Part shown: piece by piece, positions 1 to 64,000 of the stretch
Position numbering within the stretch: the stretch's first letter is position 1
Layout of the letters: the number at the start of each line of letters is the position of its first letter
Assembly (NCBI RefSeq): GCF_902502825.2
Contig: NZ_LR723670.1
Location: forward strand, 2,914,001-2,978,000
Origin: Pseudorhizobium flavum
Lineage (GTDB): Bacteria > Pseudomonadota > Alphaproteobacteria > Rhizobiales > Rhizobiaceae
Length of the DNA: 64,000 bases
Direction: 5' to 3'
Notes under the pieces: model-generated
Databases searched by the model: none
What the model was told of the DNA's origin: nothing
Seen by the model: only the letters and a program-made list of their open reading frames with translations
Position numbers and translations under genes: made by a program

Positions 1-223
<223 letters not shown>

Positions 224-230
224 TCTCATG

Positions 231-257
231 AAAAGGCGGCTTCGAGCCGCCTTTTTT
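231..257. terminator. Bidirectional rho-independent terminator
   Basis: An A-run, the stem GGCGGC / GCCGCC with a TTCGA loop, and a T-run lie between lysS and the convergent histidine-rich gene. The A-run on one side and T-run on the other let it stop transcription from both directions. Confidence 0.9.
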
Positions 258-278
258 GATGCCTGCTATCCGACTACC

Positions 279-1511
279 TCAATGGGTTTCTTGCGGCTTC
301 GGCTTCCTGCGATGCTTTTCCGGATCGTCGTCCTCCGCCACCACAGGCGCATGCGACGCCTCGGCGGCAGGCGCCGCCGCTGCCTCCTGTCCTTCTGGCT
401 CTTGGTGGTTTGCTGCTTCTGAAGTGATCGGCTGGGCCCGCAGCTTGGCGAGCCAGGCTGCGCCGTGATCATCCCCAGCCGCGTTGACCGGCGTCTCCGC
501 GCTATCATGCGGCACTGGCACGACCGCCTGTTCCGCGCCATGTTCAGCGGGTCCGGCGCCCGTCTCCGTTACATCCTTGGCTGGATGCTCGGCCTCATGT
601 GCCGGCGCTACCTGCTCCGAATGCTCGGCATCCGTGCCGAAACCAGCCATGCCCTTGATTGAATCGAGCCAACCTTTGGAGGCAGGCGCAGCCTCGCTGG
701 CGTGGTCATCGCTCTGTGTCCCGACAGGTAATTCCTCACTACCGAGACCGACCATTCCCATCAGGGACGCGACGAGACCCTGGCCGTCATCCTTGCCATG
801 CTCCACGGCAGGCGTTTCTGAGCCATGCGCTTCGTCGGCGCCCCCATGACCGGCGTCAGGGGTCTCGCCGTGACCGGCGGCCTCTTCCTGTTCCTTCGTC
901 TTCCCGTGATCGGCAGCCGTGCCGTGGCCGTCGCCGCCCTCGATCACCGGATCGACGCAATCGGCATCGTCCGTAAGAGAGGCGGACATGGCTTGCGCGT
1001 CCTCCAGCGGCAGGTCGATCCTGAGCCCCCAGAACTCGCCGGTGGCGCTGGCGCTGCCGTCGACGTAATACGCGCTGATGGCCTGGTCGCGGCTGCCCGC
1101 AGGCAGCCTGCTCGTATCCGGGACATAGACGACTTGTGCCCCAATTACACGCCCGCGCATTCTTGAGCGATCGGCAGGGCCCGCAGGATCCAGCACCGTG
1201 ACCTGAACGAGATCGGAATGTTCGGCCTGCTGGACAGAGCGCGCCACCCGCAGGGCCGTCTTCAGCCTGGCAATTCCATCGCCCGGCTTGTCGGTGATGA
1301 CATACTTGCGGATCCAGTGGCGGTCGGCCTTCTTGATCCTCACCGTCTCGATCGTCGTGCAGGAGAGCCCGTTGAGATCCCCATAGGAGGGCCCAAGCAG
1401 CCTGTCGGCACCGATGTAGACGGCCGCCGCGCCGCTGCCGCCGCCGAGGACGGTCACCCCTGCAAGGATCAGGAGGAGCTTTCGCGGGATGCGGGACACG
1501 ATCGATTTCAT
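279..1511 (-). CDS. Membrane-anchored protein with His-rich acidic tail, unknown function
   Basis: I do not recognise this 410-residue protein. It starts with a short basic stretch and one hydrophobic segment (about residues 10-35), which fits a signal anchor or signal peptide and an envelope location. A folded-looking part of about 150 residues with two cysteines follows. From about residue 195 the chain becomes low complexity, rich in His, Glu, Asp, Ala and Gly, with many HG, EHG, GHG and EH units, and it ends in a lysine/arginine-rich stretch. ATG at 1511 is preferred because GGAG lies 8 bases upstream; a TTG lies 6 bases further out. The gene is divergent from sitABCD, so a role in binding Mn, Zn or another metal is an inference from composition and position. 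Confidence 0.75.
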   Translation of the reverse strand: MKSIVSRIPRKLLLILAGVTVLGGGSGAAAVYIGADRLLGPSYGDLNGLSCTTIETVRIKKADRHWIRKYVITDKPGDGIARLKTALRVARSVQQAEHSDLVQVTVLDPAGPADRSRMRGRVIGAQVVYVPDTSRLPAGSRDQAISAYYVDGSASATGEFWGLRIDLPLEDAQAMSASLTDDADCVDPVIEGGDGHGTAADHGKTKEQEEAAGHGETPDAGHGGADEAHGSETPAVEHGKDDGQGLVASLMGMVGLGSEELPVGTQSDDHASEAAPASKGWLDSIKGMAGFGTDAEHSEQVAPAHEAEHPAKDVTETGAGPAEHGAEQAVVPVPHDSAETPVNAAGDDHGAAWLAKLRAQPITSEAANHQEPEGQEAAAAPAAEASHAPVVAEDDDPEKHRRKPKPQETH

Positions 1512-1650
1512 CCGCAAAGCTCCGGCATTCCAACCTCACTACGCAACACTCAAGGGACGGCGGGAGTGACAGTGCCTCAAGGTCGTTGAGGAAGTTTTAA
1601 ACGGAACCTTCAGATGCGAGCTGTCGTTCTCCCTGCAGTTCCGGCCATTA

Positions 1651-1670
1651 TGCGAATGATTTTCATTAGC
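1651..1670. promoter_or_regulatory. Fur/Mur-type operator in front of sitA
   Basis: The sequence TGCGAATGATTTTCATTAGC is an imperfect AT-rich inverted repeat of the form GCgAATGA..TCATTaGC, like Fur-family boxes. It ends one base before the -35 hexamer of sitA. In rhizobia sitABCD is known to be repressed by the manganese-responsive Fur homologue Mur; assigning this site to Mur is by analogy. Confidence 0.65.
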
Positions 1671-1671
1671 G

Positions 1672-1700
1672 TTGACAGCAGGATCTCGCGTAAATATTGT
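1672..1700 (+). promoter_or_regulatory. Sigma-70 type promoter of sitABCD
   Basis: TTGACA at 1672-1677 is a perfect -35 hexamer. TATTGT at 1695-1700 follows after exactly 17 bases as a fair -10 element. The Fur/Mur-type box lies directly upstream, so a bound repressor would block polymerase. Confidence 0.65.
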
Positions 1701-1702
1701 TA

Positions 1703-1719
1703 TTGCAACTTAATTGCAA
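1703..1719. repeat. Perfect inverted repeat TTGCAA-N5-TTGCAA in sitA leader
   Basis: TTGCAA at 1703-1708 is repeated in inverted form at 1714-1719, just downstream of the -10 element. Two operators in a sit promoter would fit Mur control, but this could also belong to another regulator. Confidence 0.45.
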
Positions 1720-1737
1720 AAGAGGTTGACTATCGAC

Positions 1738-2637
1738 ATGACGGCATCCCGGTTTCTTTTTCGCGGTCTCTTCCTCGCAGCAATGGTCATCGCGCCCACG
1801 GCATCTGCCGTTGCCGAGGACAAGGTGAAGGTCGTCACGACCTTTACGGTCATTGCCGACATGGCTCGCAATGTTGCGGGAGATGTTGCTGATGTCGAAA
1901 GCATCACCAAGCCGGGCGCCGAGATTCACAACTACCAGCCGACACCGCACGACCTGCTGCGTGCCCGGGACGCCGACCTCATCCTGCGCAACGGCCTCAA
2001 CCTGGAGCTCTGGTTCGAGAAGTTTCTCGCCAACCTCGGCGACGTCCCCAGCGTGACGGTCTCCGACGGAGTAGAGCCCATGGCAATCGCCGGGGGAAGC
2101 TATGAGGGCAAGCCAAACCCACATGCCTGGATGTCTCTGGAGAACGCCGTGATCTATGTGGAGAATATACGCAAGGGCCTGAGCGAGGTCGATCCGGACA
2201 ATGCCGAGACCTATGCAGCCAATGCGGCAGCCTATACCGAAAAGCTGAAGGCAGCCGTGCAGCCGATCCGCGACCAGCTCGCCGCACTTCCGGAAGAGCA
2301 ACGCTGGCTCGTCACCAGTGAGGGCGCCTTTTCCTATCTCGCCCGCGATTTCGGGCTGAAGGAGCTCTATCTTTGGCCGGTCAATGCCGATAGCCAAGGT
2401 ACGCCGCAGCAGGTTCGCGCCGTGATCGACGCCGTGCGCGAACACAGGATCAAGATCGTCTTCAGCGAGAGCACCGTATCCTCCGATCCCGCGGAACAGG
2501 TGGCGCGTGAAACCGGCGCTGCCTATGGCGGCGTCCTCTATGTCGACTCGCTGAGTGAAGAAGACGGACCGGTGCCCACCTATCTCGATCTGCTGACAGT
2601 GACGGTCGATACGATTGCGAAGGGTCTCGCCTCATGA
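1738..2637 (+). CDS. sitA: Mn/Fe ABC transporter, periplasmic metal-binding protein SitA
   Basis: This is the periplasmic binding protein of a Mn2+ (and possibly Fe2+) importer, a cluster A-I (ZnuA/PsaA/SitA-like) solute binder. The 299-residue chain has an N-terminal signal peptide with likely cleavage after the AVA near residue 26. The four metal ligands expected in the family are visible: His64 in EIHNY, His129 in NPHAW, Glu195 in TSEGAF and Asp270 in LYVDSLS. The two-His, Glu, Asp set favours manganese or iron, and there is no His-rich loop as in ZnuA proteins. ATG at 1738 is chosen because TTG codons further upstream lie inside the inverted repeat. It overlaps sitB by ATGA. Confidence 0.92.
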
Positions 2638-3527
2638 TGATGGGCAGGGCGAAGCCTGCACCCGCCGGGCTCCGGGTCAATGACATCACGGTAGCCTATC
2701 GCAACGGCCTGACAGCCCTGCGCCACGCAAGCTTCACCGTTCCCAAAGGAACGATCACGGCGCTCGTGGGCGTCAATGGGGCCGGCAAGTCCACCCTCTT
2801 CAAGGCGATCATGGGGTTCGTTCCGCTCACAAATGGGTCGGTGGAGATCCTCGGCATGCCTGCGCGTGACGCCCTGCGCCGAAACCTTGTGGCCTATGTC
2901 CCACAGGCCGAGGAGGTCGACTGGAATTTTCCAGTCCTCGTGGAGGACGTGGTGATGATGGGGCGCTATGGCCACATGAACTTCCTGCGCATCCCTTCAC
3001 GCCGCGACCACGACATGGTGACGGAGGCCCTGCGGCGGGTGAACATGCTGGAGTACCGCAAGCGCCAGATCGGCGAACTGTCCGGCGGCCAGCGCAAGCG
3101 CGTCTTCCTTGCCCGCGCGCTCGCCCAGGAGGGCCAGATCATCCTGCTCGACGAACCGTTCACCGGCGTCGACGTCACGACCGAGGAGCAGATCATCGAA
3201 CTGCTGAAGAGCCTGCGTGACGAAGGGCGGATCATGCTGGTCTCCACCCATAACCTTGGCAGTGTCCCGGACTTCTGCGACCGGACGGTCTTCGTCAAGG
3301 GCACCGTGCTCGCCTATGGCAGGACGGAGGACACCTTTACGGAGGCGAACCTGGAAAGGGCCTTCGGCGGCGTGCTGCGCCACTTCATCCTCAGCGGAAC
3401 TGACCTGCACGACGATGCCGATCCACGCCATCTCAAGGTCATCAGCGACGACGAGCGGCCCTTCGTCGTCTATGGCGACCGGCAGCAGAAGCAGAAGACG
3501 AGAGACGATGCTCCAGACGCTTCTTGA
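2634..3527 (+). CDS. sitB: Mn/Fe ABC transporter ATP-binding protein SitB
   Basis: This 297-residue cytoplasmic ATPase powers the Sit importer. Walker A is GVNGAGKST at residues 46-54, the ABC signature is LSGGQRKR, and Walker B is IILLDEP followed by the H-loop in VSTHN. These motifs and the length fit metal-type ABC ATPases. The start overlaps the sitA stop by four bases and the end overlaps sitC by 20 bases, so the four genes are translationally coupled. The tail after the H-loop is longer than in minimal ATPases and rich in charged residues. Confidence 0.93.
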
Positions 3528-4368
3528 GCCGTTCACTTACGACTACATGCGCAACGCCATCTGGGTCAGCGCGCTGGTGGGGGCTGTCTGCGGCTTCCTG
3601 TCCGCCTATCTGATGCTGAAGGGCTGGTCGCTGATCGGCGATGCCCTCTCCCACTCCATCGTGCCGGGCGTCGCCGGAGCCTATATGCTGGGCCTGCCCT
3701 TCGCGCTCGGCGCCTTCCTGTCCGGTGGGCTTGCCGCCGGCGCCATGCTGTTCCTCAACCAGCGCACCCGGCTGAAGGAGGACGCCATCATCGGGCTGAT
3801 CTTCACCTCCTTCTTCGGGCTTGGCCTGTTCATGGTCTCGCTCTCGCCGACCTCGGTGAACATCCAGACGATCGTCCTCGGCAACATCCTCGCGATCACG
3901 CCAGCGGACACGCTCCAGCTCGTCATCATCGGCGGCGTCAGCCTCGTGATCCTGGCGCTCAAGTGGAAGGACCTGATGGTTACCTTCTTCGACGAGAACC
4001 ATGCGCGCACCATCGGCCTCCGACCGGACCTCCTTCGTCTGCTGTTCTTCACCTTGCTTTCCGCATCCACCGTCGCCGCCCTGCAAACGGTCGGCGCCTT
4101 TCTCGTGGTCGCCATGGTGGTGACGCCTGGTGCGACTGCCTATCTGCTGACAGATCGCTTCCAGCGGGTCATAGCGCTTGCCCTCGCCATCGGCGCAGTG
4201 ACCAGCTTTGTCGGCGCCTATCTCAGCTACTTCCTCGACGGCGCGACCGGCGGGATCATCGTCGTGCTCCAGACGGGGCTCTTCCTCCTCGCTTTCCTGT
4301 TCGCTCCGAAGCACGGCATGCTGGCGGCGCGCCGAAGGCTTCGCACGACGCTGGAGGAGACGGCATGA
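3508..4368 (+). CDS. sitC: Mn/Fe ABC transporter permease SitC
   Basis: This is an inner-membrane permease of the ABC-3 (ZnuB/SitC) family, 286 residues long with about eight to nine hydrophobic segments. The family stretch around [19 protein letters not shown] and the later [19 protein letters not shown] are clear. The start at 3508 is inside the end of sitB; the same frame is open upstream, but that part is a shadow of sitB. It pairs with sitD to make the membrane channel. Confidence 0.92.
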
Positions 4369-5216
4369 GCGGCTTTCTCGACTTCATCGACCTCGCCACC
4401 TTCCCCTTCCAGATCGACTTCATGCAGCGCGCCTTCCTGGTGACGCTGATGATTGCCGTGCCGATGGCCATTCTCTCCTGCTTCCTTGTGCTGAAGGGCT
4501 GGTCGCTGATGGGGGATGCGGTCTCGCACGCCGTCTTTCCCGGCGTGGTGCTCGCCTACATTTTCTCCATTCCCCTTGCCATCGGCGCCTTTGCGGCGGG
4601 AATGACATGCGCGCTGGCAACCGGCTTCCTGAAGGAGAACAGCCGCATCAAGGAGGACACGGTGCTCGGCATCGTTTTCTCCGGCATGTTCGGCCTCGGC
4701 CTCGTCCTCTACGTCAAGGTGCAGAGCGACGTGCACCTCGACCACATCCTTTTCGGAGACATGCTGGGCATCACACCCTACGACATGGTTGAGACCGGCT
4801 TGATCGCGCTGGCGTCAACGCTTTTCCTGGTGATCCTGCGCAAGGACCTTCTCCTGCAGTCCTTCGATGAGCAGCACGCCCGAGCGATCGGCCTCCCGAC
4901 CCGTCTGCTGCATTACGGCCTGCTCGCGGTGCTGTCGCTGGTCGTCGTGGGCGCCTTGAAGGCGGTCGGCATCATACTGGCAATCGCGCTGCTGGTTGCC
5001 CCGGGGGCCATCGCCTTCCTGCTCACGCAACGCTTTGCGGCAATGCTGATCGCCGCCACCACTGTTGCCGTCACTGCCACGCTCGCCGGCATCTATCTGA
5101 GCTTCTTCATCGACAGCGCCCCGGCACCCACGATCGTGCTGGTGATGACGGCCATGTTCATCGTCGCCTTCGCGAAAACGACGCTTGCCGAAAACGGCCG
5201 CACCTCGGCCACCTGA
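4365..5216 (+). CDS. sitD: Mn/Fe ABC transporter permease SitD
   Basis: This is the second ABC-3 family permease, 283 residues, and a paralogue of SitC: compare LKGWSLMGDAVSHAVFPGVV with the same place in SitC. It starts by ATGA overlap with sitC and is the last gene of the sit operon. A terminator follows six bases after the stop. The two permeases probably form a heterodimer in the inner membrane. Confidence 0.92.
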   Translation: MSGFLDFIDLATFPFQIDFMQRAFLVTLMIAVPMAILSCFLVLKGWSLMGDAVSHAVFPGVVLAYIFSIPLAIGAFAAGMTCALATGFLKENSRIKEDTVLGIVFSGMFGLGLVLYVKVQSDVHLDHILFGDMLGITPYDMVETGLIALASTLFLVILRKDLLLQSFDEQHARAIGLPTRLLHYGLLAVLSLVVVGALKAVGIILAIALLVAPGAIAFLLTQRFAAMLIAATTVAVTATLAGIYLSFFIDSAPAPTIVLVMTAMFIVAFAKTTLAENGRTSAT

Positions 5217-5221
5217 ACCCT

Positions 5222-5254
5222 AAGAGCGGCCTCTCGACGAGAAGCCGCTCTTTA
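5222..5254. terminator. Terminator between sitD and tal
   Basis: The stem AAGAGCGGC / GCCGCTCTT with a 13-base loop and a short T-run ends the sit operon. The gene on the other side (tal) is convergent, so it can serve both. Confidence 0.8.
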
Positions 5255-5272
5255 TTCCGAAGACCGCGATAA

Positions 5273-6232
5273 TCAGGCCGCAGCCAATTCCTTCTTCACC
5301 ATGGTGCGGAGTGCGACGAGGTCCTTGGCGAAGGAACGAATGCCCTCGGCGAGCTTTTCCGTCGCCATGGCATCCTCGTTCAGCATCCAGCGGAAGCTCT
5401 TTTCGTCTATCGGCTGGAAGGGATCTTCGGTGATGTTATCGGGCGAAAGCTTTCGCTCCAGCTTTCCCTGGTCCTTGTCCAGTTCGTCGAGCAGCGCCGG
5501 GCTGATCGTCAGGCGGTCGCATCCTGCCAGCGCTTCGATCTCGCCGGCATTGCGGAACGACGCGCCCATGACGATCGTCTCGATGCCGTTCGCCTTGTAA
5601 TAGTTGTAGATCTGGCGGACCGAGATGACGCCCGGATCCGTCTCGGCGGTGTAGTCCTCTCCAGTCGACTTCTTGTACCAGTCGAGGATGCGACCGACGA
5701 AGGGCGAGATCAGGAAGACCTTGGCATCGGCGCAGGCAATGGCCTGGGCCTTGGAGAAGAGCAGTGTCAGGTTGCAGTCGATACCCTCCGTCTGCAGCAC
5801 TTCCGCCGCCTTGATGCCTTCCCAGGTGGAGGCCAGCTTGATCAGGATGCGGTCCCGCTCGATACCGCGTTCCTTGTAGGCGGCAATGATGCCGCGCGCC
5901 TTGGCGATGGAGGCTTCCGTATCAAAGGAGAGATCGGCATCGACCTCCGTCGAGACGCGGCCCGGCACGATGTTGGCAAGCGCCGCACCCACCGAAATGG
6001 CGAGACGATCTGCGACAGCGGAGAGCACTGCGTCCGAGCCGCCGTTCTGTGTCTTGCCCCAGGTTATGGCCTCCTTGACTGCATCCGCGAACATGGGGGT
6101 GCCGAGCGCCTTCAGGACGATAGTCGGATTGGTCGTGCAATCCACCGGTTTCAGGCGGGTGACCGCTTCGATATCGCCGGTATCGGCGACGACCGTGGTC
6201 ATCGAACGGAGCTGTTCTAGTTTCGACGTCAT
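5273..6232 (-). CDS. tal: Transaldolase, TalB type
   Basis: Transaldolase moves a three-carbon unit between sedoheptulose 7-phosphate and glyceraldehyde 3-phosphate in the non-oxidative pentose phosphate pathway. The 319-residue length and the Schiff-base lysine at position 132, in [11 protein letters not shown], match the TalB subfamily. Other family stretches are [12 protein letters not shown] near the N-terminus and the conserved [20 protein letters not shown] region. ATG at 6232 has an AAGGA ribosome site upstream; an upstream extension in the frame is not family-like. It is divergent from a SorC-type regulator, which suggests substrate-linked control. Confidence 0.95.
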
Positions 6233-6389
6233 GCCGGCAATCCTTCGGATGGTAAGTGGGCGACTGGACGACCATATGGCCGACCGTGCATCGACTATCA
6301 ACAGCCGAACATCGCCAAGTCAAGACATTTGCTCATTTGTGTCGACATAAGTATCATGCCCTTCGACAAAGACCTCAGACGGTGTTTTC
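6233..6389. promoter_or_regulatory. Shared intergenic region of tal and the SorC-type regulator
   Basis: The 157 bases between divergent genes must hold both promoters. The clearest dyad is TGTCGACA at 6340-6347 within a longer near-palindrome TTGTGTCGACATAA. It is a candidate operator for the adjacent regulator; I see no strong -35/-10 pair. Confidence 0.35.
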
Positions 6390-7373
6390 TTGGCAAAGCT
6401 TAGGCGCGAAACCCATCCCGGCATAACCGAAGCCTCTTCGACGCGGCTGCGGGCAGCATGGCTCTACTACAATCAGGGACTGACCCAGAAGGAGGTCGCG
6501 GAGCGCCTCGGCGTCAGCCGCTCCACCGTCATCCGCGTGCTGGATGAAGCCATGAAGCGGTCGGAGGTCCAGATCTGGATCGATGCCGGTGTCGACGACT
6601 GCCTGGCGCTGGCCACCCAACTGGAGCAGGGCTACGGCCTCGATGAAGCGATCGTCGTGCCACAACCGCGTGACGCCAGTGCCGAAGCCCAGGCGAAGGC
6701 GGTCGGCCTGGCACTCGGCCAGTTCCTGTCGGAGGCGATCCAGGAAGACATGACGATCGGTGTCGGCTGGGGCCGCACGATGACCGCCTCGCTGGCAAGC
6801 TTCCGACCGCCGCGCCGCCAGAATTGCAAGGTGGTCTCGCTGCTTGGCGGTATCGTCGCCGTCCACCGGACCAACCCGATCGACTACACATGGCGGCTGG
6901 CCAGCCAGCTCGGGGCCGAATGCTACCTCTTTCTGGCGCCGCTGCTCGTCGATTCCAGCGCGACGAAGCGCGCCCTCATCGAGAAGTGCGGGCTGAAAGC
7001 GATCTATGACCTCGCGGAAGAAATGGATCTCGCCGTCGTCAGCTGCGGCGATATCGGCCAGCATTCCACATCGCTCTCGGAGGGGTTCATCTCCAAAGCC
7101 GAACTGGCAGAACTGATCGACGCCGGCTGCGTCTGCGACACCATGTTCAACTTCCTTGATGCCGACGGGCGCTCGGTCGACCATCCGATCAACGAGCGGG
7201 TGATGTCGGTCGATCTCGACACGTTGAAGAAGGCAAAGCACATCGTGCTCTCCTCCGGCGGCGCCCACCGCGCCCTCGCCATCCGCGCCACCATCCGTCG
7301 CATCGGCTGTAACACCCTCATCACGGATGAGAGCGCGGCCAGGGAGCTATTGCGGCAGGTCAATCCATCTTGA
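6390..7373 (+). CDS. SorC/DeoR-type sugar-binding transcriptional regulator
   Basis: This 327-residue cytoplasmic regulator has a helix-turn-helix at about residues 32-52 (KEVAERLGVSRSTVIRVLDE) and a C-terminal SorC sugar-phosphate-binding domain. That domain shows the phosphate-loop stretch GVGWGRTM near residue 130, the conserved SLLGGIV, and CGDIG in the last third. The frame contains no ATG before residue 55, so TTG at 6390 is taken as the start; the ribosome site is weak. It is divergent from tal, so a pentose phosphate pathway intermediate is a plausible effector, but the target is inferred from position only. Confidence 0.85.
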   Translation: MAKLRRETHPGITEASSTRLRAAWLYYNQGLTQKEVAERLGVSRSTVIRVLDEAMKRSEVQIWIDAGVDDCLALATQLEQGYGLDEAIVVPQPRDASAEAQAKAVGLALGQFLSEAIQEDMTIGVGWGRTMTASLASFRPPRRQNCKVVSLLGGIVAVHRTNPIDYTWRLASQLGAECYLFLAPLLVDSSATKRALIEKCGLKAIYDLAEEMDLAVVSCGDIGQHSTSLSEGFISKAELAELIDAGCVCDTMFNFLDADGRSVDHPINERVMSVDLDTLKKAKHIVLSSGGAHRALAIRATIRRIGCNTLITDESAARELLRQVNPS

Positions 7374-7505
7374 TCGTCAGGACGCGGGACAACTCGGTGC
7401 CTGTTCGTCCCGCTCGCTGACCGGAGGAAGAGGGCCGGCAAGCTCGGTGCGTCCGCGATCAGCGGCTTGATCCGCCGCACTCTGATAGATCCTGCCGGCG
7501 AAGAA

Positions 7506-8387
7506 CTAGAGGTTGCCCGCTTCCCAGCCGAGGATAGCCCGCTTGCGCGTCAGCCCCCAGTGGTAGCCGGTAAGTGCACCGCTCTTCCCGAGCGCCCTGT
7601 GGCAGGGGACGACGAAGGAGATGGGGTTTCGGCCAATCGCGGCGCCGACGGCGCGGCTGGCCGATGGCTGGCCGATGTCGCGAGCGACATCGGAATAGGT
7701 GACCGCCTTGCCAAAGGGGATCTTCAGGAGGCTCTGCCAGACGCGTACCTGGAAGTCCGAGCCGATCAGCACGACCTTCAGCGGCTGCTCCGACGACCAT
7801 TGCGAGCGGTCGAAGATGCGGCGGATATAGGGCGCCGTCGCCTCCAGATCTTCCACATACTGCGCCATCGGCCAACGACATGTCATGTCGTCGAGCGCCG
7901 CCCGCTCGCCACCGAGATCGGAGAATGCCAGGCCCGCGAGACCGCGATCGGTGGCCATCACCAGGGCGACGCCGAATGGTGACGAATGGAAGCCGTAGCG
8001 GATGGTGAGTCCGCCGCCCCTGGCCTTCCACTCCCCGGGCGACATCGCCTCATGCGTTACGAAGAGGTCGTGCAGGCGTCCGGGCCCGGAAAGACCGAGT
8101 TCATATGAGGTGTCGAGCAGCGGCAGCCCCTCCCGTCCAAGCAGTCGCTTGGCGTGATCGAGCGTTACCGCCTGCAGGAATGCCTTGGGCGATAGCCCGG
8201 CCCAGCGGGTGAATACTTTCTGCAACTGCGTCGGCGACTGGCCAAGTTCAGAGGCGATCGCCTCCAGCGACGGCTGCTGGCGGTAGTCGAGGGTAATCCG
8301 TTCGATGACCTTGCGAACGATCTCGTAATCGTTGCCCTGTGGTGTGGCGTCGAATGCGGGCTCGGCAAACTGGGCAAGTGCGTTCAT
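7506..8387 (-). CDS. Ada-type protein: AraC helix-turn-helix plus O6-methylguanine-DNA methyltransferase
   Basis: The protein repairs O6-methylguanine by moving the methyl group to its own cysteine. The active site PCHR is present, with Cys262 in SFVVPCHRALGKSG, after the usual DNA-binding stretch GKAVTYSDVARDIG. The N-terminal third (about residues 20-120) is an AraC-type helix-turn-helix domain. The zinc-binding, phosphotriester-sensing domain of E. coli Ada is absent, so it cannot act as the classical methylation-switched activator, though it may still bind DNA. ATG at 8387 has AAGGAG upstream, giving 293 residues. Confidence 0.9.
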   Translation of the reverse strand: MNALAQFAEPAFDATPQGNDYEIVRKVIERITLDYRQQPSLEAIASELGQSPTQLQKVFTRWAGLSPKAFLQAVTLDHAKRLLGREGLPLLDTSYELGLSGPGRLHDLFVTHEAMSPGEWKARGGGLTIRYGFHSSPFGVALVMATDRGLAGLAFSDLGGERAALDDMTCRWPMAQYVEDLEATAPYIRRIFDRSQWSSEQPLKVVLIGSDFQVRVWQSLLKIPFGKAVTYSDVARDIGQPSASRAVGAAIGRNPISFVVPCHRALGKSGALTGYHWGLTRKRAILGWEAGNL

Positions 8388-8453
8388 CGGTCGTCTCCTT
8401 TGCCTGCAGAATGACGCAGTCACGAGCGCGAGACCACCCGATTCTTGCGGTTG

Positions 8454-8930
8454 TCAGAGCCTCTGCGTCACGGTCGCAAGCGCGCCGCGGAACGCCTTCG
8501 CGAAACTCTCCCGGTCGTCAGGATTGAGGAACGAGCCCACATCCGTGCGGCGTCCCTCTCCGGTAACATACATGGAGGTGATGCCGAATTCGTCATGGCG
8601 GTTGACGCGGAACCGGGCCCAGAAGGGATTGAAGCGGTGCTCAATCATGCGCCCTGCCGGGGAGTACTTGCGGATGGACAGATTTGTCCGGGTAACCGTC
8701 ACCTCCTCGCGAGCGCGACCGGAGCGATAGCTCAGCTTGAAGGCGATATAGAGGGCGAGAAAATCGAGCCCCAGGAACAATCCGATCGGCCAGGCACCTG
8801 TGACAAGGAAGAATACGCCGTAGATAAGGCAGATGCCGCCAGTCAGGAAAAGCAGGACGTGAAACCCCTTCCGGCCGAGCGAGCGGTAAGGAGTGAGTTC
8901 CGCGGCAAAAACGGGCTGCTCATCGGTCAT
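8454..8930 (-). CDS. DUF2244 family membrane protein
   Basis: This 158-residue protein has two hydrophobic segments close together (about residues 24-65) and a C-terminal soluble part. It looks like the DUF2244 family, small integral membrane proteins of unknown role that are common in alphaproteobacteria, often next to nth as here. ATG at 8930 gives the family-like start; the open frame upstream reaches into nth and is not used. The divergent nth begins 43 bases away. Confidence 0.75.
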   Translation of the reverse strand: MTDEQPVFAAELTPYRSLGRKGFHVLLFLTGGICLIYGVFFLVTGAWPIGLFLGLDFLALYIAFKLSYRSGRAREEVTVTRTNLSIRKYSPAGRMIEHRFNPFWARFRVNRHDEFGITSMYVTGEGRRTDVGSFLNPDDRESFAKAFRGALATVTQRL

Positions 8931-8973
8931 CTGCACGTTGCCTTTCTTCGCGTGCGCTGGATATAGAGACGAT

Positions 8974-9753
8974 ATGGCCATTCCGAAATCCAAGTCCAGC
9001 ACGGCTTCTTCACAAAAATCAAGCTCCGCCGGCGCCCGCGCCCGCAGGCATATCCGCAGTCGCTATTCCAAGGCGGAAATGGAGGAGATCTTCCGCCGCT
9101 TCTCCGTCCAGCGGCCGGAACCGAAGGGCGAGCTTGAGCATACGAACCCGTTCACCCTGTTGGTGGCCGTGGCGCTGTCGGCACAGGCAACGGACGCCGG
9201 CGTGAACAAGGCGACGCGCGCCCTGTTCAAGGTTGCCGACACACCTGAGAAGATGCTGGCGCTCGGCGAGGATGGCGTGATCCAGTACATCAAGACGATC
9301 GGCCTTTACCGCAACAAGGCGAAGAACGTCATTGCCCTGTCGCAGAAGCTGATTGCACAGTTCGGTGGTGAAGTCCCGAGGACGCGGGAGGAGCTGGTGA
9401 CGCTGCCGGGCGTCGGACGAAAGACCGCGAATGTCGTCATGTCCATGGCCTTCGGCATACCCACGCTCGCCGTCGACACCCATGTGTTCCGCATCGGAAA
9501 CCGGCTGCTGATGGCGCCGGGAAAGACGCCGGACGAGGTGGAAGAGCGCTTCCTCAAGGTGATCCCGAAGCAGTATCTCTTCCACGCCCACCACTGGCTG
9601 ATCCTGCATGGCCGCTACACCTGCAAGGCACGCAGACCCGAATGCGAGCATTGCGTCATCGCCGATCTCTGCAAGTCTCCAGAGAAAACCTGCGATATCC
9701 CGGCCGCGCTGGTGGAGCTGCCGCCGCAGCGCATCGGAGAGATGGAGAAGTAG
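8974..9753 (+). CDS. nth: Endonuclease III
   Basis: This DNA glycosylase/AP lyase removes oxidised pyrimidines in base excision repair. It carries the helix-hairpin-helix LPGVGRKTANVV with catalytic Lys150, catalytic Asp168 in AVDTHVFR, and a 4Fe-4S cluster motif with cysteines 217, 224, 227 and 233 in C-x6-C-x2-C-x5-C spacing. The 259-residue form has a Lys/Ser/Arg-rich N-terminal extension of about 30 residues compared with E. coli Nth, as is common in rhizobia. ATG at 8974 is chosen as the first start after the DUF2244 start region. Confidence 0.95.
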   Translation: MAIPKSKSSTASSQKSSSAGARARRHIRSRYSKAEMEEIFRRFSVQRPEPKGELEHTNPFTLLVAVALSAQATDAGVNKATRALFKVADTPEKMLALGEDGVIQYIKTIGLYRNKAKNVIALSQKLIAQFGGEVPRTREELVTLPGVGRKTANVVMSMAFGIPTLAVDTHVFRIGNRLLMAPGKTPDEVEERFLKVIPKQYLFHAHHWLILHGRYTCKARRPECEHCVIADLCKSPEKTCDIPAALVELPPQRIGEMEK

Positions 9754-9756
9754 CGA

Positions 9757-11610
9757 CTACTGCGTGTGTGTCCGGATGACCTCCAGGAAATCATCCCCGT
9801 AGCGCTCGAGCTTGGATTGACCGACGCCGGAGATGCCGAGCAGGGCCTCTCGCGTGGTGGGCCGGTTGGTTGCAAAAGCCACGAGGGTGGTATCCGGAAA
9901 GACCACGTAGGGTGGAACTTCGAGGGACTTCGCGATCTCCAGCCGCGCCTGACGAAGCGCCTCGAACAGCTCCGCATCCGCGCCCTCCAGTGCCGAGCGG
10001 CTTGCGCCGGTGCTGGAGCTTCTCGAGGATCGGCCCGCCTTGGTCCGGTCCTTGCGGAAGCGGACCTCACGCTCGCGCCGGAAGACAGACCGCGCATCTG
10101 GCCCAAGCTTTAGGGCGCCAAAGGCTTCGTGGTCGATGCTGACAAGACCGGCCGCGAGAAGCTGACGATAGACAGACTGCCAGGTCCTCGCGGGCAGGTC
10201 CTTTCCGGCGCCGAAGACCGGCATATCAACATGGCCGAAGCGGATGGTCTTGTCGTTCTCGTTGCCGGTCAATACGTCGATCAGGTGCCCCGTACCGAAA
10301 CGCTCGCCCGTGCGGTAGACGGCGGCCAATGCCTTGATCGCCGCCTCCGTGCCGTCCCAGGTCTCGACCGGCTTCAGGCAGGTGTCGCAGTTGCCGCAGC
10401 CGCCTGGATGAGCCTCGCCGAAATGCGCCAGGATCGCCTGCCGCCGGCAGCCGGCGGTTTCGCAGATCCCCAGCAGCGCATTCAGCTTCGCCCGTTCGAC
10501 CCGCTTGACCTCGTCGCTCGATTGGCCGCCATCGATCATCCGGCCGCGCTGGATGACGTCCGTCATTCCATAGGCCATCCAGACCTCCGACGGCAGCCCG
10601 TCCCTCCCGGCCCGGCCTGTCTCCTGGTAGTAAGCTTCGACCGAGCCTGGCAGGTCGAGATGCGCGACATAACGGACGTTCGGCTTGTCGATGCCCATGC
10701 CGAAGGCAACGGTCGCGACGAGGCAGAGGTCCTCCTCCTTCAGGAAGGCATCCTGGTTGGCATCGCGGACGGCGCGATCCATTCCTGCGTGATAGCCGAG
10801 CGCCCTCACGCCCTGCTCGTTCAACCAGTCTGCTGTCTCCTCGACCTTGGCCCGCGAGAGACAATAGACGATCCCGCTCGAGCCCTTGTGGCGAGACAGG
10901 AAGCGCAGGAGCTGCTGGCGCGGCTGGTCACGCTCGACAATCTCGTAGGCGATGTTGGGCCGATCGAAGGAGGTGGTGAAGACCTCCGCCGAATGCAGCC
11001 CCAGTCGCTCGATGATGTCGTCGCGGGTATGCGGATCGGCAGTCGCCGTCAGCGCCATGCGCGGCACGCCGGGGAAGAGGTCCGCCAGTTGCCCCAGTTC
11101 CCGGTACTCCGGGCGGAAGTCGTGCCCCCACTGGCTGACGCAATGGGCCTCGTCTATCGCGAACAAGGCAATCTTTGCCGAAGCCACCATGTCGCGGAAG
11201 CCGGGCATCACGATCCGCTCCGGCGTCACATAAAGAAGATCGAGAGCGCCCTGATTGAGCAGACGGCAAATTTCGGAAAACTCATCCGGCGACAGCGACG
11301 AATTGAGGGCGGCAGCGCGCACGCCGAGCTGCCTCAGCGCCTCCACCTGGTCGCGCATCAGCGCTATCAATGGCGAAACGACGATCCCGACACCGTCCCG
11401 GCACAGGGCCGGAACCTGGAAGCAGAGCGACTTGCCGGCACCGGTCGGGAACAACACCACGGCGTCGCCGCCCGACACCACTCGATCTATCACCGGCGCC
11501 TGCTTGCCCCGGAAGCTGTCATATCCGTAGACGTGCCGCAGCACCGCCAATGGATCACGTGTCGGGGGCGTGTCGAACAGGGCAGAACTGATGTTGCTGG
11601 GTTGCGGCAT
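9757..11610 (-). CDS. recQ: ATP-dependent DNA helicase RecQ
   Basis: RecQ is a 3'-5' DNA helicase of recombination and replication-fork repair. Visible parts of the 617 residues are Walker A FPTGAGKS (Lys60), the DEAH box in [19 protein letters not shown], motif [12 protein letters not shown], a zinc-binding region with several cysteines (CETAGCRRQ to CGNCDTC), and a C-terminal HRDC domain (about residues 540-615). ATG at 11610 is chosen because it gives the usual RecQ length; an in-frame start 75 bases upstream is possible. The stop lies 3 bases from the convergent nth stop. Confidence 0.95.
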
Positions 11611-11689
11611 GACATGGCTTTCGCGGGAGCGGCCTTCTTCTCCCATACCCTGGACCGCCTTCGCAAGGGCGGCACGGCCCGTCAACAGA

Positions 11690-12424
11690 TCATCGGCTCG
11701 CGACGGTTGGCTCCAGGCGGAAAGTCGGGTCGCGACGCGAAATCTTCTTGTGGAGATGCACCATCAGCCCGGCCGCAAAGAGCGGCGTCAGCAGGTTGAC
11801 GATCGGGACCGCCAGGAAGCCTGCGATCAGCAGGCCCGCCAGGAAGACGGTGCCGCGATGCTTCGACCGGAACGCGCGCGCCTCGGGTGGCGTACGAAAA
11901 CGCATGGCGGCAAACTCGAAGAACTCGCGGCCGAGCAGGTAGCCGTTCACCAGGAAGAAGGCGATCAGGTTGATCCCCGGCACGAAGAGCAGCAGCAGGG
12001 CAAGGATATTGCCCGCGATCACCACGCCGAGGAACTGCAGCGAACCGATGATGGCCTGGCCAAGCGGCATGGCTTGCCCGGCCTGATCGCCGGAATAGTC
12101 ACGTTTCTCCACCACCTCGGCGACGTCGTCGAGGAAGAGCCCCGCAATCAGAGCCGTAATCGGCGCGATCAGAAGCGCAAGCGCAAGCGCCAGCCCCACA
12201 CCGGCGAAGATGGCGGCGACAAGGGTAAGCCAGCCCGCCCAGTCGGGCACATCGGGCATGTAGACGGCAAACCACGGCCAGACCACGGAGACGAACGTCT
12301 GCCGCAGCGCCAGCCAAAGACCGACGAGGACGAGGATGGTGAGCCCGAGGACCTTCCAGAAGACGGAGCGCGTCTCCGGCGCAAACAGGTTTATGAGCGA
12401 CAGGCGGGCGGCGTCGAGGATCAT
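11690..12424 (-). CDS. CysZ/EI24-like membrane protein
   Basis: This 244-residue integral membrane protein has four to five hydrophobic segments and a conserved-looking central part with [14 protein letters not shown]. It resembles the EI24/CysZ family, whose E. coli member takes part in sulfate uptake. A sulfate importer is encoded near 50-53 kb, but not adjacent. The substrate here is not shown by the sequence. It lies just upstream of recQ on the same strand with about 79 bases between. Confidence 0.7.
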
Positions 12425-12492
12425 GTAGGGTCTCCGTTTGCCGGAAGCATGTAGGTTCCTCAGGCCATTGGAACAAGCGCCGCCCGACCGCG

Positions 12493-12876
12493 TCAGCTTT
12501 GGCCGTCGGTGCCCAGCGGTGCGCCCGGCAGGTAGAGCAGGATGGGCCGGATCTCGTAGACAGCAGTCGGGTTGGCGCGTTGAAGTTCTCGCGCCGCCGC
12601 GATTGCGCCGTCGATGTCTGGAAAGTCGACAACGTAGAAGCCGAGCAACTGCTCCTTCGTCTCGGCGAATGGACCGTCAATCACCATTCCGTCGCCCTTG
12701 CCGCGCAGCGTCACGGCCTCCGACGTGGGGCCGAGGCGCGCCGCGGGGCCAAGGGATTTCTCTTCCACCAGCCGGTCGTTGATCCTGAGCAACTCGGTCA
12801 TGAGGGCGGCATCTTCCTCCTCGCTCCAGGACTGGACGATGCCTTCTGCATGATAGGCGAGGATTGCAAAATACAT
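12493..12876 (-). CDS. YciI-like (DGPF domain) protein
   Basis: This 127-residue protein has the family signature DGPFAETKEQLLGFY in its second half, as in the YCII-related/DGPF family. The alpha-beta fold belongs to the dimeric ferredoxin-like group; enzymatic roles are known for only a few members. It follows the kinase gene by 41 bases on the same strand and might be read from the polyol operon, although nothing else ties it to that pathway. Confidence 0.8.
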   Translation of the reverse strand: MYFAILAYHAEGIVQSWSEEEDAALMTELLRINDRLVEEKSLGPAARLGPTSEAVTLRGKGDGMVIDGPFAETKEQLLGFYVVDFPDIDGAIAAARELQRANPTAVYEIRPILLYLPGAPLGTDGQS

Positions 12877-12917
12877 GGTCAGACCTCCGGTGTGTGCCGC
12901 GATGTCGTGGGGCGAAG

Positions 12918-14498
12918 CTAGTGGATCTCGTTCAACTCGTCCCGGTGGCGGAGCATCGCCAGAAAACGCCGATAGTCACGGTCATAGGTTCCGATCCGTC
13001 CGGCATCAGGATGGTACTCCCGATCGGCCGCGGCCATGCTCCGTGCGGCCGAGTTTAGATCCGGAAAGAGGCCACCTCCTGCTGCCGCCGTCATTGCGGT
13101 CCCGAGGAGGACGGCGTCCTCAGTCTGCGGGACAACCACCTTGCGGCCCGTGACATCGGCATATAGTTCGAGGAGAAGCGGGTTGTGGGCATGTCCTCCG
13201 GTGAGGTGCAGCGTCTCGAACCGGTAGCCATACTGCTCCATGGCTTCCAGGATGTGTCGTATGCCGAGCACGATAGCCACGCAGGTTCGCCAATAGAGGC
13301 GGCAGAGGCCGTCGAAGGATGTGTCGAGGGTAAGTCCGCTGATGACGCCCCTGGCATGGGGGTCCGCCAGCGGCGACCGGTTACCGTGGAAGTCGGGCAG
13401 GATGTTGAGATCGCCGGCGAGATCAGCGTCTTGCTCCGAACGTAACTGCTGCACGCGAGCCGCGATCCTGGCGTGGAGATCCGCCTCGGGCTCTCCGCCG
13501 GCCGCGTGCATTCGCACGACGTGATCGAGCAGAGCACCGGTCGCCGATTGGCCGCCTTCCACCAGCCAGCGGCCCGGCAGGACAGCCTCGTAATAGGGAC
13601 CCCAGATGCTGCGGCCGGGCTTGGCGTCCGTTGCGAAGGAGACGATACAGCTAGACGTGCCGCCGATCAGTGCAACCGATCGCTCGAGCGCCGCGCCCTC
13701 GTCCACGCCGCCGAGGACGCCGAAGGCGCCCGCATAGGCGTCGATCAGTCCCGCTGTCACCCTGCAACCGGTATCGAGCCCCAGTTCCAGTGCAGCCTCC
13801 GTCGACAACTCGCCTATCGCCTGACCGGCCGGAACGGTCTCGGCGGACAGGCCGCCCCGCTCCAGGAGGTCCTCCAGGCCCGCCAGCGCCAGAAAATCCT
13901 CCTGCCAGCCCTCGTCACGATGGGCGAGGTAGTTCCATTTCGCGGTCAGCGTGCAGCGGGATCGCGCAGGCAATCCTGTTGCCTTCCATGTCATGAAATC
14001 GGCGAGGTCGAAGAGATAACCTGTCCGCTCCCAGGTCATCGGCAGGCGGCGCTTCAACCACATGAGCTTCGGCATTTCCATTTCGGGGGAAAGCGAGCCT
14101 CCGGAATAGTCCAGCACGGGATGGCCGGTCGCCGAAAGCTCATCGGCCTCCGCAATGGCCCGGTGATCGAGCCAGACGATCGTATCGAAGCGATTGTCTC
14201 CGGTGGTGGAAACAGTGATCTGCCGACCATCGCGATCCCGCGCCACCAGCGAGCAGGTGGCGTCGAAACCCAGTGCCGCGACACGGTCCGCGGCGACCCC
14301 TGCCTCCATCATCGCCGCGCGAACGGCCCGGCAGGCGGCGCGCCATACGTCCTCCGAGTCATGTTCCGCATGATTTTCGAGCGGTCGTTGCATGGCGATC
14401 GGGTGCTTGGCGCGCGCGAGCAGCCGCCCGCTACGATCGAACACACCGGCGCGGGCGCTGGTCGTGCCGATATCGACAGCAACGACGTGATCTCGCAT
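12918..14498 (-). CDS. FGGY-family pentulose kinase (D-ribulokinase-like)
   Basis: This 526-residue cytoplasmic kinase phosphorylates a ketopentose so it can enter the pentose phosphate pathway. The N-terminal phosphate-1 loop VAVDIGTTSARAGVFD and the C-terminal GGHAHNPLLLELYADVTG are typical of FGGY kinases. The signature GFDATCSLV near residue 87 is the one I associate with the ribulokinase-like YDR109C/FGGY group rather than with xylulokinase. It is the distal enzyme of the smo/mtlK operon, where MtlK-type dehydrogenases make fructose, ribulose or xylulose from polyols. Substrate is an inference. Confidence 0.85.
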   Translation of the reverse strand: MRDHVVAVDIGTTSARAGVFDRSGRLLARAKHPIAMQRPLENHAEHDSEDVWRAACRAVRAAMMEAGVAADRVAALGFDATCSLVARDRDGRQITVSTTGDNRFDTIVWLDHRAIAEADELSATGHPVLDYSGGSLSPEMEMPKLMWLKRRLPMTWERTGYLFDLADFMTWKATGLPARSRCTLTAKWNYLAHRDEGWQEDFLALAGLEDLLERGGLSAETVPAGQAIGELSTEAALELGLDTGCRVTAGLIDAYAGAFGVLGGVDEGAALERSVALIGGTSSCIVSFATDAKPGRSIWGPYYEAVLPGRWLVEGGQSATGALLDHVVRMHAAGGEPEADLHARIAARVQQLRSEQDADLAGDLNILPDFHGNRSPLADPHARGVISGLTLDTSFDGLCRLYWRTCVAIVLGIRHILEAMEQYGYRFETLHLTGGHAHNPLLLELYADVTGRKVVVPQTEDAVLLGTAMTAAAGGGLFPDLNSAARSMAAADREYHPDAGRIGTYDRDYRRFLAMLRHRDELNEIH

Positions 14499-14546
14499 CT
14501 GGACGTGTTCCCTGCCCCGCGGGCCCTTTCCATCGCTTCCCCGCCG

Positions 14547-15284
14547 CTAGCTGGCGCGAGGAGACCGATGCCTGTCCGGGCCTTCCATGTGTTGGCGGAC
14601 AAGGTGGATCAAATCCGGCATGGCGTCAAACACGACATCGGGGGCCAGGGCCGCAATGCGCTCGCGGTACCCAGGCGCACCGGCATGCGATCCGCCGGTG
14701 AAGGCAAACACCGCCATCCCTGCACGCTGCGCCGCCTCGATCCCCGCCGGGCTGTCCTCGATCACGATGCAGTCCGCCGGATCCGTTTTCATGGCGCCGG
14801 CCGCGTGAAGAAAAAGATCGGGAGCAGGCTTGCCGTTCTCGACCATGCTGGCGCTGAAGATATGGGGTTCGAAGCGCTCCAGCAGGCCGGTCAGAGAGAG
14901 AGACAGGCGGATGCGCTCGGGCTGACTAGAAGATGCGACGCATATGGTGGAATCGAGCGTCTCCAGTACCCCTGCGATTCCCGGCACCGGCTTCAGTTCC
15001 TGGCGAAACCGATCATAGAGTTCATGGCGGAGATCTTCGAGAAAGGCGGCGTCGATGCTGTGGTCGAAGTCGTCATGCAGGATCTGGGCCAGGGTGGATA
15101 GGCTCCGACCGAGAAAACGTGCATAGGCCTCGTCTTCATCAATCTCGACGCCCCGTCGATTGAGCGCATCCACCAGGACCTCGACGGACAAGGGCTCGCT
15201 ATCGACGAGCACGCCGTCGCAATCGAAAATCACCAGCGGCCGCGTCCCTTGCACCACCCTCACCCCGTCATTTGACCAGAGCAT
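14547..15284 (-). CDS. HAD-family sugar phosphatase / beta-phosphoglucomutase-like
   Basis: This 245-residue HAD hydrolase has motif [15 protein letters not shown] with Asp21 and Asp23, motif II in [11 protein letters not shown], and motif [16 protein letters not shown]. The layout resembles small phosphosugar phosphatases such as YieH/YfbT, acting on sugar or polyol phosphates. ATG at 15284 overlaps the end of mtlK by 17 bases; a GTG at 15263 is an alternative just after the mtlK stop. Its place in the polyol operon suggests it removes a dead-end phosphate formed by the pathway, but this is inferred. Confidence 0.85.
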
Positions 15285-16749
15285 CCTGAAGATAGAGCTC
15301 CAGCGTCTTCGCCGTTCCCTCGGCCCAGAGCGTCTTCAGCGCATGCGAGAACCGCTGGCGGAAGAGCTCCGATCCGGCAACCTCGCCGAAGATCTCCTCG
15401 AAGACAAGGAAGGCGTCCGGGTTGTCCCGTGCTTCCTTCGCCGCTGCATGCAGCTTGTCAGCGCTCGCATCGTTGAAGACGATCTGCCTGCCGCTGTCGC
15501 TGGTGCCTTCGAAATAGCGGCACCAGAGCGCCGAGACGAGTGAAAGTCCGACAATGTCCTTGCCCTCGCGCAACCGGTCCGCCGTGGACGGCAGGATGAA
15601 CTTCGGCTGTCGGTTGGAACCGTCCTGCGCCAGGCGCGGGATGGTGTCGCCGATCTTCGGGTTGGAGAATCGGCGCTCGATCAGGTCGTAGTATTGGTTG
15701 AGGTTCGTATCCGGTACCGGCGGCACGATCGGGATGATCTCTTCCTTCTCGAGCTTTTCCAGGAAGGCACGGATCAGCGGATGCTCCATCGCCTCATGCA
15801 CGAAATGGATGTCGAGGAGTGCTGCCGGATAGGCGATGGCTGCATGTCCGCCGTTGAGAATGCGGATCTTCATGTGTTCGTACGGCGCCACGTCCGGCAC
15901 GAACTGGACGCCGACTTCCTCGAGCGGCGGGCGTCCGGCGGGGAAATCGTCCTCCATCACCCACTGCTTGAATTCTTCGCAAAAGACCGGCCAATTGTCC
16001 TCGATGCCGAAGGTATCGCGCAGGAAGTCGATCTCCCGCTGGCCCGTCGCAGGCGTGATGCGATCGACCATCGAGTTGGGAAACGCGACGTTATCGGCGA
16101 TCCACTGTGCAAAGGACGGATCCGACAGCGCCGCCAACCCGACGACGGCATTCTCCGTCACCTCCCCGTTTCCGGGAATGTTGTCGCAGGACATGATGGT
16201 GAAGGGCGGAATGCCCGCAGCCCTTCGGCGTTTCAGTCCGGCGACGATGAGCCCAAAGACCGTCTTGGGCCGATCCGGATTCTGGCCATCCTGGAAAATC
16301 GCCGGATGTCCGGGGCTGAATGCACCAGACGCATCAATGAAGTAGCCGCCCTCGGTGATCGTCATCGAGACGATTCGGATCCGCGGGTCGGCAAGCGCAG
16401 CCATGAGCTTGTCGGTATCGTCGGGGGCGATGATGTCGATCATCGGCGCCGTGACACGCGCTGCAGTCTTGTTGTTGTCCTGTTCGACGACCGTGGTCAG
16501 GAAATCCTGTGCGGCAAGCCTCTCACGCATCAGCGCATCCGATGGCATCACGCCGGCGCCGACGATCGCCCAGTCCAACCCATGACCCTTGTTGAACAGG
16601 TCATCAAGGTAGACAGCCTGATGGGCGCGGTGAAAGTTGCCAACCCCGAAATGGAGGATGCCGGGCGTCAGCATGATGGGATCATAGGCCGGAACGGCGG
16701 CCGTATGGGCCATCTCACCCAGTGCCGCTGAGGATAGTTTCACTGTCAT
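15268..16749 (-). CDS. mtlK: Mannitol 2-dehydrogenase, long-chain polyol dehydrogenase
   Basis: The enzyme oxidises D-mannitol to D-fructose with NAD and, in many rhizobia, D-arabitol to D-xylulose. The 493-residue chain has the family N-terminal Rossmann stretch [22 protein letters not shown] (shown only in part here: GVGNFHRAH), the TITEGGY region, and the catalytic segment [19 protein letters not shown] with its Lys, Asn and His residues. ATG at 16749 is chosen because GGAG sits six bases upstream; an upstream ATG at 16761 would overlap that site. It follows smoK by 19 bases in the operon. Confidence 0.94.
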
Positions 16750-16768
16750 AGCTTGCTCCATTCCGGCG

Positions 16769-17767
<999 letters not shown>

Positions 17768-17778
17768 GTCCGTCTTCC

Positions 17779-18603
17779 TTACTTAACCGCGCCGAAGGTC
17801 AGGCCGCGAACGAGTTGCTTCTGGCTGAACCAGCCCATGATCAGGATTGGCGCGATCGCCATGGTGGAGGCGGCCGACAGCTTCGCCCAGAACAGACCTT
17901 GGGGGCTGGAGAAGGAGGCGATGAAGGCCGTCAACGGTGCCGCGCTGGTTGTGGTGAGGCGGATCGTCCAGAAGCTCTCGTTCCAGGCCAAGATGATGTT
18001 GAGGAGAAGCGTCGAGGCAATTCCCGGCACGGCCATGGGCGTCAGCACGTAGACGATCTCCTGCCACAGCCCTGCTCCGTCCATCCGCGCGGCTTCGAGG
18101 ATCTCGCCCGGAATCTCGCGAAAATAGGTGTAGAGCATCCAGATGACGATCGGCAGGTTGATCAGCGTCAGCATGATCGTCAGGCCTATGCGCGTATCAA
18201 GAAGACCGAAGTCGCGAAACATCAGGTAGATCGGCACCAGCACGGCAACAGCCGGCATCATCTTCGTCGACAGCATCCACATCAGCACGTCCTTCGTGCG
18301 TTTTGTGGGTGAGAACGCCATGGCCCAGGCAGACGGGATACCGATCACCAGCGCCAGGATGGTGGACCCGACGGAGAGAATGACCGAGTTCATGAACGGC
18401 TTGATGTAGTCCCGCTGGGTCTGCACCGTCACGTAGTTCTCGAACGTGAAGGAGGGGATCAGATTGAAGCCGGCGATCGCTTCGGGCTCGGTCTTGACGC
18501 TGGTGATCAGGGTGTAGAGGATCGGAAAGAAGATCACGAGGGCAACGGCCCAGGCAGCGGCGGTGGCGATGATCTTGTGCCGGGTGGTGACTGCGCGTGC
18601 CAT
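17779..18603 (-). CDS. smoG: Polyol ABC transporter permease SmoG
   Basis: This 274-residue inner-membrane permease has six hydrophobic segments and the sugar-permease coupling loop [25 protein letters not shown] facing the ATPase (quoted in part: EAARMDGA). It belongs to the MalG-type family. Together with SmoF it makes the channel of the polyol importer. Start ATG at 18603; it follows smoF by 9 bases. Confidence 0.92.
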
Positions 18604-18612
18604 GGTCTTCCC

Positions 18613-19485
18613 CTATCGGTCCAGGTTTCGGCCCACCGCGCGCATCAGGAAGATGGCGACGATGTTGGCGAGGATGATGGCGATGATGCCGCCCGCAGAC
18701 GCACCGCCGACGTCGTAGCCGAGCAGCGCGGTGCGGTAGATCAGGAAGACCAGGTTGGTGGAGGCGTAGCCGGGTCCGCCATTGGTCGTAACGAGGATTT
18801 CCGCGTAGACACCCAGCAGGAAGATCGTCTGGATCAGGATGACGACCGTAATCGCCCGGGCGAGATGCGGCAGGGTCAGATAGATGAAGCGGTTGAGTAC
18901 GTTGGCGCCGTCCATCTCGGCCGCCTCCTTCTGCTCGCTGTCGAGCGACTGAAGAGCGGTCAGCAAGATGAGCGTCGCGAAGGGCAGCCACTGCCAGGCA
19001 ACGATGATGATGATTGCCAGCAGTGGGTACTGGGCAAACCAGTCGACAGGCTGCAGACCCAGCAGGCGATTGATATCCGCCAGCACCCCATAGCCGGGAT
19101 GCATGATCATGTTCTTCCACACCAGCGCCGCAACCGGCGGCATGACGAAGAAGGGCGAGATCACCAGGATGCGCACGATCCCCTGCCCGAAGATCGGCTG
19201 GTCGATCAGAAGTGCAATCAACGTTCCACCGACCACCGTGATCAGCAGCACGCCACCGACGATCATCAGGGTATTCCAGATCGACTGGAAGAAGGCGGGA
19301 TCCGTGTAGAAGAAGCGGTAGTTGAAAAGACCGGCGAAGCTGACATTGGCCGGATTGAGGAGGTTGTAGTTCTGGAACGAGAACCACAGCGTCATCGATA
19401 GCGGTACAATCATCCATACCAGAAGAAGGATGACGGACGGCGCCATCATCAGGCGGGCCAGCCCTCTCGTATTCTGTGTTGCCAT
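18613..19485 (-). CDS. smoF: Polyol ABC transporter permease SmoF
   Basis: This is a MalF-type inner-membrane permease of about 290 residues with six hydrophobic segments and the coupling loop AAEMDGANVLNRFIYLTLPHL in the second half (key residues EMDGA). ATG at 19485 is chosen because a GGAGG ribosome site precedes it; the upstream frame is not family-like. A stem-loop with T-run lies between smoE and this gene, which probably sets a lower expression level for the membrane parts. Confidence 0.92.
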   Translation of the reverse strand: MATQNTRGLARLMMAPSVILLLVWMIVPLSMTLWFSFQNYNLLNPANVSFAGLFNYRFFYTDPAFFQSIWNTLMIVGGVLLITVVGGTLIALLIDQPIFGQGIVRILVISPFFVMPPVAALVWKNMIMHPGYGVLADINRLLGLQPVDWFAQYPLLAIIIIVAWQWLPFATLILLTALQSLDSEQKEAAEMDGANVLNRFIYLTLPHLARAITVVILIQTIFLLGVYAEILVTTNGGPGYASTNLVFLIYRTALLGYDVGGASAGGIIAIILANIVAIFLMRAVGRNLDR

Positions 19486-19567
19486 CCTGGCGCCCTCCTC
19501 CAAATGCCGCGGGTTCCGATCGTCGAGGACCGAGGCGGCATGTTCTTCGCTTAACGAGGCAGACTGG

Positions 19568-19598
19568 AAAAAGGCCGCCCGACGTCAAGCCGGGCGGC
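19568..19598 (-). terminator. Attenuating terminator after smoE
   Basis: Read on the minus strand, the stem GCCGCCCG / CGGGCGGC with a 9-base loop is followed by a C and five T residues. It sits between the binding-protein gene and the permease genes of one operon, so it is more likely a partial terminator or 3'-end stabiliser than a full stop. Confidence 0.75.
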
Positions 19599-19615
19599 AA
19601 CTGCTCGGGAGGAGC

Positions 19616-20929
19616 TTACTTGATGTAGCCGGCGCGGGTCATCTCGCGCACGGTCGCGGATTGCGCCTGGGCCAGCGCATCATCGACGGAAGACTGGCCC
19701 GCGACCACTGCCGAGAACAGCTGGCCGACATTCGTGCCGATCGCCTGGAATTCAGGGATCGCTACGAACTGGCCACCCGTGTAGGGCACCGGCTTCACCG
19801 ACGGTTTGGTGATGTCGGCGGCGTTCATGGCTGCAAGAGTGGGTTCTGCGAAGGCGGCAGCCTTCTTGTATTCCTCGTTCTCATAAAGCGAGGTGCGGGT
19901 ACCCGGAGGAACGTTGGCCCAGCCTTCCTTGGAAGCCACGAGCTCGGTGTATTCCTTGCTGGTTGCCCAGGCGATGAACTTCTGTGCCGCTTCCGCCTTC
20001 TGCGAGCTCGCCGGGATGGCAAGGTTCCAGGACCACAGCCAGTGGCCATGATTGTCGACGCCTTCCTTGGACGGGAAGATCGCATAGCCGACTTTATCGG
20101 CAACCGTCGAGTCATTGGGGTTGGAAACGAAGGACGCCGCCACCGTGGCATCCATCCACATGCCGCACTTGCCCTGCTGGAAGAGCGTCAGGTTCTCGTT
20201 GAAGCCGTTGGAAGAGGCACCGGCCGGGCCTGCGTCCTTCATCAGGTCGACATAGAACTGCAGAGCTTCCTTCCATTCCGGCTGGTCGAACTGCGGCTGC
20301 CAGTTCTCGTCGAACCAGCGTCCGCCGAAGGAATTCGTCAGCGCCGTGATGAAGGCCATGTTCTCGCCCCAGCCGGCCTTGCCGCGCAGGCAGATGCCGT
20401 TGATGTCGGCATCACGATCGGTGATCTTGCGCGCGGCGTCTGCGATGAACTCCCACGTCGGGCTTTCCGGCATTTCCAGGCCAGCCTTCTCGAACAGGTC
20501 GGTGCGATACATGATCATCGCCGACTCGCCGTAGAAGGGTGCCGCATAGAGCTTACCATCGACGGTGAGGCCGCCACGGATGGCAGGAAGCAGGTCGTCG
20601 ATATCGTAGTTGTCGCCAAGGCCGCTGAGCTCGGTCAGCCAGCCCTGCTTTGCCCAGATCGGAACTTCGTAGTTGCCGATCGTCATGATGTCGTACTGGC
20701 CGCCGGAAGTCGCAATATCCGTCGTCACGCGCTCCCGAAGGACGTTTTCCTCCAGCGTCACCCATTCGAGCTGGATGTCTGGGTTCTTCGACGTGAAATC
20801 CTCCGTCAGCCCCTGCATGCGGATCATGTCGCCGTTGTTGACGGTTGCGATGGTGAGCGTTTCGGCCGAAGCCATGCCGGCGAGAGCCAGCGCCGAGCAC
20901 GCGCTCAGCAAGATCGTCTTCAAAGTCAT
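19616..20929 (-). CDS. smoE: Polyol ABC transporter, periplasmic binding protein SmoE
   Basis: This 437-residue extracellular solute-binding protein (family 1, MalE-like) captures polyols in the periplasm. A signal peptide of about 22 residues ends with ASA before ETLTIATVNNGD. ATG at 20929 has a very good GGAGGAA ribosome site and fits the signal peptide; the open upstream frame runs through the operator palindrome and is not coding. It is the first gene of the transport operon and lies 144 bases downstream of the regulator gene. Confidence 0.93.
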   Translation of the reverse strand: MTLKTILLSACSALALAGMASAETLTIATVNNGDMIRMQGLTEDFTSKNPDIQLEWVTLEENVLRERVTTDIATSGGQYDIMTIGNYEVPIWAKQGWLTELSGLGDNYDIDDLLPAIRGGLTVDGKLYAAPFYGESAMIMYRTDLFEKAGLEMPESPTWEFIADAARKITDRDADINGICLRGKAGWGENMAFITALTNSFGGRWFDENWQPQFDQPEWKEALQFYVDLMKDAGPAGASSNGFNENLTLFQQGKCGMWMDATVAASFVSNPNDSTVADKVGYAIFPSKEGVDNHGHWLWSWNLAIPASSQKAEAAQKFIAWATSKEYTELVASKEGWANVPPGTRTSLYENEEYKKAAAFAEPTLAAMNAADITKPSVKPVPYTGGQFVAIPEFQAIGTNVGQLFSAVVAGQSSVDDALAQAQSATVREMTRAGYIK

Positions 20930-20963
20930 ATCTTCCTCCCGAAGATTGAGTTGAGCATTCGCT

Positions 20964-20977
20964 TTGCCCATGGGCAA
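20964..20977. promoter_or_regulatory. Perfect palindrome upstream of smoE, candidate operator
   Basis: TTGCCCATGGGCAA is a perfect 14-base palindrome 35 bases before the smoE start, in the region between the regulator gene and smoE. Its position fits an operator for the SorC-type regulator encoded just upstream. Confidence 0.5.
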
Positions 20978-21073
20978 TTACTCATTGAACAGGCGGCGAA
21001 GTCAATTCGGATTCCGTGCTGCACCGCAACGGAAATCCACAAGTAGATGAAAATCTAGAGAAAATTCTGCTTG

Positions 21074-22024
21074 CTACATGAGCAGTTGCTCGGCTGTCTT
21101 CTCGTCCGTGATCAGGCCGTTGATCAACCGGCCTCTTAAGGCCGCCTTTAGCGCCGTGAGCTTTCGGGGCCCTTGAGCCAATCCGATGACGCAGCAGGTT
21201 TCGATGGAGGGGATAGGGACGCTGGCAACTCGGTCGTTGATCGAATCGGATAGAAGCCGGCCTTCGTGATCGTACATCCAGCCACATATCTCCCCCGCGG
21301 CCCCTTCCGATACGAGGTTCTCCATTTCCTCCCGCCCGAGGAACCCATCGACGCAAAGCGGCCCCTCCGGGCCAAGTTCGCCAATGCCGACGAAGGTGAC
21401 GTCCGCCTGCGCGCCCAACGCAAGAGTAGACCGCACCAGCGCCTGCTCATGAAGCGTTTCGCGTTCTTCCGGTGATGAGCAGAGAACCGGTAAGGGCATG
21501 GGGAAATGTCGTGACTTGATCGCGTCGGCCATGGAGAAGATGACATTGTAGTAGGCCGCCGAACCGTCGGGTCCGATATTTCCCGTCAACGAAACGATCC
21601 GATGCTGGGGGCAGTCCATCGGCGGCAACTGATCGACGGCAGCCTTCAACGTGCGGCCCGTGCCGATCGCCAGGATGGTGGGTTCCTGACGCTTCAGCCA
21701 GCGCTCGATCTCGGCGGCACCGGCCTCTGCGATGCCAACCGTGGTGGAACTTCCCATCGGGTCGATGGGTACGACCTCGACCTGACGAAGGCCGAACCTG
21801 CGCTTGAGCGCTTCGCCGCGTTCCAGACAGGCGGCAATCGGATGGTCCAGCCGGACCTTGATGAGACGTTCGGCCACGGCGAGCGAAACCAGTCGCTGCG
21901 CTGACTGCCGGGAAATTCCCATGGAAGCGGCAATTTCGTCCTGGGTGCGGCCCGCGACGTAATAGAGCCAGCCGGCCCTTGCCGCATCATCCAGCCGCCC
22001 ATGCACATCGGATCGTCTCGCCAC
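21074..22024 (-). CDS. SorC-type transcriptional regulator of the polyol operon
   Basis: This cytoplasmic regulator of about 316 residues has a helix-turn-helix near the N-terminus (RTQDEIAASMGISRQSAQRL) and a SorC sugar-binding domain with AIGTGRTLKAAVDQL, SLTGNIG and FVGIGELG. It probably senses a phosphorylated sugar or the polyol and controls smoEFGK-mtlK just downstream. I prefer GTG at 22024 because GGGGAGGGG lies 7 bases upstream and the protein then starts with ARRSDVHGRLDDAARAGWLYY, the usual beginning of these regulators. ATG at 22060 is the alternative. Confidence 0.88.
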   Translation of the reverse strand: MARRSDVHGRLDDAARAGWLYYVAGRTQDEIAASMGISRQSAQRLVSLAVAERLIKVRLDHPIAACLERGEALKRRFGLRQVEVVPIDPMGSSTTVGIAEAGAAEIERWLKRQEPTILAIGTGRTLKAAVDQLPPMDCPQHRIVSLTGNIGPDGSAAYYNVIFSMADAIKSRHFPMPLPVLCSSPEERETLHEQALVRSTLALGAQADVTFVGIGELGPEGPLCVDGFLGREEMENLVSEGAAGEICGWMYDHEGRLLSDSINDRVASVPIPSIETCCVIGLAQGPRKLTALKAALRGRLINGLITDEKTAEQLLM

Positions 22025-22101
22025 TTTCGAACCCCTCCCCGGCGCAATCAATGCTCCCATGTTTGCCGATCCCCCGCCAAACGGCAAGGAGAGACCAGCA
22101 A

Positions 22102-23949
22102 TCAGGAAACCTGCACCAGGTGTCCGTGCGAAACTTCCCTGTAATGTCGGGCAGGCGGCACGTAGTCTACCGGGCGTATGGGGCTCTTGATCTCATCGGT
22201 GGATATGTTTCGCTTGAGACCCCGCCGAGAAGGATCGGGGATCGGCACTGCCGCCATCAGCTTGCGCGTATAGGGATGTTGCGGGTTCTCAAAGACGGCG
22301 GCCCGGGGGCCGATCTCGACGATCTCGCCGAGATACATCACGGCTACCCTGTGACTGACCCGCTCGACGACAGCCATGTCGTGGCTGATAAACAGGTAGG
22401 CGAGTTTCAGGCTCTGCTGCAGGTCGAGCAACAGGTTGCAGACCTGCGCCTTGATGGAGACATCGAGCGCCGACACAGCCTCATCCGCAACGATCACCTT
22501 CGGATCGAGCATCAGCGCCCGCGCAATCGCGATGCGCTGCCTCTGCCCCCCGGAGAATTCGTGGGGGAAGCGCCGCATCATGTCGGCCGACAGCCCCACC
22601 TTCTCCAGAAGATCCGCCGCCTTGTCGCGTGCCTGCTGCTTGGAACCGAGGCTATGCTCGAGATAAGGCTCCGTGACCGCCGAGCCGATGCTCATGCGCG
22701 GATTAAGGCTCGCGAAGGGATCCTGGAAAACCATCTGGATCGACCGCCGCATCGTCCGCAGCGCGTGCTTGTCGAGGCTCATCACATCGAAGCCGTCAAT
22801 CATGATCTGGCCGCTCGTGGGCGTGATCAGCCGCGTGATCGATCTTCCGGTGGTGGACTTGCCGCAACCCGACTCGCCCACCAGCGACAGCGTCTCGCCC
22901 TCGAAGAGGTCGAAGGACACCTTCTCGACGGCATGGACAGCACCTGTCTTGCGGCCGAAAAGCCCGGAATGGATATCGAAACGGGTGGTGAGGTCGCGCA
23001 CATGGAGGATCGGCGTCTTGCGGCGCGAGACGGTGTCGGTCACGTCGACCTGGATCTGCTGCTCTCCCGTCTTCACGTCGATCAGCGGGAACCGTTGCGG
23101 GAGCGTCCGCTGCACCATGGAACCGAGACGTGGCACGGCCGAAAGCAGCGCTCGGGTATACGGGTGCTGGCCACGATGGAAGATGTCGCCGGTCGCGCCG
23201 GACTCCACCACTTCGCCACGGAACATGACCATGGTCCGGTCCGCGACTTCGGCAACGACACCCATATCATGGGTGATGAACAGGACGGACATCCCCTCCT
23301 CGTCCTGCAGTGTCTTGATGAGATCGAGGATCTGGCCCTGGATGGTCACGTCCAGCGCCGTCGTCGGCTCGTCGGCGATGAGCAGCTTCGGCTTCGACGC
23401 CAGCGCCATCGCGATCATCACGCGCTGGCGCATGCCTCCCGAGAACTGGTGCGGAAACTCGTCGTAACGACGCTTTGCATTCGGGATTCGCACCTTTTCG
23501 AGTAGCCGGACGACCTCGGACTTCGCATCTGCCCTGCTGATGTCTCTGTGAACCGTCAGTGCCTCAGCGATCTGCTTGCCAATCGGGAAGATCGGGTTGA
23601 GCGAGGTCATCGGCTCCTGGAAGATCATCGAGATCTCATTGCCGCGAACCTGCCGCATCTGCTCGTCAGGCAGCGTCAACAGCTCACGGCCCACAAGTCG
23701 GACGCTGCCCTCGATCCGGCTGGAAGCCTTCGGCAGAAGGCGCATGATCGACAGCGAGGTGACGCTCTTGCCAGATCCGGATTCGCCGACAATGGCGACC
23801 GTCTCCCGCGGACCAACGTCGAAGGAGACGTTGCGGACAACGGTCTGCCACCGGTTCTCGACCTTGAACGAGGTGCTGAGGTCACGCACCGAAAGCACCG
23901 TCCCCGCCGTTTCACCGGTTGCTTCCGTGGAGGTTTCCGCGAGAGACAT
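22102..23949 (-). CDS. Peptide/dipeptide ABC transporter, fused dual ATPase
   Basis: This 615-residue protein joins two oligopeptide-type ATPases (DppD-like and DppF-like) in one chain, as in GsiA and many rhizobial importers. Each half has Walker A (GESGSGKS near residue 55 and GESGCGKST near residue 360), the signature (FSGGMRQRV and FSGGQRQRI) and Walker B (LLIADEP and VIVADEA). Each half also has the C-terminal HPYTR zinc-free oligopeptide extension. Note Glu to Ala after ADE in the second half: [10 protein letters not shown], a common variant. It is encoded with the M20 amidohydrolase, divergent from the matching binding protein and permeases. Confidence 0.92.
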
Positions 23950-23978
23950 TCCACTCTCCCTGTCAGGGGGCTGCGACG

Positions 23979-25142
23979 TCAGGCGGCCAGCGCCGTCTCG
24001 GCAAGGTTGACCCAGTAGCTGATGCCGTAGGGGAGCGCCTCGTCGTTGAAGTCGTAGGCCGGATTGTGGAGGCTGGCAGTATCGCCGTTGCCGATGAAGA
24101 TAAACGCGCCTGGCCTCCGCTCAAGCATGTAGGAAAAGTCTTCGGCACCCATGTGCGGCGCCATATCCGTGTCCACAGAGCCCGGTCCGCCGACCTTCGC
24201 GGCGATCCCGGTTGCGAACTCCGTTTCCGCCTCGTGGTTGAAGGTCACCGGATAGCCGCGGCGGTAGGCGATATCGGCCGTTGCACCATGCGCAAGCGCC
24301 GTCGCCTGCACCAGTTCCTTCAGCCGCTTTTCTGCGAAATCTCGCGTCTCGGGCAGAAGCGTGCGTACTGTCCCGCCCAGGCTGACGGTATCGGGGATGA
24401 CATTGTTGGCATCCCCGCCATGGATGGAGGCGACGGTGACTACGAGCGACTTCAGCGGATCGGTCTGCCGGGACACGATCGACTGCAATGCCACCACGAC
24501 ATGACCAGCCGTCAGCACCGGATCGACGGAAAGATGCGGTTGCGCCGCATGGCTGCCGCGCCCGGTGACGGTGATTTCGAATGTATCGGCCGCCGCCATG
24601 ACCGAGCCCTTGCGGATCGCAAACTGCCCCAGCGGCAGGCCGGGCGAGTTGTGCATTCCGTAGACCTGGCTGATGTTGTGCTTCTCGAGGAAGCCGTCCT
24701 CGACCATGGCGAGCGCTCCCGCGCCGCCCTCTTCCGCAGGCTGGAAGATCACTGCCACGGAGCCCCTGAAGTTGCGGGTTTCTGCCAGATATTGTGCCGC
24801 CCCAAGGAGCATGGCGGTATGGCCATCATGGCCGCAGGAATGTGCCTTTCCCGGCGTCTTCGATGTCCATGGCTTGCCGCTGGTCTCCAGGATCGGTAGC
24901 GCGTCCATGTCGGCCCGGAAACCGATCACGTTTCCCTCACCGTGACGTCCCTTGATGATGCCGACGACGCCCGTGCGGCCGATACCGGTCTCGACGACAT
25001 CACACCCGAACGACCGGAGCTTGTCAGCGACGAACGTTGCCGTCTGGTGCACGTCGTAGAGGATCTCCGGGTGCTCGTGCAGATGACGCCGCCAACCCGC
25101 AACGACTTCCTGCATTTCAGCGGCGCGATTGAGGACAGGCAT
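23979..25142 (-). CDS. M20-family amidohydrolase (hippurate hydrolase/aminoacylase type)
   Basis: This 387-residue metallo-hydrolase splits N-acyl amino acids or similar amides in the cytoplasm. The metal-binding landmarks are visible: [16 protein letters not shown], the PAEEGGAGA catalytic Glu pair, the [13 protein letters not shown] segment and the late [10 protein letters not shown] and [12 protein letters not shown] at 25142 gives the usual length. It is transcribed 29 bases upstream of the dual ATPase, so the imported peptide-like compound may be its substrate; this is inferred from the gene pairing. Confidence 0.92.
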
Positions 25143-25460
25143 GCATACCCCGTTCTTGTTGTGATCATTTCCGACTGTTCGTGGTGGATACTGTGCAGCC
25201 AGACCGGGTCTTGGCAAGCGTCAATTTTCGCGCTTGAACGCAAAATAGGCCTATGCTTAGATGGCCCAAAATTTGGTCAGGCACAACTGGGAGTGCATGA
25301 CCAGCCACGCGACCATCAGCTCTACCTCAAGGAGGATACGAGACCGCCGTCTGCGAAACCAACGACTTATAAGATCGAATTTGCAGCGGCAGTGATACCA
25401 GCCGGGAACTGGCGGCCGGACCGATCACAACCCTAACGATAAACATAAGGGGACAGCAGC
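25143..25460. other. 318-base divergent regulatory region of a peptide importer
   Basis: No gene is seen here; it separates the M20/ATPase unit from the binding-protein unit. It contains a perfect 10-base palindrome ATAGGCCTAT at 25245-25254 and, overlapping it, a looser dyad with arms ATTTT (25224-25228) and AAAAT (25242-25246). These are candidate operators. AAGGGG in front of 25461 is the ribosome site of the binding protein. I see no convincing sigma-70 hexamers. Confidence 0.4.
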
Positions 25461-27170
25461 ATGAAGACCTTCAATACCCTGCTTGCGGGGACTGTAGCAT
25501 GCTTGGCACTTTCGACATCGCTTGCCCATGCCGAGCGAGGCGCCGACGGTGAGCTCAAGATCCTGTTCTGGCAGGCAGTGTCTACCATGAACCCCTTCCT
25601 GTCGGCAGGCACCAAGGAAGTCTATGCCTCGTCCATGGTGATCGAGCCGCTGGCCCGCTACGACGAAAAGGGCGAGCTCGTTCCTTGGCTGGTGACGGAG
25701 ATCCCGACGCTGGAGAACGGCGGCATTTCGGAAGATCTGCTCAGCATGACATGGAAGCTGATGCCCGACCTGAAATGGTCGGACGGGTCTGCCTTCACGG
25801 CCGATGATGTCGTCTTTACCTGGAAATACTGCACGGCACCGGACGGCGGTTGCGCCCAGCGCGCCCAGTATGAAGGGGTGAAGAACGTCGAAGCGGTCGA
25901 TCCTCAGACCGTGAAGGTGACCTTTGAAGAACCGAAGCCTTATCCCTACAGCGCCTTTGTCGGCGCCCAGTCACCCATCATCCAGGCCGCGCAGTTCAAG
26001 GATTGCCTTGGAGCCAAAGCCCCCGGCTGCACGGATGCCAACTTCAAGCCAGTCGGCACCGGCCCCTTCGTCGTCACGGACTTCAAGCCAAACGACGTGA
26101 TCACGTTCGAAGCCAATCCGAACTATCGCGATCCGGACAAGCCGGCCTTTGCCTCCGTTACCTTGAAGGGCGGAGGCGACGCAGCTTCGGCCGCGCGCGC
26201 CGTGCTCGAAACCGGCGAGTTTGACTATGCGTGGAACGCCCAGGTCGAGCCGGAAGTGCTGGAGGCGATGATGGCCGCCGGCAAGGGCCGACTGGAGATC
26301 TCCTTCGGGACCCAGGTCGAACGCATCAACATCAACTTCACCAATCCCGATCCAGCCCTTGGCGACAAGCGCTCGACGAAGGAAGCCGGTCCGCATCCGT
26401 CGTTGAGCGACCCCGCCGTCCGCCGCGCGCTGTCGCTGGCGATAGACCGCGACATCATCGTCGAAGCGGGCTACGGTCAGTCGGGCAAGCCCACCTGCAA
26501 CATCGTGCCGGCGCCCGAAGCAGTCGCCTCCACCAAGAATGACAGCTGGTGCCTGAAGCAGGATATCGAAGCGGCCAACAAGCTGCTCGACGATGCCGGC
26601 TGGGCCCGCGGTCCCGATGGCATCCGCGCCAAGGATGGCGTACGCCTCTCCTTCCTCTACCAGACCTCCACGAACTCGGTCCGTCAGGCGACGCAGGAAC
26701 TGGTCAAGGCGATGTGGGCGGAGATCGGCGTCGATGCGGAACTCCGCAATGCCAGCGCCTCGGTCTTCTTCGGCGGCGACCCGGCAAGCCCCGATACCTT
26801 CCAGAAGTTCTATGCCGACGTCGAAATGTACACCAACAACTTCGACGGAACCGACCCGGAGAAGTATCTGGCAGAGTGGCTGTGCGACAAGATGCCGTCG
26901 CCCGAGAATGGCTGGCAGGGTCAGAACATTCCCCGCTACTGCAATGCAGAATATGACAAGCTCGTTGGCGAACTGTCCCGGACGTCCGATCTCGACAAGC
27001 GGGCGGAACTTGCCAAGCAGCTCAATGACATGCTGACCGAGGAAGGCGCCCATATCCCGCTCGTCCATCGCGGCGACCAGTCGTCATTCGCGGTTACCCT
27101 TGACGGCATCCTCATGAACTCCTGGGACTCCCAGGTCTGGAACATCGCCGACTGGCATCGCAAGAAGTAA
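25461..27170 (+). CDS. Peptide ABC transporter, periplasmic binding protein (family 5)
   Basis: This 569-residue family 5 solute-binding protein (DppA/OppA-like) has a signal peptide ending near LAHA (residue 24). The core shows the family stretch LKWSDGSAFTADDVVFTW and GTGPFVVTDFKPND. It is longer than DppA and has at least eight cysteines in the mature part, grouped in pairs (for example KYCTAPDGGC, KDCLGAKAPGC, and the pairs near PTCN/SWCL and WLCD/RYCN), so several disulfides are likely. It leads an operon with two permeases; a stem-loop follows the stop. Confidence 0.92.
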   Translation: MKTFNTLLAGTVACLALSTSLAHAERGADGELKILFWQAVSTMNPFLSAGTKEVYASSMVIEPLARYDEKGELVPWLVTEIPTLENGGISEDLLSMTWKLMPDLKWSDGSAFTADDVVFTWKYCTAPDGGCAQRAQYEGVKNVEAVDPQTVKVTFEEPKPYPYSAFVGAQSPIIQAAQFKDCLGAKAPGCTDANFKPVGTGPFVVTDFKPNDVITFEANPNYRDPDKPAFASVTLKGGGDAASAARAVLETGEFDYAWNAQVEPEVLEAMMAAGKGRLEISFGTQVERININFTNPDPALGDKRSTKEAGPHPSLSDPAVRRALSLAIDRDIIVEAGYGQSGKPTCNIVPAPEAVASTKNDSWCLKQDIEAANKLLDDAGWARGPDGIRAKDGVRLSFLYQTSTNSVRQATQELVKAMWAEIGVDAELRNASASVFFGGDPASPDTFQKFYADVEMYTNNFDGTDPEKYLAEWLCDKMPSPENGWQGQNIPRYCNAEYDKLVGELSRTSDLDKRAELAKQLNDMLTEEGAHIPLVHRGDQSSFAVTLDGILMNSWDSQVWNIADWHRKK

Positions 27171-27176
27171 GGAGCA

Positions 27177-27203
27177 GCCGGGGTTCGCGACACGAGCCCC
27201 GGC
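27177..27203 (+). repeat. Stem-loop after binding-protein gene
   Basis: GCCGGGG at 27177-27183 pairs with CCCCGGC at 27197-27203 around a 13-base loop. There is no T-run, so it probably protects the 3' end of the binding-protein transcript or attenuates reading into the permeases rather than ending it. Confidence 0.6.
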
Positions 27204-27317
27204 ATCCCTTCTGCGCTGGCACATCGCCGGAGCGCCCCGGCGATGGTCGCAGTTTCAGAAAACCTGCAGCCTTGAAGACCCCGAAGCGGGCACCAAGTTG
27301 CAGTCCGGGGAGCATCG

Positions 27318-28328
27318 ATGTTCACATACACGCTGCGGCGATTGTTGTTTGCGATCCCGACCCTGCTGGTCATCAGCTTTGTCATTTTCGCGCTGCTCGA
27401 CCTTGCACCGAACGACCCTACAGGCGACCTGCCACTCACCATCCCGCCGGAAGTTCGCGAGCAGATCCGCGCCTCGCTCGGCCTCGACCAGCCCTTCCTT
27501 GTTCGCTACCTCCGCTGGCTGCAGCAGTTCTTCATCAACGAACCGCTGAACATCCTGGAAAGCATGACCGGCTGGCAATTCGGCGATGGCGAGCGCATGC
27601 GGGTCCTTTCATGGGCGACGCGAAGCCCGGTCGTCGATCTCATCGTCCAGCGCCTGCCGCAGACGCTGTGGGTGGTCGGCCTCGCCTATCTCTTCGGCAT
27701 ATTGATCGCCATTCCGATCGGCGTGATCTCCGCCTACAAGCAGTATTCCATCTTCGACCAGATCGGCACCTTCGTCTCCATGGTCGGCTATTCCGTGCCG
27801 ACCTTCTTCACCGGCGTCCTGCTGATCGTCATCTTCTCCTCCTACCTGCAGTGGTTTCCCTCCGTCTACGACACCAATCTCCGGGTCACGGACTTCTCGA
27901 GCTTCGTCGCGCAGATGCGGCAGATGGCGCTGCCGGTCGCCGTACTGGCGCTCTACAACGCCTCCCAGATCGCCCGCTTCGTCCGCGCCTCGATGCTGGA
28001 CAACCTGCATCAGGACTACGTGCGAACCGCCCGCGCCAAGGGCGTGAAGGAAAAGGCGGTGCTGCTTGTACACGTGCTCCGCAACAGCCTGATACCCGTA
28101 GTGACGGTCATTGCGCTCGGCGTGCCGACCATCTTCTCCGGCGCCATCATCACCGAACAGATCTTCCGCGTGAACGGCCTCGGCCAGCTGCTGATCATCG
28201 CCATTCAGGGCGCAGACATTCCGCTGGTCCAGACACTGACCTTCATCTTCGCGGTGCTGATCGTCCTCTTCAACCTGATTGCCGATGTACTTTACGGCAT
28301 TCTCGATCCGAGGATCCGGTATGACTGA
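27318..28328 (+). CDS. Peptide ABC transporter permease, DppB type
   Basis: This 336-residue inner-membrane permease starts with MFTYTLRRLLFAIPTLLVISFVIF-like membrane anchor (first segment about residues 8-30) and has five further segments. The coupling loop DYVRTARAKGVKEKAVL is present, as is the C-terminal DPRIRYD typical of the DppB/GsiC group. It has a longer than usual periplasmic loop after the first membrane segment. It overlaps the next permease gene by 8 bases. Confidence 0.92.
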   Translation: MFTYTLRRLLFAIPTLLVISFVIFALLDLAPNDPTGDLPLTIPPEVREQIRASLGLDQPFLVRYLRWLQQFFINEPLNILESMTGWQFGDGERMRVLSWATRSPVVDLIVQRLPQTLWVVGLAYLFGILIAIPIGVISAYKQYSIFDQIGTFVSMVGYSVPTFFTGVLLIVIFSSYLQWFPSVYDTNLRVTDFSSFVAQMRQMALPVAVLALYNASQIARFVRASMLDNLHQDYVRTARAKGVKEKAVLLVHVLRNSLIPVVTVIALGVPTIFSGAIITEQIFRVNGLGQLLIIAIQGADIPLVQTLTFIFAVLIVLFNLIADVLYGILDPRIRYD

Positions 28329-29244
28329 CACGGTACTCCCTGCAGTTCCGGCAAAGGCCGAAAGCCCGGCCCGCTCCGCCGCCCGCGACATATGGAGACA
28401 GTTCCGCGCCCACAGGGGCGGTGTCATCGGCCTTGGCGTCTTCGTCTTCATCGTCCTGGCGGTCTATGTCGGACCCTATATCCACACCGTCGCACCGAAC
28501 GCGATCAACATCCGCGACAAGAACCAGTGGCCCTCTCTGGCGCATCCCTTTGGAACCGACAATCTCGGCAAGGACATGCTGGCACAGGTGCTCGCCGGCG
28601 GGCGCATATCCCTCGCCGTCGGCATCACCGCAATGCTGCTGGCCCTCTTTCTCGGATCGCTGGTCGGCTTGCTCTCCGGCTACTTCCGGCGGCTGGACGG
28701 ACCATTGATGCGGGTGACCGATCTCTTCCTTGCCCTGCCGCTACTGCCACTGCTGCTCGTCATCATCATGCTTTTTCGCGATACGCTGCGGGCCTCGTTC
28801 GGACCGGAGACCGGCATATTCATCCTGATCGTCTTCGTCATCGGCATCACCAGCTGGATGCACACCGCCCGCATCGTCCGCGGCGACGTGCTGGCGGTGA
28901 AGAGCCAGGAATTCGTCACTGCCGCCAAGAGCAGCGGGATGCGCGAACATCGCATCATCCTACGTCACATCCTGCCGAACGTCCTGAGCTCCATCATGGT
29001 CTCTGCCACCCTCGGCATCGCATCGGCGATCATCACCGAATCGGCGCTGAGTTTCCTCGGTCTCGGCTTTCCGTCCGATTTTCCGACCTGGGGGCGGTTG
29101 CTCTATGACGGTGCCAACTTCATGCAGCTCACACCCTCACGCGTACTCTGGCCGGGGCTGGCTATCTCGCTGACGGTCCTGAGCGTCAACTTCATGGGTG
29201 ACGCAATTCGTGACGCGCTTGACCCTCGAACGCTCAAGCGCTGA
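28321..29244 (+). CDS. Peptide ABC transporter permease, DppC type
   Basis: This 307-residue permease has an N-terminal cytoplasmic stretch, a first membrane segment near residue 40, the conserved HPFGTDNLGKDMLAQVL, the coupling loop QEFVTAAKSSGMREHRI and the C-terminal GDAIRDALDPRT of the DppC family. ATG at 28321 is preferred over an in-frame upstream start that lies deeper in dppB. It is the last gene of the plus-strand unit and its ATPase is the fused protein encoded divergently at 22.1-23.9 kb. Confidence 0.92.
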   Translation: MTDTVLPAVPAKAESPARSAARDIWRQFRAHRGGVIGLGVFVFIVLAVYVGPYIHTVAPNAINIRDKNQWPSLAHPFGTDNLGKDMLAQVLAGGRISLAVGITAMLLALFLGSLVGLLSGYFRRLDGPLMRVTDLFLALPLLPLLLVIIMLFRDTLRASFGPETGIFILIVFVIGITSWMHTARIVRGDVLAVKSQEFVTAAKSSGMREHRIILRHILPNVLSSIMVSATLGIASAIITESALSFLGLGFPSDFPTWGRLLYDGANFMQLTPSRVLWPGLAISLTVLSVNFMGDAIRDALDPRTLKR

Positions 29245-29293
29245 CGAGATTCCGGGCCCGCCGAAAAAAAAACGAAAATATCTTCAGACGAGA

Positions 29294-29318
29294 GGAACGT
29301 TCCGGAGAGATGGTCGTT
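29294..29318 (+). promoter_or_regulatory. EcfG-type (general stress sigma factor) promoter of a predicted sRNA
   Basis: GGAAC at 29294-29298, 16 bases, then CGTT at 29315-29318: a perfect match to the alphaproteobacterial EcfG/RpoE2/sigmaT promoter. No protein-coding gene follows on the plus strand; a structured segment begins 6 bases after the -10 element. Confidence 0.75.
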
Positions 29319-29324
29319 ATGTGG

Positions 29325-29433
29325 ATGTCTGGAAGCACCCCCCGTCCCCCGCCCTACAAAGCTTCCAGACATACTCTTCAGTCCCCCTCGAAGAGATGAG
29401 TTGGCTCGGTTCCCCTGGAACCGGGCCAATTCT
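29325..29433 (+). ncRNA. Predicted stress-induced sRNA, GsrN-like
   Basis: The segment after the EcfG-type promoter folds into three hairpins. Hairpin 1 has perfect 12-base arms, ATGTCTGGAAGC at 29325-29336 and GCTTCCAGACAT at 29361-29372, around a 24-base loop that is mostly C. Hairpin 2 has arms CTCTTC (29374-29379) and GAAGAG (29390-29395) with a second C-rich loop. Hairpin 3, at 29398-29432, has a 16-bp stem (including G-T wobbles) with a three-base loop and would serve as the 3' end, though its T-run is poor. Size, the C-rich 5' loop, the stress promoter and the location beside the nepR-ecfG locus all fit GsrN, the sigmaT-dependent sRNA known from Caulobacter. Its 3' side faces the end of the sensor kinase gene. 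The family assignment is inference from structure and context. Confidence 0.65.
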
Positions 29434-29471
29434 GCATCTGGCTCAGGACACCCTCTCCTGTATGAGCGACT

Positions 29472-30497
29472 TCAGCCTTCGTCGGTCACGCCTAGTTCCA
29501 GCGGGAAGGTCAGGTGGTAGGAAATGCGGTCTTTAGCGATGATATATTCGGCCTTCCCGTTGACCGATGCGGGAACCACGCGCTCCAGGACGGTGCTGCC
29601 GAAATGCGCCTTCATGTCCTGCGGGTCATGTTTCTCGTCTGCGGCGAGCGAAAGCGGCTCATTCCAGACCATTTGCACCATGTCATGGCCATCGATGCGC
29701 TTTCGCGTGCAGGACACTTCGATTGGCAGGCTGCTGCGCAACAGCGAGCCGTGGCTGACTGCGTTGACGATCAATTCGTGCAGCGCCAGCCCCAGATGAA
29801 GCGACGCGTTGGGGCTCAGGAGGAGATTGACGCCCCTGACGCTCACCAGATCCCGATTCTCAGGAAGATATTTTTCGGTCTGCTGCTGCACGAGGTCGAA
29901 GAAATACGCCCCGCGCCAACTCGAATCCGTGATCAGGTCCTGTGACTGCGACAGCGAATAGAGCCGTCCGCGGAACTTGTGAAGGAAGAGGTCTAACGAT
30001 CCCGAATAGCGCGCAGTCTGCAGCGCTATGCTCTGGATGATCGCGAGCAGGTTTTTCGACCGGTGGCTCACCTCGCGCAACAGCGCCCGCAGGAGGCGCT
30101 CGCGATGGCGCTCTTCCGAGCGGTCCACTATGGTCGTGACCAGATGAAGCCCGCCATGAGCGAATTCTACGGCCTGGACCCGGAACTCGAAAAATTGCTC
30201 CGCCCCGACCATCACCTCAAGCTGGCCTTTCTGGCCGGCCTCGAGCATTTCCGCCTTCAGCGACGTCAGGCGCGCGGCAACTTCTGCTCCGAAAAGGCTG
30301 TTGTCGGTGGGTGAGGCGAGCGTGCCGCTCTCCCAGCCATCCGGAAGCCATACCTCTGGAAGGTTAGCGACGAGAAGGTAATTGTGGCGAGCATCCTGGA
30401 TGATGACGCTGGCGCCGAGATCGACCAACGCAGGCAGCAGAAACTCTCGCAACTTGTCATCACTCTGACCAGCTCGCTGCCATGTCAGCGGATGCAC
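29472..30497 (-). CDS. Sensor histidine kinase of the general stress locus (HisKA_2/HWE type)
   Basis: This soluble kinase of about 341 residues has a PAS-like N-terminal part (about residues 25-125) and then the phospho-acceptor helix LLREVSHRSKNLLAIIQS with His145. The ATPase part has the N-box HELIVNAVSHG, as in the HWE/HisKA_2 kinases that phosphorylate PhyR. There is no membrane segment. The frame is open up to 30659, but that GTG overlaps the -35 element of an EcfG-type promoter. GTG at 30497 has GAGG ten bases upstream and is taken as the start. It follows phyR on the same strand and is a likely PhyR kinase (PhyK-like) or phosphatase. Confidence 0.85.
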   Translation of the reverse strand: MHPLTWQRAGQSDDKLREFLLPALVDLGASVIIQDARHNYLLVANLPEVWLPDGWESGTLASPTDNSLFGAEVAARLTSLKAEMLEAGQKGQLEVMVGAEQFFEFRVQAVEFAHGGLHLVTTIVDRSEERHRERLLRALLREVSHRSKNLLAIIQSIALQTARYSGSLDLFLHKFRGRLYSLSQSQDLITDSSWRGAYFFDLVQQQTEKYLPENRDLVSVRGVNLLLSPNASLHLGLALHELIVNAVSHGSLLRSSLPIEVSCTRKRIDGHDMVQMVWNEPLSLAADEKHDPQDMKAHFGSTVLERVVPASVNGKAEYIIAKDRISYHLTFPLELGVTDEG

Positions 30498-30630
30498 CAA
30501 TTTCTCACCTCGTCCAACTTGAAGGAAAGAACCGGCAACACCCGCGCACTTTCCCGACCTGCCTTTGTCCTTATAGAGACTGGCAACCGGGGCAACAACC
30601 CGCCAATCTGTCTCCGAGGAGCCAGGGGTG

Positions 30631-30655
30631 AATGGGGAGACGCTCGATGGGTTCC
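30631..30655 (-). promoter_or_regulatory. EcfG-type promoter of the sensor kinase gene
   Basis: On the minus strand GGAAC (30655-30651), 16 bases, then CATT (30634-30631). It has the same form as the nepR-ecfG promoter and equals GGAAC-N18-TT, the RpoE2 pattern described in Sinorhizobium. It gives a leader of about 125 bases before the GTG start. Confidence 0.6.
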
Positions 30656-30701
30656 CCACTCAAATGATTTACGCTCAAAAAATAAAAAGGCTGGAAATCT
30701 G

Positions 30702-30725
30702 CTGCCGGAGGAATTCCACCGGCAG
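30702..30725 (-). terminator. Stem-loop after phyR
   Basis: CTGCCGG and CCGGCAG flank the palindrome GGAATTCC, so nearly the whole 24 bases can pair. On the minus strand an A/T-rich stretch with twelve near-continuous T residues (30688-30677) follows 13 bases later. It is a plausible but imperfect terminator between phyR and the kinase promoter. Confidence 0.4.
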
Positions 30726-30765
30726 ACGCATCACCAATCGGCGAGCGGCAGATCTCGGCACCTGC

Positions 30766-31560
30766 TCAAGCAGCCGCCTTGACGGTCTCGTTGAAGAACA
30801 GAGCCTGGCTGATCAGCGCCTTTACCATGTCCGGGTTGAAGGGCTTGGTCACCAGGAAGGCGGGCTCCGGACGCTCGCCAGTCAGCAGCCTCTCCGGGAA
30901 AGCGGTGATGAAGATGACCGGCACCGTGGAGGTCTTCAGGATCTCGTTGACCGCGTCGATCCCGGAGCTTCCGTCGGCAAGCTGGATATCGGCCAGCACC
31001 ATCTTCGGTTTCGAGCTCTGGAAGAGGTCGACTGCTTCCTTGTGGGTACGGGCGATACCCGTGACGCGATGGCCGAGTTCCTGGACCATCTGCTCGATGT
31101 CGAGCGCAATAAGCGGCTCGTCCTCGATGATCATGATGTCGGTCGCGACCTGGCGGGAGATCTCTCTCGATGCTTCATCGAGAAGTTCGGTGGCCTTCTG
31201 GACGCTGACATCCAGAACTTCCGCCGTTTCCTCAATTGTGAAGCCTTCTACGGAAACGAGAAGGAAGGCGTGGCGAGCCATCGACGGCAGCGAAGAAAGA
31301 TTCGCAGCCGCACGCTGTTCCCAGGCGAAGGGGGATTCGATGGGCCGGATTTCGATCGATGTGGAACCAAAGATCGCGACAAATAGTTTGTAAAGCGAAA
31401 CACGGTCCTTGGACGTTTCGGGAAAGATCGAGACATCCGCGATCAACGCTTCCAGTACGGCGGCCACATAGGCGTCTCCGGAAGTCTGGGATCCGGTGAC
31501 GGCACGTGCATAACGGCGCAAGTACGGAAGGTGTGACGCAACGCGTGTAGTAAGTGACAT
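30766..31560 (-). CDS. phyR: Anti-anti-sigma response regulator PhyR
   Basis: PhyR frees EcfG by binding the anti-sigma factor NepR when phosphorylated. The 264-residue protein has the expected order: an EcfG-like sigma domain (residues 1 to about 130, with a degenerate sigma-4 helix-turn-helix EGFTIEETAEVLDVSVQKATELL) and then a receiver domain. The receiver has the acidic pair Glu146/Asp147 in MIIEDEP, phospho-acceptor Asp191 in MVLADIQLADG, the threonine in VIFITAFPERL and the lysine in VTKPF. ATG at 31560 is chosen because it begins the family core. It is divergent from nepR-ecfG and has its own EcfG-type promoter. Confidence 0.97.
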   Translation of the reverse strand: MSLTTRVASHLPYLRRYARAVTGSQTSGDAYVAAVLEALIADVSIFPETSKDRVSLYKLFVAIFGSTSIEIRPIESPFAWEQRAAANLSSLPSMARHAFLLVSVEGFTIEETAEVLDVSVQKATELLDEASREISRQVATDIMIIEDEPLIALDIEQMVQELGHRVTGIARTHKEAVDLFQSSKPKMVLADIQLADGSSGIDAVNEILKTSTVPVIFITAFPERLLTGERPEPAFLVTKPFNPDMVKALISQALFFNETVKAAA

Positions 31561-31603
31561 ACAGAATTCTCCCCTGTCGCCCGGCGGGCAATTACGTGGG
31601 AAG

Positions 31604-31628
31604 AACGTGGTGCCGGAAAAAAAGTTCC
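31604..31628 (-). promoter_or_regulatory. EcfG-type promoter of phyR
   Basis: On the minus strand GGAAC (31628-31624), 16 bases, then CGTT (31607-31604): a perfect match. The start codon lies about 44 bases downstream. Confidence 0.85.
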
Positions 31629-31652
31629 GCAAGGGGTGGAACTTTTTTTCCG
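31614..31652. repeat. Inverted repeat joining the phyR and nepR promoters
   Basis: The left arm CGGAAAAAAAGTTCC (31614-31628) and right arm GGAACTTTTTTTCCG (31638-31652) are perfect 15-base mirror copies with a 9-base spacer. Each arm holds the -35 element and T-tract of one of the two divergent EcfG promoters. Confidence 0.9.
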
Positions 31653-31662
31653 TTGCCGCATT
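31638..31662 (+). promoter_or_regulatory. EcfG-type promoter of nepR-ecfG
   Basis: GGAAC at 31638-31642, 16 bases, then CATT at 31659-31662, equal to GGAAC-N18-TT. It makes ecfG autoregulated. The nepR start is 35 bases after the -10 element. Confidence 0.75.
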
Positions 31663-31697
31663 GTTTCCTCACGATATCGCAACAGGCTGCCGGCGTG

Positions 31698-31907
31698 ATG
31701 AGTGACGACAACAGAAAAAAGCAAGACATGACCCTTTCCCCGCATGACATGAAACCCGGATCGATGCCGCCGAACGCATCGATCTCCCGGAAGCTGCGTG
31801 AGTTCTACGACGCTGTGCAGGAAGAGGGCATTCCTGATAGGTTTCTCGATCTTCTCGAGAAGCTCGAGACTGCTGAGCGCAACGCGCAGTCGGTTAAGGT
31901 GAAATGA
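31698..31907 (+). CDS. nepR: Anti-sigma factor NepR
   Basis: NepR is the small anti-sigma factor that holds EcfG inactive until phosphorylated PhyR binds it. The 69-residue protein has the conserved core in its second half: ISRKLREFYDAVQEEGIPDR followed by FLDLLEKLE. The N-terminal 30 residues are polar and unstructured-looking, as usual. ATG at 31698 is preferred; a GTG directly before it is possible and the ribosome site is weak, which may keep its level in balance with EcfG. It overlaps ecfG by ATGA. Confidence 0.95.
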   Translation: MSDDNRKKQDMTLSPHDMKPGSMPPNASISRKLREFYDAVQEEGIPDRFLDLLEKLETAERNAQSVKVK

Positions 31908-32467
31908 CGATGACCGAGAACGATGATCGCGGATTCAAGCGCGACCTTCTCGCATCCCTGCCGAATCTCCGTGCCTTTGCAGTTTCCCTGACGGGGCGCC
32001 ACGACAAGGCGGACGATCTGGTTCAGGACACGATCATGAAGGCCTGGGCCAACCAGACCAGCTTCACGGCCGGTACGAACATGCGGGCATGGCTCTTCAC
32101 AATTCTCCGAAACGAGTTCTACAGCCAGATGCGCAAGCGCGGTCGCGAGGTTCAGGACACCGACGGGCTGTTCAGCGAACGCTTTTCGGTTCACCCGGAA
32201 CAGTACGGACGGCTGGATCTGCAGGACTTCCGCAAGGCTCTCGATACTCTTCCAGACGACCAGCGCGAGGCAATCATCCTCGTCGGTGCAGCGGGATTTG
32301 CCTACGAAGAAGCGGCAACCATCTGCGGCTGCGCCGTCGGTACCATCAAGAGCCGCGTCAGCCGGGCGCGTACCCGTCTGCAGGAACTGCTAGGCGTTTC
32401 GGGCGAGGGTGACTTCGGCCCTGACGCTGGGCACGCCGCAATCACGGCTCGTGCGTTCGGGAGTTAG
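31904..32467 (+). CDS. ecfG: General stress ECF sigma factor EcfG (RpoE2)
   Basis: This 187-residue ECF sigma factor directs RNA polymerase to stress promoters of the GGAAC type. Region 2 holds DDLVQDTIMKAWANQTSF and the region after it MRAWLFTILRNEFYSQMRKR; region 4 has the helix-turn-helix AGFAYEEAATICGCAVGTIKSR followed by VSRARTRLQELL (quoted in pieces). It is coupled to nepR by a four-base overlap, and a second ATG two codons later is possible. Its stop codon overlaps the stop of the convergent receiver gene by three bases. Confidence 0.97.
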   Translation: MTMTENDDRGFKRDLLASLPNLRAFAVSLTGRHDKADDLVQDTIMKAWANQTSFTAGTNMRAWLFTILRNEFYSQMRKRGREVQDTDGLFSERFSVHPEQYGRLDLQDFRKALDTLPDDQREAIILVGAAGFAYEEAATICGCAVGTIKSRVSRARTRLQELLGVSGEGDFGPDAGHAAITARAFGS

Positions 32468-32835
32468 TGATCCAGCTCCGGTACCAGCGGGAAGGCGGCG
32501 CGTGCCGCTGCCGCAAGCTCGTCCCCGAAGAAGGGTTTCGCGACCGCCGCGGAACCCGGTAACTCGTCCACCCGGGCAAGATCCTCTGCCATGAGCGTGG
32601 TCAGGATGACCCGGGTGCCGGAGTCCTGCCGGCGTCTGACCAATGGCGCAACCTCTCCCAGCAGGTCGACATCCAGCACCAGCAGTTCGAACAGGTCCTG
32701 GTCGAGCAGAGTGCCGAGTTCGGTCGGCGTTGCGATCCGGATCTCGCACGGCATCGCCTCGGCGAGGATGCGCTCGGCCTCCATCGCGACAAGATATTCC
32801 CGTTCTGCAATCAGGATAGTCGGGATCGACGGAAT
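32464..32835 (-). CDS. Single-domain receiver-like protein next to ecfG, probable ATT start
   Basis: The product of about 123 residues reads as a stand-alone receiver domain: an N-terminal strand ILIAERE where the acidic pocket is partly replaced, the central LLVLDVDLLGE with the candidate phospho-acceptor Asp, the threonines in VILTTLM and the lysine in AVAKPF. The first ATG (32784) would cut off the first beta strand and helix. Upstream the frame is open to a TAG with no ATG, GTG or TTG, but an ATT at 32835 has AAGGAG exactly six bases before it. A one-base frameshift joining an upstream ATG frame (from 32887) is the alternative. It may modulate the stress pathway as a phosphate sink; that is inferred. 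Confidence 0.65.
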   Translation of the reverse strand: MPSIPTILIAEREYLVAMEAERILAEAMPCEIRIATPTELGTLLDQDLFELLVLDVDLLGEVAPLVRRRQDSGTRVILTTLMAEDLARVDELPGSAAVAKPFFGDELAAAARAAFPLVPELDH

Positions 32836-32955
32836 CGCCCTCTCCTTCCGAAAGAACCTCTATGGGAGCAGGAAAAATCACGGTCATTTAAAAAAGACAC
32901 AGTGCGTCGGTCCGCGATAAGCTAGGAGCGGTTACCTCCCCACACGTGATTCATC

Positions 32956-33711
32956 ATGGCCATATCGAAGCCTGCCGTACCGCCGCGCATCCCGTGCCAG
33001 CAGTGTCCGCTGCGGCCACGCCCTTCTTTCCGGGACTTTACCGAAGACGAGCTTGATTTCGTCGCGAGCTTTAAGGTCGCGGAGACGCCAGCCGAGCCGG
33101 GCATGGCGATCATGGTTGAAGGGGAGCGTAATCCCTCGCTCTACACCGTGCTGAGTGGCTGGGGCTTTCGCTACAAGATCCTTGAGGACGGCAGGCGCCA
33201 GATCCTTAACTATGTTCTGCCGGGTGACATGATCGGCCTGCAGGGCAACGTCATGAAGGAGATGCAGCATTCGGTGGAAGCACTGACCCGGATGACGCTT
33301 TGCACCTTCGAAAGGGAACGGTTCCCGCAACTTTTTCGCAGCCAGCCGACACTGGCTTTCGATATCACCTGGATTGCCGCGCGTGAGGAGTCCATGCTGG
33401 ACGAGCACCTGCTGAGCGTCGGCCGGCGCAGCGCATACGAGCGCGCCGCCTATCTTCTTGCCTTCCTGGATGCACGCGCGCAGGCGGCTGTAGCCTCCCA
33501 CACAGAGCTTCGCCAACTGCCGCTGACCCAGCAGCATGTGGCGGATACACTGGGCCTGTCACTCGTCCACACCAACAAGACCTTGAGAAAGCTGATGGAT
33601 CAGGGGCTTGTGCGCTGGCTCGACCGCGGCTGCGAGATCATCGATGCCGCAGGTCTTTATCGAGCGGCGGAATGGCGCCCTCCGAAGGAGGGAGCCCGGC
33701 CTTTCATCTAG
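32956..33711 (+). CDS. Crp/Fnr-family transcriptional regulator
   Basis: This 251-residue regulator has a cyclic-nucleotide-like beta-barrel (about residues 30-150, with LPGDMIGLQGN) and a C-terminal winged helix-turn-helix (QLPLTQQHVADTLGLSLVHTNKTL). The FNR recognition motif ExxSR is replaced by SLVHTNK, so it is not FixK or FnrL. Two cysteines near the N-terminus (Cys14, Cys17) are not enough for an FNR iron-sulfur cluster. Similar proteins are common near stress genes in rhizobia. Signal and targets are not visible. The ribosome site before ATG 32956 is weak. It overlaps the next convergent gene by 8 bases. Confidence 0.88.
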   Translation: MAISKPAVPPRIPCQQCPLRPRPSFRDFTEDELDFVASFKVAETPAEPGMAIMVEGERNPSLYTVLSGWGFRYKILEDGRRQILNYVLPGDMIGLQGNVMKEMQHSVEALTRMTLCTFERERFPQLFRSQPTLAFDITWIAAREESMLDEHLLSVGRRSAYERAAYLLAFLDARAQAAVASHTELRQLPLTQQHVADTLGLSLVHTNKTLRKLMDQGLVRWLDRGCEIIDAAGLYRAAEWRPPKEGARPFI

Positions 33712-34189
33712 GCGGCATGTCGTGGCGCGGAGGGTTTCCCTCGCGCTTGCCCATCATTGGCGCAATCATGTCCATGCTGCGCATCGCGAGAAAACCCAAC
33801 CCGCCTGCAATTGCAAGCGCGGCCAGTGGACGCGAGCGAACGAGGATCGGCAAGGCAGAGAGCCCCGCCGTGATCATCAGAGCGCGACCACCGCTGTTTG
33901 CGGCAGCCTCCCGCTTTCGTCTCTCTTCTGCGCGTGCCATGGATCCTGCGATGAGGAAGATGACCAGTGCAACGAAGAGACCGCCTCCGGCGATGGTGAG
34001 CAACGCCCCCACCGTCCCGAGGTGCTGCGCGATCGCAAGAGCCGCTGCTGCTACCAGGGCACCATAGGCCGTCAGCACGAAGAGCAGCATCAGCGCGTAC
34101 AAGACGGCATTGCGCCGCAGACGGTTCACGAAGGCCGCCGCATCGATCGCTGCCACCGATGCCAGAAGCGGTGCCAGTCCGGAGAGCAT
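33704..34189 (-). CDS. Putative membrane protein, DUF1469/holin-superfamily-like
   Basis: This 161-residue protein has two strong hydrophobic segments (about residues 30-82) and a weaker third near 125-145, with polar ends. It resembles the DUF1469/Actinobacterial holin-X type membrane proteins that are often encoded behind a DUF883 protein, as here. Start and the upstream stop overlap (TGATG), so the two genes are coupled. The function is not known; stress protection of the envelope is a guess from context. Confidence 0.7.
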   Translation of the reverse strand: MLSGLAPLLASVAAIDAAAFVNRLRRNAVLYALMLLFVLTAYGALVAAAALAIAQHLGTVGALLTIAGGGLFVALVIFLIAGSMARAEERRKREAAANSGGRALMITAGLSALPILVRSRPLAALAIAGGLGFLAMRSMDMIAPMMGKREGNPPRHDMPPR

Positions 34190-34521
34190 CAGCGGCGGAC
34201 CAGCAGAGCGATCAGGAAGCCTACGCCCGCGGCCATGGCCACCGCCTGCAGCGGGTTCGTGCGGATCTTGCCTTCAAGGTCCTTCTCAAGGGAGAGAGCT
34301 TGGTCGCGCGCGGCTTCTACCATCTGCATGGAGACATCTGTGGCATCATTGGTCGCCTTCCGCACGCGATTGCGGTAATCGCCGGCCTTGTCGGAGCCTA
34401 CCGCAGCAACGGTACGTGCGAGATTTGCGATATCATCGCGAAGCTGCTGGAGCTGGGCCTCGATATCGCTCCGGGATGCGGAAGAGCCCATCGGCTCGTT
34501 CGGTGTATTGACGGGTGCCAT
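34189..34521 (-). CDS. DUF883 (ElaB/YqjD-like) membrane-anchored protein
   Basis: This 110-residue protein has a long amphipathic helix (about residues 18-85) and a C-terminal membrane segment LQAVAMAAGVGFLIALLV ending in RR, the layout of ElaB/YqjD proteins. In E. coli these are made in stationary phase and bind ribosomes at the inner membrane. ATG at 34521 has AGGAG six bases upstream. An EcfG-type promoter about 200 bases upstream suggests control by the general stress response. Confidence 0.85.
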   Translation of the reverse strand: MAPVNTPNEPMGSSASRSDIEAQLQQLRDDIANLARTVAAVGSDKAGDYRNRVRKATNDATDVSMQMVEAARDQALSLEKDLEGKIRTNPLQAVAMAAGVGFLIALLVRR

Positions 34522-34608
34522 CACTTACTCCTGTTATCGTCTCGGCAAGAAAATCATTCGGCGCAGTTCTTCGGCCGTCTCGACGAAAGCCGAAGAGCTA
34601 GAGCAAGA

Positions 34609-34659
34609 TTATCGCGGGGATGGGGAAACCCAACCAGCCACAGAAGAATACCCTTTCAT
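34609..34659 (-). other. Very short or decayed ORF behind a strong ribosome site
   Basis: AGGAGG followed after six bases by ATG (34659) opens a 16-codon frame, starting MKGYSSVAGW and ending in TAA. A shift of one base just after the ATG would instead read a hydrophobic peptide with FFCGWLGFPIPAIILL, like the tiny membrane proteins seen next to stress genes. Either this is a real leader peptide or a small membrane gene with a frameshift. A stem-loop (CTTCGGC / GCCGAAG, 34568-34594) follows. Confidence 0.3.
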
Positions 34660-34725
34660 AGGAACCTCCTGAGGCGAACGCAACCGTGGCACGCGCGGCT
34701 CGCCCCCTCCGCGCTGCAAGCGGTG

Positions 34726-34750
34726 AATGGGCTCAAGGCGGTTTTGTTCC
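34726..34750 (-). promoter_or_regulatory. EcfG-type promoter of the DUF883 operon
   Basis: On the minus strand GGAAC (34750-34746), 16 bases, then CATT (34729-34726). It has the same form as the nepR-ecfG and kinase promoters. It lies upstream of the short ORF and the two membrane genes and just after the end of the minus-strand peptide importer. Confidence 0.55.
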
Positions 34751-34768
34751 AGAAAAAGTTCCCGACCA

Positions 34769-35584
34769 TCAAGAGCGGCGATCGAGATGATCCCGTAGGC
34801 CGTCCCCAAGAAGGCTGAATCCGAGAACCGAGAGGAAGATCGCCAATCCCGGGAGCAACGCCAGCCACGGCGCCTGGCCGACATAGGTCTGGGCATCTGC
34901 CAGCATCCTTCCCCAGCTCGGAGCGGGTGGCGCCATGCCGAGCCCCAGGAAGCTGAGGCCGGCTTCCGTAAGGATCGCGAGCCCCAACTGGATCGTCACC
35001 TGTACGATGATCTGCCCCGCGATATTGGGAAGCACATGCACGAGCGTGATCTTCCACTCCGCCCGACCCATGCCGATGGCTGCACTGACATAGGGCAATG
35101 TCCAGATCTGCGTCGCCGCACCGAGCGTCAGGCGGGCGAAGACCGGGACCATGAAGACAGCAATGGCGATGATGGCTGTAAATTGCCCTGCCCCAAGGAA
35201 AGCCGCCAGCATCATCGCCGACAGGATTGGAGGGATCGCAAAGATGATGTCGCATCCCCGCATCACGACGGCGCTCCGCCACCCGCCGCGTGCCGCGACC
35301 GCAAGTCCGAGCACCGTCCCGATGCTGGCTCCGATAGCGACCGCCACGGTCGCCGTCGAAAGCGAGTTCCACGCTCCTGCCATCAGAAGGGAGGCAACAT
35401 CGCGTCCGAACTGGTCTGTACCGAGCAAGCCGTGCTCCAAGGGAGATTTCAGTCTGGAGGCGATTTGCATCTTGGCGGGAGAAAATGGCGTCCAGAACAG
35501 AGACAGGATGGCAACCAGCGACAAAGCCGTGGTCAACACCAGCCCCGCAAGGAGCGGCGGTCGACGAAGCATGGCACGGCTCAT
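34769..35584 (-). CDS. Peptide ABC transporter permease, DppC type
   Basis: This 271-residue inner-membrane permease has six hydrophobic segments, the LLGTDQFGRDVASLLMAG stretch, the coupling region around YVSAAIGMGRAEWKI, and the C-terminal GDGLRDHLDRRS of the DppC family. It starts by ATGA overlap with the partner permease. No ATPase gene follows; the EcfG-dependent DUF883 operon is next. It most likely uses the ATPases encoded at 39.2-40.8 kb. Confidence 0.9.
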   Translation of the reverse strand: MSRAMLRRPPLLAGLVLTTALSLVAILSLFWTPFSPAKMQIASRLKSPLEHGLLGTDQFGRDVASLLMAGAWNSLSTATVAVAIGASIGTVLGLAVAARGGWRSAVVMRGCDIIFAIPPILSAMMLAAFLGAGQFTAIIAIAVFMVPVFARLTLGAATQIWTLPYVSAAIGMGRAEWKITLVHVLPNIAGQIIVQVTIQLGLAILTEAGLSFLGLGMAPPAPSWGRMLADAQTYVGQAPWLALLPGLAIFLSVLGFSLLGDGLRDHLDRRS

Positions 35585-36531
35585 TGGCTTGCCACCCGCA
35601 TTCTGGGGTCAATGACGAGATAAAGGATGTCCACGAGGAAGTTGACGATGATGACGAGTGCCGCGAAGAACAGCACCACATCCTGCATGACGATGACGTC
35701 GCGCTGGGACAGTGACTGGAAGGCGAGACGGCCGAGGCCCGGGAGATTGAAGACATTCTCCACCAGGACAGCACCCGCCACCAAAAAGGTGAACTGCAGG
35801 CCGAGGACGGTGACGATCGGCACGAGCGAAGCCGGGAGTGCGTGCCGCCAGACGGCCGCCCGCTCGCTCAACCCCTTGGCGCGGGCCGTCCTGATGTAAT
35901 CCTCGGCAAGCACATCGAGGATCGCCGAACGGGTTACGCGTGTCAGCACTGCGGCCTGCGGCAGGGCGAGCGCAAGTGCCGGCAGCAGGAGCGCCTGGAA
36001 GGCGGTCGCGTAGCCGTCACTCCAACCCGGAAATCCGCCCGCCGGAAACCATCCGAGGCCAGTCGCAAAGAACATGATCAGCAGCAGCCCGAACCAGAAT
36101 GAAGGAACTGCAATGCCGGCATAGGAAAACAGGGAAACCGCGAGATCCACGGATCGGTGGTGGTTCCGTGCTGCCTGCACCCCGAGCGGGATGGCGATGA
36201 CCAGTGACACGAGGATGGCCATGGACGCCAACGGCAGCGTCACCGCAAGGCGTTCGCCAATCAGTCCGGCGACGGGTACGCCATAGGTGTACGAGACGCC
36301 GAGATCGCCTTGAAGCACACCACCAAGCCACTCCACATAGCGGAGCGGAAGCGGCCGATCCAGTCCCAGCTCCCTCTGTAGTGCAGCCAGCGTGTCGGAG
36401 CTCGCCGAGGTGCCGAGCATGATCGAGGCCGGGTCTCCCGGGAGCAGGTCCATCACCGTGAAGATGAACACCGACACGACAACAAGCGTCAGGATCAGGC
36501 CGGCAAAGCGGCGGGCGACAAGGCCGGTCAT
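35581..36531 (-). CDS. Peptide ABC transporter permease, DppB type
   Basis: This 316-residue permease starts with a membrane segment (LILTLVVVSVFIF) and has the DppB features MDLLPGDPASIMLG, the coupling loop DYIRTARAKGLSERAAV and the C-terminal DPRMRV. ATG at 36531 overlaps the stop of a 44-codon ORF (ATGA), so translation of the two may be coupled. It belongs to the importer set with the binding protein at 36.7-38.2 kb. Confidence 0.9.
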   Translation of the reverse strand: MTGLVARRFAGLILTLVVVSVFIFTVMDLLPGDPASIMLGTSASSDTLAALQRELGLDRPLPLRYVEWLGGVLQGDLGVSYTYGVPVAGLIGERLAVTLPLASMAILVSLVIAIPLGVQAARNHHRSVDLAVSLFSYAGIAVPSFWFGLLLIMFFATGLGWFPAGGFPGWSDGYATAFQALLLPALALALPQAAVLTRVTRSAILDVLAEDYIRTARAKGLSERAAVWRHALPASLVPIVTVLGLQFTFLVAGAVLVENVFNLPGLGRLAFQSLSQRDVIVMQDVVLFFAALVIIVNFLVDILYLVIDPRMRVASQ

Positions 36532-36662
36532 GATCGCTGGGCGGCCCGCCGTCTGCTCCCGACGCTGAGGGTGCTGTCCCCCAGCATCACCCAAACGCGG
36601 TCGAGGGATTGAAGTCCCGCCACCTGTCCAACCTGAAGCACCACGGAGCGGCTGTCAGTCAT
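36528..36662 (-). CDS. Small coupled ORF of 44 residues, unknown
   Basis: Between the binding-protein gene and the DppB gene lies a 44-codon frame that begins with ATG at 36662, has GAGG seven bases upstream, and ends with TGA overlapping the permease ATG. The peptide begins MTDSRSVVLQVGQVAGLQSL and ends in SVGSRRRAAQRS. It has no membrane segment or known motif that I can see. The coupling geometry is the main evidence; it could be a real small protein or only a translated leader that feeds ribosomes to the permease. Confidence 0.4.
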   Translation of the reverse strand: MTDSRSVVLQVGQVAGLQSLDRVWVMLGDSTLSVGSRRRAAQRS

Positions 36663-36678
36663 TCCGGAACCTCGGCAC

Positions 36679-38196
36679 TCACTCCTCCCAATAAACCTCC
36701 GCCAGCACATTCGAAGGAATGGGCTCGTTCTCCCACAGGCCCTTCAGCTTGCGGTCCCAGACGCCCAGTTTTGGCATCACGAAGAGGTAGAGCGCCGGAA
36801 CGTCCTCAGCCAGGATTTTCTGAGCCTCTCCATAGAGGGCTGCCTGTTCGCTAGCGTCACTGGTCTGCTGCACCTTGTCCAGCACCTCGTTGAAGGCGGG
36901 GTTCTTATAGTTGAAGTAGTATGGGTCACGGGCATAGATGTCGATGTCCATCGGCTCGGCATGGGCGACGATCGTCATCTCGTAGTCCGCCGCCTTCAGC
37001 ACGTCTGACACCCACGTGGCGGGAAACTCGGTGGTCTCGATGTTCATCGTCACGCCAATCTCGGCAAACATGGCCTGCATGATCTGCGAAGTCCGCTGCG
37101 CATAAGCCATCTGCGGCGCCTTGATCGTAAAGCTCAGGCCGTCTGCGAACCCCGCCTCCGCCAGCAGGGCTTTTGCCTTCTCTGGATCATAAGGATAGGT
37201 GCCGGTCAGGTCGACATAGCCCGGATCATTGGGCGTATAGTGGCTTCCGATCGGCGTGCCGAAGCCGGACCAGGCGCCCTCCACCACCATATTGCGATCG
37301 AGCGCCATCATCAGGGCCTGACGCACGCGCTTGTCGTCGAAGGGTTTGCGGGCATTGTTCATGCCGGCGACGACCTTCAGTTCCGTATTGCCGATGACCG
37401 TGGTCAGCCGCTCGTCGCCATCGAAGCTCTGCATCAGTTCAGGTGCCGCGAATTCCGGGAATGCGTCCACATCCCCTGCCTTCAGCGCTGCAGCCTGCGC
37501 CTGGGGGTCCGACATGAAGCGGAAGGCAGCCGTTTCCAGCCGGGCTGCGGCTTCGGGGTTCCAATAGTCCGGATTGCGCGCCAGCTCTACCTTGTCCCCC
37601 TTAGCCCAGCTGACGAACTTGAACGGACCAGTGCCAATCGGCGTCGTCTTGTTATTCTCGGCGGAGCGGGTGCCAACCATGCTGGAGGACGGCCATGCCA
37701 GCCAGTAGAGAAGACTGCCGGTGGGCTTCGAAAGCTTCAGCACCAGCGTCTGCGCATCAGGCGTTTCGACGGATTCGACCGTCGCAAAATAGCGTTTCTG
37801 CGGATTGACGGAATCCTGCCCGCGCGCCCGCTCGATCGTGAACTTGGCGACGGATGAATCGAAGGCTTCGCCGTCATGGAAGGTAACGCCCGTCCGCAGC
37901 TTGAATGTATATGTCAGCCCGTCCTCGGAGATCTCCCAGCTTTCGGCCAGTTGGGGCTGGACCTGCCCGTCCCGGTCGATGGTCGTCAGCCCCTCGAAAA
38001 TGTTCTGCCAGGTGACCTGTCCGATCGCGACAGGTGCGGCAATGGTCGGATCAAGACCCGTCGGCTCGACCGACATGCCGATCGTGACCGAGGTCTTCGG
38101 AGCCGCAAGCGCATTACGGGCTGCACCCGCGCCAAATGCTGCAGTTACGATGCAGGCGCTGATCGTCGCGGCGGCGATTTTGGAACGAGTACGCAT
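36679..38196 (-). CDS. Peptide ABC transporter, periplasmic binding protein (family 5)
   Basis: This 505-residue family 5 solute-binding protein has a signal peptide of about 38 residues ending near ALA and then APKTSVTIGMSVEPTGLDP. Family stretches are LRTGVTFHDGEAFDSSVAKF and IGTGPFKFVSWAKGD. ATG at 38196 has GGAGG eight bases upstream. It is the first gene of the second permease set on this strand and is preceded by a LysR gene on the same strand at a distance of 120 bases, which probably carries its own promoter. Confidence 0.92.
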   Translation of the reverse strand: MRTRSKIAAATISACIVTAAFGAGAARNALAAPKTSVTIGMSVEPTGLDPTIAAPVAIGQVTWQNIFEGLTTIDRDGQVQPQLAESWEISEDGLTYTFKLRTGVTFHDGEAFDSSVAKFTIERARGQDSVNPQKRYFATVESVETPDAQTLVLKLSKPTGSLLYWLAWPSSSMVGTRSAENNKTTPIGTGPFKFVSWAKGDKVELARNPDYWNPEAAARLETAAFRFMSDPQAQAAALKAGDVDAFPEFAAPELMQSFDGDERLTTVIGNTELKVVAGMNNARKPFDDKRVRQALMMALDRNMVVEGAWSGFGTPIGSHYTPNDPGYVDLTGTYPYDPEKAKALLAEAGFADGLSFTIKAPQMAYAQRTSQIMQAMFAEIGVTMNIETTEFPATWVSDVLKAADYEMTIVAHAEPMDIDIYARDPYYFNYKNPAFNEVLDKVQQTSDASEQAALYGEAQKILAEDVPALYLFVMPKLGVWDRKLKGLWENEPIPSNVLAEVYWEE

Positions 38197-38316
38197 GGGC
38201 CAAGCCTCCAACTGGAAAGAACCAGAAGGCATATGGCATGTCACCTGTGAACACACAATAGTAATAAAGAAGCACATGCGTTGCCGAAACGGCTACACAG
38301 GGAGGTATGCGAGATG

Positions 38317-39225
38317 CTAAATGTGGGCTGGACGCGCTTGAGCCATGTACTCCTCAATGAACTGAACCAGCGCGTTGGCCGCGTGAGACAGCTGCCGGTC
38401 GGAGGAGACACAAAGATCGATGGATGTGTGGACGGCCTTCCCGTCCGCGACCGGCACCGCAGCCAACAGGCCACCTTCTATCTCTCGCTGGACGGAGAGC
38501 GCCGGGAGCAAGGTCACCGCAGCGCCGCGCAGGACCAGTTCCTTCAGCATCTCGACCGAACTGCTGACAAAGACTGGATCGACATCGATCCTCTCACGGG
38601 CAAAAATATCCTCGATCGCCTGGCGAGCGGCAAAGCCACGCTCGGGAAGGGCGAGCGGCATGCGCGCCAGTTGCTCCAGAGGGATGTTGCTCGCCTTTGC
38701 TGAAGGGTGATTGGCACTGACAATGACGTCATAGACGATCTCGGAACGCAGCCGGAGCTTCACCCCTGAGGTCGAAGGGGCGAACAAGGAGACCGCAAGG
38801 TCGGCATCGCCGGAACCAAGCGCCTCGATCGCCTGCCGGGCGCTGGTAATTGCAACTTCGAACCTCAGCTTCGGATGACGAAGACTGAATTGCGCCAACA
38901 CCGGCGCGATGACGTTGGCGACCGTGGCGCCGTTGGCGTAGATCACGACCTTACCACCCTCCAGGCCCTGCAAGTCGTTGATGAGCTGATGGACATGCTC
39001 GAGTTCACGCAATGTCCTTCCTGCCCGATCCGCCAGCAACCGCCCTGCCGCCGTCAACCGGATACCGCGATTGGTCCTTTCGACGAGTTGGGCGCCGAAA
39101 TGCGCCTCCAGGTTCTCGATCTGGCGGCTCACCGCGGTCGCGGCAACATTGAGGTTCTCCGCGGCTGCCCGCATCGAGTTGGTACGGACGACTTCGTCGA
39201 AATACATGAGAGCGCGAAGGTTCAT
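38317..39225 (-). CDS. LysR-family regulator inside the peptide-importer cluster
   Basis: This 302-residue LysR regulator has the N-terminal winged helix-turn-helix (FDEVVRTNSMRAAAENLNVAATAVSRQI, quoted in parts) and a C-terminal substrate-binding domain. The start has GGGGAGG eight bases upstream and lies only 15 bases after the stop of the dppF-like gene, so it is cotranscribed with the importer. It stands between the two importer sets and may respond to the imported compound; the ligand is unknown. Confidence 0.9.
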   Translation of the reverse strand: MNLRALMYFDEVVRTNSMRAAAENLNVAATAVSRQIENLEAHFGAQLVERTNRGIRLTAAGRLLADRAGRTLRELEHVHQLINDLQGLEGGKVVIYANGATVANVIAPVLAQFSLRHPKLRFEVAITSARQAIEALGSGDADLAVSLFAPSTSGVKLRLRSEIVYDVIVSANHPSAKASNIPLEQLARMPLALPERGFAARQAIEDIFARERIDVDPVFVSSSVEMLKELVLRGAAVTLLPALSVQREIEGGLLAAVPVADGKAVHTSIDLCVSSDRQLSHAANALVQFIEEYMAQARPAHI

Positions 39226-39240
39226 TCCCTTGGCCTCCCC

Positions 39241-39990
39241 TTAGTCACGACGAAAGCCCTCGCTCGCCGTCAACAGCCGGCGTGTATAGTCCTGCGAGAA
39301 TTCGCGCCTTTCCAGCGCCTCCACGGGCACTGTTTCCACGACCTCTCCCGCCTTCATCACCGCCACCCGTTCGCACATGTGGCTGATGACGCCGAGATCG
39401 TGACTGACCATGATGAAAGTGAGGTGCCGGTCGCGGCGCGCCTGTTCGAGCAGGTTCAGGATCTCCGCTTGGATGGACGCGTCGAGCGCCGAGGTGGGCT
39501 CGTCTAGAAGCAGTATCTTCGGCTCGACGATCAACGCCCGCGCGACGGCGACGCGCTGCCGCTGCCCCCCGGAAAGCTGGTGCGAATACCGGAAGCGGAA
39601 ACCGGATCCAAGACCCACCTCATCCAAGGCCCGTGCGATACGCCGGTCGACCTCGTCGAAACCGTGGATCACCAGCGGCTCCAGCAACAGCCTGTCCACC
39701 GTCTGACGCGGATGCAGTGAGCCGTAGGGATCCTGGAACACCATCTGGACGGTGCGGTAGAAACTCGTATCGCGCTTCCGGCCGTCATAGCTGCGGCCAT
39801 CCACCGTCAGGCTTCCCTCCTGGAAGCAGGTCAGCCCGGTGACCGCCCGCAGCAGGGTGGATTTCCCGGACCCCGACTCCCCGACGATGCCAAAGGACTC
39901 GCCGTGACTGACGTCGACGCTCACCCGGTCGAGAGCCGCGAACCCGTTATAGACGACTGTCATGTCGCGTACCGAAAGGGCCGTCGTCAT
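39241..39990 (-). CDS. Peptide ABC transporter ATP-binding protein, DppF type
   Basis: This 249-residue ATPase has Walker [10 protein letters not shown], signature [15 protein letters not shown], Walker B ILLLDEPTSALD and H-loop VSHDLG. ATG at 39990 overlaps the DppD-type stop by ATGA. It is shorter at the C-terminus than most DppF proteins, ending soon after the DYTRRLLTA stretch. With the preceding gene it forms the ATPase pair of the importer. Confidence 0.9.
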   Translation of the reverse strand: MTTALSVRDMTVVYNGFAALDRVSVDVSHGESFGIVGESGSGKSTLLRAVTGLTCFQEGSLTVDGRSYDGRKRDTSFYRTVQMVFQDPYGSLHPRQTVDRLLLEPLVIHGFDEVDRRIARALDEVGLGSGFRFRYSHQLSGGQRQRVAVARALIVEPKILLLDEPTSALDASIQAEILNLLEQARRDRHLTFIMVSHDLGVISHMCERVAVMKAGEVVETVPVEALERREFSQDYTRRLLTASEGFRRD

Positions 39991-40820
39991 AGTGCCCACT
40001 CCGGCTTTCGCTCCAGTACGGGAAGCGGATGGCGATGTTCGCCGATCTGTGGCAGGCAGTTCAGCAGACCCTGCGTATAGGGATGCTTCGCCGCATGCAG
40101 GTTGGCCGACGAAAGCTCCTCAACGACCCGCCCAGCATACATGACGAGTACCCGGTCGCAGAAGGTTGAGACCAGGCGCAGGTCGTGGCTGATGAAGATC
40201 AGCCCCATGCCGCGTTCGGCTACGAGCTTGTCCAAAATCCCGAGTACCTCGATCTGCACGGTGACGTCGAGCGCAGACGTGGGTTCATCGGCGATCAGCA
40301 GTTCCGGGCCACAGATCAGCATCATGGCGATCATCGCCCGCTGGCCCATCCCGCCCGAGACCTCGTGCGGATAGAGGGTAAAGACCCGCTCCGGATCATT
40401 GATCTGCACCGCCTCCAGCATGGCGAGCACCCTCGCCTTCGCTTCCGACCGGCCGACATCCTCGTGCGTCTGCAGGGTCTCGACGATCTGGCGTCCGATC
40501 GTCATCACCGGATTCAGCGAGTATTTCGGATCCTGCAGAACCATGGCCATTCGCCTACCGCGCAGTCGACGCCGCTCCTTGAGCGACAATCGCAGCAGGT
40601 CCTCGTCCGCGAAGGTCAGCCGGTCCGCGCTGATCACCGCCTGCGGCGCCGTCAGCCCCATGATGGCGCGGCCCGTCTGGGACTTTCCGGAGCCCGATTC
40701 CCCGACGATCCCCAAGCGCTCACGGCCGAGTTCGAAGGAGACCCCGCGAACGGCCTTGACCAGTCCGGCGCGCGTTGGAAAGCTGACTTGCAGGTTCTTC
40801 ACGTTCAGGAGCGGCGTCAT
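39987..40820 (-). CDS. Peptide ABC transporter ATP-binding protein, DppD type
   Basis: This 277-residue ATPase has Walker [10 protein letters not shown], in which the usual Ser/Thr pair is Ser-Gln, the signature VSGGMGQRAMIAMML, Walker [13 protein letters not shown] and H-loop ISHDLR. The oligopeptide-type C-terminal HPYTQGLLN is present. The signature GMGQR instead of GMRQR is an unusual change. It is coupled by four-base overlaps to both neighbours. Confidence 0.9.
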   Translation of the reverse strand: MTPLLNVKNLQVSFPTRAGLVKAVRGVSFELGRERLGIVGESGSGKSQTGRAIMGLTAPQAVISADRLTFADEDLLRLSLKERRRLRGRRMAMVLQDPKYSLNPVMTIGRQIVETLQTHEDVGRSEAKARVLAMLEAVQINDPERVFTLYPHEVSGGMGQRAMIAMMLICGPELLIADEPTSALDVTVQIEVLGILDKLVAERGMGLIFISHDLRLVSTFCDRVLVMYAGRVVEELSSANLHAAKHPYTQGLLNCLPQIGEHRHPLPVLERKPEWAL

Positions 40821-41749
40821 TGCCCCGCCTCCTTCGGATCAAGCGCATCACGCAGTCCGTCGCCGAGCAGATTAAAGCCGAGGCTGACGATCAGGATGGC
40901 AAATCCGGGCATGGCGGCGACCCACCATTGGTCGAGAATGAACCGGCGGCCGGAGGCGATCATCGCCCCCCATTCCGGCAGCGGCGGCTGCGCGCCGAGT
41001 CCCAGAAAACCGAGGCCGGCGGCCGTCAGGATAATGCCCGCCATGTCGAGCGTCACCCTGACGATCAGTGACGAGAGGCAGAGAGGCATGACATGACGCA
41101 GGACGATCCGCGACGGCGATGCTCCCATCAACCGCACGGCGGAGATGAACTCGGAGTTACGGAAGGTCATCGTCTCCGCCCGGGCGATGCGTGCATAGGG
41201 TGGCCAGGAGGTGACGGCGATCGCCAGGATCGCATTCTCGATGCCGGGTCCGAGCGCCGCAACCAGCGCAAGCGCCAGCACTAGCTTCGGAAAGGCGAGG
41301 AAGATGTCGGTGATCCGCATCAGTACGGCGTCCACCCATCCGCCGGCATAGCCGGAGACCGTACCGACGATCAGTCCGACAGGTGCCGCGATGACCGCGA
41401 CCAGCACCACCACCAGCAGCGTCAGGCGCGAACCGTGGATCAGGCGCGAGAGGATGTCACGGCCCTGGTCGTCCGTGCCGAGGATATAGCCATCGGCGCC
41501 CGGCGGCAGCAGCCGGGCGTTTCGCAGATCGCCCTGCAACGGATTGTGCGGAGCAAGGACATCCGCGAACGCCGCCACGAACAGCAGCGCGAGCAGGATC
41601 AGCAGACCGAGAAGGGCGAGGCGGTTTTCCGAAAAGCGCCGCCAGATGACATAGGCGCGACCGAGCCGCGCCTGCCGGCGCGACGACGGCCTGTCCGACA
41701 GCAGCCACTCGCGGCTGTAGGGTCTGGGAGGTGTCTCGGCAATGCTCAT
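40817..41749 (-). CDS. Peptide ABC transporter permease, DppC type
   Basis: This 310-residue inner-membrane permease has a long N-terminal cytoplasmic stretch, the sequence YILGTDDQGRDILSRLIHG, the coupling loop EFISAVRLMGASPSRIV and the C-terminal GDGLRDALDPKEAGQ. ATG at 41749 overlaps the stop of the partner permease by ATGA; longer upstream frames are shadows of that gene. Six membrane segments are predicted by eye. Confidence 0.92.
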   Translation of the reverse strand: MSIAETPPRPYSREWLLSDRPSSRRQARLGRAYVIWRRFSENRLALLGLLILLALLFVAAFADVLAPHNPLQGDLRNARLLPPGADGYILGTDDQGRDILSRLIHGSRLTLLVVVLVAVIAAPVGLIVGTVSGYAGGWVDAVLMRITDIFLAFPKLVLALALVAALGPGIENAILAIAVTSWPPYARIARAETMTFRNSEFISAVRLMGASPSRIVLRHVMPLCLSSLIVRVTLDMAGIILTAAGLGFLGLGAQPPLPEWGAMIASGRRFILDQWWVAAMPGFAILIVSLGFNLLGDGLRDALDPKEAGQ

Positions 41750-42813
41750 CGGCTGCGCGTCCTTGGGTCGAGCGTCCGGTAGAGGAGGTCGGACAGAAGG
41801 TTGATGCCGACGAAGACGGAGCCGATGACCACGGTCCCGCCGAGCACGGCGTTCATGTCCGCATTCTGCAGTGAATTGGTGATGTAGAGCCCAAGCCCCG
41901 GCCAGGCGAAAATCGTTTCCGTCAGTACAGAGCCTTCGAGAAGACCTGCATAGGAGAGTGCGATTACGGTGACGAGGGGGACCGCCGCGTTGCGTAGGGC
42001 GTGGAACCAGATGATCCTCGCCTCTGACAGGCCTTTCGCCCGCGCGGCAACGATATACTCCTGTGAGAGCTCGTTCAGCATGAACGACCGGGTCATGCGG
42101 CTGATATAGGCGAGCGAGAAATAGCCGAGCAGCGAGCCGGGAAGGATGATGTGCCGGAACAGGTCCCAGAGCACGTCCCACTGTCGCTGCATGGCCGCAT
42201 CCAGGATGAAGAACCCGGTGACTGGGGTGAAGCTGTATTCGTAGACGATATCGACGCGGCCTGGATAGGCGACCCAGTTGAGCTTCGCGTAGAAGAGGAG
42301 CAGTGCGAGCAGGCCAAGCCAGAAGATCGGCACCGAATATCCGACGAGGCCGATCACCCGGACGATCTGGTCGATGATGGAGCCACGCTTGACCGCCGCG
42401 AGCACGCCAAGCGGCACGCCCAGGACCGCACCGATGATCGTGCCGACCGTCGCAAGCTCGATCGTCGCGGGGAACACCCGCTTGATGTCGGTGAGCACGG
42501 GGTTGGTGGTCAGGACCGAGGTGCCGAAATCGCCGGATAGCGCCTGCTTCAGGTAGATCCAGAACTGCTGGTAGAGCGGAAGGTGAAGGCCGAGCTCCAG
42601 CCTTACCCGTTCGACCACATGCGCCGGCGCACGATCACCGACGATCGCGAGCGCCGGATCGATCGGCACGACGCGGCCGATGAAGAAGGTGACGGCAAGC
42701 AGGCCGAGGAATGTCGTGGCGACCGTCAGCAGGAAGCCGAGGATCGCCAGCCCGCGACGCCTGGCGCGGCTCTCGCCGTGCCGGAGCGTCGCATTGGTGT
42801 CAGAAATAGCCAA
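41746..42813 (-). CDS. Peptide ABC transporter permease, DppB type
   Basis: This 355-residue permease has an N-terminal polar stretch of about 22 residues, the first membrane segment near residue 25-47, the GLHLPLYQQFWIYLKQALSG region, the coupling loop EYIVAARAKGLSEARII and the C-terminal DPRTRSR. It lies 12 bases downstream of the binding-protein gene in a tight operon with no stem-loop between. Confidence 0.92.
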   Translation of the reverse strand: MAISDTNATLRHGESRARRRGLAILGFLLTVATTFLGLLAVTFFIGRVVPIDPALAIVGDRAPAHVVERVRLELGLHLPLYQQFWIYLKQALSGDFGTSVLTTNPVLTDIKRVFPATIELATVGTIIGAVLGVPLGVLAAVKRGSIIDQIVRVIGLVGYSVPIFWLGLLALLLFYAKLNWVAYPGRVDIVYEYSFTPVTGFFILDAAMQRQWDVLWDLFRHIILPGSLLGYFSLAYISRMTRSFMLNELSQEYIVAARAKGLSEARIIWFHALRNAAVPLVTVIALSYAGLLEGSVLTETIFAWPGLGLYITNSLQNADMNAVLGGTVVIGSVFVGINLLSDLLYRTLDPRTRSR

Positions 42814-42825
42814 GGTTCGACCCGA

Positions 42826-44466
42826 CTATTCCTTGGAGACGCTATGGAGGAAGTTGGTATCGAAGCTCGGACCGAGCTTGTAGTTCTTCAGCTTGTCCGA
42901 ATAGCCGGCGACTTCCGTCTGCTGGAAGATAATCACGAAAGGACCCCGCTCCAGGACTTCCTTCTGAAGCTCCTCGTAGATGGCCGCGCGCTTGTCGCTG
43001 TCCTTCTCGAGAAGGGCGGCCTGGGTCTTCTCAGTCAGATCCTGCGGATCCCAGGCATTGCGCCAGGCCAGCGTCTTGTTGGTGCCCTCATCCGAATTGT
43101 CCGCATTGTAGGTGAAGGTCTCGGCATTGGAGTTCGGATCGAAATAGTCCGAACCCCACTGACCGATATAGATGTCGTGCTGGCGCGCGCGATATTTGGT
43201 CAGCGTCTGCTTGCCGTCGCCGGGGATGATTTCCAGCTTGATGCCGGCCTGGGCCAGCGTCTGCTGCACGTTCTCCGCAATGCCCGTCACCGGTTGCGTA
43301 TTGCGCACGTCCATCGTCACCGAAAAGCCGTCGGCAAGTCCTGCCTTGGCAAGCAGTTCCTTGGCCTTCTCGACGTTCAGGCTGTACGGCGTGTCGTTCG
43401 ATGCTCCCAGCTGGCCGGCGGGAAGGAATGTCTGGTGGATCGTGCCGATCCCCTTAATCAGCGTCTCGCCGATTGCGTCATAGTCGACGAGATACTTGAA
43501 AGCCTCCACCACCTCGGGCTTCGCCAGGTTCTCGTTCTTCTGGTTCAGGCTGAAATAGTAGATCGTGCCCTTCGGCGCAGATGTGGTGTCGAGACCTTCC
43601 TTGTCGGAGATCGCCTGGATGTCGCCGGGCTCGAGGTTACGGGCCACGTCAATGTCACCGTTCTCAAGCGCAAGGCGCTGGCCTGCACTTTCCTTCATGT
43701 GGCGGTAGATGACGCGCGCCAAAGGAGCCTTTTCGCCAAAATAATTGTCGTTCCGCTCCAGCACGACGACCTCGTTCGCACGCCATTCGCGCAGCTTGAA
43801 CGGGCCCGAACCGGCATAGCCGGTCTTCAGGAAGGCATTGCCGAAATCGCTGTCGTACTTGTAGTCCTCGCTCGGAGTGACCGGCTGGGCGTTCTCCATG
43901 ACCAGCTTCTTGTCGACGACCGACGCCACAGTCGAGGTTAGCACGTTAAGGACGAAGCTCGGTGCATAGGGCTTGTCCACGGTGAGTACGAACGTGCTTT
44001 CGTCGGCAGCCTTCGCCTTCTCTGTGACGTTGTCCCCGGTGAGCCCGAACTGGGTCAGCAGGAAGGCGGGGGACTTGTCGAGCTTGACAGCACGCTCGAA
44101 GGAGAAGGCAACATCTTCCGCCGTGATCGGATTGCCCGAAGCGAAGGTGAGGCCAGGCTTCAGCTTGAACGTGTAGGTCAGGCCATCATCGGAGACGGTC
44201 CAGCTGTCGGCAAGCTCTCCCACGACCTTCGACGTGTCGTTGAGGTCAAGCCCGACGAGCTTGTTGTAGGTGTTGGCGGTCACTTCGGCCGTCGAGATCT
44301 CGAAGGCTTCCGCGGGATCAAGCGTGATGATGTCGTCGAAGGCCCAGCCCTGCACCAGCGTGTCGGCCGGAGTTGCGGCAAATGCCTGCGGCGTCCCGGC
44401 CAGAAGCAGCGCCATTGCGGCACTCGTTGCCATCAGGCGCACGCGTTTGTTCAGCAAGTCGATCAT
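42826..44466 (-). CDS. Peptide ABC transporter, periplasmic binding protein (family 5)
   Basis: This 546-residue family 5 solute-binding protein has a signal peptide ending near AFA (residue 30). Family stretches are LKPGLTFASGNPITAEDVAF and GSGPFKLREWRANEV, with conserved GTIYYFSLN in the middle. It is distinct in sequence from the two other family 5 proteins in this window. The M19 dipeptidase gene lies 47 bases upstream on the same strand, which points to a peptide as substrate. Confidence 0.92.
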   Translation of the reverse strand: MIDLLNKRVRLMATSAAMALLLAGTPQAFAATPADTLVQGWAFDDIITLDPAEAFEISTAEVTANTYNKLVGLDLNDTSKVVGELADSWTVSDDGLTYTFKLKPGLTFASGNPITAEDVAFSFERAVKLDKSPAFLLTQFGLTGDNVTEKAKAADESTFVLTVDKPYAPSFVLNVLTSTVASVVDKKLVMENAQPVTPSEDYKYDSDFGNAFLKTGYAGSGPFKLREWRANEVVVLERNDNYFGEKAPLARVIYRHMKESAGQRLALENGDIDVARNLEPGDIQAISDKEGLDTTSAPKGTIYYFSLNQKNENLAKPEVVEAFKYLVDYDAIGETLIKGIGTIHQTFLPAGQLGASNDTPYSLNVEKAKELLAKAGLADGFSVTMDVRNTQPVTGIAENVQQTLAQAGIKLEIIPGDGKQTLTKYRARQHDIYIGQWGSDYFDPNSNAETFTYNADNSDEGTNKTLAWRNAWDPQDLTEKTQAALLEKDSDKRAAIYEELQKEVLERGPFVIIFQQTEVAGYSDKLKNYKLGPSFDTNFLHSVSKE

Positions 44467-44513
44467 TGTTCTTGTTCCCCTGTTGATCAGTTGCTTTTCC
44501 GGCAGTCGGCCCG

Positions 44514-45563
44514 CTATTCGCGCCAGGCCGACGCCAGGATCCTGAGCCAGTTCTCCCGGCAGATCTTCTTCAAATCATCGTCACCGTATCCCGCGCCCCG
44601 GAGGGCCGCAACCAGATTTTGAGTGCCTCCGGCATCCCCTATGGCCGCTGGAATCGTGGCCCCGTCGAAGTCGGATCCGAGGGCGACATGCTCGATTCCC
44701 ATGCGCTCCACCAGGTAGTCCACATGCCGGACCATGTCCGAAATCGGGGTATCGGCACTGTCGCGTGCATCGGGCCGCAACATGGTCACTGCGTAGTTCA
44801 GCCCCACGATCCCCTTCGTCTCCCGTATGGCATCCAGTTGCCGGTCGGTCAGGTTGCGGGCGACGGGTGTCAGGGCATGCGCATTCGAATGGCTGGCGAC
44901 CAGCGGCTGGTCGGTGATCTTCGCGACGTCCCAGAAGCCCCGTTCGGTTATGTGCGCAAGGTCAACGAGGATGCCCATCCGGTTGCAGGCGCGCACCAGC
45001 TCGAAGCCCGCCTCGGTGAGCCCCGGCCCCGCGTCCGGCGACTTCGGATAGGAGAACGGAACACCGTGACCGAAGATATTGTTGCGGCTCCAGACCGGGC
45101 CAAGCGACCGCAGCCCCGCCGCATAGAAGACCTCTAGGTTGTCGAGATCGGCATCGATCGGCTCGCATCCCTCCATGTGAAGAACGGATGCAAACACCCC
45201 GTCTGCTATCGCCTGGCGGATGTCCGCCGTGGAGCGACAGATGCGCCACGCCCCTGCCCTTCCCAGTCGTAGCGCGATTGCCGTCTTTTCGAGAGCGATC
45301 TCAAGCGAGGGTTCGAGCACTAGCGGCGCGGCCAGCGGCGTGTCGTAGTGGCCGGATGCGTCCGGCTCCTTGAGGATCAGGTCGCCGGACGGGATGTAGA
45401 TGGCGCAGAAGCCACCCGCCAGCCCACCCGCTCTGGCGCGCGGGGAATCGATATGTCCGTTCGTCACCCCGCCGATATACTCGGCAATCGGATCACCGCC
45501 CGCCTTCATCGTTCGCCAGAGCCGCAAGAGCACGTCGTTGTGGCCGTCGAACACGAGTTCCAT
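44514..45563 (-). CDS. Membrane dipeptidase family protein (peptidase M19)
   Basis: This 349-residue metallopeptidase of the renal dipeptidase family would split imported dipeptides, possibly including D-amino acid dipeptides. Visible metal-binding landmarks are FDGHNDVLLRL at the start, SVLHMEGCEPI, LVDLAHI, VASHSNAHAL and the late LGSDFDGA. ATG at 45563 is chosen as the start of the catalytic core. No signal peptide is seen, so it is probably cytoplasmic. It leads the operon with the binding protein and permeases. Confidence 0.92.
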   Translation of the reverse strand: MELVFDGHNDVLLRLWRTMKAGGDPIAEYIGGVTNGHIDSPRARAGGLAGGFCAIYIPSGDLILKEPDASGHYDTPLAAPLVLEPSLEIALEKTAIALRLGRAGAWRICRSTADIRQAIADGVFASVLHMEGCEPIDADLDNLEVFYAAGLRSLGPVWSRNNIFGHGVPFSYPKSPDAGPGLTEAGFELVRACNRMGILVDLAHITERGFWDVAKITDQPLVASHSNAHALTPVARNLTDRQLDAIRETKGIVGLNYAVTMLRPDARDSADTPISDMVRHVDYLVERMGIEHVALGSDFDGATIPAAIGDAGGTQNLVAALRGAGYGDDDLKKICRENWLRILASAWRE

Positions 45564-45675
45564 GGAATGTCCTGAGAAGCTTGAAAGGGGAGTCGGGCGC
45601 GGATGTCTCGCCAATCCTATCCAGCACGCCTATGGCCGCAAGCCCAATTTCGCGATGCTGAACAGTTGAGCAAAG

Positions 45676-46596
45676 CTACCAGGCGATCACCTCGCCACCG
45701 CGATAGCGTTCCACTTCCTCCAGAAGCCAGGAGCGGAAGGCGACCACGGGACGGAAGTCCGTCTTGGTGAGGGGCGCAACCGCATAATAGGCGCTCGGGC
45801 TGCGCACCTGATGCGGATAGGCCTGCACCAGTTGGCCTGTCGCGAGTTCTGAATCGATCAGGAAGAGCGGCATCAGCGCGACGCCCAGTCCGGCCGCACA
45901 GGCCTGCGCGACGCTGCCAAACTGTTCGAACCGCATGCCCTGTGCAGGTCCGCCGGCAATGCCCATGCTCTGGAACCAGTGAACCCAGGCACCGGGCCGA
46001 GAAGCCATATGCAACAGCGGCAGGTTCAGGATATCTTCCGGACGCGTGATTGGGTGCTCCGCAAGGAAGGCGGGGCTGCAGATCGGCGCAACCATTTCCT
46101 CCATCAGGAAGGTACAGTCGGCGCCCGGCCAGTCGGGCTGGCCGATGTGGACCGCCATGTCGATGCCGTCCCGATCGAAGTCGAAGATACCGATGCGGGT
46201 GGCGAAGTTCAGCGTGATCTCCGGATGCCGGGCGACGAAGCCTGGAATGCGGGGCATCAGCCAGCGGGTGCCGAAGGTCGGGAGGATCGCGAGGTTCAGG
46301 GTGTCGCTATGCCGTTTTGTCATGGCCTGCAGCGAGGCAGACCGTATCTGCGATAAGGCGGCACCGACCGATTTCGCGTATTCCGCCCCCGCCGATGTCA
46401 GCACGACGCCGCGGCTCGTTCGCTCGAAGAGGAGAATGCCCAACAGGTCTTCGAGCCCGGAAACCTGCCGGCTGATTGCGCCTTGCGTCAGAGCGAGCTC
46501 CTCCGCGGCCGCCGAAAAGCTGCGGAGGCGCGCAACGGATTCGAATGCCGCAAGCGCAGCAGTGGAGGGAAGCAGTCGTCGACTGAGGCTGGTCAT
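45676..46596 (-). CDS. LysR-family regulator, GcvA-like
   Basis: This 306-residue LysR regulator has the helix-turn-helix FSAAAEELALTQGAISRQVS and the FERTSRGVVLTSAG stretch, and is closest by eye to the GcvA group. It is divergent from glutaryl-CoA dehydrogenase, the arrangement seen for GcdR-type activators, with only 98 bases between the starts. It could also affect the dipeptidase operon downstream. Confidence 0.9.
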   Translation of the reverse strand: MTSLSRRLLPSTAALAAFESVARLRSFSAAAEELALTQGAISRQVSGLEDLLGILLFERTSRGVVLTSAGAEYAKSVGAALSQIRSASLQAMTKRHSDTLNLAILPTFGTRWLMPRIPGFVARHPEITLNFATRIGIFDFDRDGIDMAVHIGQPDWPGADCTFLMEEMVAPICSPAFLAEHPITRPEDILNLPLLHMASRPGAWVHWFQSMGIAGGPAQGMRFEQFGSVAQACAAGLGVALMPLFLIDSELATGQLVQAYPHQVRSPSAYYAVAPLTKTDFRPVVAFRSWLLEEVERYRGGEVIAW

Positions 46597-46694
46597 GTCC
46601 AGTATTACTATCAGTCATGGGAGAATGAGTAAACGCGCCTTGCCGTGTCAAAGGCGCTGACCGATAATCCGGCAACAACAATTGGAGGCTTACC

Positions 46695-47882
46695 GTGAGC
46701 GGACGTGCAGCATTTTCCTGGGAAGACCCCTTCCTTCTCGACGACCAGTTGATCGATGAAGAGCGCATGATCCGCGACGCGGCAGCCGCTTTCGGCAAGT
46801 CGGAACTCCTGCCTCGCATTCAGGAAGCCTATCTCAACGAAACGACCGAGCCGGAACTCTTCCGCCTGATGGGCCAGGCCGGACTTCTGGGTGTGACGCT
46901 GCCGGAGAAATATGGGGCGGCGGATGCAAGCTACGTCGCCTACGGGCTGGTTGCGCGCGAAGTCGAGCGTGTCGACAGCGGCTATCGTTCGATGATGAGC
47001 GTCCAGTCCTCGCTGGTGATTTATCCGATCTACGCCTATGGCTCCGAGGAGCAGAAGGACAAGTACCTGCCCGGGCTGGTCTCCGGCGAATTGATTGGCT
47101 GCTTCGGACTGACGGAGCCGGATGCCGGCTCCGATCCCGGCGGCATGAAGACCCGCGCCGAGAAGATCGACGGCGGCTATCGCCTGCGCGGCTCCAAGAT
47201 GTGGATTTCCAACGCGCCGATCGCGGATGTCTTCGTCATCTGGGCAAAATCGGAAGCCCATAACAATGAGATCCGCGGCTTCGTGCTGGAAAAGGGCATG
47301 AAGGGCCTGTCGGCGCCTAAGATCGGCGGCAAGCTGTCGCTGCGTGCCTCGATCACGGGTGAGATCGTCATGGAGGGCGTCGAAGTTGGTGAAGATGCAC
47401 TGATTCCCAACGTCTCCGGACTCAAAGGGCCTTTCGGCTGCCTCAACCGTGCCCGCTACGGCATCTCCTGGGGCGTCATGGGTGCGGCGGAAGACTGCTG
47501 GTTCCGCGCCCGCCAGTATGGCCTTGATCGTAAGCAGTTCGGCAAGCCGCTCGCCGGCACCCAGCTCTACCAGAAGAAGCTCGCCGACATGCAGAGCGAG
47601 ATCGCCCTCGGCCTGCAGGCATCGCTCCGCGTCGGCCGCCTGATGGACGAGAAGAAGATGGCGCCGGAAATGATCTCGATCGTCAAGCGCAACAATTGCG
47701 GCAAGGCGCTCGACATCGCCCGCCAGGCGCGCGACATGCATGGTGGCAATGGCATCCAGATCGAGTATCACGTCATGCGCCACGCGCAGAACCTCGAGAC
47801 GGTCAACACCTATGAGGGCACGCATGACGTCCATGCGCTGATCCTCGGCCGTGCCCAGACTGGCATCCAGGCTTTCTTCTGA
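46695..47882 (+). CDS. gcdH: Glutaryl-CoA dehydrogenase
   Basis: This FAD enzyme oxidises and decarboxylates glutaryl-CoA to crotonyl-CoA in lysine, hydroxylysine and tryptophan breakdown. The 395-residue protein has the acyl-CoA dehydrogenase stretches [17 protein letters not shown] and KMWISNAP, and the catalytic Glu374 in [17 protein letters not shown]. The Tyr-Glu-Gly-Thr-His arrangement and the conserved RARYGISWG match glutaryl-CoA rather than short-chain enzymes. The start is GTG at 46695 with TTGGAGG upstream. The divergent LysR gene probably controls it. Confidence 0.94.
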
Positions 47883-48102
47883 TGCACTGAATCTATGCCG
47901 CCGACATAGGCCGCCGGTGTCGTCGGGGGCCTTGGATCGATCTGCAGGAAGGCCTATGTGAAGGAAGCGGAAAGAGCGATCTTGCCGCTGTTCACGCCAA
48001 TTCCCGGGGCGCTCCTCCGGCGTCATGCCAGCAGGATCGGCTGCCGGCATGTCCGCTTCGGCACCACCGGCTCCGGTCTTCCAGATCACGAAGGTTTACG
48101 CG

Positions 48103-49539
48103 ATGCACTCCTATCCCGACGTTCAGCTCTTTATCGATGGCACCTGGCGCGACGCCGCCGGCGGCGAGACCATTCCTGTTTCGGATCCGGCTACGGAAGA
48201 GGTGATCGGCAAGATTGCACACGCCCGTCAGGCGGATCTCGACCTGGCGCTTGAAGCGGCTGAACGCGGCTTCAAGACCTGGCGGGAGACCTCGCCCCTC
48301 GAGCGTTCGAAGATCATGCGCAAGGCCGCCCAGCTGCTGCGCGAACGCGTCGGCTACGTCTCCTGGCTGATGACCCGCGAACAGGGCAAGCCTCTGGCAC
48401 AGTCCAAGGCCGAGATCCTCGGTGCGGCCGACACGATCGACTGGTTTGCCGAAGAGGGCCGTCGAACCTATGGGCAGGTCATCCCGTCGCGCTTCAGCGG
48501 CGTAGCGCAGATGACGGTGAAGCTCCCCGTCGGCCCCGTTGCCGCCTTCACGCCCTGGAACTTCCCGATCAACCAGATCGTCCGCAAGCTCTCCGCAGCG
48601 CTCTGCACCGGCTGCTCGATCATCGTCAAGGCACCCGAGGAAACGCCCGCCTCCCCGGCGGAACTGATCCGCGTCTTCGTTGACGCCGGGGTGCCGGCGG
48701 GTGTCGTGAACCTCGTCTACGGTATTCCGTCGGAGATCTCCGAATACCTGATCCCGCATCCGGTCATCCGCAAGATCTCCTTCACCGGCTCCACTCCGGT
48801 GGGTAAGCACCTGGCAGCCCTGGCGGGCAAGCACATGAAGCGCGCCACGATGGAGCTCGGCGGACATGCCCCGGCGATCATCTTCGACGATGCCGATCTG
48901 GAAAAGGCAATCGAGGTGACCGCGGCCGCGAAGTACCGCAATGCAGGCCAGGTCTGCGTCGCACCCACCCGCTTCCTGGTTCAGGATGGTATCGCCGATC
49001 GCTTCCTCGAAGGTTTCGTGAAGGCGTCCCAGGCGATCAAGGTGGGCAACGGGCTGGAGGAAGGCGTGACCATGGGCCCGCTTGCCAACGAACGTCGCAT
49101 CCCCGCCATGGAGGAGATGATCCAGGATGCCGTTTCCCAGGGCGCGGACCTGAAGACCGGCGGCAAGCGGATCGGCAACAAGGGCCATTTCTTCGAACCG
49201 ACTGTGCTCGCGAACGTGCCCACTTCGGCAAAGATGATGAACGACGAGCCGTTCGGTCCGCTCGCCATCATCAACCGCTTCTCCTCGGTCGAGGACGCAC
49301 TCGAGGAAGCGAACCGCCTGCCGTTCGGGCTCGCCTCCTACGCTTTCACGGGTTCCGTGAAGACGGCGCACGCGCTGAGCCGCAACATGGAGGCCGGCAT
49401 GCTGACCATCAACCACAATGGCCTCTCCATCCCGGAAGTGCCCTTCGGCGGCATCAAGGATTCCGGATACGGCACGGAAGGCGGCTCGGAAGCAGTCGAG
49501 GCCTACCTGGAGACCCGTTTCGTCACCCAGATGAACTGA
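48103..49539 (+). CDS. NAD(P)-dependent aldehyde dehydrogenase, succinate-semialdehyde type
   Basis: This 478-residue aldehyde dehydrogenase has Asn153 in TPWNFP, the general base Glu251 in MELGGHAP and catalytic Cys285 in [11 protein letters not shown]. The last pattern and the length are close to GabD-type succinate-semialdehyde and glutarate-semialdehyde dehydrogenases. Next to gcdH, glutarate semialdehyde from lysine breakdown is a good candidate substrate. ATG at 48103 fits the family start; an in-frame upstream ATG at 48025 adds a proline-rich unlikely leader. A clear terminator follows the stop. Confidence 0.9.
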
Positions 49540-49560
49540 GGCGTCCTCGCGCTATGCAGA

Positions 49561-49592
49561 AAGGCCGGCGTATCGATTCGCCGGCCTTTTTA
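49561..49592 (+). terminator. Rho-independent terminator of the aldehyde dehydrogenase gene
   Basis: The stem AAGGCCGGCG / CGCCGGCCTT with an 8-base loop is followed by T residues. It lies between two convergent genes and may act for the sulfate importer too. Confidence 0.9.
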
Positions 49593-49602
49593 CGTATCTC
49601 GC

Positions 49603-50625
49603 CTACTCGGCAGCAAACACCTGCGCCCGCCGCAGCGTCACGAAACCCTGCTCGCCCGCTCGGATCGCCAGTTCGGGCTCCACGTCGAATTCCAGATGTT
49701 CGCTTTCGACCGTGATCGCCATGACGCGACGTCCGCCAGGCCGATCGAGGACACGCGTGATGGTCGCAGCGATACCCGGCCCCGTAGGTGACCAATCGAG
49801 ATCACCGGGACGCGCGTAGACCTCCGCCGCGCCATCTTCCACGCCACGAGCAGGCACCGAAGCGCCTCCCGAATAGGCGATGCCGCCGCGCACCTCCGCC
49901 GAAAACCGGTTCGCGTCACCGAGGAAGCGGGTCACGAAGGCAGACTTCGGATCGCGGCAAACAGTCTCCGGCGTTCCCTGCTGCACGATCGTCCCCTCGT
50001 TCAGGATCACCACCCGGTCCGCAAGGTCGAGGGCCTCTTCCTGGTCGTGGGTCACGAAGAGCGTGGTAATCCCGAGCTCGTCGTGGATCTCCCGCAGCCA
50101 GCGCCGCAGATCGCGGCGAACGGCGGCATCGAGTGCGCCGAACGGTTCGTCGAGCAGCAGCACCTTCGGATCAACGGCGAGAGCCCGGGCAAGCGCCACA
50201 CGCTGACGCTGCCCGCCGGAAATCTGTGCCGGGAACCGTTCGCCCAGACCCTCCAGTCGCACGAGCCGCAACAGATCCTCGACGCGCTGGGCGATCACCG
50301 CCTTCCCGCGCTTGACCTTCGAGACCTTCATCCCGAAGGCGATGTTCTCCGCCACCGTCATGTGCGGGAAGAGCGCATAGTGCTGGAAGACGAAGCCCAC
50401 GCCCCGCTCGCGTACCGGAATGTCCGTCGCGTCCTGCTCCCCAAAATAGATGTGCCCGCCATCGGCGTATTCGAGGCCGGCGACCATGCGCAGGATCGTC
50501 GTCTTGCCGGAACCCGACGGCCCGAGCAGGGCGACCAGCTCACCGCTCTCGATGTCCAGCGAGACGTCCCGGACGGCGCGAAAGGTATCGAAGGTTTTGA
50601 CGACGTGCTCGAGGCGGATCTTCAT
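49603..50625 (-). CDS. cysA: Sulfate/thiosulfate ABC transporter ATP-binding protein
   Basis: This 340-residue ATPase powers sulfate import. Walker A is GPSGSGKTT, the signature [15 protein letters not shown], Walker B VLLLDEPFGALD and the H-loop VTHDQEEAL. The C-terminal regulatory domain has the family stretch EVYARPGDLDWSP. It starts by ATGA overlap with cysW and is the last gene of the operon. Confidence 0.93.
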   Translation of the reverse strand: MKIRLEHVVKTFDTFRAVRDVSLDIESGELVALLGPSGSGKTTILRMVAGLEYADGGHIYFGEQDATDIPVRERGVGFVFQHYALFPHMTVAENIAFGMKVSKVKRGKAVIAQRVEDLLRLVRLEGLGERFPAQISGGQRQRVALARALAVDPKVLLLDEPFGALDAAVRRDLRRWLREIHDELGITTLFVTHDQEEALDLADRVVILNEGTIVQQGTPETVCRDPKSAFVTRFLGDANRFSAEVRGGIAYSGGASVPARGVEDGAAEVYARPGDLDWSPTGPGIAATITRVLDRPGGRRVMAITVESEHLEFDVEPELAIRAGEQGFVTLRRAQVFAAE

Positions 50626-51518
50626 GGCTTTGGCTCCACGGCAGGCACAACCGGCGCAGACAAGGCGGGACGACGAACACGTCCCGCACCCTGCCGCTCC
50701 AGCGCGACCTTGGCGATGATGGTGAATACGGCGATGACCGCCAGTATGGAGGCCGAGGCGAAGGCGCCGGCCGCCTGATAGTCATGGTAGAGCAGCTCGA
50801 TATGCAGCGGCAGCGTGTTGGTCTGGCCGCGGATATTACCGGACACGACGGACACGGCACCGAACTCGCCCATCACCCGGGCATTGCAGAGCACCACCCC
50901 GTAGAGCAGGGCCCACTTGATGTTCGGAAGCGTAACGGAAAAGAAGGTTCGCCAGCCCGATGCGCCGAGCGAGGTCGCAGCTTCCTCAAGATCCCGCCCC
51001 TGCGCCTGCATCAGCGGGATAAGTTCACGCGCCACGAAGGGTGCGGTGACGAACATGGAGGCAAGCACGATGCCGGGCAGCGCGAACAGCACCTTCACAT
51101 CGTAGGCGTCGAACAGTGGCCCGAGATAACCCTGCAAACCGTAAACGAAGAGGTAGGCGACACCGGCGACGATCGGTGAGATCGAGAACGGGATCTCGAT
51201 CACAACCAGCAGGAAACGGCGACCGGGGAAGTCGAACTTGGTGATCGCCCAGGCTGCGGCCACCCCGAAGATCGTATTGATCGGGACGGCGATCAGCGCG
51301 GTTACCACCGTCAGGAAAATGGCGTGGCGCGTGTCGGGATGAACGAGGGTCGAGGCATAGACGCGCCAGCCTTCCGAGAAGGCTTCGAACCCGATGACGA
51401 TGAGCGGCGCCAGGATCAGGAGCGCGCCGATGATCAGTACGACCGCGATCAGGGACCGGCGGAATAGTGGCTGGTCGCCGACGCGCGGCGGCTTGCGGCC
51501 GGGATGGACGGCAGACAT
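50622..51518 (-). CDS. cysW: Sulfate ABC transporter permease CysW
   Basis: This 298-residue inner-membrane permease has six hydrophobic segments and the coupling region EEAATSLGASGWRTFFSVTLPN (key residues EEAATSLGA), then CNARVMGEFGAVSVVSGNIRGQ, typical of CysW. The longer open frame upstream is a shadow of cysT. It begins two bases after the cysT stop. A C-terminal proline-rich tail of about 20 residues is present. Confidence 0.93.
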   Translation of the reverse strand: MSAVHPGRKPPRVGDQPLFRRSLIAVVLIIGALLILAPLIVIGFEAFSEGWRVYASTLVHPDTRHAIFLTVVTALIAVPINTIFGVAAAWAITKFDFPGRRFLLVVIEIPFSISPIVAGVAYLFVYGLQGYLGPLFDAYDVKVLFALPGIVLASMFVTAPFVARELIPLMQAQGRDLEEAATSLGASGWRTFFSVTLPNIKWALLYGVVLCNARVMGEFGAVSVVSGNIRGQTNTLPLHIELLYHDYQAAGAFASASILAVIAVFTIIAKVALERQGAGRVRRPALSAPVVPAVEPKP

Positions 51519-51520
51519 CG

Positions 51521-52342
51521 TCAGTTCCTCACGGTGTAGCGCAAGGCCCGCGCCTGCAGCAGGTTGGTAATCGCCAGCATTGCAAAGGCCGTGAAGAGCA
51601 GGACGGAGGCGATGGCGGCGGCGGCCTGGTAGTCGTATTCCTCCAGGCGGATGAAGACGAGAAGAGCCGTGATCTCCGTCGACATGGGCTGATTGCCCGC
51701 GATGAAGATGATGGCACCGAACTCGCCCAGCGAGCGCGCGAAGGAGAGCGACAGCCCGGCCAAGAGCGCCGGCTTCAGCAGGGGAAAGATCACCTTCCGG
51801 AAGATCGTCCAGTCCGAGCCGCCCAGTGATTGCCCTGCCTCTTCCAGCGCCGGATCGAGATCCTCCAGCACCGGCTGCACCGTCCGCACGATGAACGGCA
51901 GCGACGTAAAGCACATGGCGATCATGATGCCGAGCGGCGTGTAGGCGACTTTGATACCCAGGTCGGAAAGGACCGAGCCGAACCAGCCGTTACTGGCGAA
52001 CAGCGCGGTCAGCGAAATCCCCGCAACGGCAGTGGGCAAGGCGAAAGGGAGGTCGACCATGGCATCGACGAGCCGCCAGCCAGGGAAGCGGTAGCGGGTC
52101 AGGACCCAGGCCAGCGCCAGACCGAAGACTAGGTTGAACGCCGTCGCGCCCAGTGCAGTGAGCACCGTCACGCGGTAGCTTGCCACCGCCCGCGGCGACG
52201 AGATGATCGACCAGTAATCGGCAGGACCAAGGCTGGCCGCCTTGAAGATCAGTGCCGTGAGGGGCAGCACCACGATCAGGCCGACATAGAAGAGTGTGAC
52301 GCCGAGCGAAAGTGACAGTCCCGGCAGGACATTGCGTCTCAA
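51521..52342 (-). CDS. cysT: Sulfate ABC transporter permease CysT
   Basis: This 273-residue permease begins with the family-like VLPGLSLSLGVTLFYVGLIV and has the coupling region EEAGQSLGGSDWTIFRKVIFP followed by FARSLGEFGAIIFIAGN (quoted in pieces), which identifies CysT (CysU). It follows the binding-protein gene with a strong stem-loop between. Confidence 0.93.
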   Translation of the reverse strand: MRRNVLPGLSLSLGVTLFYVGLIVVLPLTALIFKAASLGPADYWSIISSPRAVASYRVTVLTALGATAFNLVFGLALAWVLTRYRFPGWRLVDAMVDLPFALPTAVAGISLTALFASNGWFGSVLSDLGIKVAYTPLGIMIAMCFTSLPFIVRTVQPVLEDLDPALEEAGQSLGGSDWTIFRKVIFPLLKPALLAGLSLSFARSLGEFGAIIFIAGNQPMSTEITALLVFIRLEEYDYQAAAAIASVLLFTAFAMLAITNLLQARALRYTVRN

Positions 52343-52371
52343 GCGTATTCCCCTGTTCTTGGAATGCGAAA

Positions 52372-52395
52372 CCCGACGGTCTTTCGACCGCCGGG
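52372..52395 (-). repeat. Stem-loop between sulfate-binding protein and cysT
   Basis: Read on the minus strand, CCCGGCGGTC pairs with GACCGTCGGG around a GAAA tetraloop, with one G-T wobble, followed by TTT. It is a likely attenuator or RNA stabiliser. Confidence 0.75.
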
Positions 52396-52416
52396 AGGGT
52401 CGTCTTGGGAGACGGA

Positions 52417-53403
52417 TCAGCGGCTGCCGTACAGCGTGTCGAGAATGGCGCCGGAGGCGAAGTGCTCCTCCTGGATCTTGCTCCAGCCACCGAAGACATC
52501 ATCGACGTTGACGAGACGAATCTCCGGGAACTGGTCCTTGAATTCGGCGGAAACCGTTTCATTATGGACACGGTGGCCAAATTCGGCGGCAATCCGTTGC
52601 CCTTCTTCCGTATAGAGGAAGTCGAGATAGCTCTTTGCGAGATCGCGGGAGCCACGCTTGTCCACCACCTTGTCGACAATCGCCACCGGGAACTCCGCAA
52701 GCAGGCTGACGGACGGCACGACCGCGTCGAACTTGTCTTCGCCATACTGCTTGGCAATGGCGCGGGTCTCGGCCTCGAACGTGATAATCACATCGCCGAT
52801 CTCGCGCTCGACGAAGGTGGTCGTTGCGGCGCGGCCGCCGGTGTCGAAGACGGGGACGTTGTCGAAGATCTTGCTGATGAACGCTTCGACCTTCTCCTCG
52901 TCTCCACCAAAGGCTTCCTTCGCGTAAGCGGTTGCCGCGAGATAGGTGTAGCGGGCATTGCCCGAGGTCTTCGGGTTCGGGAAGATCACCTGCACGTCGT
53001 CGCGCGCTAGGTCGTTCCAGTCCTTGATGTTCTTCGGGTTGCCCTCGCGCACCAGAAAGGACGGGAAGGAGTAGAAGGGGGAGGCGCTGTTGGGGAAATC
53101 CTGCTGCCAGTCATCCAAGACGAAACCCTGCTTCACCAGGAAGTCGATGTCCGTGACCTGGTTGAAGGTGACGACATCCGCTTCCAGTCCCTCGACGATC
53201 GCACGGGCCTGCTTCGACGTACCGGCATGCGACTGGTCGATGGTGACGCCGGGATTCTGCTTCACAAAGGCTTCGTTCTCCGCGGCAAAAATTTCGCGGG
53301 CGATGTCATAGGACGCGTTGAGGAGGGTAGTCGGCGACTGCGCAAAGGCCGGCGCGGCAAACAGGGCGGCGAGAGCAGTGCCAAGGACGAGGAGGCGGTT
53401 CAT
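52417..53403 (-). CDS. Sulfate ABC transporter, periplasmic binding protein
   Basis: This 328-residue Sbp/CysP-type protein binds sulfate in the periplasm. The signal peptide (about 21 residues) ends at AFA before QSPTTLLNASYDIARE. Conserved stretches are NPKTSGNARYTYLAA and the ATTTFVEREIGDVIITFE region, with GTSKQARAIVEGLEADVVTF early on (quoted up to 20 residues). ATG at 53403 has GGAG upstream. It leads the cysTWA operon. Sbp and CysP are hard to tell apart by eye, so no symbol is given. Confidence 0.92.
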   Translation of the reverse strand: MNRLLVLGTALAALFAAPAFAQSPTTLLNASYDIAREIFAAENEAFVKQNPGVTIDQSHAGTSKQARAIVEGLEADVVTFNQVTDIDFLVKQGFVLDDWQQDFPNSASPFYSFPSFLVREGNPKNIKDWNDLARDDVQVIFPNPKTSGNARYTYLAATAYAKEAFGGDEEKVEAFISKIFDNVPVFDTGGRAATTTFVEREIGDVIITFEAETRAIAKQYGEDKFDAVVPSVSLLAEFPVAIVDKVVDKRGSRDLAKSYLDFLYTEEGQRIAAEFGHRVHNETVSAEFKDQFPEIRLVNVDDVFGGWSKIQEEHFASGAILDTLYGSR

Positions 53404-53574
53404 GGAGGTCTCCGGAATTCGTTGATGTCCGGAAGGTACCGATTGATCCTTGCGACTGCGAGGAACCGGTGCCCCACGCCGCAGCCCGCATGGGAATTCT
53501 GTTCCTTTTATCGGTAGCCGCACGACAGATATCTCCCACCGCCAGGAGATAAGCCCACCTTGGGAATACGATAC

Positions 53575-54636
53575 TCAGAGGCGATGGTCGGGAAACAGGC
53601 TGCCGTGCTTGCCGCCGAGATAGGCGTCGATGCTCTCCGCCTGCACCTCATCGAGGCTTGCGGGCGACCACTGCGGGTTGCGGTCCTTGTCGATGATTGC
53701 CGCACGCACCCCTTCGTAGAAGTCGTGATTGCGCAGAAGCTCCACGCCCGCGCCGAACTCCCGTTCGAGGCATTCCACGAGCCCCGAGCTCTGGCGTCCG
53801 GCGCGCAGCAGGCGCAATGTCAGCTTTAGGCTGGTCGGCGAACGCTTGAGCATTGTGTCGCGGGTGGTGGCGGCGAACTCCCCACCCTCATGGGCGAGTG
53901 CTTCAAGGATGTCTTCGACACGGTCGAAGCCAAAGCAGCGATCGATCACCGACCGGTTCTTCTCGAGGGCGCTCTCTGTAGTCGGAACTGAAAAACGAGC
54001 AATCGTCGCTTCGACGCTTCCGTCGTCTGCTTCTCCAGAGAGCGCCCCGATTGCTTCCACCAGCGCATCCAGTCGATCCGACGGTACAAGAGTATCGGCA
54101 AGTCCGGCATAGATCGCACCGGCTGCGTCGACTTCGATGCCGGTCAGCCCCATCCAGGTTCCGACGTCTCCCGGTGCCTTCGGAAGGAGCCAGGTAGCAC
54201 CCACATCCGGAAAATAGCCGATGCCGGTCTCTGGCATGGCAAGCCGCGTCCGCTCCGTCACGATGCGATGACGGCCATGCGCCGAAAGCCCGACACCGCC
54301 CCCCATGGTGATGCCGTCCATCAGAACGACATACGGCTTCGGGTAGTGTGAAATGGCATAATTGAGGGGAAATTCCTCGCGCCAGAAGCGGGTTGCTTCG
54401 GGATCGCTACGCTGTCCCATGTCATAGAGCACGCGGATGTCGCCGCCGGCACAGAGGCCCCTCTCGCCTTCTCCCTTCAGGATGACAGCTTGGATGGAAG
54501 CATCGTCCAGATACTGCTCCATCGCCTCCCGAATTGCGCGAACCATTGGCAGATTGAGGCTGTTCAGCGCCTTAGGCCGATTGAGCCGGATCACCGCAGC
54601 CGATCCCACCCTGTCGAGAATGACTTCGTCGCTCAT
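53575..54636 (-). CDS. 3-hydroxyisobutyryl-CoA hydrolase (crotonase superfamily)
   Basis: This 353-residue protein hydrolyses 3-hydroxyisobutyryl-CoA in valine breakdown. It has the crotonase oxyanion stretch CAGGDIRVLY and the VLMDGITMGGGVGLSAHG segment, then MPETGIGYFPDVGATWLLPK, which is typical of the hydrolase rather than of enoyl-CoA hydratases. The length of about 350 residues also fits HIBCH. It stands next to a branched-chain amino acid type importer, which agrees with a role in valine use. The GMC oxidoreductase gene is just upstream on the same strand. Confidence 0.92.
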   Translation of the reverse strand: MSDEVILDRVGSAAVIRLNRPKALNSLNLPMVRAIREAMEQYLDDASIQAVILKGEGERGLCAGGDIRVLYDMGQRSDPEATRFWREEFPLNYAISHYPKPYVVLMDGITMGGGVGLSAHGRHRIVTERTRLAMPETGIGYFPDVGATWLLPKAPGDVGTWMGLTGIEVDAAGAIYAGLADTLVPSDRLDALVEAIGALSGEADDGSVEATIARFSVPTTESALEKNRSVIDRCFGFDRVEDILEALAHEGGEFAATTRDTMLKRSPTSLKLTLRLLRAGRQSSGLVECLEREFGAGVELLRNHDFYEGVRAAIIDKDRNPQWSPASLDEVQAESIDAYLGGKHGSLFPDHRL

Positions 54637-54652
54637 CGCCCTGCCTCCCTGT

Positions 54653-56248
54653 TCATCGATTGTCCGCCAGAATCATCTCCGCCGCCTTCTCGGCAATCAT
54701 GATAGTCGGGGAATTGGTGTTGCCGGAAATGATATTCGGCATGATCGACGCATCCGCTACGCGCAGCCGTCCGACTGCTCGCAGCCTCAGGCGCGGATCG
54801 ACAACGCTGTCGGGATCGGCTCCCATGCGCACGGTGCCGACTGGGTGAAAGATGGTCGTCCCGATATCGCCCGCCGCCTTTTCGAGATCGGCGTCGCTCT
54901 CGTAGCTCGGCCCCGGCTTGTACTCCTCCGGATGATAGCGCGCGAAGGACGGCTTGCGGACGATCTCCCGCGTCAGCCGGATCGCCTTGACCGCAACTTC
55001 GCGGTCGGCCGGTGACGACAGGTAGTTCGGCTTGATCGCCGGCGCTGCGGCAAAGTCGCTGCTCTTTACATGAACCGAGCCGCGGCTTTCCGGCCTTAGG
55101 TTGCACACGCTCGCAGTCATAGCCGGGAACCCATGCACAGGGTCGCCGAACTTGTCCAGAGAGACAGGCTGGATGTGGTATTGCAGGTCGGGCATCTCCT
55201 TGTCCGGGCCCGATCGCGTGAAGATCCCAAGCTGGCTCGGCGCCATGGACATCGGCCCTGAGCGGCGGAAGGCGTATTCGAGACCGATCGCCGCCTTGCC
55301 GATGAGGCGGGATGCCTTCTCGTTGAGCGTCGGGACGCCCGTCACCTTGTAGACCATGCGCAGTTGCAGGTGATCCTGCAGGTTCTCGCCGACGCCCTTC
55401 ACCTCCTTGACGACCTCGATCCCGGCCTGCTGCAGCACGTCCCCGCGGCCGATCCCGGAGAGTTCGAGGATCTGTGGCGATCCGATGGAACCGGCACTCA
55501 GGATGGTTTCGCGGGAGGCGAAGGCTCGCTTTGCAACTCCGCCATGCTGGAATTCGATGCCCTTCACCTCGCCGCCCTCGACGATCAGGCGCCGTGCATG
55601 GGCCTTGGTCAGGACAGTCAGGTTGCGCCTTCCCTTGGCCGGGCGAAGGAAGGCCTTGGAGGTGTTCCAGCGTATCCCCGACCGCTGATTCACGTCGAAA
55701 TATCCAGAACCCTCGTTGGAGCCGCGGTTGAAGTCTTCGGTGATCGGGATGCCGGCCTCCTCGGCCGCTTTCTGGAAGGCATCGAGCACCGCCCAGCGCA
55801 CCCGCGACTTCTCCACCCGCCATTCCCCGCCGGCGCCGTGGAGGTCGTCGGCGCCACGGTAATGGTCCTCCGATTTCTTGAAATAGGGCAGCACATCGTC
55901 CCACCCCCAGCCTTCGCAACCCAGCTGACGCCAAAGGTCATAATCTCGCCCCTGGCCGCGCATGTAGATCATGCCGTTGATGGATGAGCAGCCGCCGAGC
56001 AGCTTGCCGCGCGGATAGGAGAGCGAGCGGCCGTTCAGCCCCTCTTCCTTCTCGGTGGTGAAGCACCAGTCGGTGCGCGGGTTGTTGATGCAGTAGAGAT
56101 AGCCGACGGGGATGTGCACCCAGTGATAATTGTCGGTGCCGCCGGCTTCCAAGAGCAGCACACGGTTGCGGCTGTCGGCCGACAGCCGATTGGCGAGCAC
56201 GCATCCCGCGCTTCCCGCCCCCACGACGATGTAGTCGTACTGTTCCAT
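54653..56248 (-). CDS. GMC-family FAD-dependent oxidoreductase (choline/alcohol dehydrogenase type)
   Basis: This 531-residue flavoenzyme has the N-terminal FAD-binding fold [18 protein letters not shown], the GMC signature [20 protein letters not shown] (20 residues) and the C-terminal active-site region [11 protein letters not shown] and [20 protein letters not shown]. This is the choline dehydrogenase/alcohol dehydrogenase type; the substrate cannot be read from sequence. ATG at 56248 has GGAG seven bases upstream. Downstream the hydrolase gene starts 16 bases after its stop, so the two are cotranscribed. Confidence 0.9.
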
Positions 56249-56318
56249 TCCGCGTCTCCAAAGGCTCGCCGTCACCACAGACGAAGCCTGCAGTCCAGTT
56301 GCCTCGATTTTATGCGAT

Positions 56319-56340
56319 GGACGCGCGCTCAGGCGCGTCC
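56319..56340. repeat. Stem-loop between livM and the GMC gene
   Basis: GGACGCGC and GCGCGTCC pair around a 6-base loop. There is no T-run in either direction; it may separate the importer transcript from the downstream enzyme genes. Confidence 0.55.
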
Positions 56341-56348
56341 GGTCCGCC

Positions 56349-57347
56349 CTACTGCCTGTGTTCGAACCCGAGCCTGCGACCGAGCCGCGAGGCGTAGAAC
56401 TCGCCAATGATGCCGCGGCGGAAGACGAGCACGCAGACCATGAACACGACGCCGGTGATGATCGTGACCGGGAAATCGGAGGTCGCCAGATAGTTCTGCA
56501 GCGTCACCACAAGGCCGGCGCCAAAGATCGGTCCGATCAGGGTGCCGATGCCGCCAAGCAGAGTCATCAGGATCACCTCGCCCGACATCTGCCAGGTCAC
56601 GTCCGTCAGCGTCGCGAACTGGAAGACGAGCGACTTCACGCCCCCGGCGAGCCCGGCGAGCGCTGCCGACATGACGAAGGCGCCGAGCTTGTAGTGTGCG
56701 ACGGAGTAGCCGAGCGACGTCGCCCGTGCCTCGTTCTCGCGGATCGACTTCAGGATCATGCCGAAGGGCGAGTTGACGAAGCGCCATATGACGACGAGGC
56801 CGATGATGAAGACGGCCAGCACGAAGTAGTACATGTTCGTCGCCACATTGAGATCGATGAAGCCGAACAGATGTCCGCGCGGCACCTGCTGGATGCCGTC
56901 CTCGCCGCGTGTGAACTCCGCCTGAAGGCAGAAGAAGAAGAACATCTGCGACAAGGCCAGCGTGATCATCGCGAAGTAGATGCCCTGGCGGCGGATGGCG
57001 ACGAAGCCCATGACGAGGCCGAGCACGGCCGCTCCCGCCACGCCGAGCAGCACGCCCAGTTCCGGTGTCCAGCCCCATTCCTTCACCGCATGCGCAGTGA
57101 AATAGGCTGCACCCCCGAAAAAGGTGGCATGCCCGAAGGACAGAAGCCCCGTATAGCCGAGCAGCAGATTGAAGGCGCAGGCAAAGAGCGCGAAGCAGAG
57201 GAGCTTCATCAGGAAGATCGGGTAGAAGAACATCGGCGCGACCAGCAGGAAGGCAAGCCCCGCCAGGAGAAACGCCGCATAGGTGAACGATGCCGCCGGC
57301 GCCTTCTCGTTCCGGATGTCGGTTGTCGTGTGGGTAGTATGGCTCAT
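56349..57347 (-). CDS. livM: Branched-chain amino acid type ABC transporter permease LivM
   Basis: This 332-residue inner-membrane permease has eight to ten hydrophobic segments, the [20 protein letters not shown] stretch (20 residues) and the coupling region [15 protein letters not shown] of the LivM family. The last part has [18 protein letters not shown] at 57347 lies one base after the livH stop; an ATG at 57356 that overlaps livH is also possible. Confidence 0.92.
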
Positions 57348-57348
57348 G

Positions 57349-58236
57349 TCACGCATCCCGTCCGAAGAGGCCTGCCGGCCTGATGAGCAGCACGATCGCC
57401 ATGATGACGAAGATGACGATGTTGGAGGCTTCCGGATAGAAGACCTTGGTCAGTCCCTCTGCAATGCCGAGCATGTAGCCCGTGATGATAGCGCCCATGA
57501 TCGAGCCCATGCCACCGACGACGACGACAGCGAAGACGACGATGATGAGGTTCGTACCCATCAGCGGCGAGACCTGGTAGATAGGAGCCGCAAGTACGCC
57601 GGCAAAGGCCGCCAGTGCTGCTCCCAGCCCGTAGGTGAAGGTCAGTAGCAAGGGCACGTTGACGCCGAAGGCCTGCACGAGCACCGGATTTTCGGTGGCA
57701 GCCCGGAGATAGGAACCAAGCTTGGTCTTCTCGATCAGTAGCCATGTGGCGATGCAGGCGACAAGAGAGATGACCACGACCCAGCCGCGATAGATCGGCA
57801 GGAACATGAAGCCGAGATTGGTGCCGCCGGCCAAGGCTGCCGGAACCGAATAGGGTTGTCCGGCTGCGCCGTAAAGGTAGCGGAAGGTTCCTTCAATCGT
57901 GAGCGCCAGTCCGAAGGTGAAGAGCAGGCCGTAGAGATGGTCTAGCTTGTAGAGCCGGCTCAGCATCGTCCGCTCTATCGCGGCACCCACAACTCCAACG
58001 ATGATCGGTGCAACGAAGAGAGCGATCCAGTAGTTGATGCCGAAATACTGGAGGAGGAGCAGCGCTACGAAGGCACCCAGCATGTACTGCGCCCCGTGAG
58101 CGAAATTGATCACCCGCAAGAGGCCGAAGATCACCGCCAGCCCGAGGCTGAGAAGGGCATAGAAGGAGCCGTTGATCAGTCCGATGAGCAACTGGCCAAG
58201 AAATGCCTGGATCGGGATCCCGAAGATCATCGTCAT
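57349..58236 (-). CDS. livH: Branched-chain amino acid type ABC transporter permease LivH
   Basis: This 295-residue permease has the LivH features NGSFYALLSLGLAVIFGLLR and VINFAHGAQYMLGAF at the start and the coupling region LRAATENPVLVQAFGVNV, then GGMGSIMGAIITGYMLG. ATG at 58236 is chosen over a TTG six bases upstream; the ribosome site GGGGG is about seven bases upstream. It follows livF with a two-base gap. Confidence 0.92.
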   Translation of the reverse strand: MTMIFGIPIQAFLGQLLIGLINGSFYALLSLGLAVIFGLLRVINFAHGAQYMLGAFVALLLLQYFGINYWIALFVAPIIVGVVGAAIERTMLSRLYKLDHLYGLLFTFGLALTIEGTFRYLYGAAGQPYSVPAALAGGTNLGFMFLPIYRGWVVVISLVACIATWLLIEKTKLGSYLRAATENPVLVQAFGVNVPLLLTFTYGLGAALAAFAGVLAAPIYQVSPLMGTNLIIVVFAVVVVGGMGSIMGAIITGYMLGIAEGLTKVFYPEASNIVIFVIMAIVLLIRPAGLFGRDA

Positions 58237-58238
58237 GG

Positions 58239-58940
58239 TCAAACCCCCAGAACCTTGTGAAGCATGTCCATCCGCTCCGGCAGTTCGCCGACGGGGAAGT
58301 CGGCCACCATCTGGCCATGCTCCATGAGATAGAAACGATCAGCGACGCGGCTGGCAAAGCGGAAGTTCTGCTCCACCAGAAGCACGGTCATGCCCCGTTC
58401 CTTGAGTTTCTTCAGAACCTCGCCGATCCTCTGGACGATGACGGGCGCGAGGCCCTCCGTCGGCTCGTCAAGGACCAGCAGCCGGACACCGGTGCGAAGA
58501 ATGCGGGCGATCGCCAACATCTGCTGTTCACCGCCGGAAAGCTTCGTGCCCGGGCTCGTCCGCCGCTCGAGGAGGTTGGGGAAGAGTTCGTAGATCTCGT
58601 CAAGCCCCATGCCGGTACCGGCGACGACCGGCGGCAGCATGAGGTTTTCCTCGACCGTCAGCGTCGCGAATATTCCCCGCTCCTCCGGCACGAAGCCAAT
58701 CCCCGCATGGGCCGTGCGATGGAGCGGCACGTCCATCATGTCGCGGCCGTCGAAAAGGATCTGGCCCTTGCGCTCGCGAACGATGCCCATGATCGTCCTG
58801 AGTGTCGTCGTCTTGCCGACGCCGTTACGGCCGAGAATGGTGACCATCTCACCTTCGCCGACCGTCATGTCGACGCCGTGCAGAACGTGGCTCTCTCCGT
58901 ACCAGGCATTGAGGCCGGAAACCTGAAGCAGCGGTTTCAT
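58239..58940 (-). CDS. livF: Branched-chain amino acid type ABC transporter ATP-binding protein LivF
   Basis: This 233-residue ATPase has Walker A GRNGVGKTT, signature LSGGEQQMLAIARIL, Walker B LLVLDEPTEGLAPVIVQ and the H-loop segment LLVEQNF, which together mark LivF. ATG at 58940 is one base after the livG stop; the longer open frame upstream is a shadow of livG. The gene order binding protein, livG, livF, livH, livM differs from E. coli. Confidence 0.92.
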   Translation of the reverse strand: MKPLLQVSGLNAWYGESHVLHGVDMTVGEGEMVTILGRNGVGKTTTLRTIMGIVRERKGQILFDGRDMMDVPLHRTAHAGIGFVPEERGIFATLTVEENLMLPPVVAGTGMGLDEIYELFPNLLERRTSPGTKLSGGEQQMLAIARILRTGVRLLVLDEPTEGLAPVIVQRIGEVLKKLKERGMTVLLVEQNFRFASRVADRFYLMEHGQMVADFPVGELPERMDMLHKVLGV

Positions 58941-58941
58941 G

Positions 58942-59724
58942 TCAGGCCTCCTCGGTGCCCATGTAGGCGGTGCGAACCCGCGGGTCCTGGCTGACGGTCG
59001 CATAATCGCCTTCGGCAAGGATCTCGCCGCGCTGCAGGACGGTCACGTGATGGCAGATATCGGCGACGACTGAAAGATTGTGTTCGACCATCAGCACGGC
59101 GCGCTCCTTGGCGACGTTGCGAATGATGCCGGAAACGGTGCTAATGTCCTCCTGCCCCATGCCAGCCATGGGCTCGTCGAGCAGCAGGACCTTGGGATCG
59201 AGCGCCAACGTGGTGGCGATTTCGAGCACGCGCTTGCGACCATAGGATAGATCTGCCGCGACCGTGTTGCGGGCGTCAGCCAGCCCAACCGCCGCAAGGA
59301 GTTCCTCGGCGCGCTGGTTCAACCGATCAAGCGATGACATTGGCAGCCAGAACTGCGTTGCCAGATTATTTGGCCGCTGCAGCGCCACCCGCACGTTGTC
59401 CAGCACCGTCAGGTGCGGAAAGACCGCCGAAATCTGGAACGAGCGCACCAGTCCCATGCGCGCTACCTTGTCAGGCGCGGTGTTGGTGATGTCCGTTCCC
59501 AGCAGATTGATCGTTCCGGCCGAAGGCTGAAGAAACTTGGTGAGAAGGTTGAAGACCGTGGTCTTGCCGGCACCGTTCGGCCCGATCAGCGCGTGCACGC
59601 GCGCGTGATGGACGTCGAGGTCGACATCCTTCACCGCCGCGAACGCGCCGAACACCTTGGTGAGGCCGCGGGCGGAAAGCACCACCCGCGGCTCCTCATG
59701 CGTCTGAACCGCATTGATTGCCAT
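58942..59724 (-). CDS. livG: Branched-chain amino acid type ABC transporter ATP-binding protein LivG
   Basis: This 260-residue ATPase has Walker A GPNGAGKTTVFNLLT, the RSFQI stretch, Walker B VLLLDEPMAGMGQEDI and the H-loop VEHNL. The signature is degenerate: ADLSYGRKRVLEIATTLALD, with SYG in place of SGG, which is normal in LivG proteins. It lies six bases after the binding-protein stop. Confidence 0.92.
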   Translation of the reverse strand: MAINAVQTHEEPRVVLSARGLTKVFGAFAAVKDVDLDVHHARVHALIGPNGAGKTTVFNLLTKFLQPSAGTINLLGTDITNTAPDKVARMGLVRSFQISAVFPHLTVLDNVRVALQRPNNLATQFWLPMSSLDRLNQRAEELLAAVGLADARNTVAADLSYGRKRVLEIATTLALDPKVLLLDEPMAGMGQEDISTVSGIIRNVAKERAVLMVEHNLSVVADICHHVTVLQRGEILAEGDYATVSQDPRVRTAYMGTEEA

Positions 59725-59730
59725 GACGGC

Positions 59731-60936
59731 TTACTTCACCAGTTCGCAGCCGCTCTTGGCGGGGTCGATATAGGCTTCGTCGCCCGGGATCGTCGACAGA
59801 ACGTTGAAGTAGTCCCAGGGCTCGTCGCTTTCGCCCGGCTTCTTGACCTGGAGCAGATACATGTCGTGGATCATGCGGCCATTGGCGCCGACCTTGCCGT
59901 TACGAGCAAAGAAGTCATCGACCGGCATCTCGTGAAGAGCCTTGGCAACCGCTTCAGTCTCATCCGTTCCAGCCTTCTCGATGGCCTTCAGGTACTGCAT
60001 CACGGAGGAATAGGTGCCTGCATGGATCATGTTCGGCATCTTGCCCGTCCGCTCGAAAAAGCGCTTGCCGAACTCGCGGCTCTGGTCATCGAGGTTCCAG
60101 TAATAGCCTTCCGTCAGCGTCAGCCCCTGCGCTGCCTCTACACCGAGACCATGGACTTCCGCCAACGTGAACAACAGGGCCGCAAGGTTCTGACCACCCG
60201 CGGTAATGCCGAACTCGGCAGCCTGCTTGATCGCGTTCGCGGTATCGAGACCGGCATTGGCGAGGCCGATGACCTTGGCGCCGGAGGACTGCGCCTGCAG
60301 CAGGAATGACGAGAAATCATTCGTGGCGAGCGGATGACGAACGGCACCGACCACGTTACCGCCAGCCGATTTCACGAAAGTACCCGTCTGCTCTTCAAGC
60401 GAGTAGCCGAAGGCATAGTCCGCAGTCAGGAAGAACCAGCTGTCGCCGCCCTGCTTCACGAGCGCGCCACCGGTGCCGACGGCGAGTGCGTGCGTGTCAT
60501 AGGCCCAATGGAAGCCGTAGGGGCTGCACTGCTTTCCGGTCAGGTCCGTCGTCGCGGCACCGGTGACCATGTTGATCTTCTTCTTTTCCTTGCTGAGCGC
60601 CTGTACAGCGAGCGCAACCGACGATGTCGTCAGCTCCATGATCGCGTCGACCTGCTCCGTATCATACCACTGGCGAGCGATGTTGGACGCGATGTCGGGC
60701 TTGTTCTGGTGGTCGGCATCGACCAGTTCGACCGGGACGTCCAGTACCTTTCCGCCGAAATCCTCGATTGCCATCTTCGCGGCTTCGACAGACGATTTGC
60801 CGCCGAAATCAGCATAAACGCCGGACTGATCGTTCAGGATGCCGATCTTGACCTTGCCGTCCGAGGCGCTTTGCGCCAGTGCGGCGGTGCTACCCGCCAG
60901 CAGGATTGCGAGCGACGTGACGATGTTCTTCCGCAT
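59731..60936 (-). CDS. Branched-chain amino acid type binding protein (LivJ/K-like)
   Basis: This 401-residue periplasmic binding protein (type 1 fold, LivJ/UrtA-like) has a signal peptide of about 21 residues ending ALA. The mature start KVKIGILNDQSGVYADFGGK (20 residues) is typical. Residues such as NMVTGAATTDLTGKQCSPYGF and WFFLTADYAFGYSLEEQTG suggest the group that binds aromatic or carboxylate compounds as well as amino acids (quoted in part). The divergent LysR and neighbouring HIBCH point to a defined organic acid or amino acid as substrate; this is not settled. Confidence 0.9.
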   Translation of the reverse strand: MRKNIVTSLAILLAGSTAALAQSASDGKVKIGILNDQSGVYADFGGKSSVEAAKMAIEDFGGKVLDVPVELVDADHQNKPDIASNIARQWYDTEQVDAIMELTTSSVALAVQALSKEKKKINMVTGAATTDLTGKQCSPYGFHWAYDTHALAVGTGGALVKQGGDSWFFLTADYAFGYSLEEQTGTFVKSAGGNVVGAVRHPLATNDFSSFLLQAQSSGAKVIGLANAGLDTANAIKQAAEFGITAGGQNLAALLFTLAEVHGLGVEAAQGLTLTEGYYWNLDDQSREFGKRFFERTGKMPNMIHAGTYSSVMQYLKAIEKAGTDETEAVAKALHEMPVDDFFARNGKVGANGRMIHDMYLLQVKKPGESDEPWDYFNVLSTIPGDEAYIDPAKSGCELVK

Positions 60937-60971
60937 GATGTTCTCCTCCCAGAGAAAGCCAGATTGTGAGT

Positions 60972-61101
60972 CTGTTCAATTTTGGAAGATCGCCCTCCTC
61001 AAGGCGACCCTTACCGCGGCGCATCGTTCCGGAATTCGGTGATTGACGCAAGGCGATATGGGCATCTAATTGCAAACAAGGTCTGTGCATTTTTGAACAG
61101 A
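60972..61101. promoter_or_regulatory. Candidate LysR binding sites between the liv operon and its regulator
   Basis: CTGTTCAA at 60972-60979 recurs in inverted form as TTGAACAG at 61093-61100, one copy near each start codon. The right copy is part of a dyad TCTGT-N10-ACAGA (61082-61101), the usual shape of LysR boxes. Confidence 0.45.
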
Positions 61102-61108
61102 AGAGGCA

Positions 61109-62068
61109 ATGTCAACCAATCCGAGCTTCACATGGGACGACTTGCAGTACTTCCTGGCGGTTGCCAGGACCGGGCAGTTATCCACCGCCGCCCGTCACCT
61201 GCGAACGAGCCACGCGACGGTTTCGCGCCGGATCGACCGGCTGGAATTCGTGCTGAAGGTGAAGCTCTTCGAGCGCAATCCGCGCGGCTATGTTCTGACG
61301 ACCGTCGGCCAGCGGTTCATCGAAACCGCAGAGAAGATCGAGGCCGAGACCGATCGGCTGCAGGCGGACGTCGCCGCAGGCGCGATGATCCAGCGCGGCG
61401 TCATCCGGTTGAGCGCGCCGGAAGGCTTTGCCAACTTCTTCTTTTCGCAGCAGATGGGAGCCTTCTTCGAACACCATCCGAATATCTCGCTCGAACTGGT
61501 GACAATCCAGCAGATCATGTCGCTTTCCCGCAAGGAGGCCGACATTGCCGTTACGCTCGACCCGCCAAAGGCCGGCCCCTACCGCACCGAGAAGATCACC
61601 GACTACACGCTGAACGTCTATGCCTCACGCGACTATCTCGCCCATGCGGAACCGATTCGCGAACGTGACGATCTCCTGGCGCATCCGTTCATCGGCTATA
61701 TTCAGGACATGATCTTTGCGCCGGGCCTGGATTACCTCGGCGACGTTCATCCGGGAATCAGGCCGCAGTTCCAGAGCTCCAGCATCTTCGCACAGCTCAC
61801 TGCAACGAAGAACGGGCTGGGCCTTTGCGTGCTGCCCCATTTCATCGCCCGTCGGCAGCCGGATCTCCAGATCGTCCTGCCGCATGAGATCACGCTCACC
61901 CGCAATTACTGGCTCGCCTGCCACCGCGACCTCAGCAACGTGCCGAGAGTGCGTTCAGTGTCGGATTTCATCTACGCTGCGGTGCGGGCAAGCCAGGATG
62001 CTTTCCTGCGTCCCCCATCGACCGCGGAAACGGCTCCAGGTATCGGAACTTCGCGCAGGGCGACCTGA
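61109..62068 (+). CDS. LysR-family regulator divergent from the liv operon
   Basis: This 319-residue LysR regulator has the helix-turn-helix LSTAARHLRTSHATVSRRID and a substrate-binding domain of the type IRLSAPEGFANFFFSQQ. ATG at 61109 has AAGAGG upstream. The divergent position and the repeated TTGAACAG elements suggest that it controls the branched-chain type importer and perhaps itself. A C-terminal tail of about 25 residues rich in Thr, Ala and Pro extends beyond the domain. Confidence 0.9.
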   Translation: MSTNPSFTWDDLQYFLAVARTGQLSTAARHLRTSHATVSRRIDRLEFVLKVKLFERNPRGYVLTTVGQRFIETAEKIEAETDRLQADVAAGAMIQRGVIRLSAPEGFANFFFSQQMGAFFEHHPNISLELVTIQQIMSLSRKEADIAVTLDPPKAGPYRTEKITDYTLNVYASRDYLAHAEPIRERDDLLAHPFIGYIQDMIFAPGLDYLGDVHPGIRPQFQSSSIFAQLTATKNGLGLCVLPHFIARRQPDLQIVLPHEITLTRNYWLACHRDLSNVPRVRSVSDFIYAAVRASQDAFLRPPSTAETAPGIGTSRRAT

Positions 62069-62102
62069 ACATGCGCCTGCGCAGACTGCTCCTTTTCGAA
62101 CT

Positions 62103-62127
62103 GGAACCACGGCCACCACTTGACGTT
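62103..62127 (+). promoter_or_regulatory. EcfG-type promoter of the hybrid histidine kinase
   Basis: GGAAC at 62103-62107, 16 bases, then CGTT at 62124-62127: a perfect match to the general stress promoter. The kinase start lies 51 bases after the -10 element. Confidence 0.7.
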
Positions 62128-62177
62128 TGTCACTCCTGATCGATCTAAGGCCGAATCTGAGGGGGAAACAGATTTCA

Positions 62178-64000
62178 ATGCCACATGAGTCACCGGTGAC
62201 CGCGATTCAGGACGAGCGATATCGTCTCCTCGTCGACGCCATCACTGACTACGCAATCTACATGCTCGACCCCGAGGGACGGATAAGCAGCTGGAACCCC
62301 GGAGCGGAACGCTTCAAGGGCTACCGTGAGCCGGAGGTCCTCGGCCATCACTTCTCGCGGTTCTACACGCCGGAAGACAGGGCGCGCGGTCTTCCGGCGA
62401 CAGCACTGCACCGTGCCCGGACGGAAGGCCGGTTCGAGAACGAAGGATGGCGCGTAAGGAAAGACGGAAGCCGTTTCTGGGCACATGTCATCATCGACCC
62501 CATCTGGAGTCCTTCCGGCAGCCTCCTCGGCTTTGCGAAGATCACGCGGGACCTGACGGAGCGACGACAGGCGGAGCTGGAGCTGAAATCAAGCGAGCAG
62601 AAGTTTCAGCTGCTGGTGCAGGCTGTCAGCGACTATGCTATCTACATGCTCGATCCGACGGGCCACATCACCAACTGGAACTCCGGCGCGCAACGCATCA
62701 AGGGCTACAGCGCCGAGGAAATCATCGGCTCCCATTTCTCGCGCTTCTATACCGACGAAGACCGGGCTTCCGGCTTGCCTGAATTCGGCCTGGAAACGGC
62801 GCGGCGGGAGGGCCGGTTCGAAAAGGAAGGCACCCGGGTCCGCAAGGACGGCTCGCGGTTTCTCGCCCACGTTACCATCGACGCCATCCGCGACGAAACG
62901 GGGGAACTGCTCGGTTTTGCGAAGGTGACTCACGACATTACTGAGAAGGTCGAGGCCCAGAACGCGCTGAACAGAGCCAGGGAGGAACTTTTCCAGGCAC
63001 AGAAGATGGAGGCGATCGGACAACTGACCGGCGGCATCGCCCATGACTTCAACAACCTGCTCATGGCGATCCTCGGCAGTCTCGAGATCCTCAAGAAACG
63101 GCTTCCGGGCGATCCGTCGATGGTGCCTCTCCTCGACAATGCGATCCAGGGCGCCGACCGGGGCGTCGCGCTGATCCAGCGTATGCTCGCTTATTCGCGA
63201 CGGCAGGATCTGCATCTGGCGGCCGTCGACATCCCTTCGGTCGTGGCGGGCATGATGGAGTTCGTGCAGCGGTCTGTCGGCGCGGCAATCCAGATTCGTG
63301 CGGCCTTCGAAGATGGCCTTCCCGCCGTCCTGACTGACGCGGTCCAGCTGGAAACCGCTCTCCTGAACCTTATCGTCAACGCCCGCGACGCCATGCCCAA
63401 CGGTGGCACGATCACGATAGGTGCCGCTCGAATGCAGGCTCCAGCGCATCCCTCCGAGCCCCGCCCCCCCGGATTTCTTCGCCTCTCCGTCAGCGATACC
63501 GGCGAGGGTATGGACGAGGAGACGCTGGAGCGGGCGGCTACGCCCTTCTTCACGACCAAGGGCGTCGGCAAGGGGACCGGCCTTGGCCTCTCCATGGTTC
63601 AGGGGCTTGTCGAGCAGTCCGGAGGCAAGCTGCTTATCGAGAGCTGTAAGGGCGAAGGAACGACTATCTCGCTCCTCCTCCCGCTGGCGCACCCGACCGC
63701 ATCCGCCCAGCCTTCTCCGGAAGCAACACCCAAGCAGGCATTGCCTGAGTTGCCGGCTTCGCTGAAAATACTTGCTGTCGATGACGATGCTCTGGTCCTC
63801 ATGAACACGACGCTGATGCTGGAGGATCTCGGGCATCAGGTCGTTGAGGCGTTCAACGGCGCTCAAGCCCTCGAGGTTCTGGAAAAGGGCGAGAGGTTCG
63901 ATCTCGTGCTAACAGATCACTCCATGCCCAAGATGACGGGTGCTGAGCTAGCGACCCGCATCCATGAGCGCTGGCCGAACCTTCCGGTCGTTCTCGCGAC
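62178..64000 (+). CDS. Hybrid PAS-PAS sensor histidine kinase with C-terminal receiver (partial)
   Basis: The frame is open from ATG 62178 (GAGGGGG about ten bases upstream) to the window end, at least 607 residues. Order: PAS 1 (about residues 10-125), PAS 2 (about 145-255), a HisKA-type helix with His289 in [19 protein letters not shown], an ATPase domain with [20 protein letters not shown] and [13 protein letters not shown], and a receiver with AVDDDALVL and Asp580 in [11 protein letters not shown]. The two PAS domains are near copies, both with [15 protein letters not shown] and RKDGSRF. No membrane segment is seen. The upstream EcfG-type promoter makes it a stress-regulated kinase. The last part of the receiver lies outside the window. 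Confidence 0.92.

What the first reader, a model, noticed from the sequence alone, without database searches (positions are those of the whole stretch)
29294..29433. Predicted GsrN-like stress sRNA with an EcfG promoter and C-rich loops
Seen: a perfect GGAAC-N16-CGTT promoter faces a segment with no gene. Six bases after the -10 element begin perfect 12-base arms (29325-29336 and 29361-29372) around a 24-base loop dominated by C. A second small hairpin also has a C-rich loop, and a long stem (29398-29432) closes the unit. Known: GsrN of Caulobacter is a sigmaT-dependent sRNA that uses a C-rich loop to bind mRNA leaders such as katG. Inference: this is the local counterpart, about 109 bases, next to the nepR-ecfG locus. 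C-rich loops would pair with G-rich ribosome sites.
Basis: partly seen in the sequence, partly recalled or inferred. Interest (0 to 1): 0.9.

Follow-up and report, generated by a model that had tools for sequence, protein, structure and literature searches.

The report
Stress-induced C-rich small regulatory RNA
This stretch is very probably a real small regulatory RNA switched on by the bacterium's general stress regulator, the local form of a kind already described in related soil bacteria; which messages it controls is still unknown.

Summary
A perfect EcfG promoter (29294-29318) faces an intergenic unit of three hairpins (29325-29432), two of them with C-rich loops. In 30 of 30 fetched same-genus loci the promoter boxes and C-rich loop cores are kept while the arms covary. 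Neighbours are the HWE kinase, phyR, nepR and ecfG. In 60 other-genus loci, the slot past the kinase gene holds EcfG-promoted C-loop hairpins far above chance. The kind is in print: ReC64 of Rhizobium etli has this place, an EcfG1-dependent promoter and a mapped start (PMC3892343), and Tien et al. 2018 predicted GsrN homologues in Rhizobiaceae (PMC5869019). So it is a new member of a known kind. The target claims are not supported: katG has no match in 3 of 24 same-genus genomes including the nearest, 20 katG leaders show no consistent pairing, and window start regions pair no better than gene interiors. Caveats: no U-run follows the stem here; kinship with Caulobacter GsrN and letter identity with ReC64 were not testable; Rfam CC3664 and ar7 stay below threshold.

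The parts
29294..29318 (+). EcfG-type promoter GGAAC-N16-CGTT
   Evidence: both boxes with 16-base spacing in 31 of 31 sequences (window plus 30 loci), spacer bases variable
29325..29372 (+). Hairpin 1: 12-bp arms 29325-29336 / 29361-29372 around a C-rich 24-base loop; predicted start of the RNA at or just before 29325
   Evidence: 6 of 10 consensus pairs with changes on both sides, 100% of cells paired
29337..29360 (+). C-rich loop 1 (ACCCCCCGTCCCCCGCCCTACAAA), proposed mRNA-binding seed
   Evidence: 16 consecutive invariant columns in 31 sequences; core kept in two paralogues with other arms
29374..29395 (+). Hairpin 2 with loop AGTCCCCCTC, second proposed seed
   Evidence: Stem and the TCCCCCTC of the loop invariant in 31 sequences; supported by conservation and energy, not by covariation
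29398..29432 (+). Long 3' stem (16 bp, 3-base loop) at the terminator position; no U-run in this window
   Evidence: 7 of 13 consensus pairs with changes on both sides; a T-run of 4 or more follows in 22 of 31 sequences but not here
29472..30659 (-). HWE histidine kinase (tcrY position), convergent neighbour
   Evidence: PF07536 E 1.9e-21
30766..31632 (-). phyR, response regulator with sigma-like domain (Pfam scan used 30766-31599)
   Evidence: PF22029, PF22233, PF00072
31719..31907 (+). nepR, anti-sigma factor
   Evidence: PF18557 E 1.1e-15
31904..32467 (+). ecfG, ECF sigma factor, named from domains and locus context
   Evidence: Sigma-70 region 2 and 4 domains

Best explanation
A trans-acting small RNA of about 108 bases transcribed by EcfG RNA polymerase under stress. 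Two C-rich loops, held open on stable stems, pair with G-rich stretches of several mRNA leaders and change their translation or stability, so that the general stress response gains a post-transcriptional arm. It is the local, sequence-diverged counterpart of R. etli ReC64 and of the Rhizobiaceae RNAs that were predicted as GsrN homologues. Shown here by computation: promoter, structure, covariation, synteny, loop conservation. Inferred: transcription in this strain, any processing or Hfq role, pairing as the mode of action, and any target.
For: Perfect promoter boxes in 31 of 31 sequences. Covariation: 13 of 29 pairs with changes on both sides, score 0.336 against 0.163 shuffled with 0 of 500 shuffles as high, and structures slid by one to three columns reach at most 0.100. 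Invariant loop cores on varying arms. A tcrY-like gene beside it in 30 of 30 same-genus loci. In 60 other-genus phyR loci, 12 of 25 EcfG-promoter matches in the slot past tcrY start a C-loop hairpin, against 8 of 329 elsewhere (2 of those 8, L064 and L103, look like the same element beside phyR), Fisher p 7e-11; the criterion was set after I had seen. A covariance model made from the genus alone finds in those 60 loci six hits at E 9e-5 to 0.011 on the expected strand, five past tcrY and one (L070) beside phyR. Paralogues in two genomes keep promoter and loop cores but not arms. Measured counterpart: ReC64, downstream of phyR-tcrY, EcfG1-dependent, 5' RACE, Northern, raised under salt.
Against: No expression data for this strain. 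No U-run after the stem, so the 3' end is uncertain. No target found: complements of loop 1 are fewer than the backwards control in 20 of 20 relatives; no pairing bias at 54 start regions; nepR and phyR leaders of 7 loci like shuffles. I could not compare letters with ReC64. In 38 of 60 other-genus loci no promoter plus C-run was found in the searched stretch. Of the six covariance hits, L070 has no EcfG promoter match in front and L071 only an imperfect one. PMC4167512 predicted SigA- and RpoH-like promoters for ReC64, unlike PMC3892343.
Confidence: 0.86

Rival explanations
1. A C-rich sRNA that acts mainly by binding a protein or by sponging another RNA, not by pairing with mRNA leaders.
For: Both loop cores are invariant over the genus sample, perhaps more than a changing target set would ask for; no target bias was found.
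Against: Caulobacter GsrN acts by loop pairing with katG, shown with swapped mutants (PMC5869019 section 11); Agrobacterium PmaR also uses a C-rich loop for targets (PMC6234868, passages).
Confidence: 0.1
2. Read-through antisense RNA for the kinase gene: because the stem lacks a U-run, RNA runs on into the 3' end of tcrY (-) and regulates it.
For: Convergent arrangement, about 40 bases between the stem and the end of tcrY, no U-run. For R. etli ReC64 an additional, larger transcript of unknown origin was seen (PMC2881028, passage).
Against: 22 of 31 sequences have a T-run after the stem; in two genomes the unit lies tandem with tcrY, not convergent; their paralogues lie on other contigs with no tcrY match in the 14-15 kb fetched.
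Confidence: 0.06
3. A cis element or short coding gene rather than an sRNA.
For: Mechanical ORFs overlap on both strands.
Against: One-base indels in the loops among homologues and compensatory changes in the arms; the next gene with a Pfam match lies on the other strand.
Confidence: 0.02

Closest known systems
ReC64 of Rhizobium etli (PMC3892343 section 21; PMC2881028 and PMC4167512 passages)
   Same: Intergenic, downstream of phyR-tcrY, EcfG consensus promoter, small, regarded as trans-encoded
   Different: Reported as 88 bases; letters not compared here. No function of ReC64 in the parts I read
GsrN of Caulobacter crescentus and predicted GsrN homologues of Rhizobiaceae (PMC5869019)
   Same: EcfG/SigT promoter, about 100 bases, 5' part with an exposed C-rich loop, terminal hairpin; homologues typically near phyR-nepR-ecfG
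Rfam CC3664 (RF01530)
   Same: Three-hairpin layout, 21.3 bits over the full model
   Different: Gathering score 60; 0 of 40 relatives over the cut-off, and the weak matches listed for same-genus genomes do not lie at this element. Whether CC3664 is GsrN was not established
Rfam ar7 (RF02342)
   Same: Shares a CCCGUCCCC stretch, 19.5 bits
   Different: Gathering score 60, not reached; no match at E 1 in eight relative loci
PmaR of Agrobacterium (PMC6234868, passages)
   Same: Stem with an accessible C-rich loop used for targets
   Different: Long-stemmed spoon-like structure, reported only from Agrobacterium and Rhizobium sp. IRBG74; its promoter was not examined here

Membership tests
GsrN-like EcfG sRNAs (criteria of PMC5869019 section 14) | Near-consensus EcfG site upstream | tested here: met
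   Perfect, 31 of 31 sequences
GsrN-like EcfG sRNAs (criteria of PMC5869019 section 14) | Proximity to the ecfG-phyR locus | tested here: met
   Pfam on neighbours; 30 of 30 loci beside a tcrY-like gene
GsrN-like EcfG sRNAs (criteria of PMC5869019 section 14) | Evidence of intergenic transcription | not testable with these tools
   No RNA data for this organism; ReC64 was measured in R. etli
[quoted passage not shown]
   Predicted fold, invariance and covariation
Caulobacter GsrN | Sequence homology to GsrN | not tested
   Caulobacter sequence not obtained; PMC5869019 itself had BLASTn hits only in Caulobacteraceae
Caulobacter GsrN | Loop pairs with the katG leader | tested here: inconclusive
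   No katG match in 3 of 24 same-genus genomes incl. nearest; 20 leaders without consistent pairing, one strong (G012, about 3.5 sd), three related ones (G002, G003, G015) with a GGGG at -98/-99
Caulobacter GsrN | Processing near base 53, Hfq effect | not testable with these tools
   Needs RNA experiments
ReC64 | Same place, downstream of phyR-tcrY, with EcfG promoter | tested here: met
ReC64 | Sequence identity | not tested
Rfam CC3664 (RF01530) | Gathering score 60 | tested here: not met
   21.3 bits
Rfam ar7 (RF02342) | Gathering score 60 | tested here: not met
   19.5 bits

The most novel reading that the evidence does not exclude
A Rhizobiaceae lineage has a general-stress sRNA whose function rests on two invariant C-rich seeds and not on katG: the promoter and the loop cores are the parts kept when the gene is duplicated, turned round or its arms drift, so it would control a conserved, katG-independent set of G-rich mRNAs that is still unknown.
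Probability: 0.4. Interest if true: 0.5.

Novelty: new member of a known kind. Interest (0 to 1): 0.35.

Why it matters
It adds covariation, a count of synteny over 60 genomes of other genera and natural paralogues to the published idea that the general stress response of Rhizobiaceae carries a C-rich sRNA beside its core genes; no Rfam family reaches threshold on it. The predicted ends, invariant loop cores and paralogues make it a good object for testing what such RNAs do where katG is missing.

Tried and rejected
katG as the target: not supported as a general explanation. Pairing with ribosome sites in general: no bias. nepR and phyR leaders: like shuffles. Genome-wide complements of loop 1: no excess. 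Rfam membership: below threshold; neither CC3664 nor ar7 came up in eight relative loci at E 1. CC3664 across the class: 0 of 289 genomes at E 1e-5, so no Caulobacter sequence was obtained. Covariance searches of whole genomes scored at most 15 or 18 first-look candidates per genome, so their counts (7 of 247, 6 of 199) say little; I used a pattern and synteny instead. The loop pattern with one mismatch matched 5 of 247 family genomes, 4 of 4 same-genus ones and 1 of 243 others. A hairpin scan without promoter in the slot gave C-loops in 22 of 47 loci with a placed tcrY against G-loops in 8 of 47, a weaker contrast, and several of the 22 are the 3' stem or chance hairpins.

Made and not used: alignment A2 of eight other-genus units (no model was built) and alignment A3, of whose 36 matches 12 lie on the strand opposite to the element. 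Of 36 same-genus genomes with a BLAST hit, 30 were fetched as loci and aligned; six had no locus. One of 21 same-genus katG matches (G009, partial) was left out. Of 106 other-genus genomes with a PhyR match, 60 were fetched, the better-scoring ones; they stand for 59 genera.

Full report
What is there. Reading 28600-30200 shows GGAAC at 29294-29298, 16 bases, CGTT at 29315-29318, then perfect arms 29325-29336/29361-29372 around a 24-base loop with 15 C, a hairpin 29374-29395 whose loop carries CCCCC, and a 16-bp stem 29398-29432. The predicted fold of 29325-29441 is these three hairpins, -53.1 kcal/mol, z -7.7, 0 of 200 shuffles as good. The promoter pattern is in excess in the window (5 against 1.25). 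Arms of this length are rare by chance: 3 of 20 Markov copies of the window had one such repeat. No sigma-70-like promoter was found in 29200-29520. Neighbours by Pfam: ABC permease of the oligopeptide type (28315-29244, +), HWE kinase (29472-30659, -), PhyR (30766-31599, -), NepR (31719-31907, +), an ECF sigma factor (31904-32467, +).

Conservation. BLASTn found the unit in 36 of 36 same-genus genomes and in 0 of 24 genomes from other families of the order. In the 30 loci fetched plus the window, GGAAC-N16-CGTT is perfect in 31 of 31 while the spacer varies. In the alignment of 31 sequences, 16 consecutive bases of loop 1 (CCCCGTCCCCCGCCCT) and most of hairpin 2 are invariant. On 29 distinct rows, 13 of 29 pairs have changes on both sides (helix 1: 6 of 10; 3' stem: 7 of 13; hairpin 2: none, it never varies), 99.3% of cells are paired, the covariation score is 0.336 against 0.163 in shuffles with 0 of 500 as high, and structures slid by one to three columns reach at most 0.100. 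One of the five measures, the number of further pair types, does not exceed the shuffles (24 against 23.5). Shuffles do not keep relatedness; the slid control does.

Wider synteny. A pattern for loop 1 with up to one mismatch matched 4 of 4 same-genus genomes and 1 of 243 other family genomes. I therefore fetched phyR plus/minus 5 kb from 60 genomes of other genera. PhyR itself was found in 108 of 131 family genomes. In 22 of 60 loci a promoter match (GGAAC, 15-18 bases, CGTT or TGTT, or 16-17 bases and GTT) is followed by a C-run of 4 or more; by position I count 17 past the end of the tcrY-like gene, 2 (L064, L103) beside phyR where no tcrY was placed, and 3 as unrelated; 38 had none. With a fixed hairpin criterion, set after seeing, 12 of 25 promoter matches in the slot pass against 8 of 329 elsewhere, p 7e-11. 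Separately, a covariance model built only from the genus gave, besides the window, 7 hits at E below 0.02 in the 60 loci: six (L063, L067, L068, L070, L071, L073) lie on the expected strand past tcrY, or beside phyR in L070, once loci are oriented; one (L066) is on the other strand. L063, L067 and L068 have a promoter match in front; L071 has an imperfect one and L070 none. L071 and L073 are of one genus. The loop of L071 reads ACACCCCGTCCCCCACTCCCCCAA. Several other genera carry another form, with a small inner hairpin whose loop is CGCCCCCA and a second hairpin with CCCCCTC, which resembles the Rhizobiaceae structure described in the legend of figure 9C of PMC5869019.

Names. A narrow named scan found 13 records with one form of the unit (the window's own form would not match it), among them Neorhizobium vignae, tomejilense, alkalisoli, huautlense and sp. 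SOG26, Rhizobium deserti and populisoli, and Xaviernesmea oryzae. In 12 of 13 the tcrY-like gene and phyR follow; the 13th (L113) is cut off just after the loop. So the window is most likely from a Neorhizobium-like member of the Rhizobiaceae, an inference; its own assembly is not held.

Paralogues and inversion. Two genomes (G013, G033) carry a second copy beside a 315-residue ORF, each with a GGAAC-N16-CGTT promoter, hairpin 2 and the loop-1 core CCCGTCCCCCGCCCTTCA kept (the leading C-run is shorter in G033), arms and 3' stem different. In the same two genomes the locus copy stands tandem with tcrY instead of convergent. This suggests that promoter plus loops are what selection keeps.

What is already known. 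Jans et al. 2013 (PMC3892343, section 21 and passages read): ReC64 of R. etli lies downstream of phyR-tcrY, has an EcfG1 consensus promoter, a 5' RACE start that agrees with it, and loses expression in ecfG1 mutants; length given as 88. Vercruysse et al. 2010 (PMC2881028, passages) saw it on Northern blots, with an additional larger transcript that they could not explain. PMC4167512 (passages) found it raised under salt, and predicted SigA- and RpoH-like promoters for it. Tien et al. 2018 (PMC5869019, sections 7, 9, 11, 14, 17 and passages read) define GsrN of Caulobacter and predict homologues in R. etli, S. meliloti, B. abortus and A. radiobacter, among others. In S. [quoted passage not shown] The searches (listings; some capped) brought up no functional study of a Rhizobiaceae member that I recognised; the library lacks most subscription journals.

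Mechanism. By these parallels the RNA most likely pairs through its C-rich loops with G-rich mRNA leaders under stress. My target tests do not identify any. katG (TIGR00198, E 1e-100) has no match in G001 (nearest), G004 and G022 of 24 same-genus genomes. In 20 katG leaders, pairing with the window's loop 1 lies within about 2.2 standard deviations of shuffles on either side, except G012 at about 3.5 in favour; G002, G003 and G015 share a GGGG at -98/-99. Start regions of 54 mechanically chosen window ORFs do not pair better than gene interiors (p 0.64 and 0.88). nepR and phyR leaders in 7 loci are like shuffles. Complements of part of loop 1 are fewer than the backwards control in 20 of 20 genomes.

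Weak points. No U-run follows the stem in this window or in 8 other sequences, whereas 22 of 31 have one, so termination may be inefficient here. Hairpin 2 has no covariation support. The link with ReC64 rests on place and promoter, not letters.

Noticed in passing
L186:7474 (-) and L187:7337 (+): Second copies of the sRNA in two genomes, each with a GGAAC-N16-CGTT promoter and the same loop cores but other arms and 3' stem, beside a 315-residue ORF.
   Followed up: partly
L188 and L189, about 5000: In the same two genomes the locus copy is tandem with the tcrY-like gene, that is, inverted relative to the window.
   Followed up: partly
window 31614-31652: Palindrome with divergent GGAACTTTTTTT elements between phyR and nepR; the minus-strand one belongs to a perfect GGAAC-N16-CGTT promoter toward phyR (31628-31604).
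   Followed up: no
window 1603-1628, 17524-17547, 62103-62127 (+): Further GGAAC-N15-17-CGTT matches, not examined; about one such match is expected by chance in the window.
   Followed up: no
L071:3471-3577 and L070:4700-4818: Other-genus C-rich units found by the covariance model near the same slot; L071 shares CCCCGTCCCCC in its loop with an imperfect promoter, L070 has no EcfG promoter match in front.
   Followed up: partly
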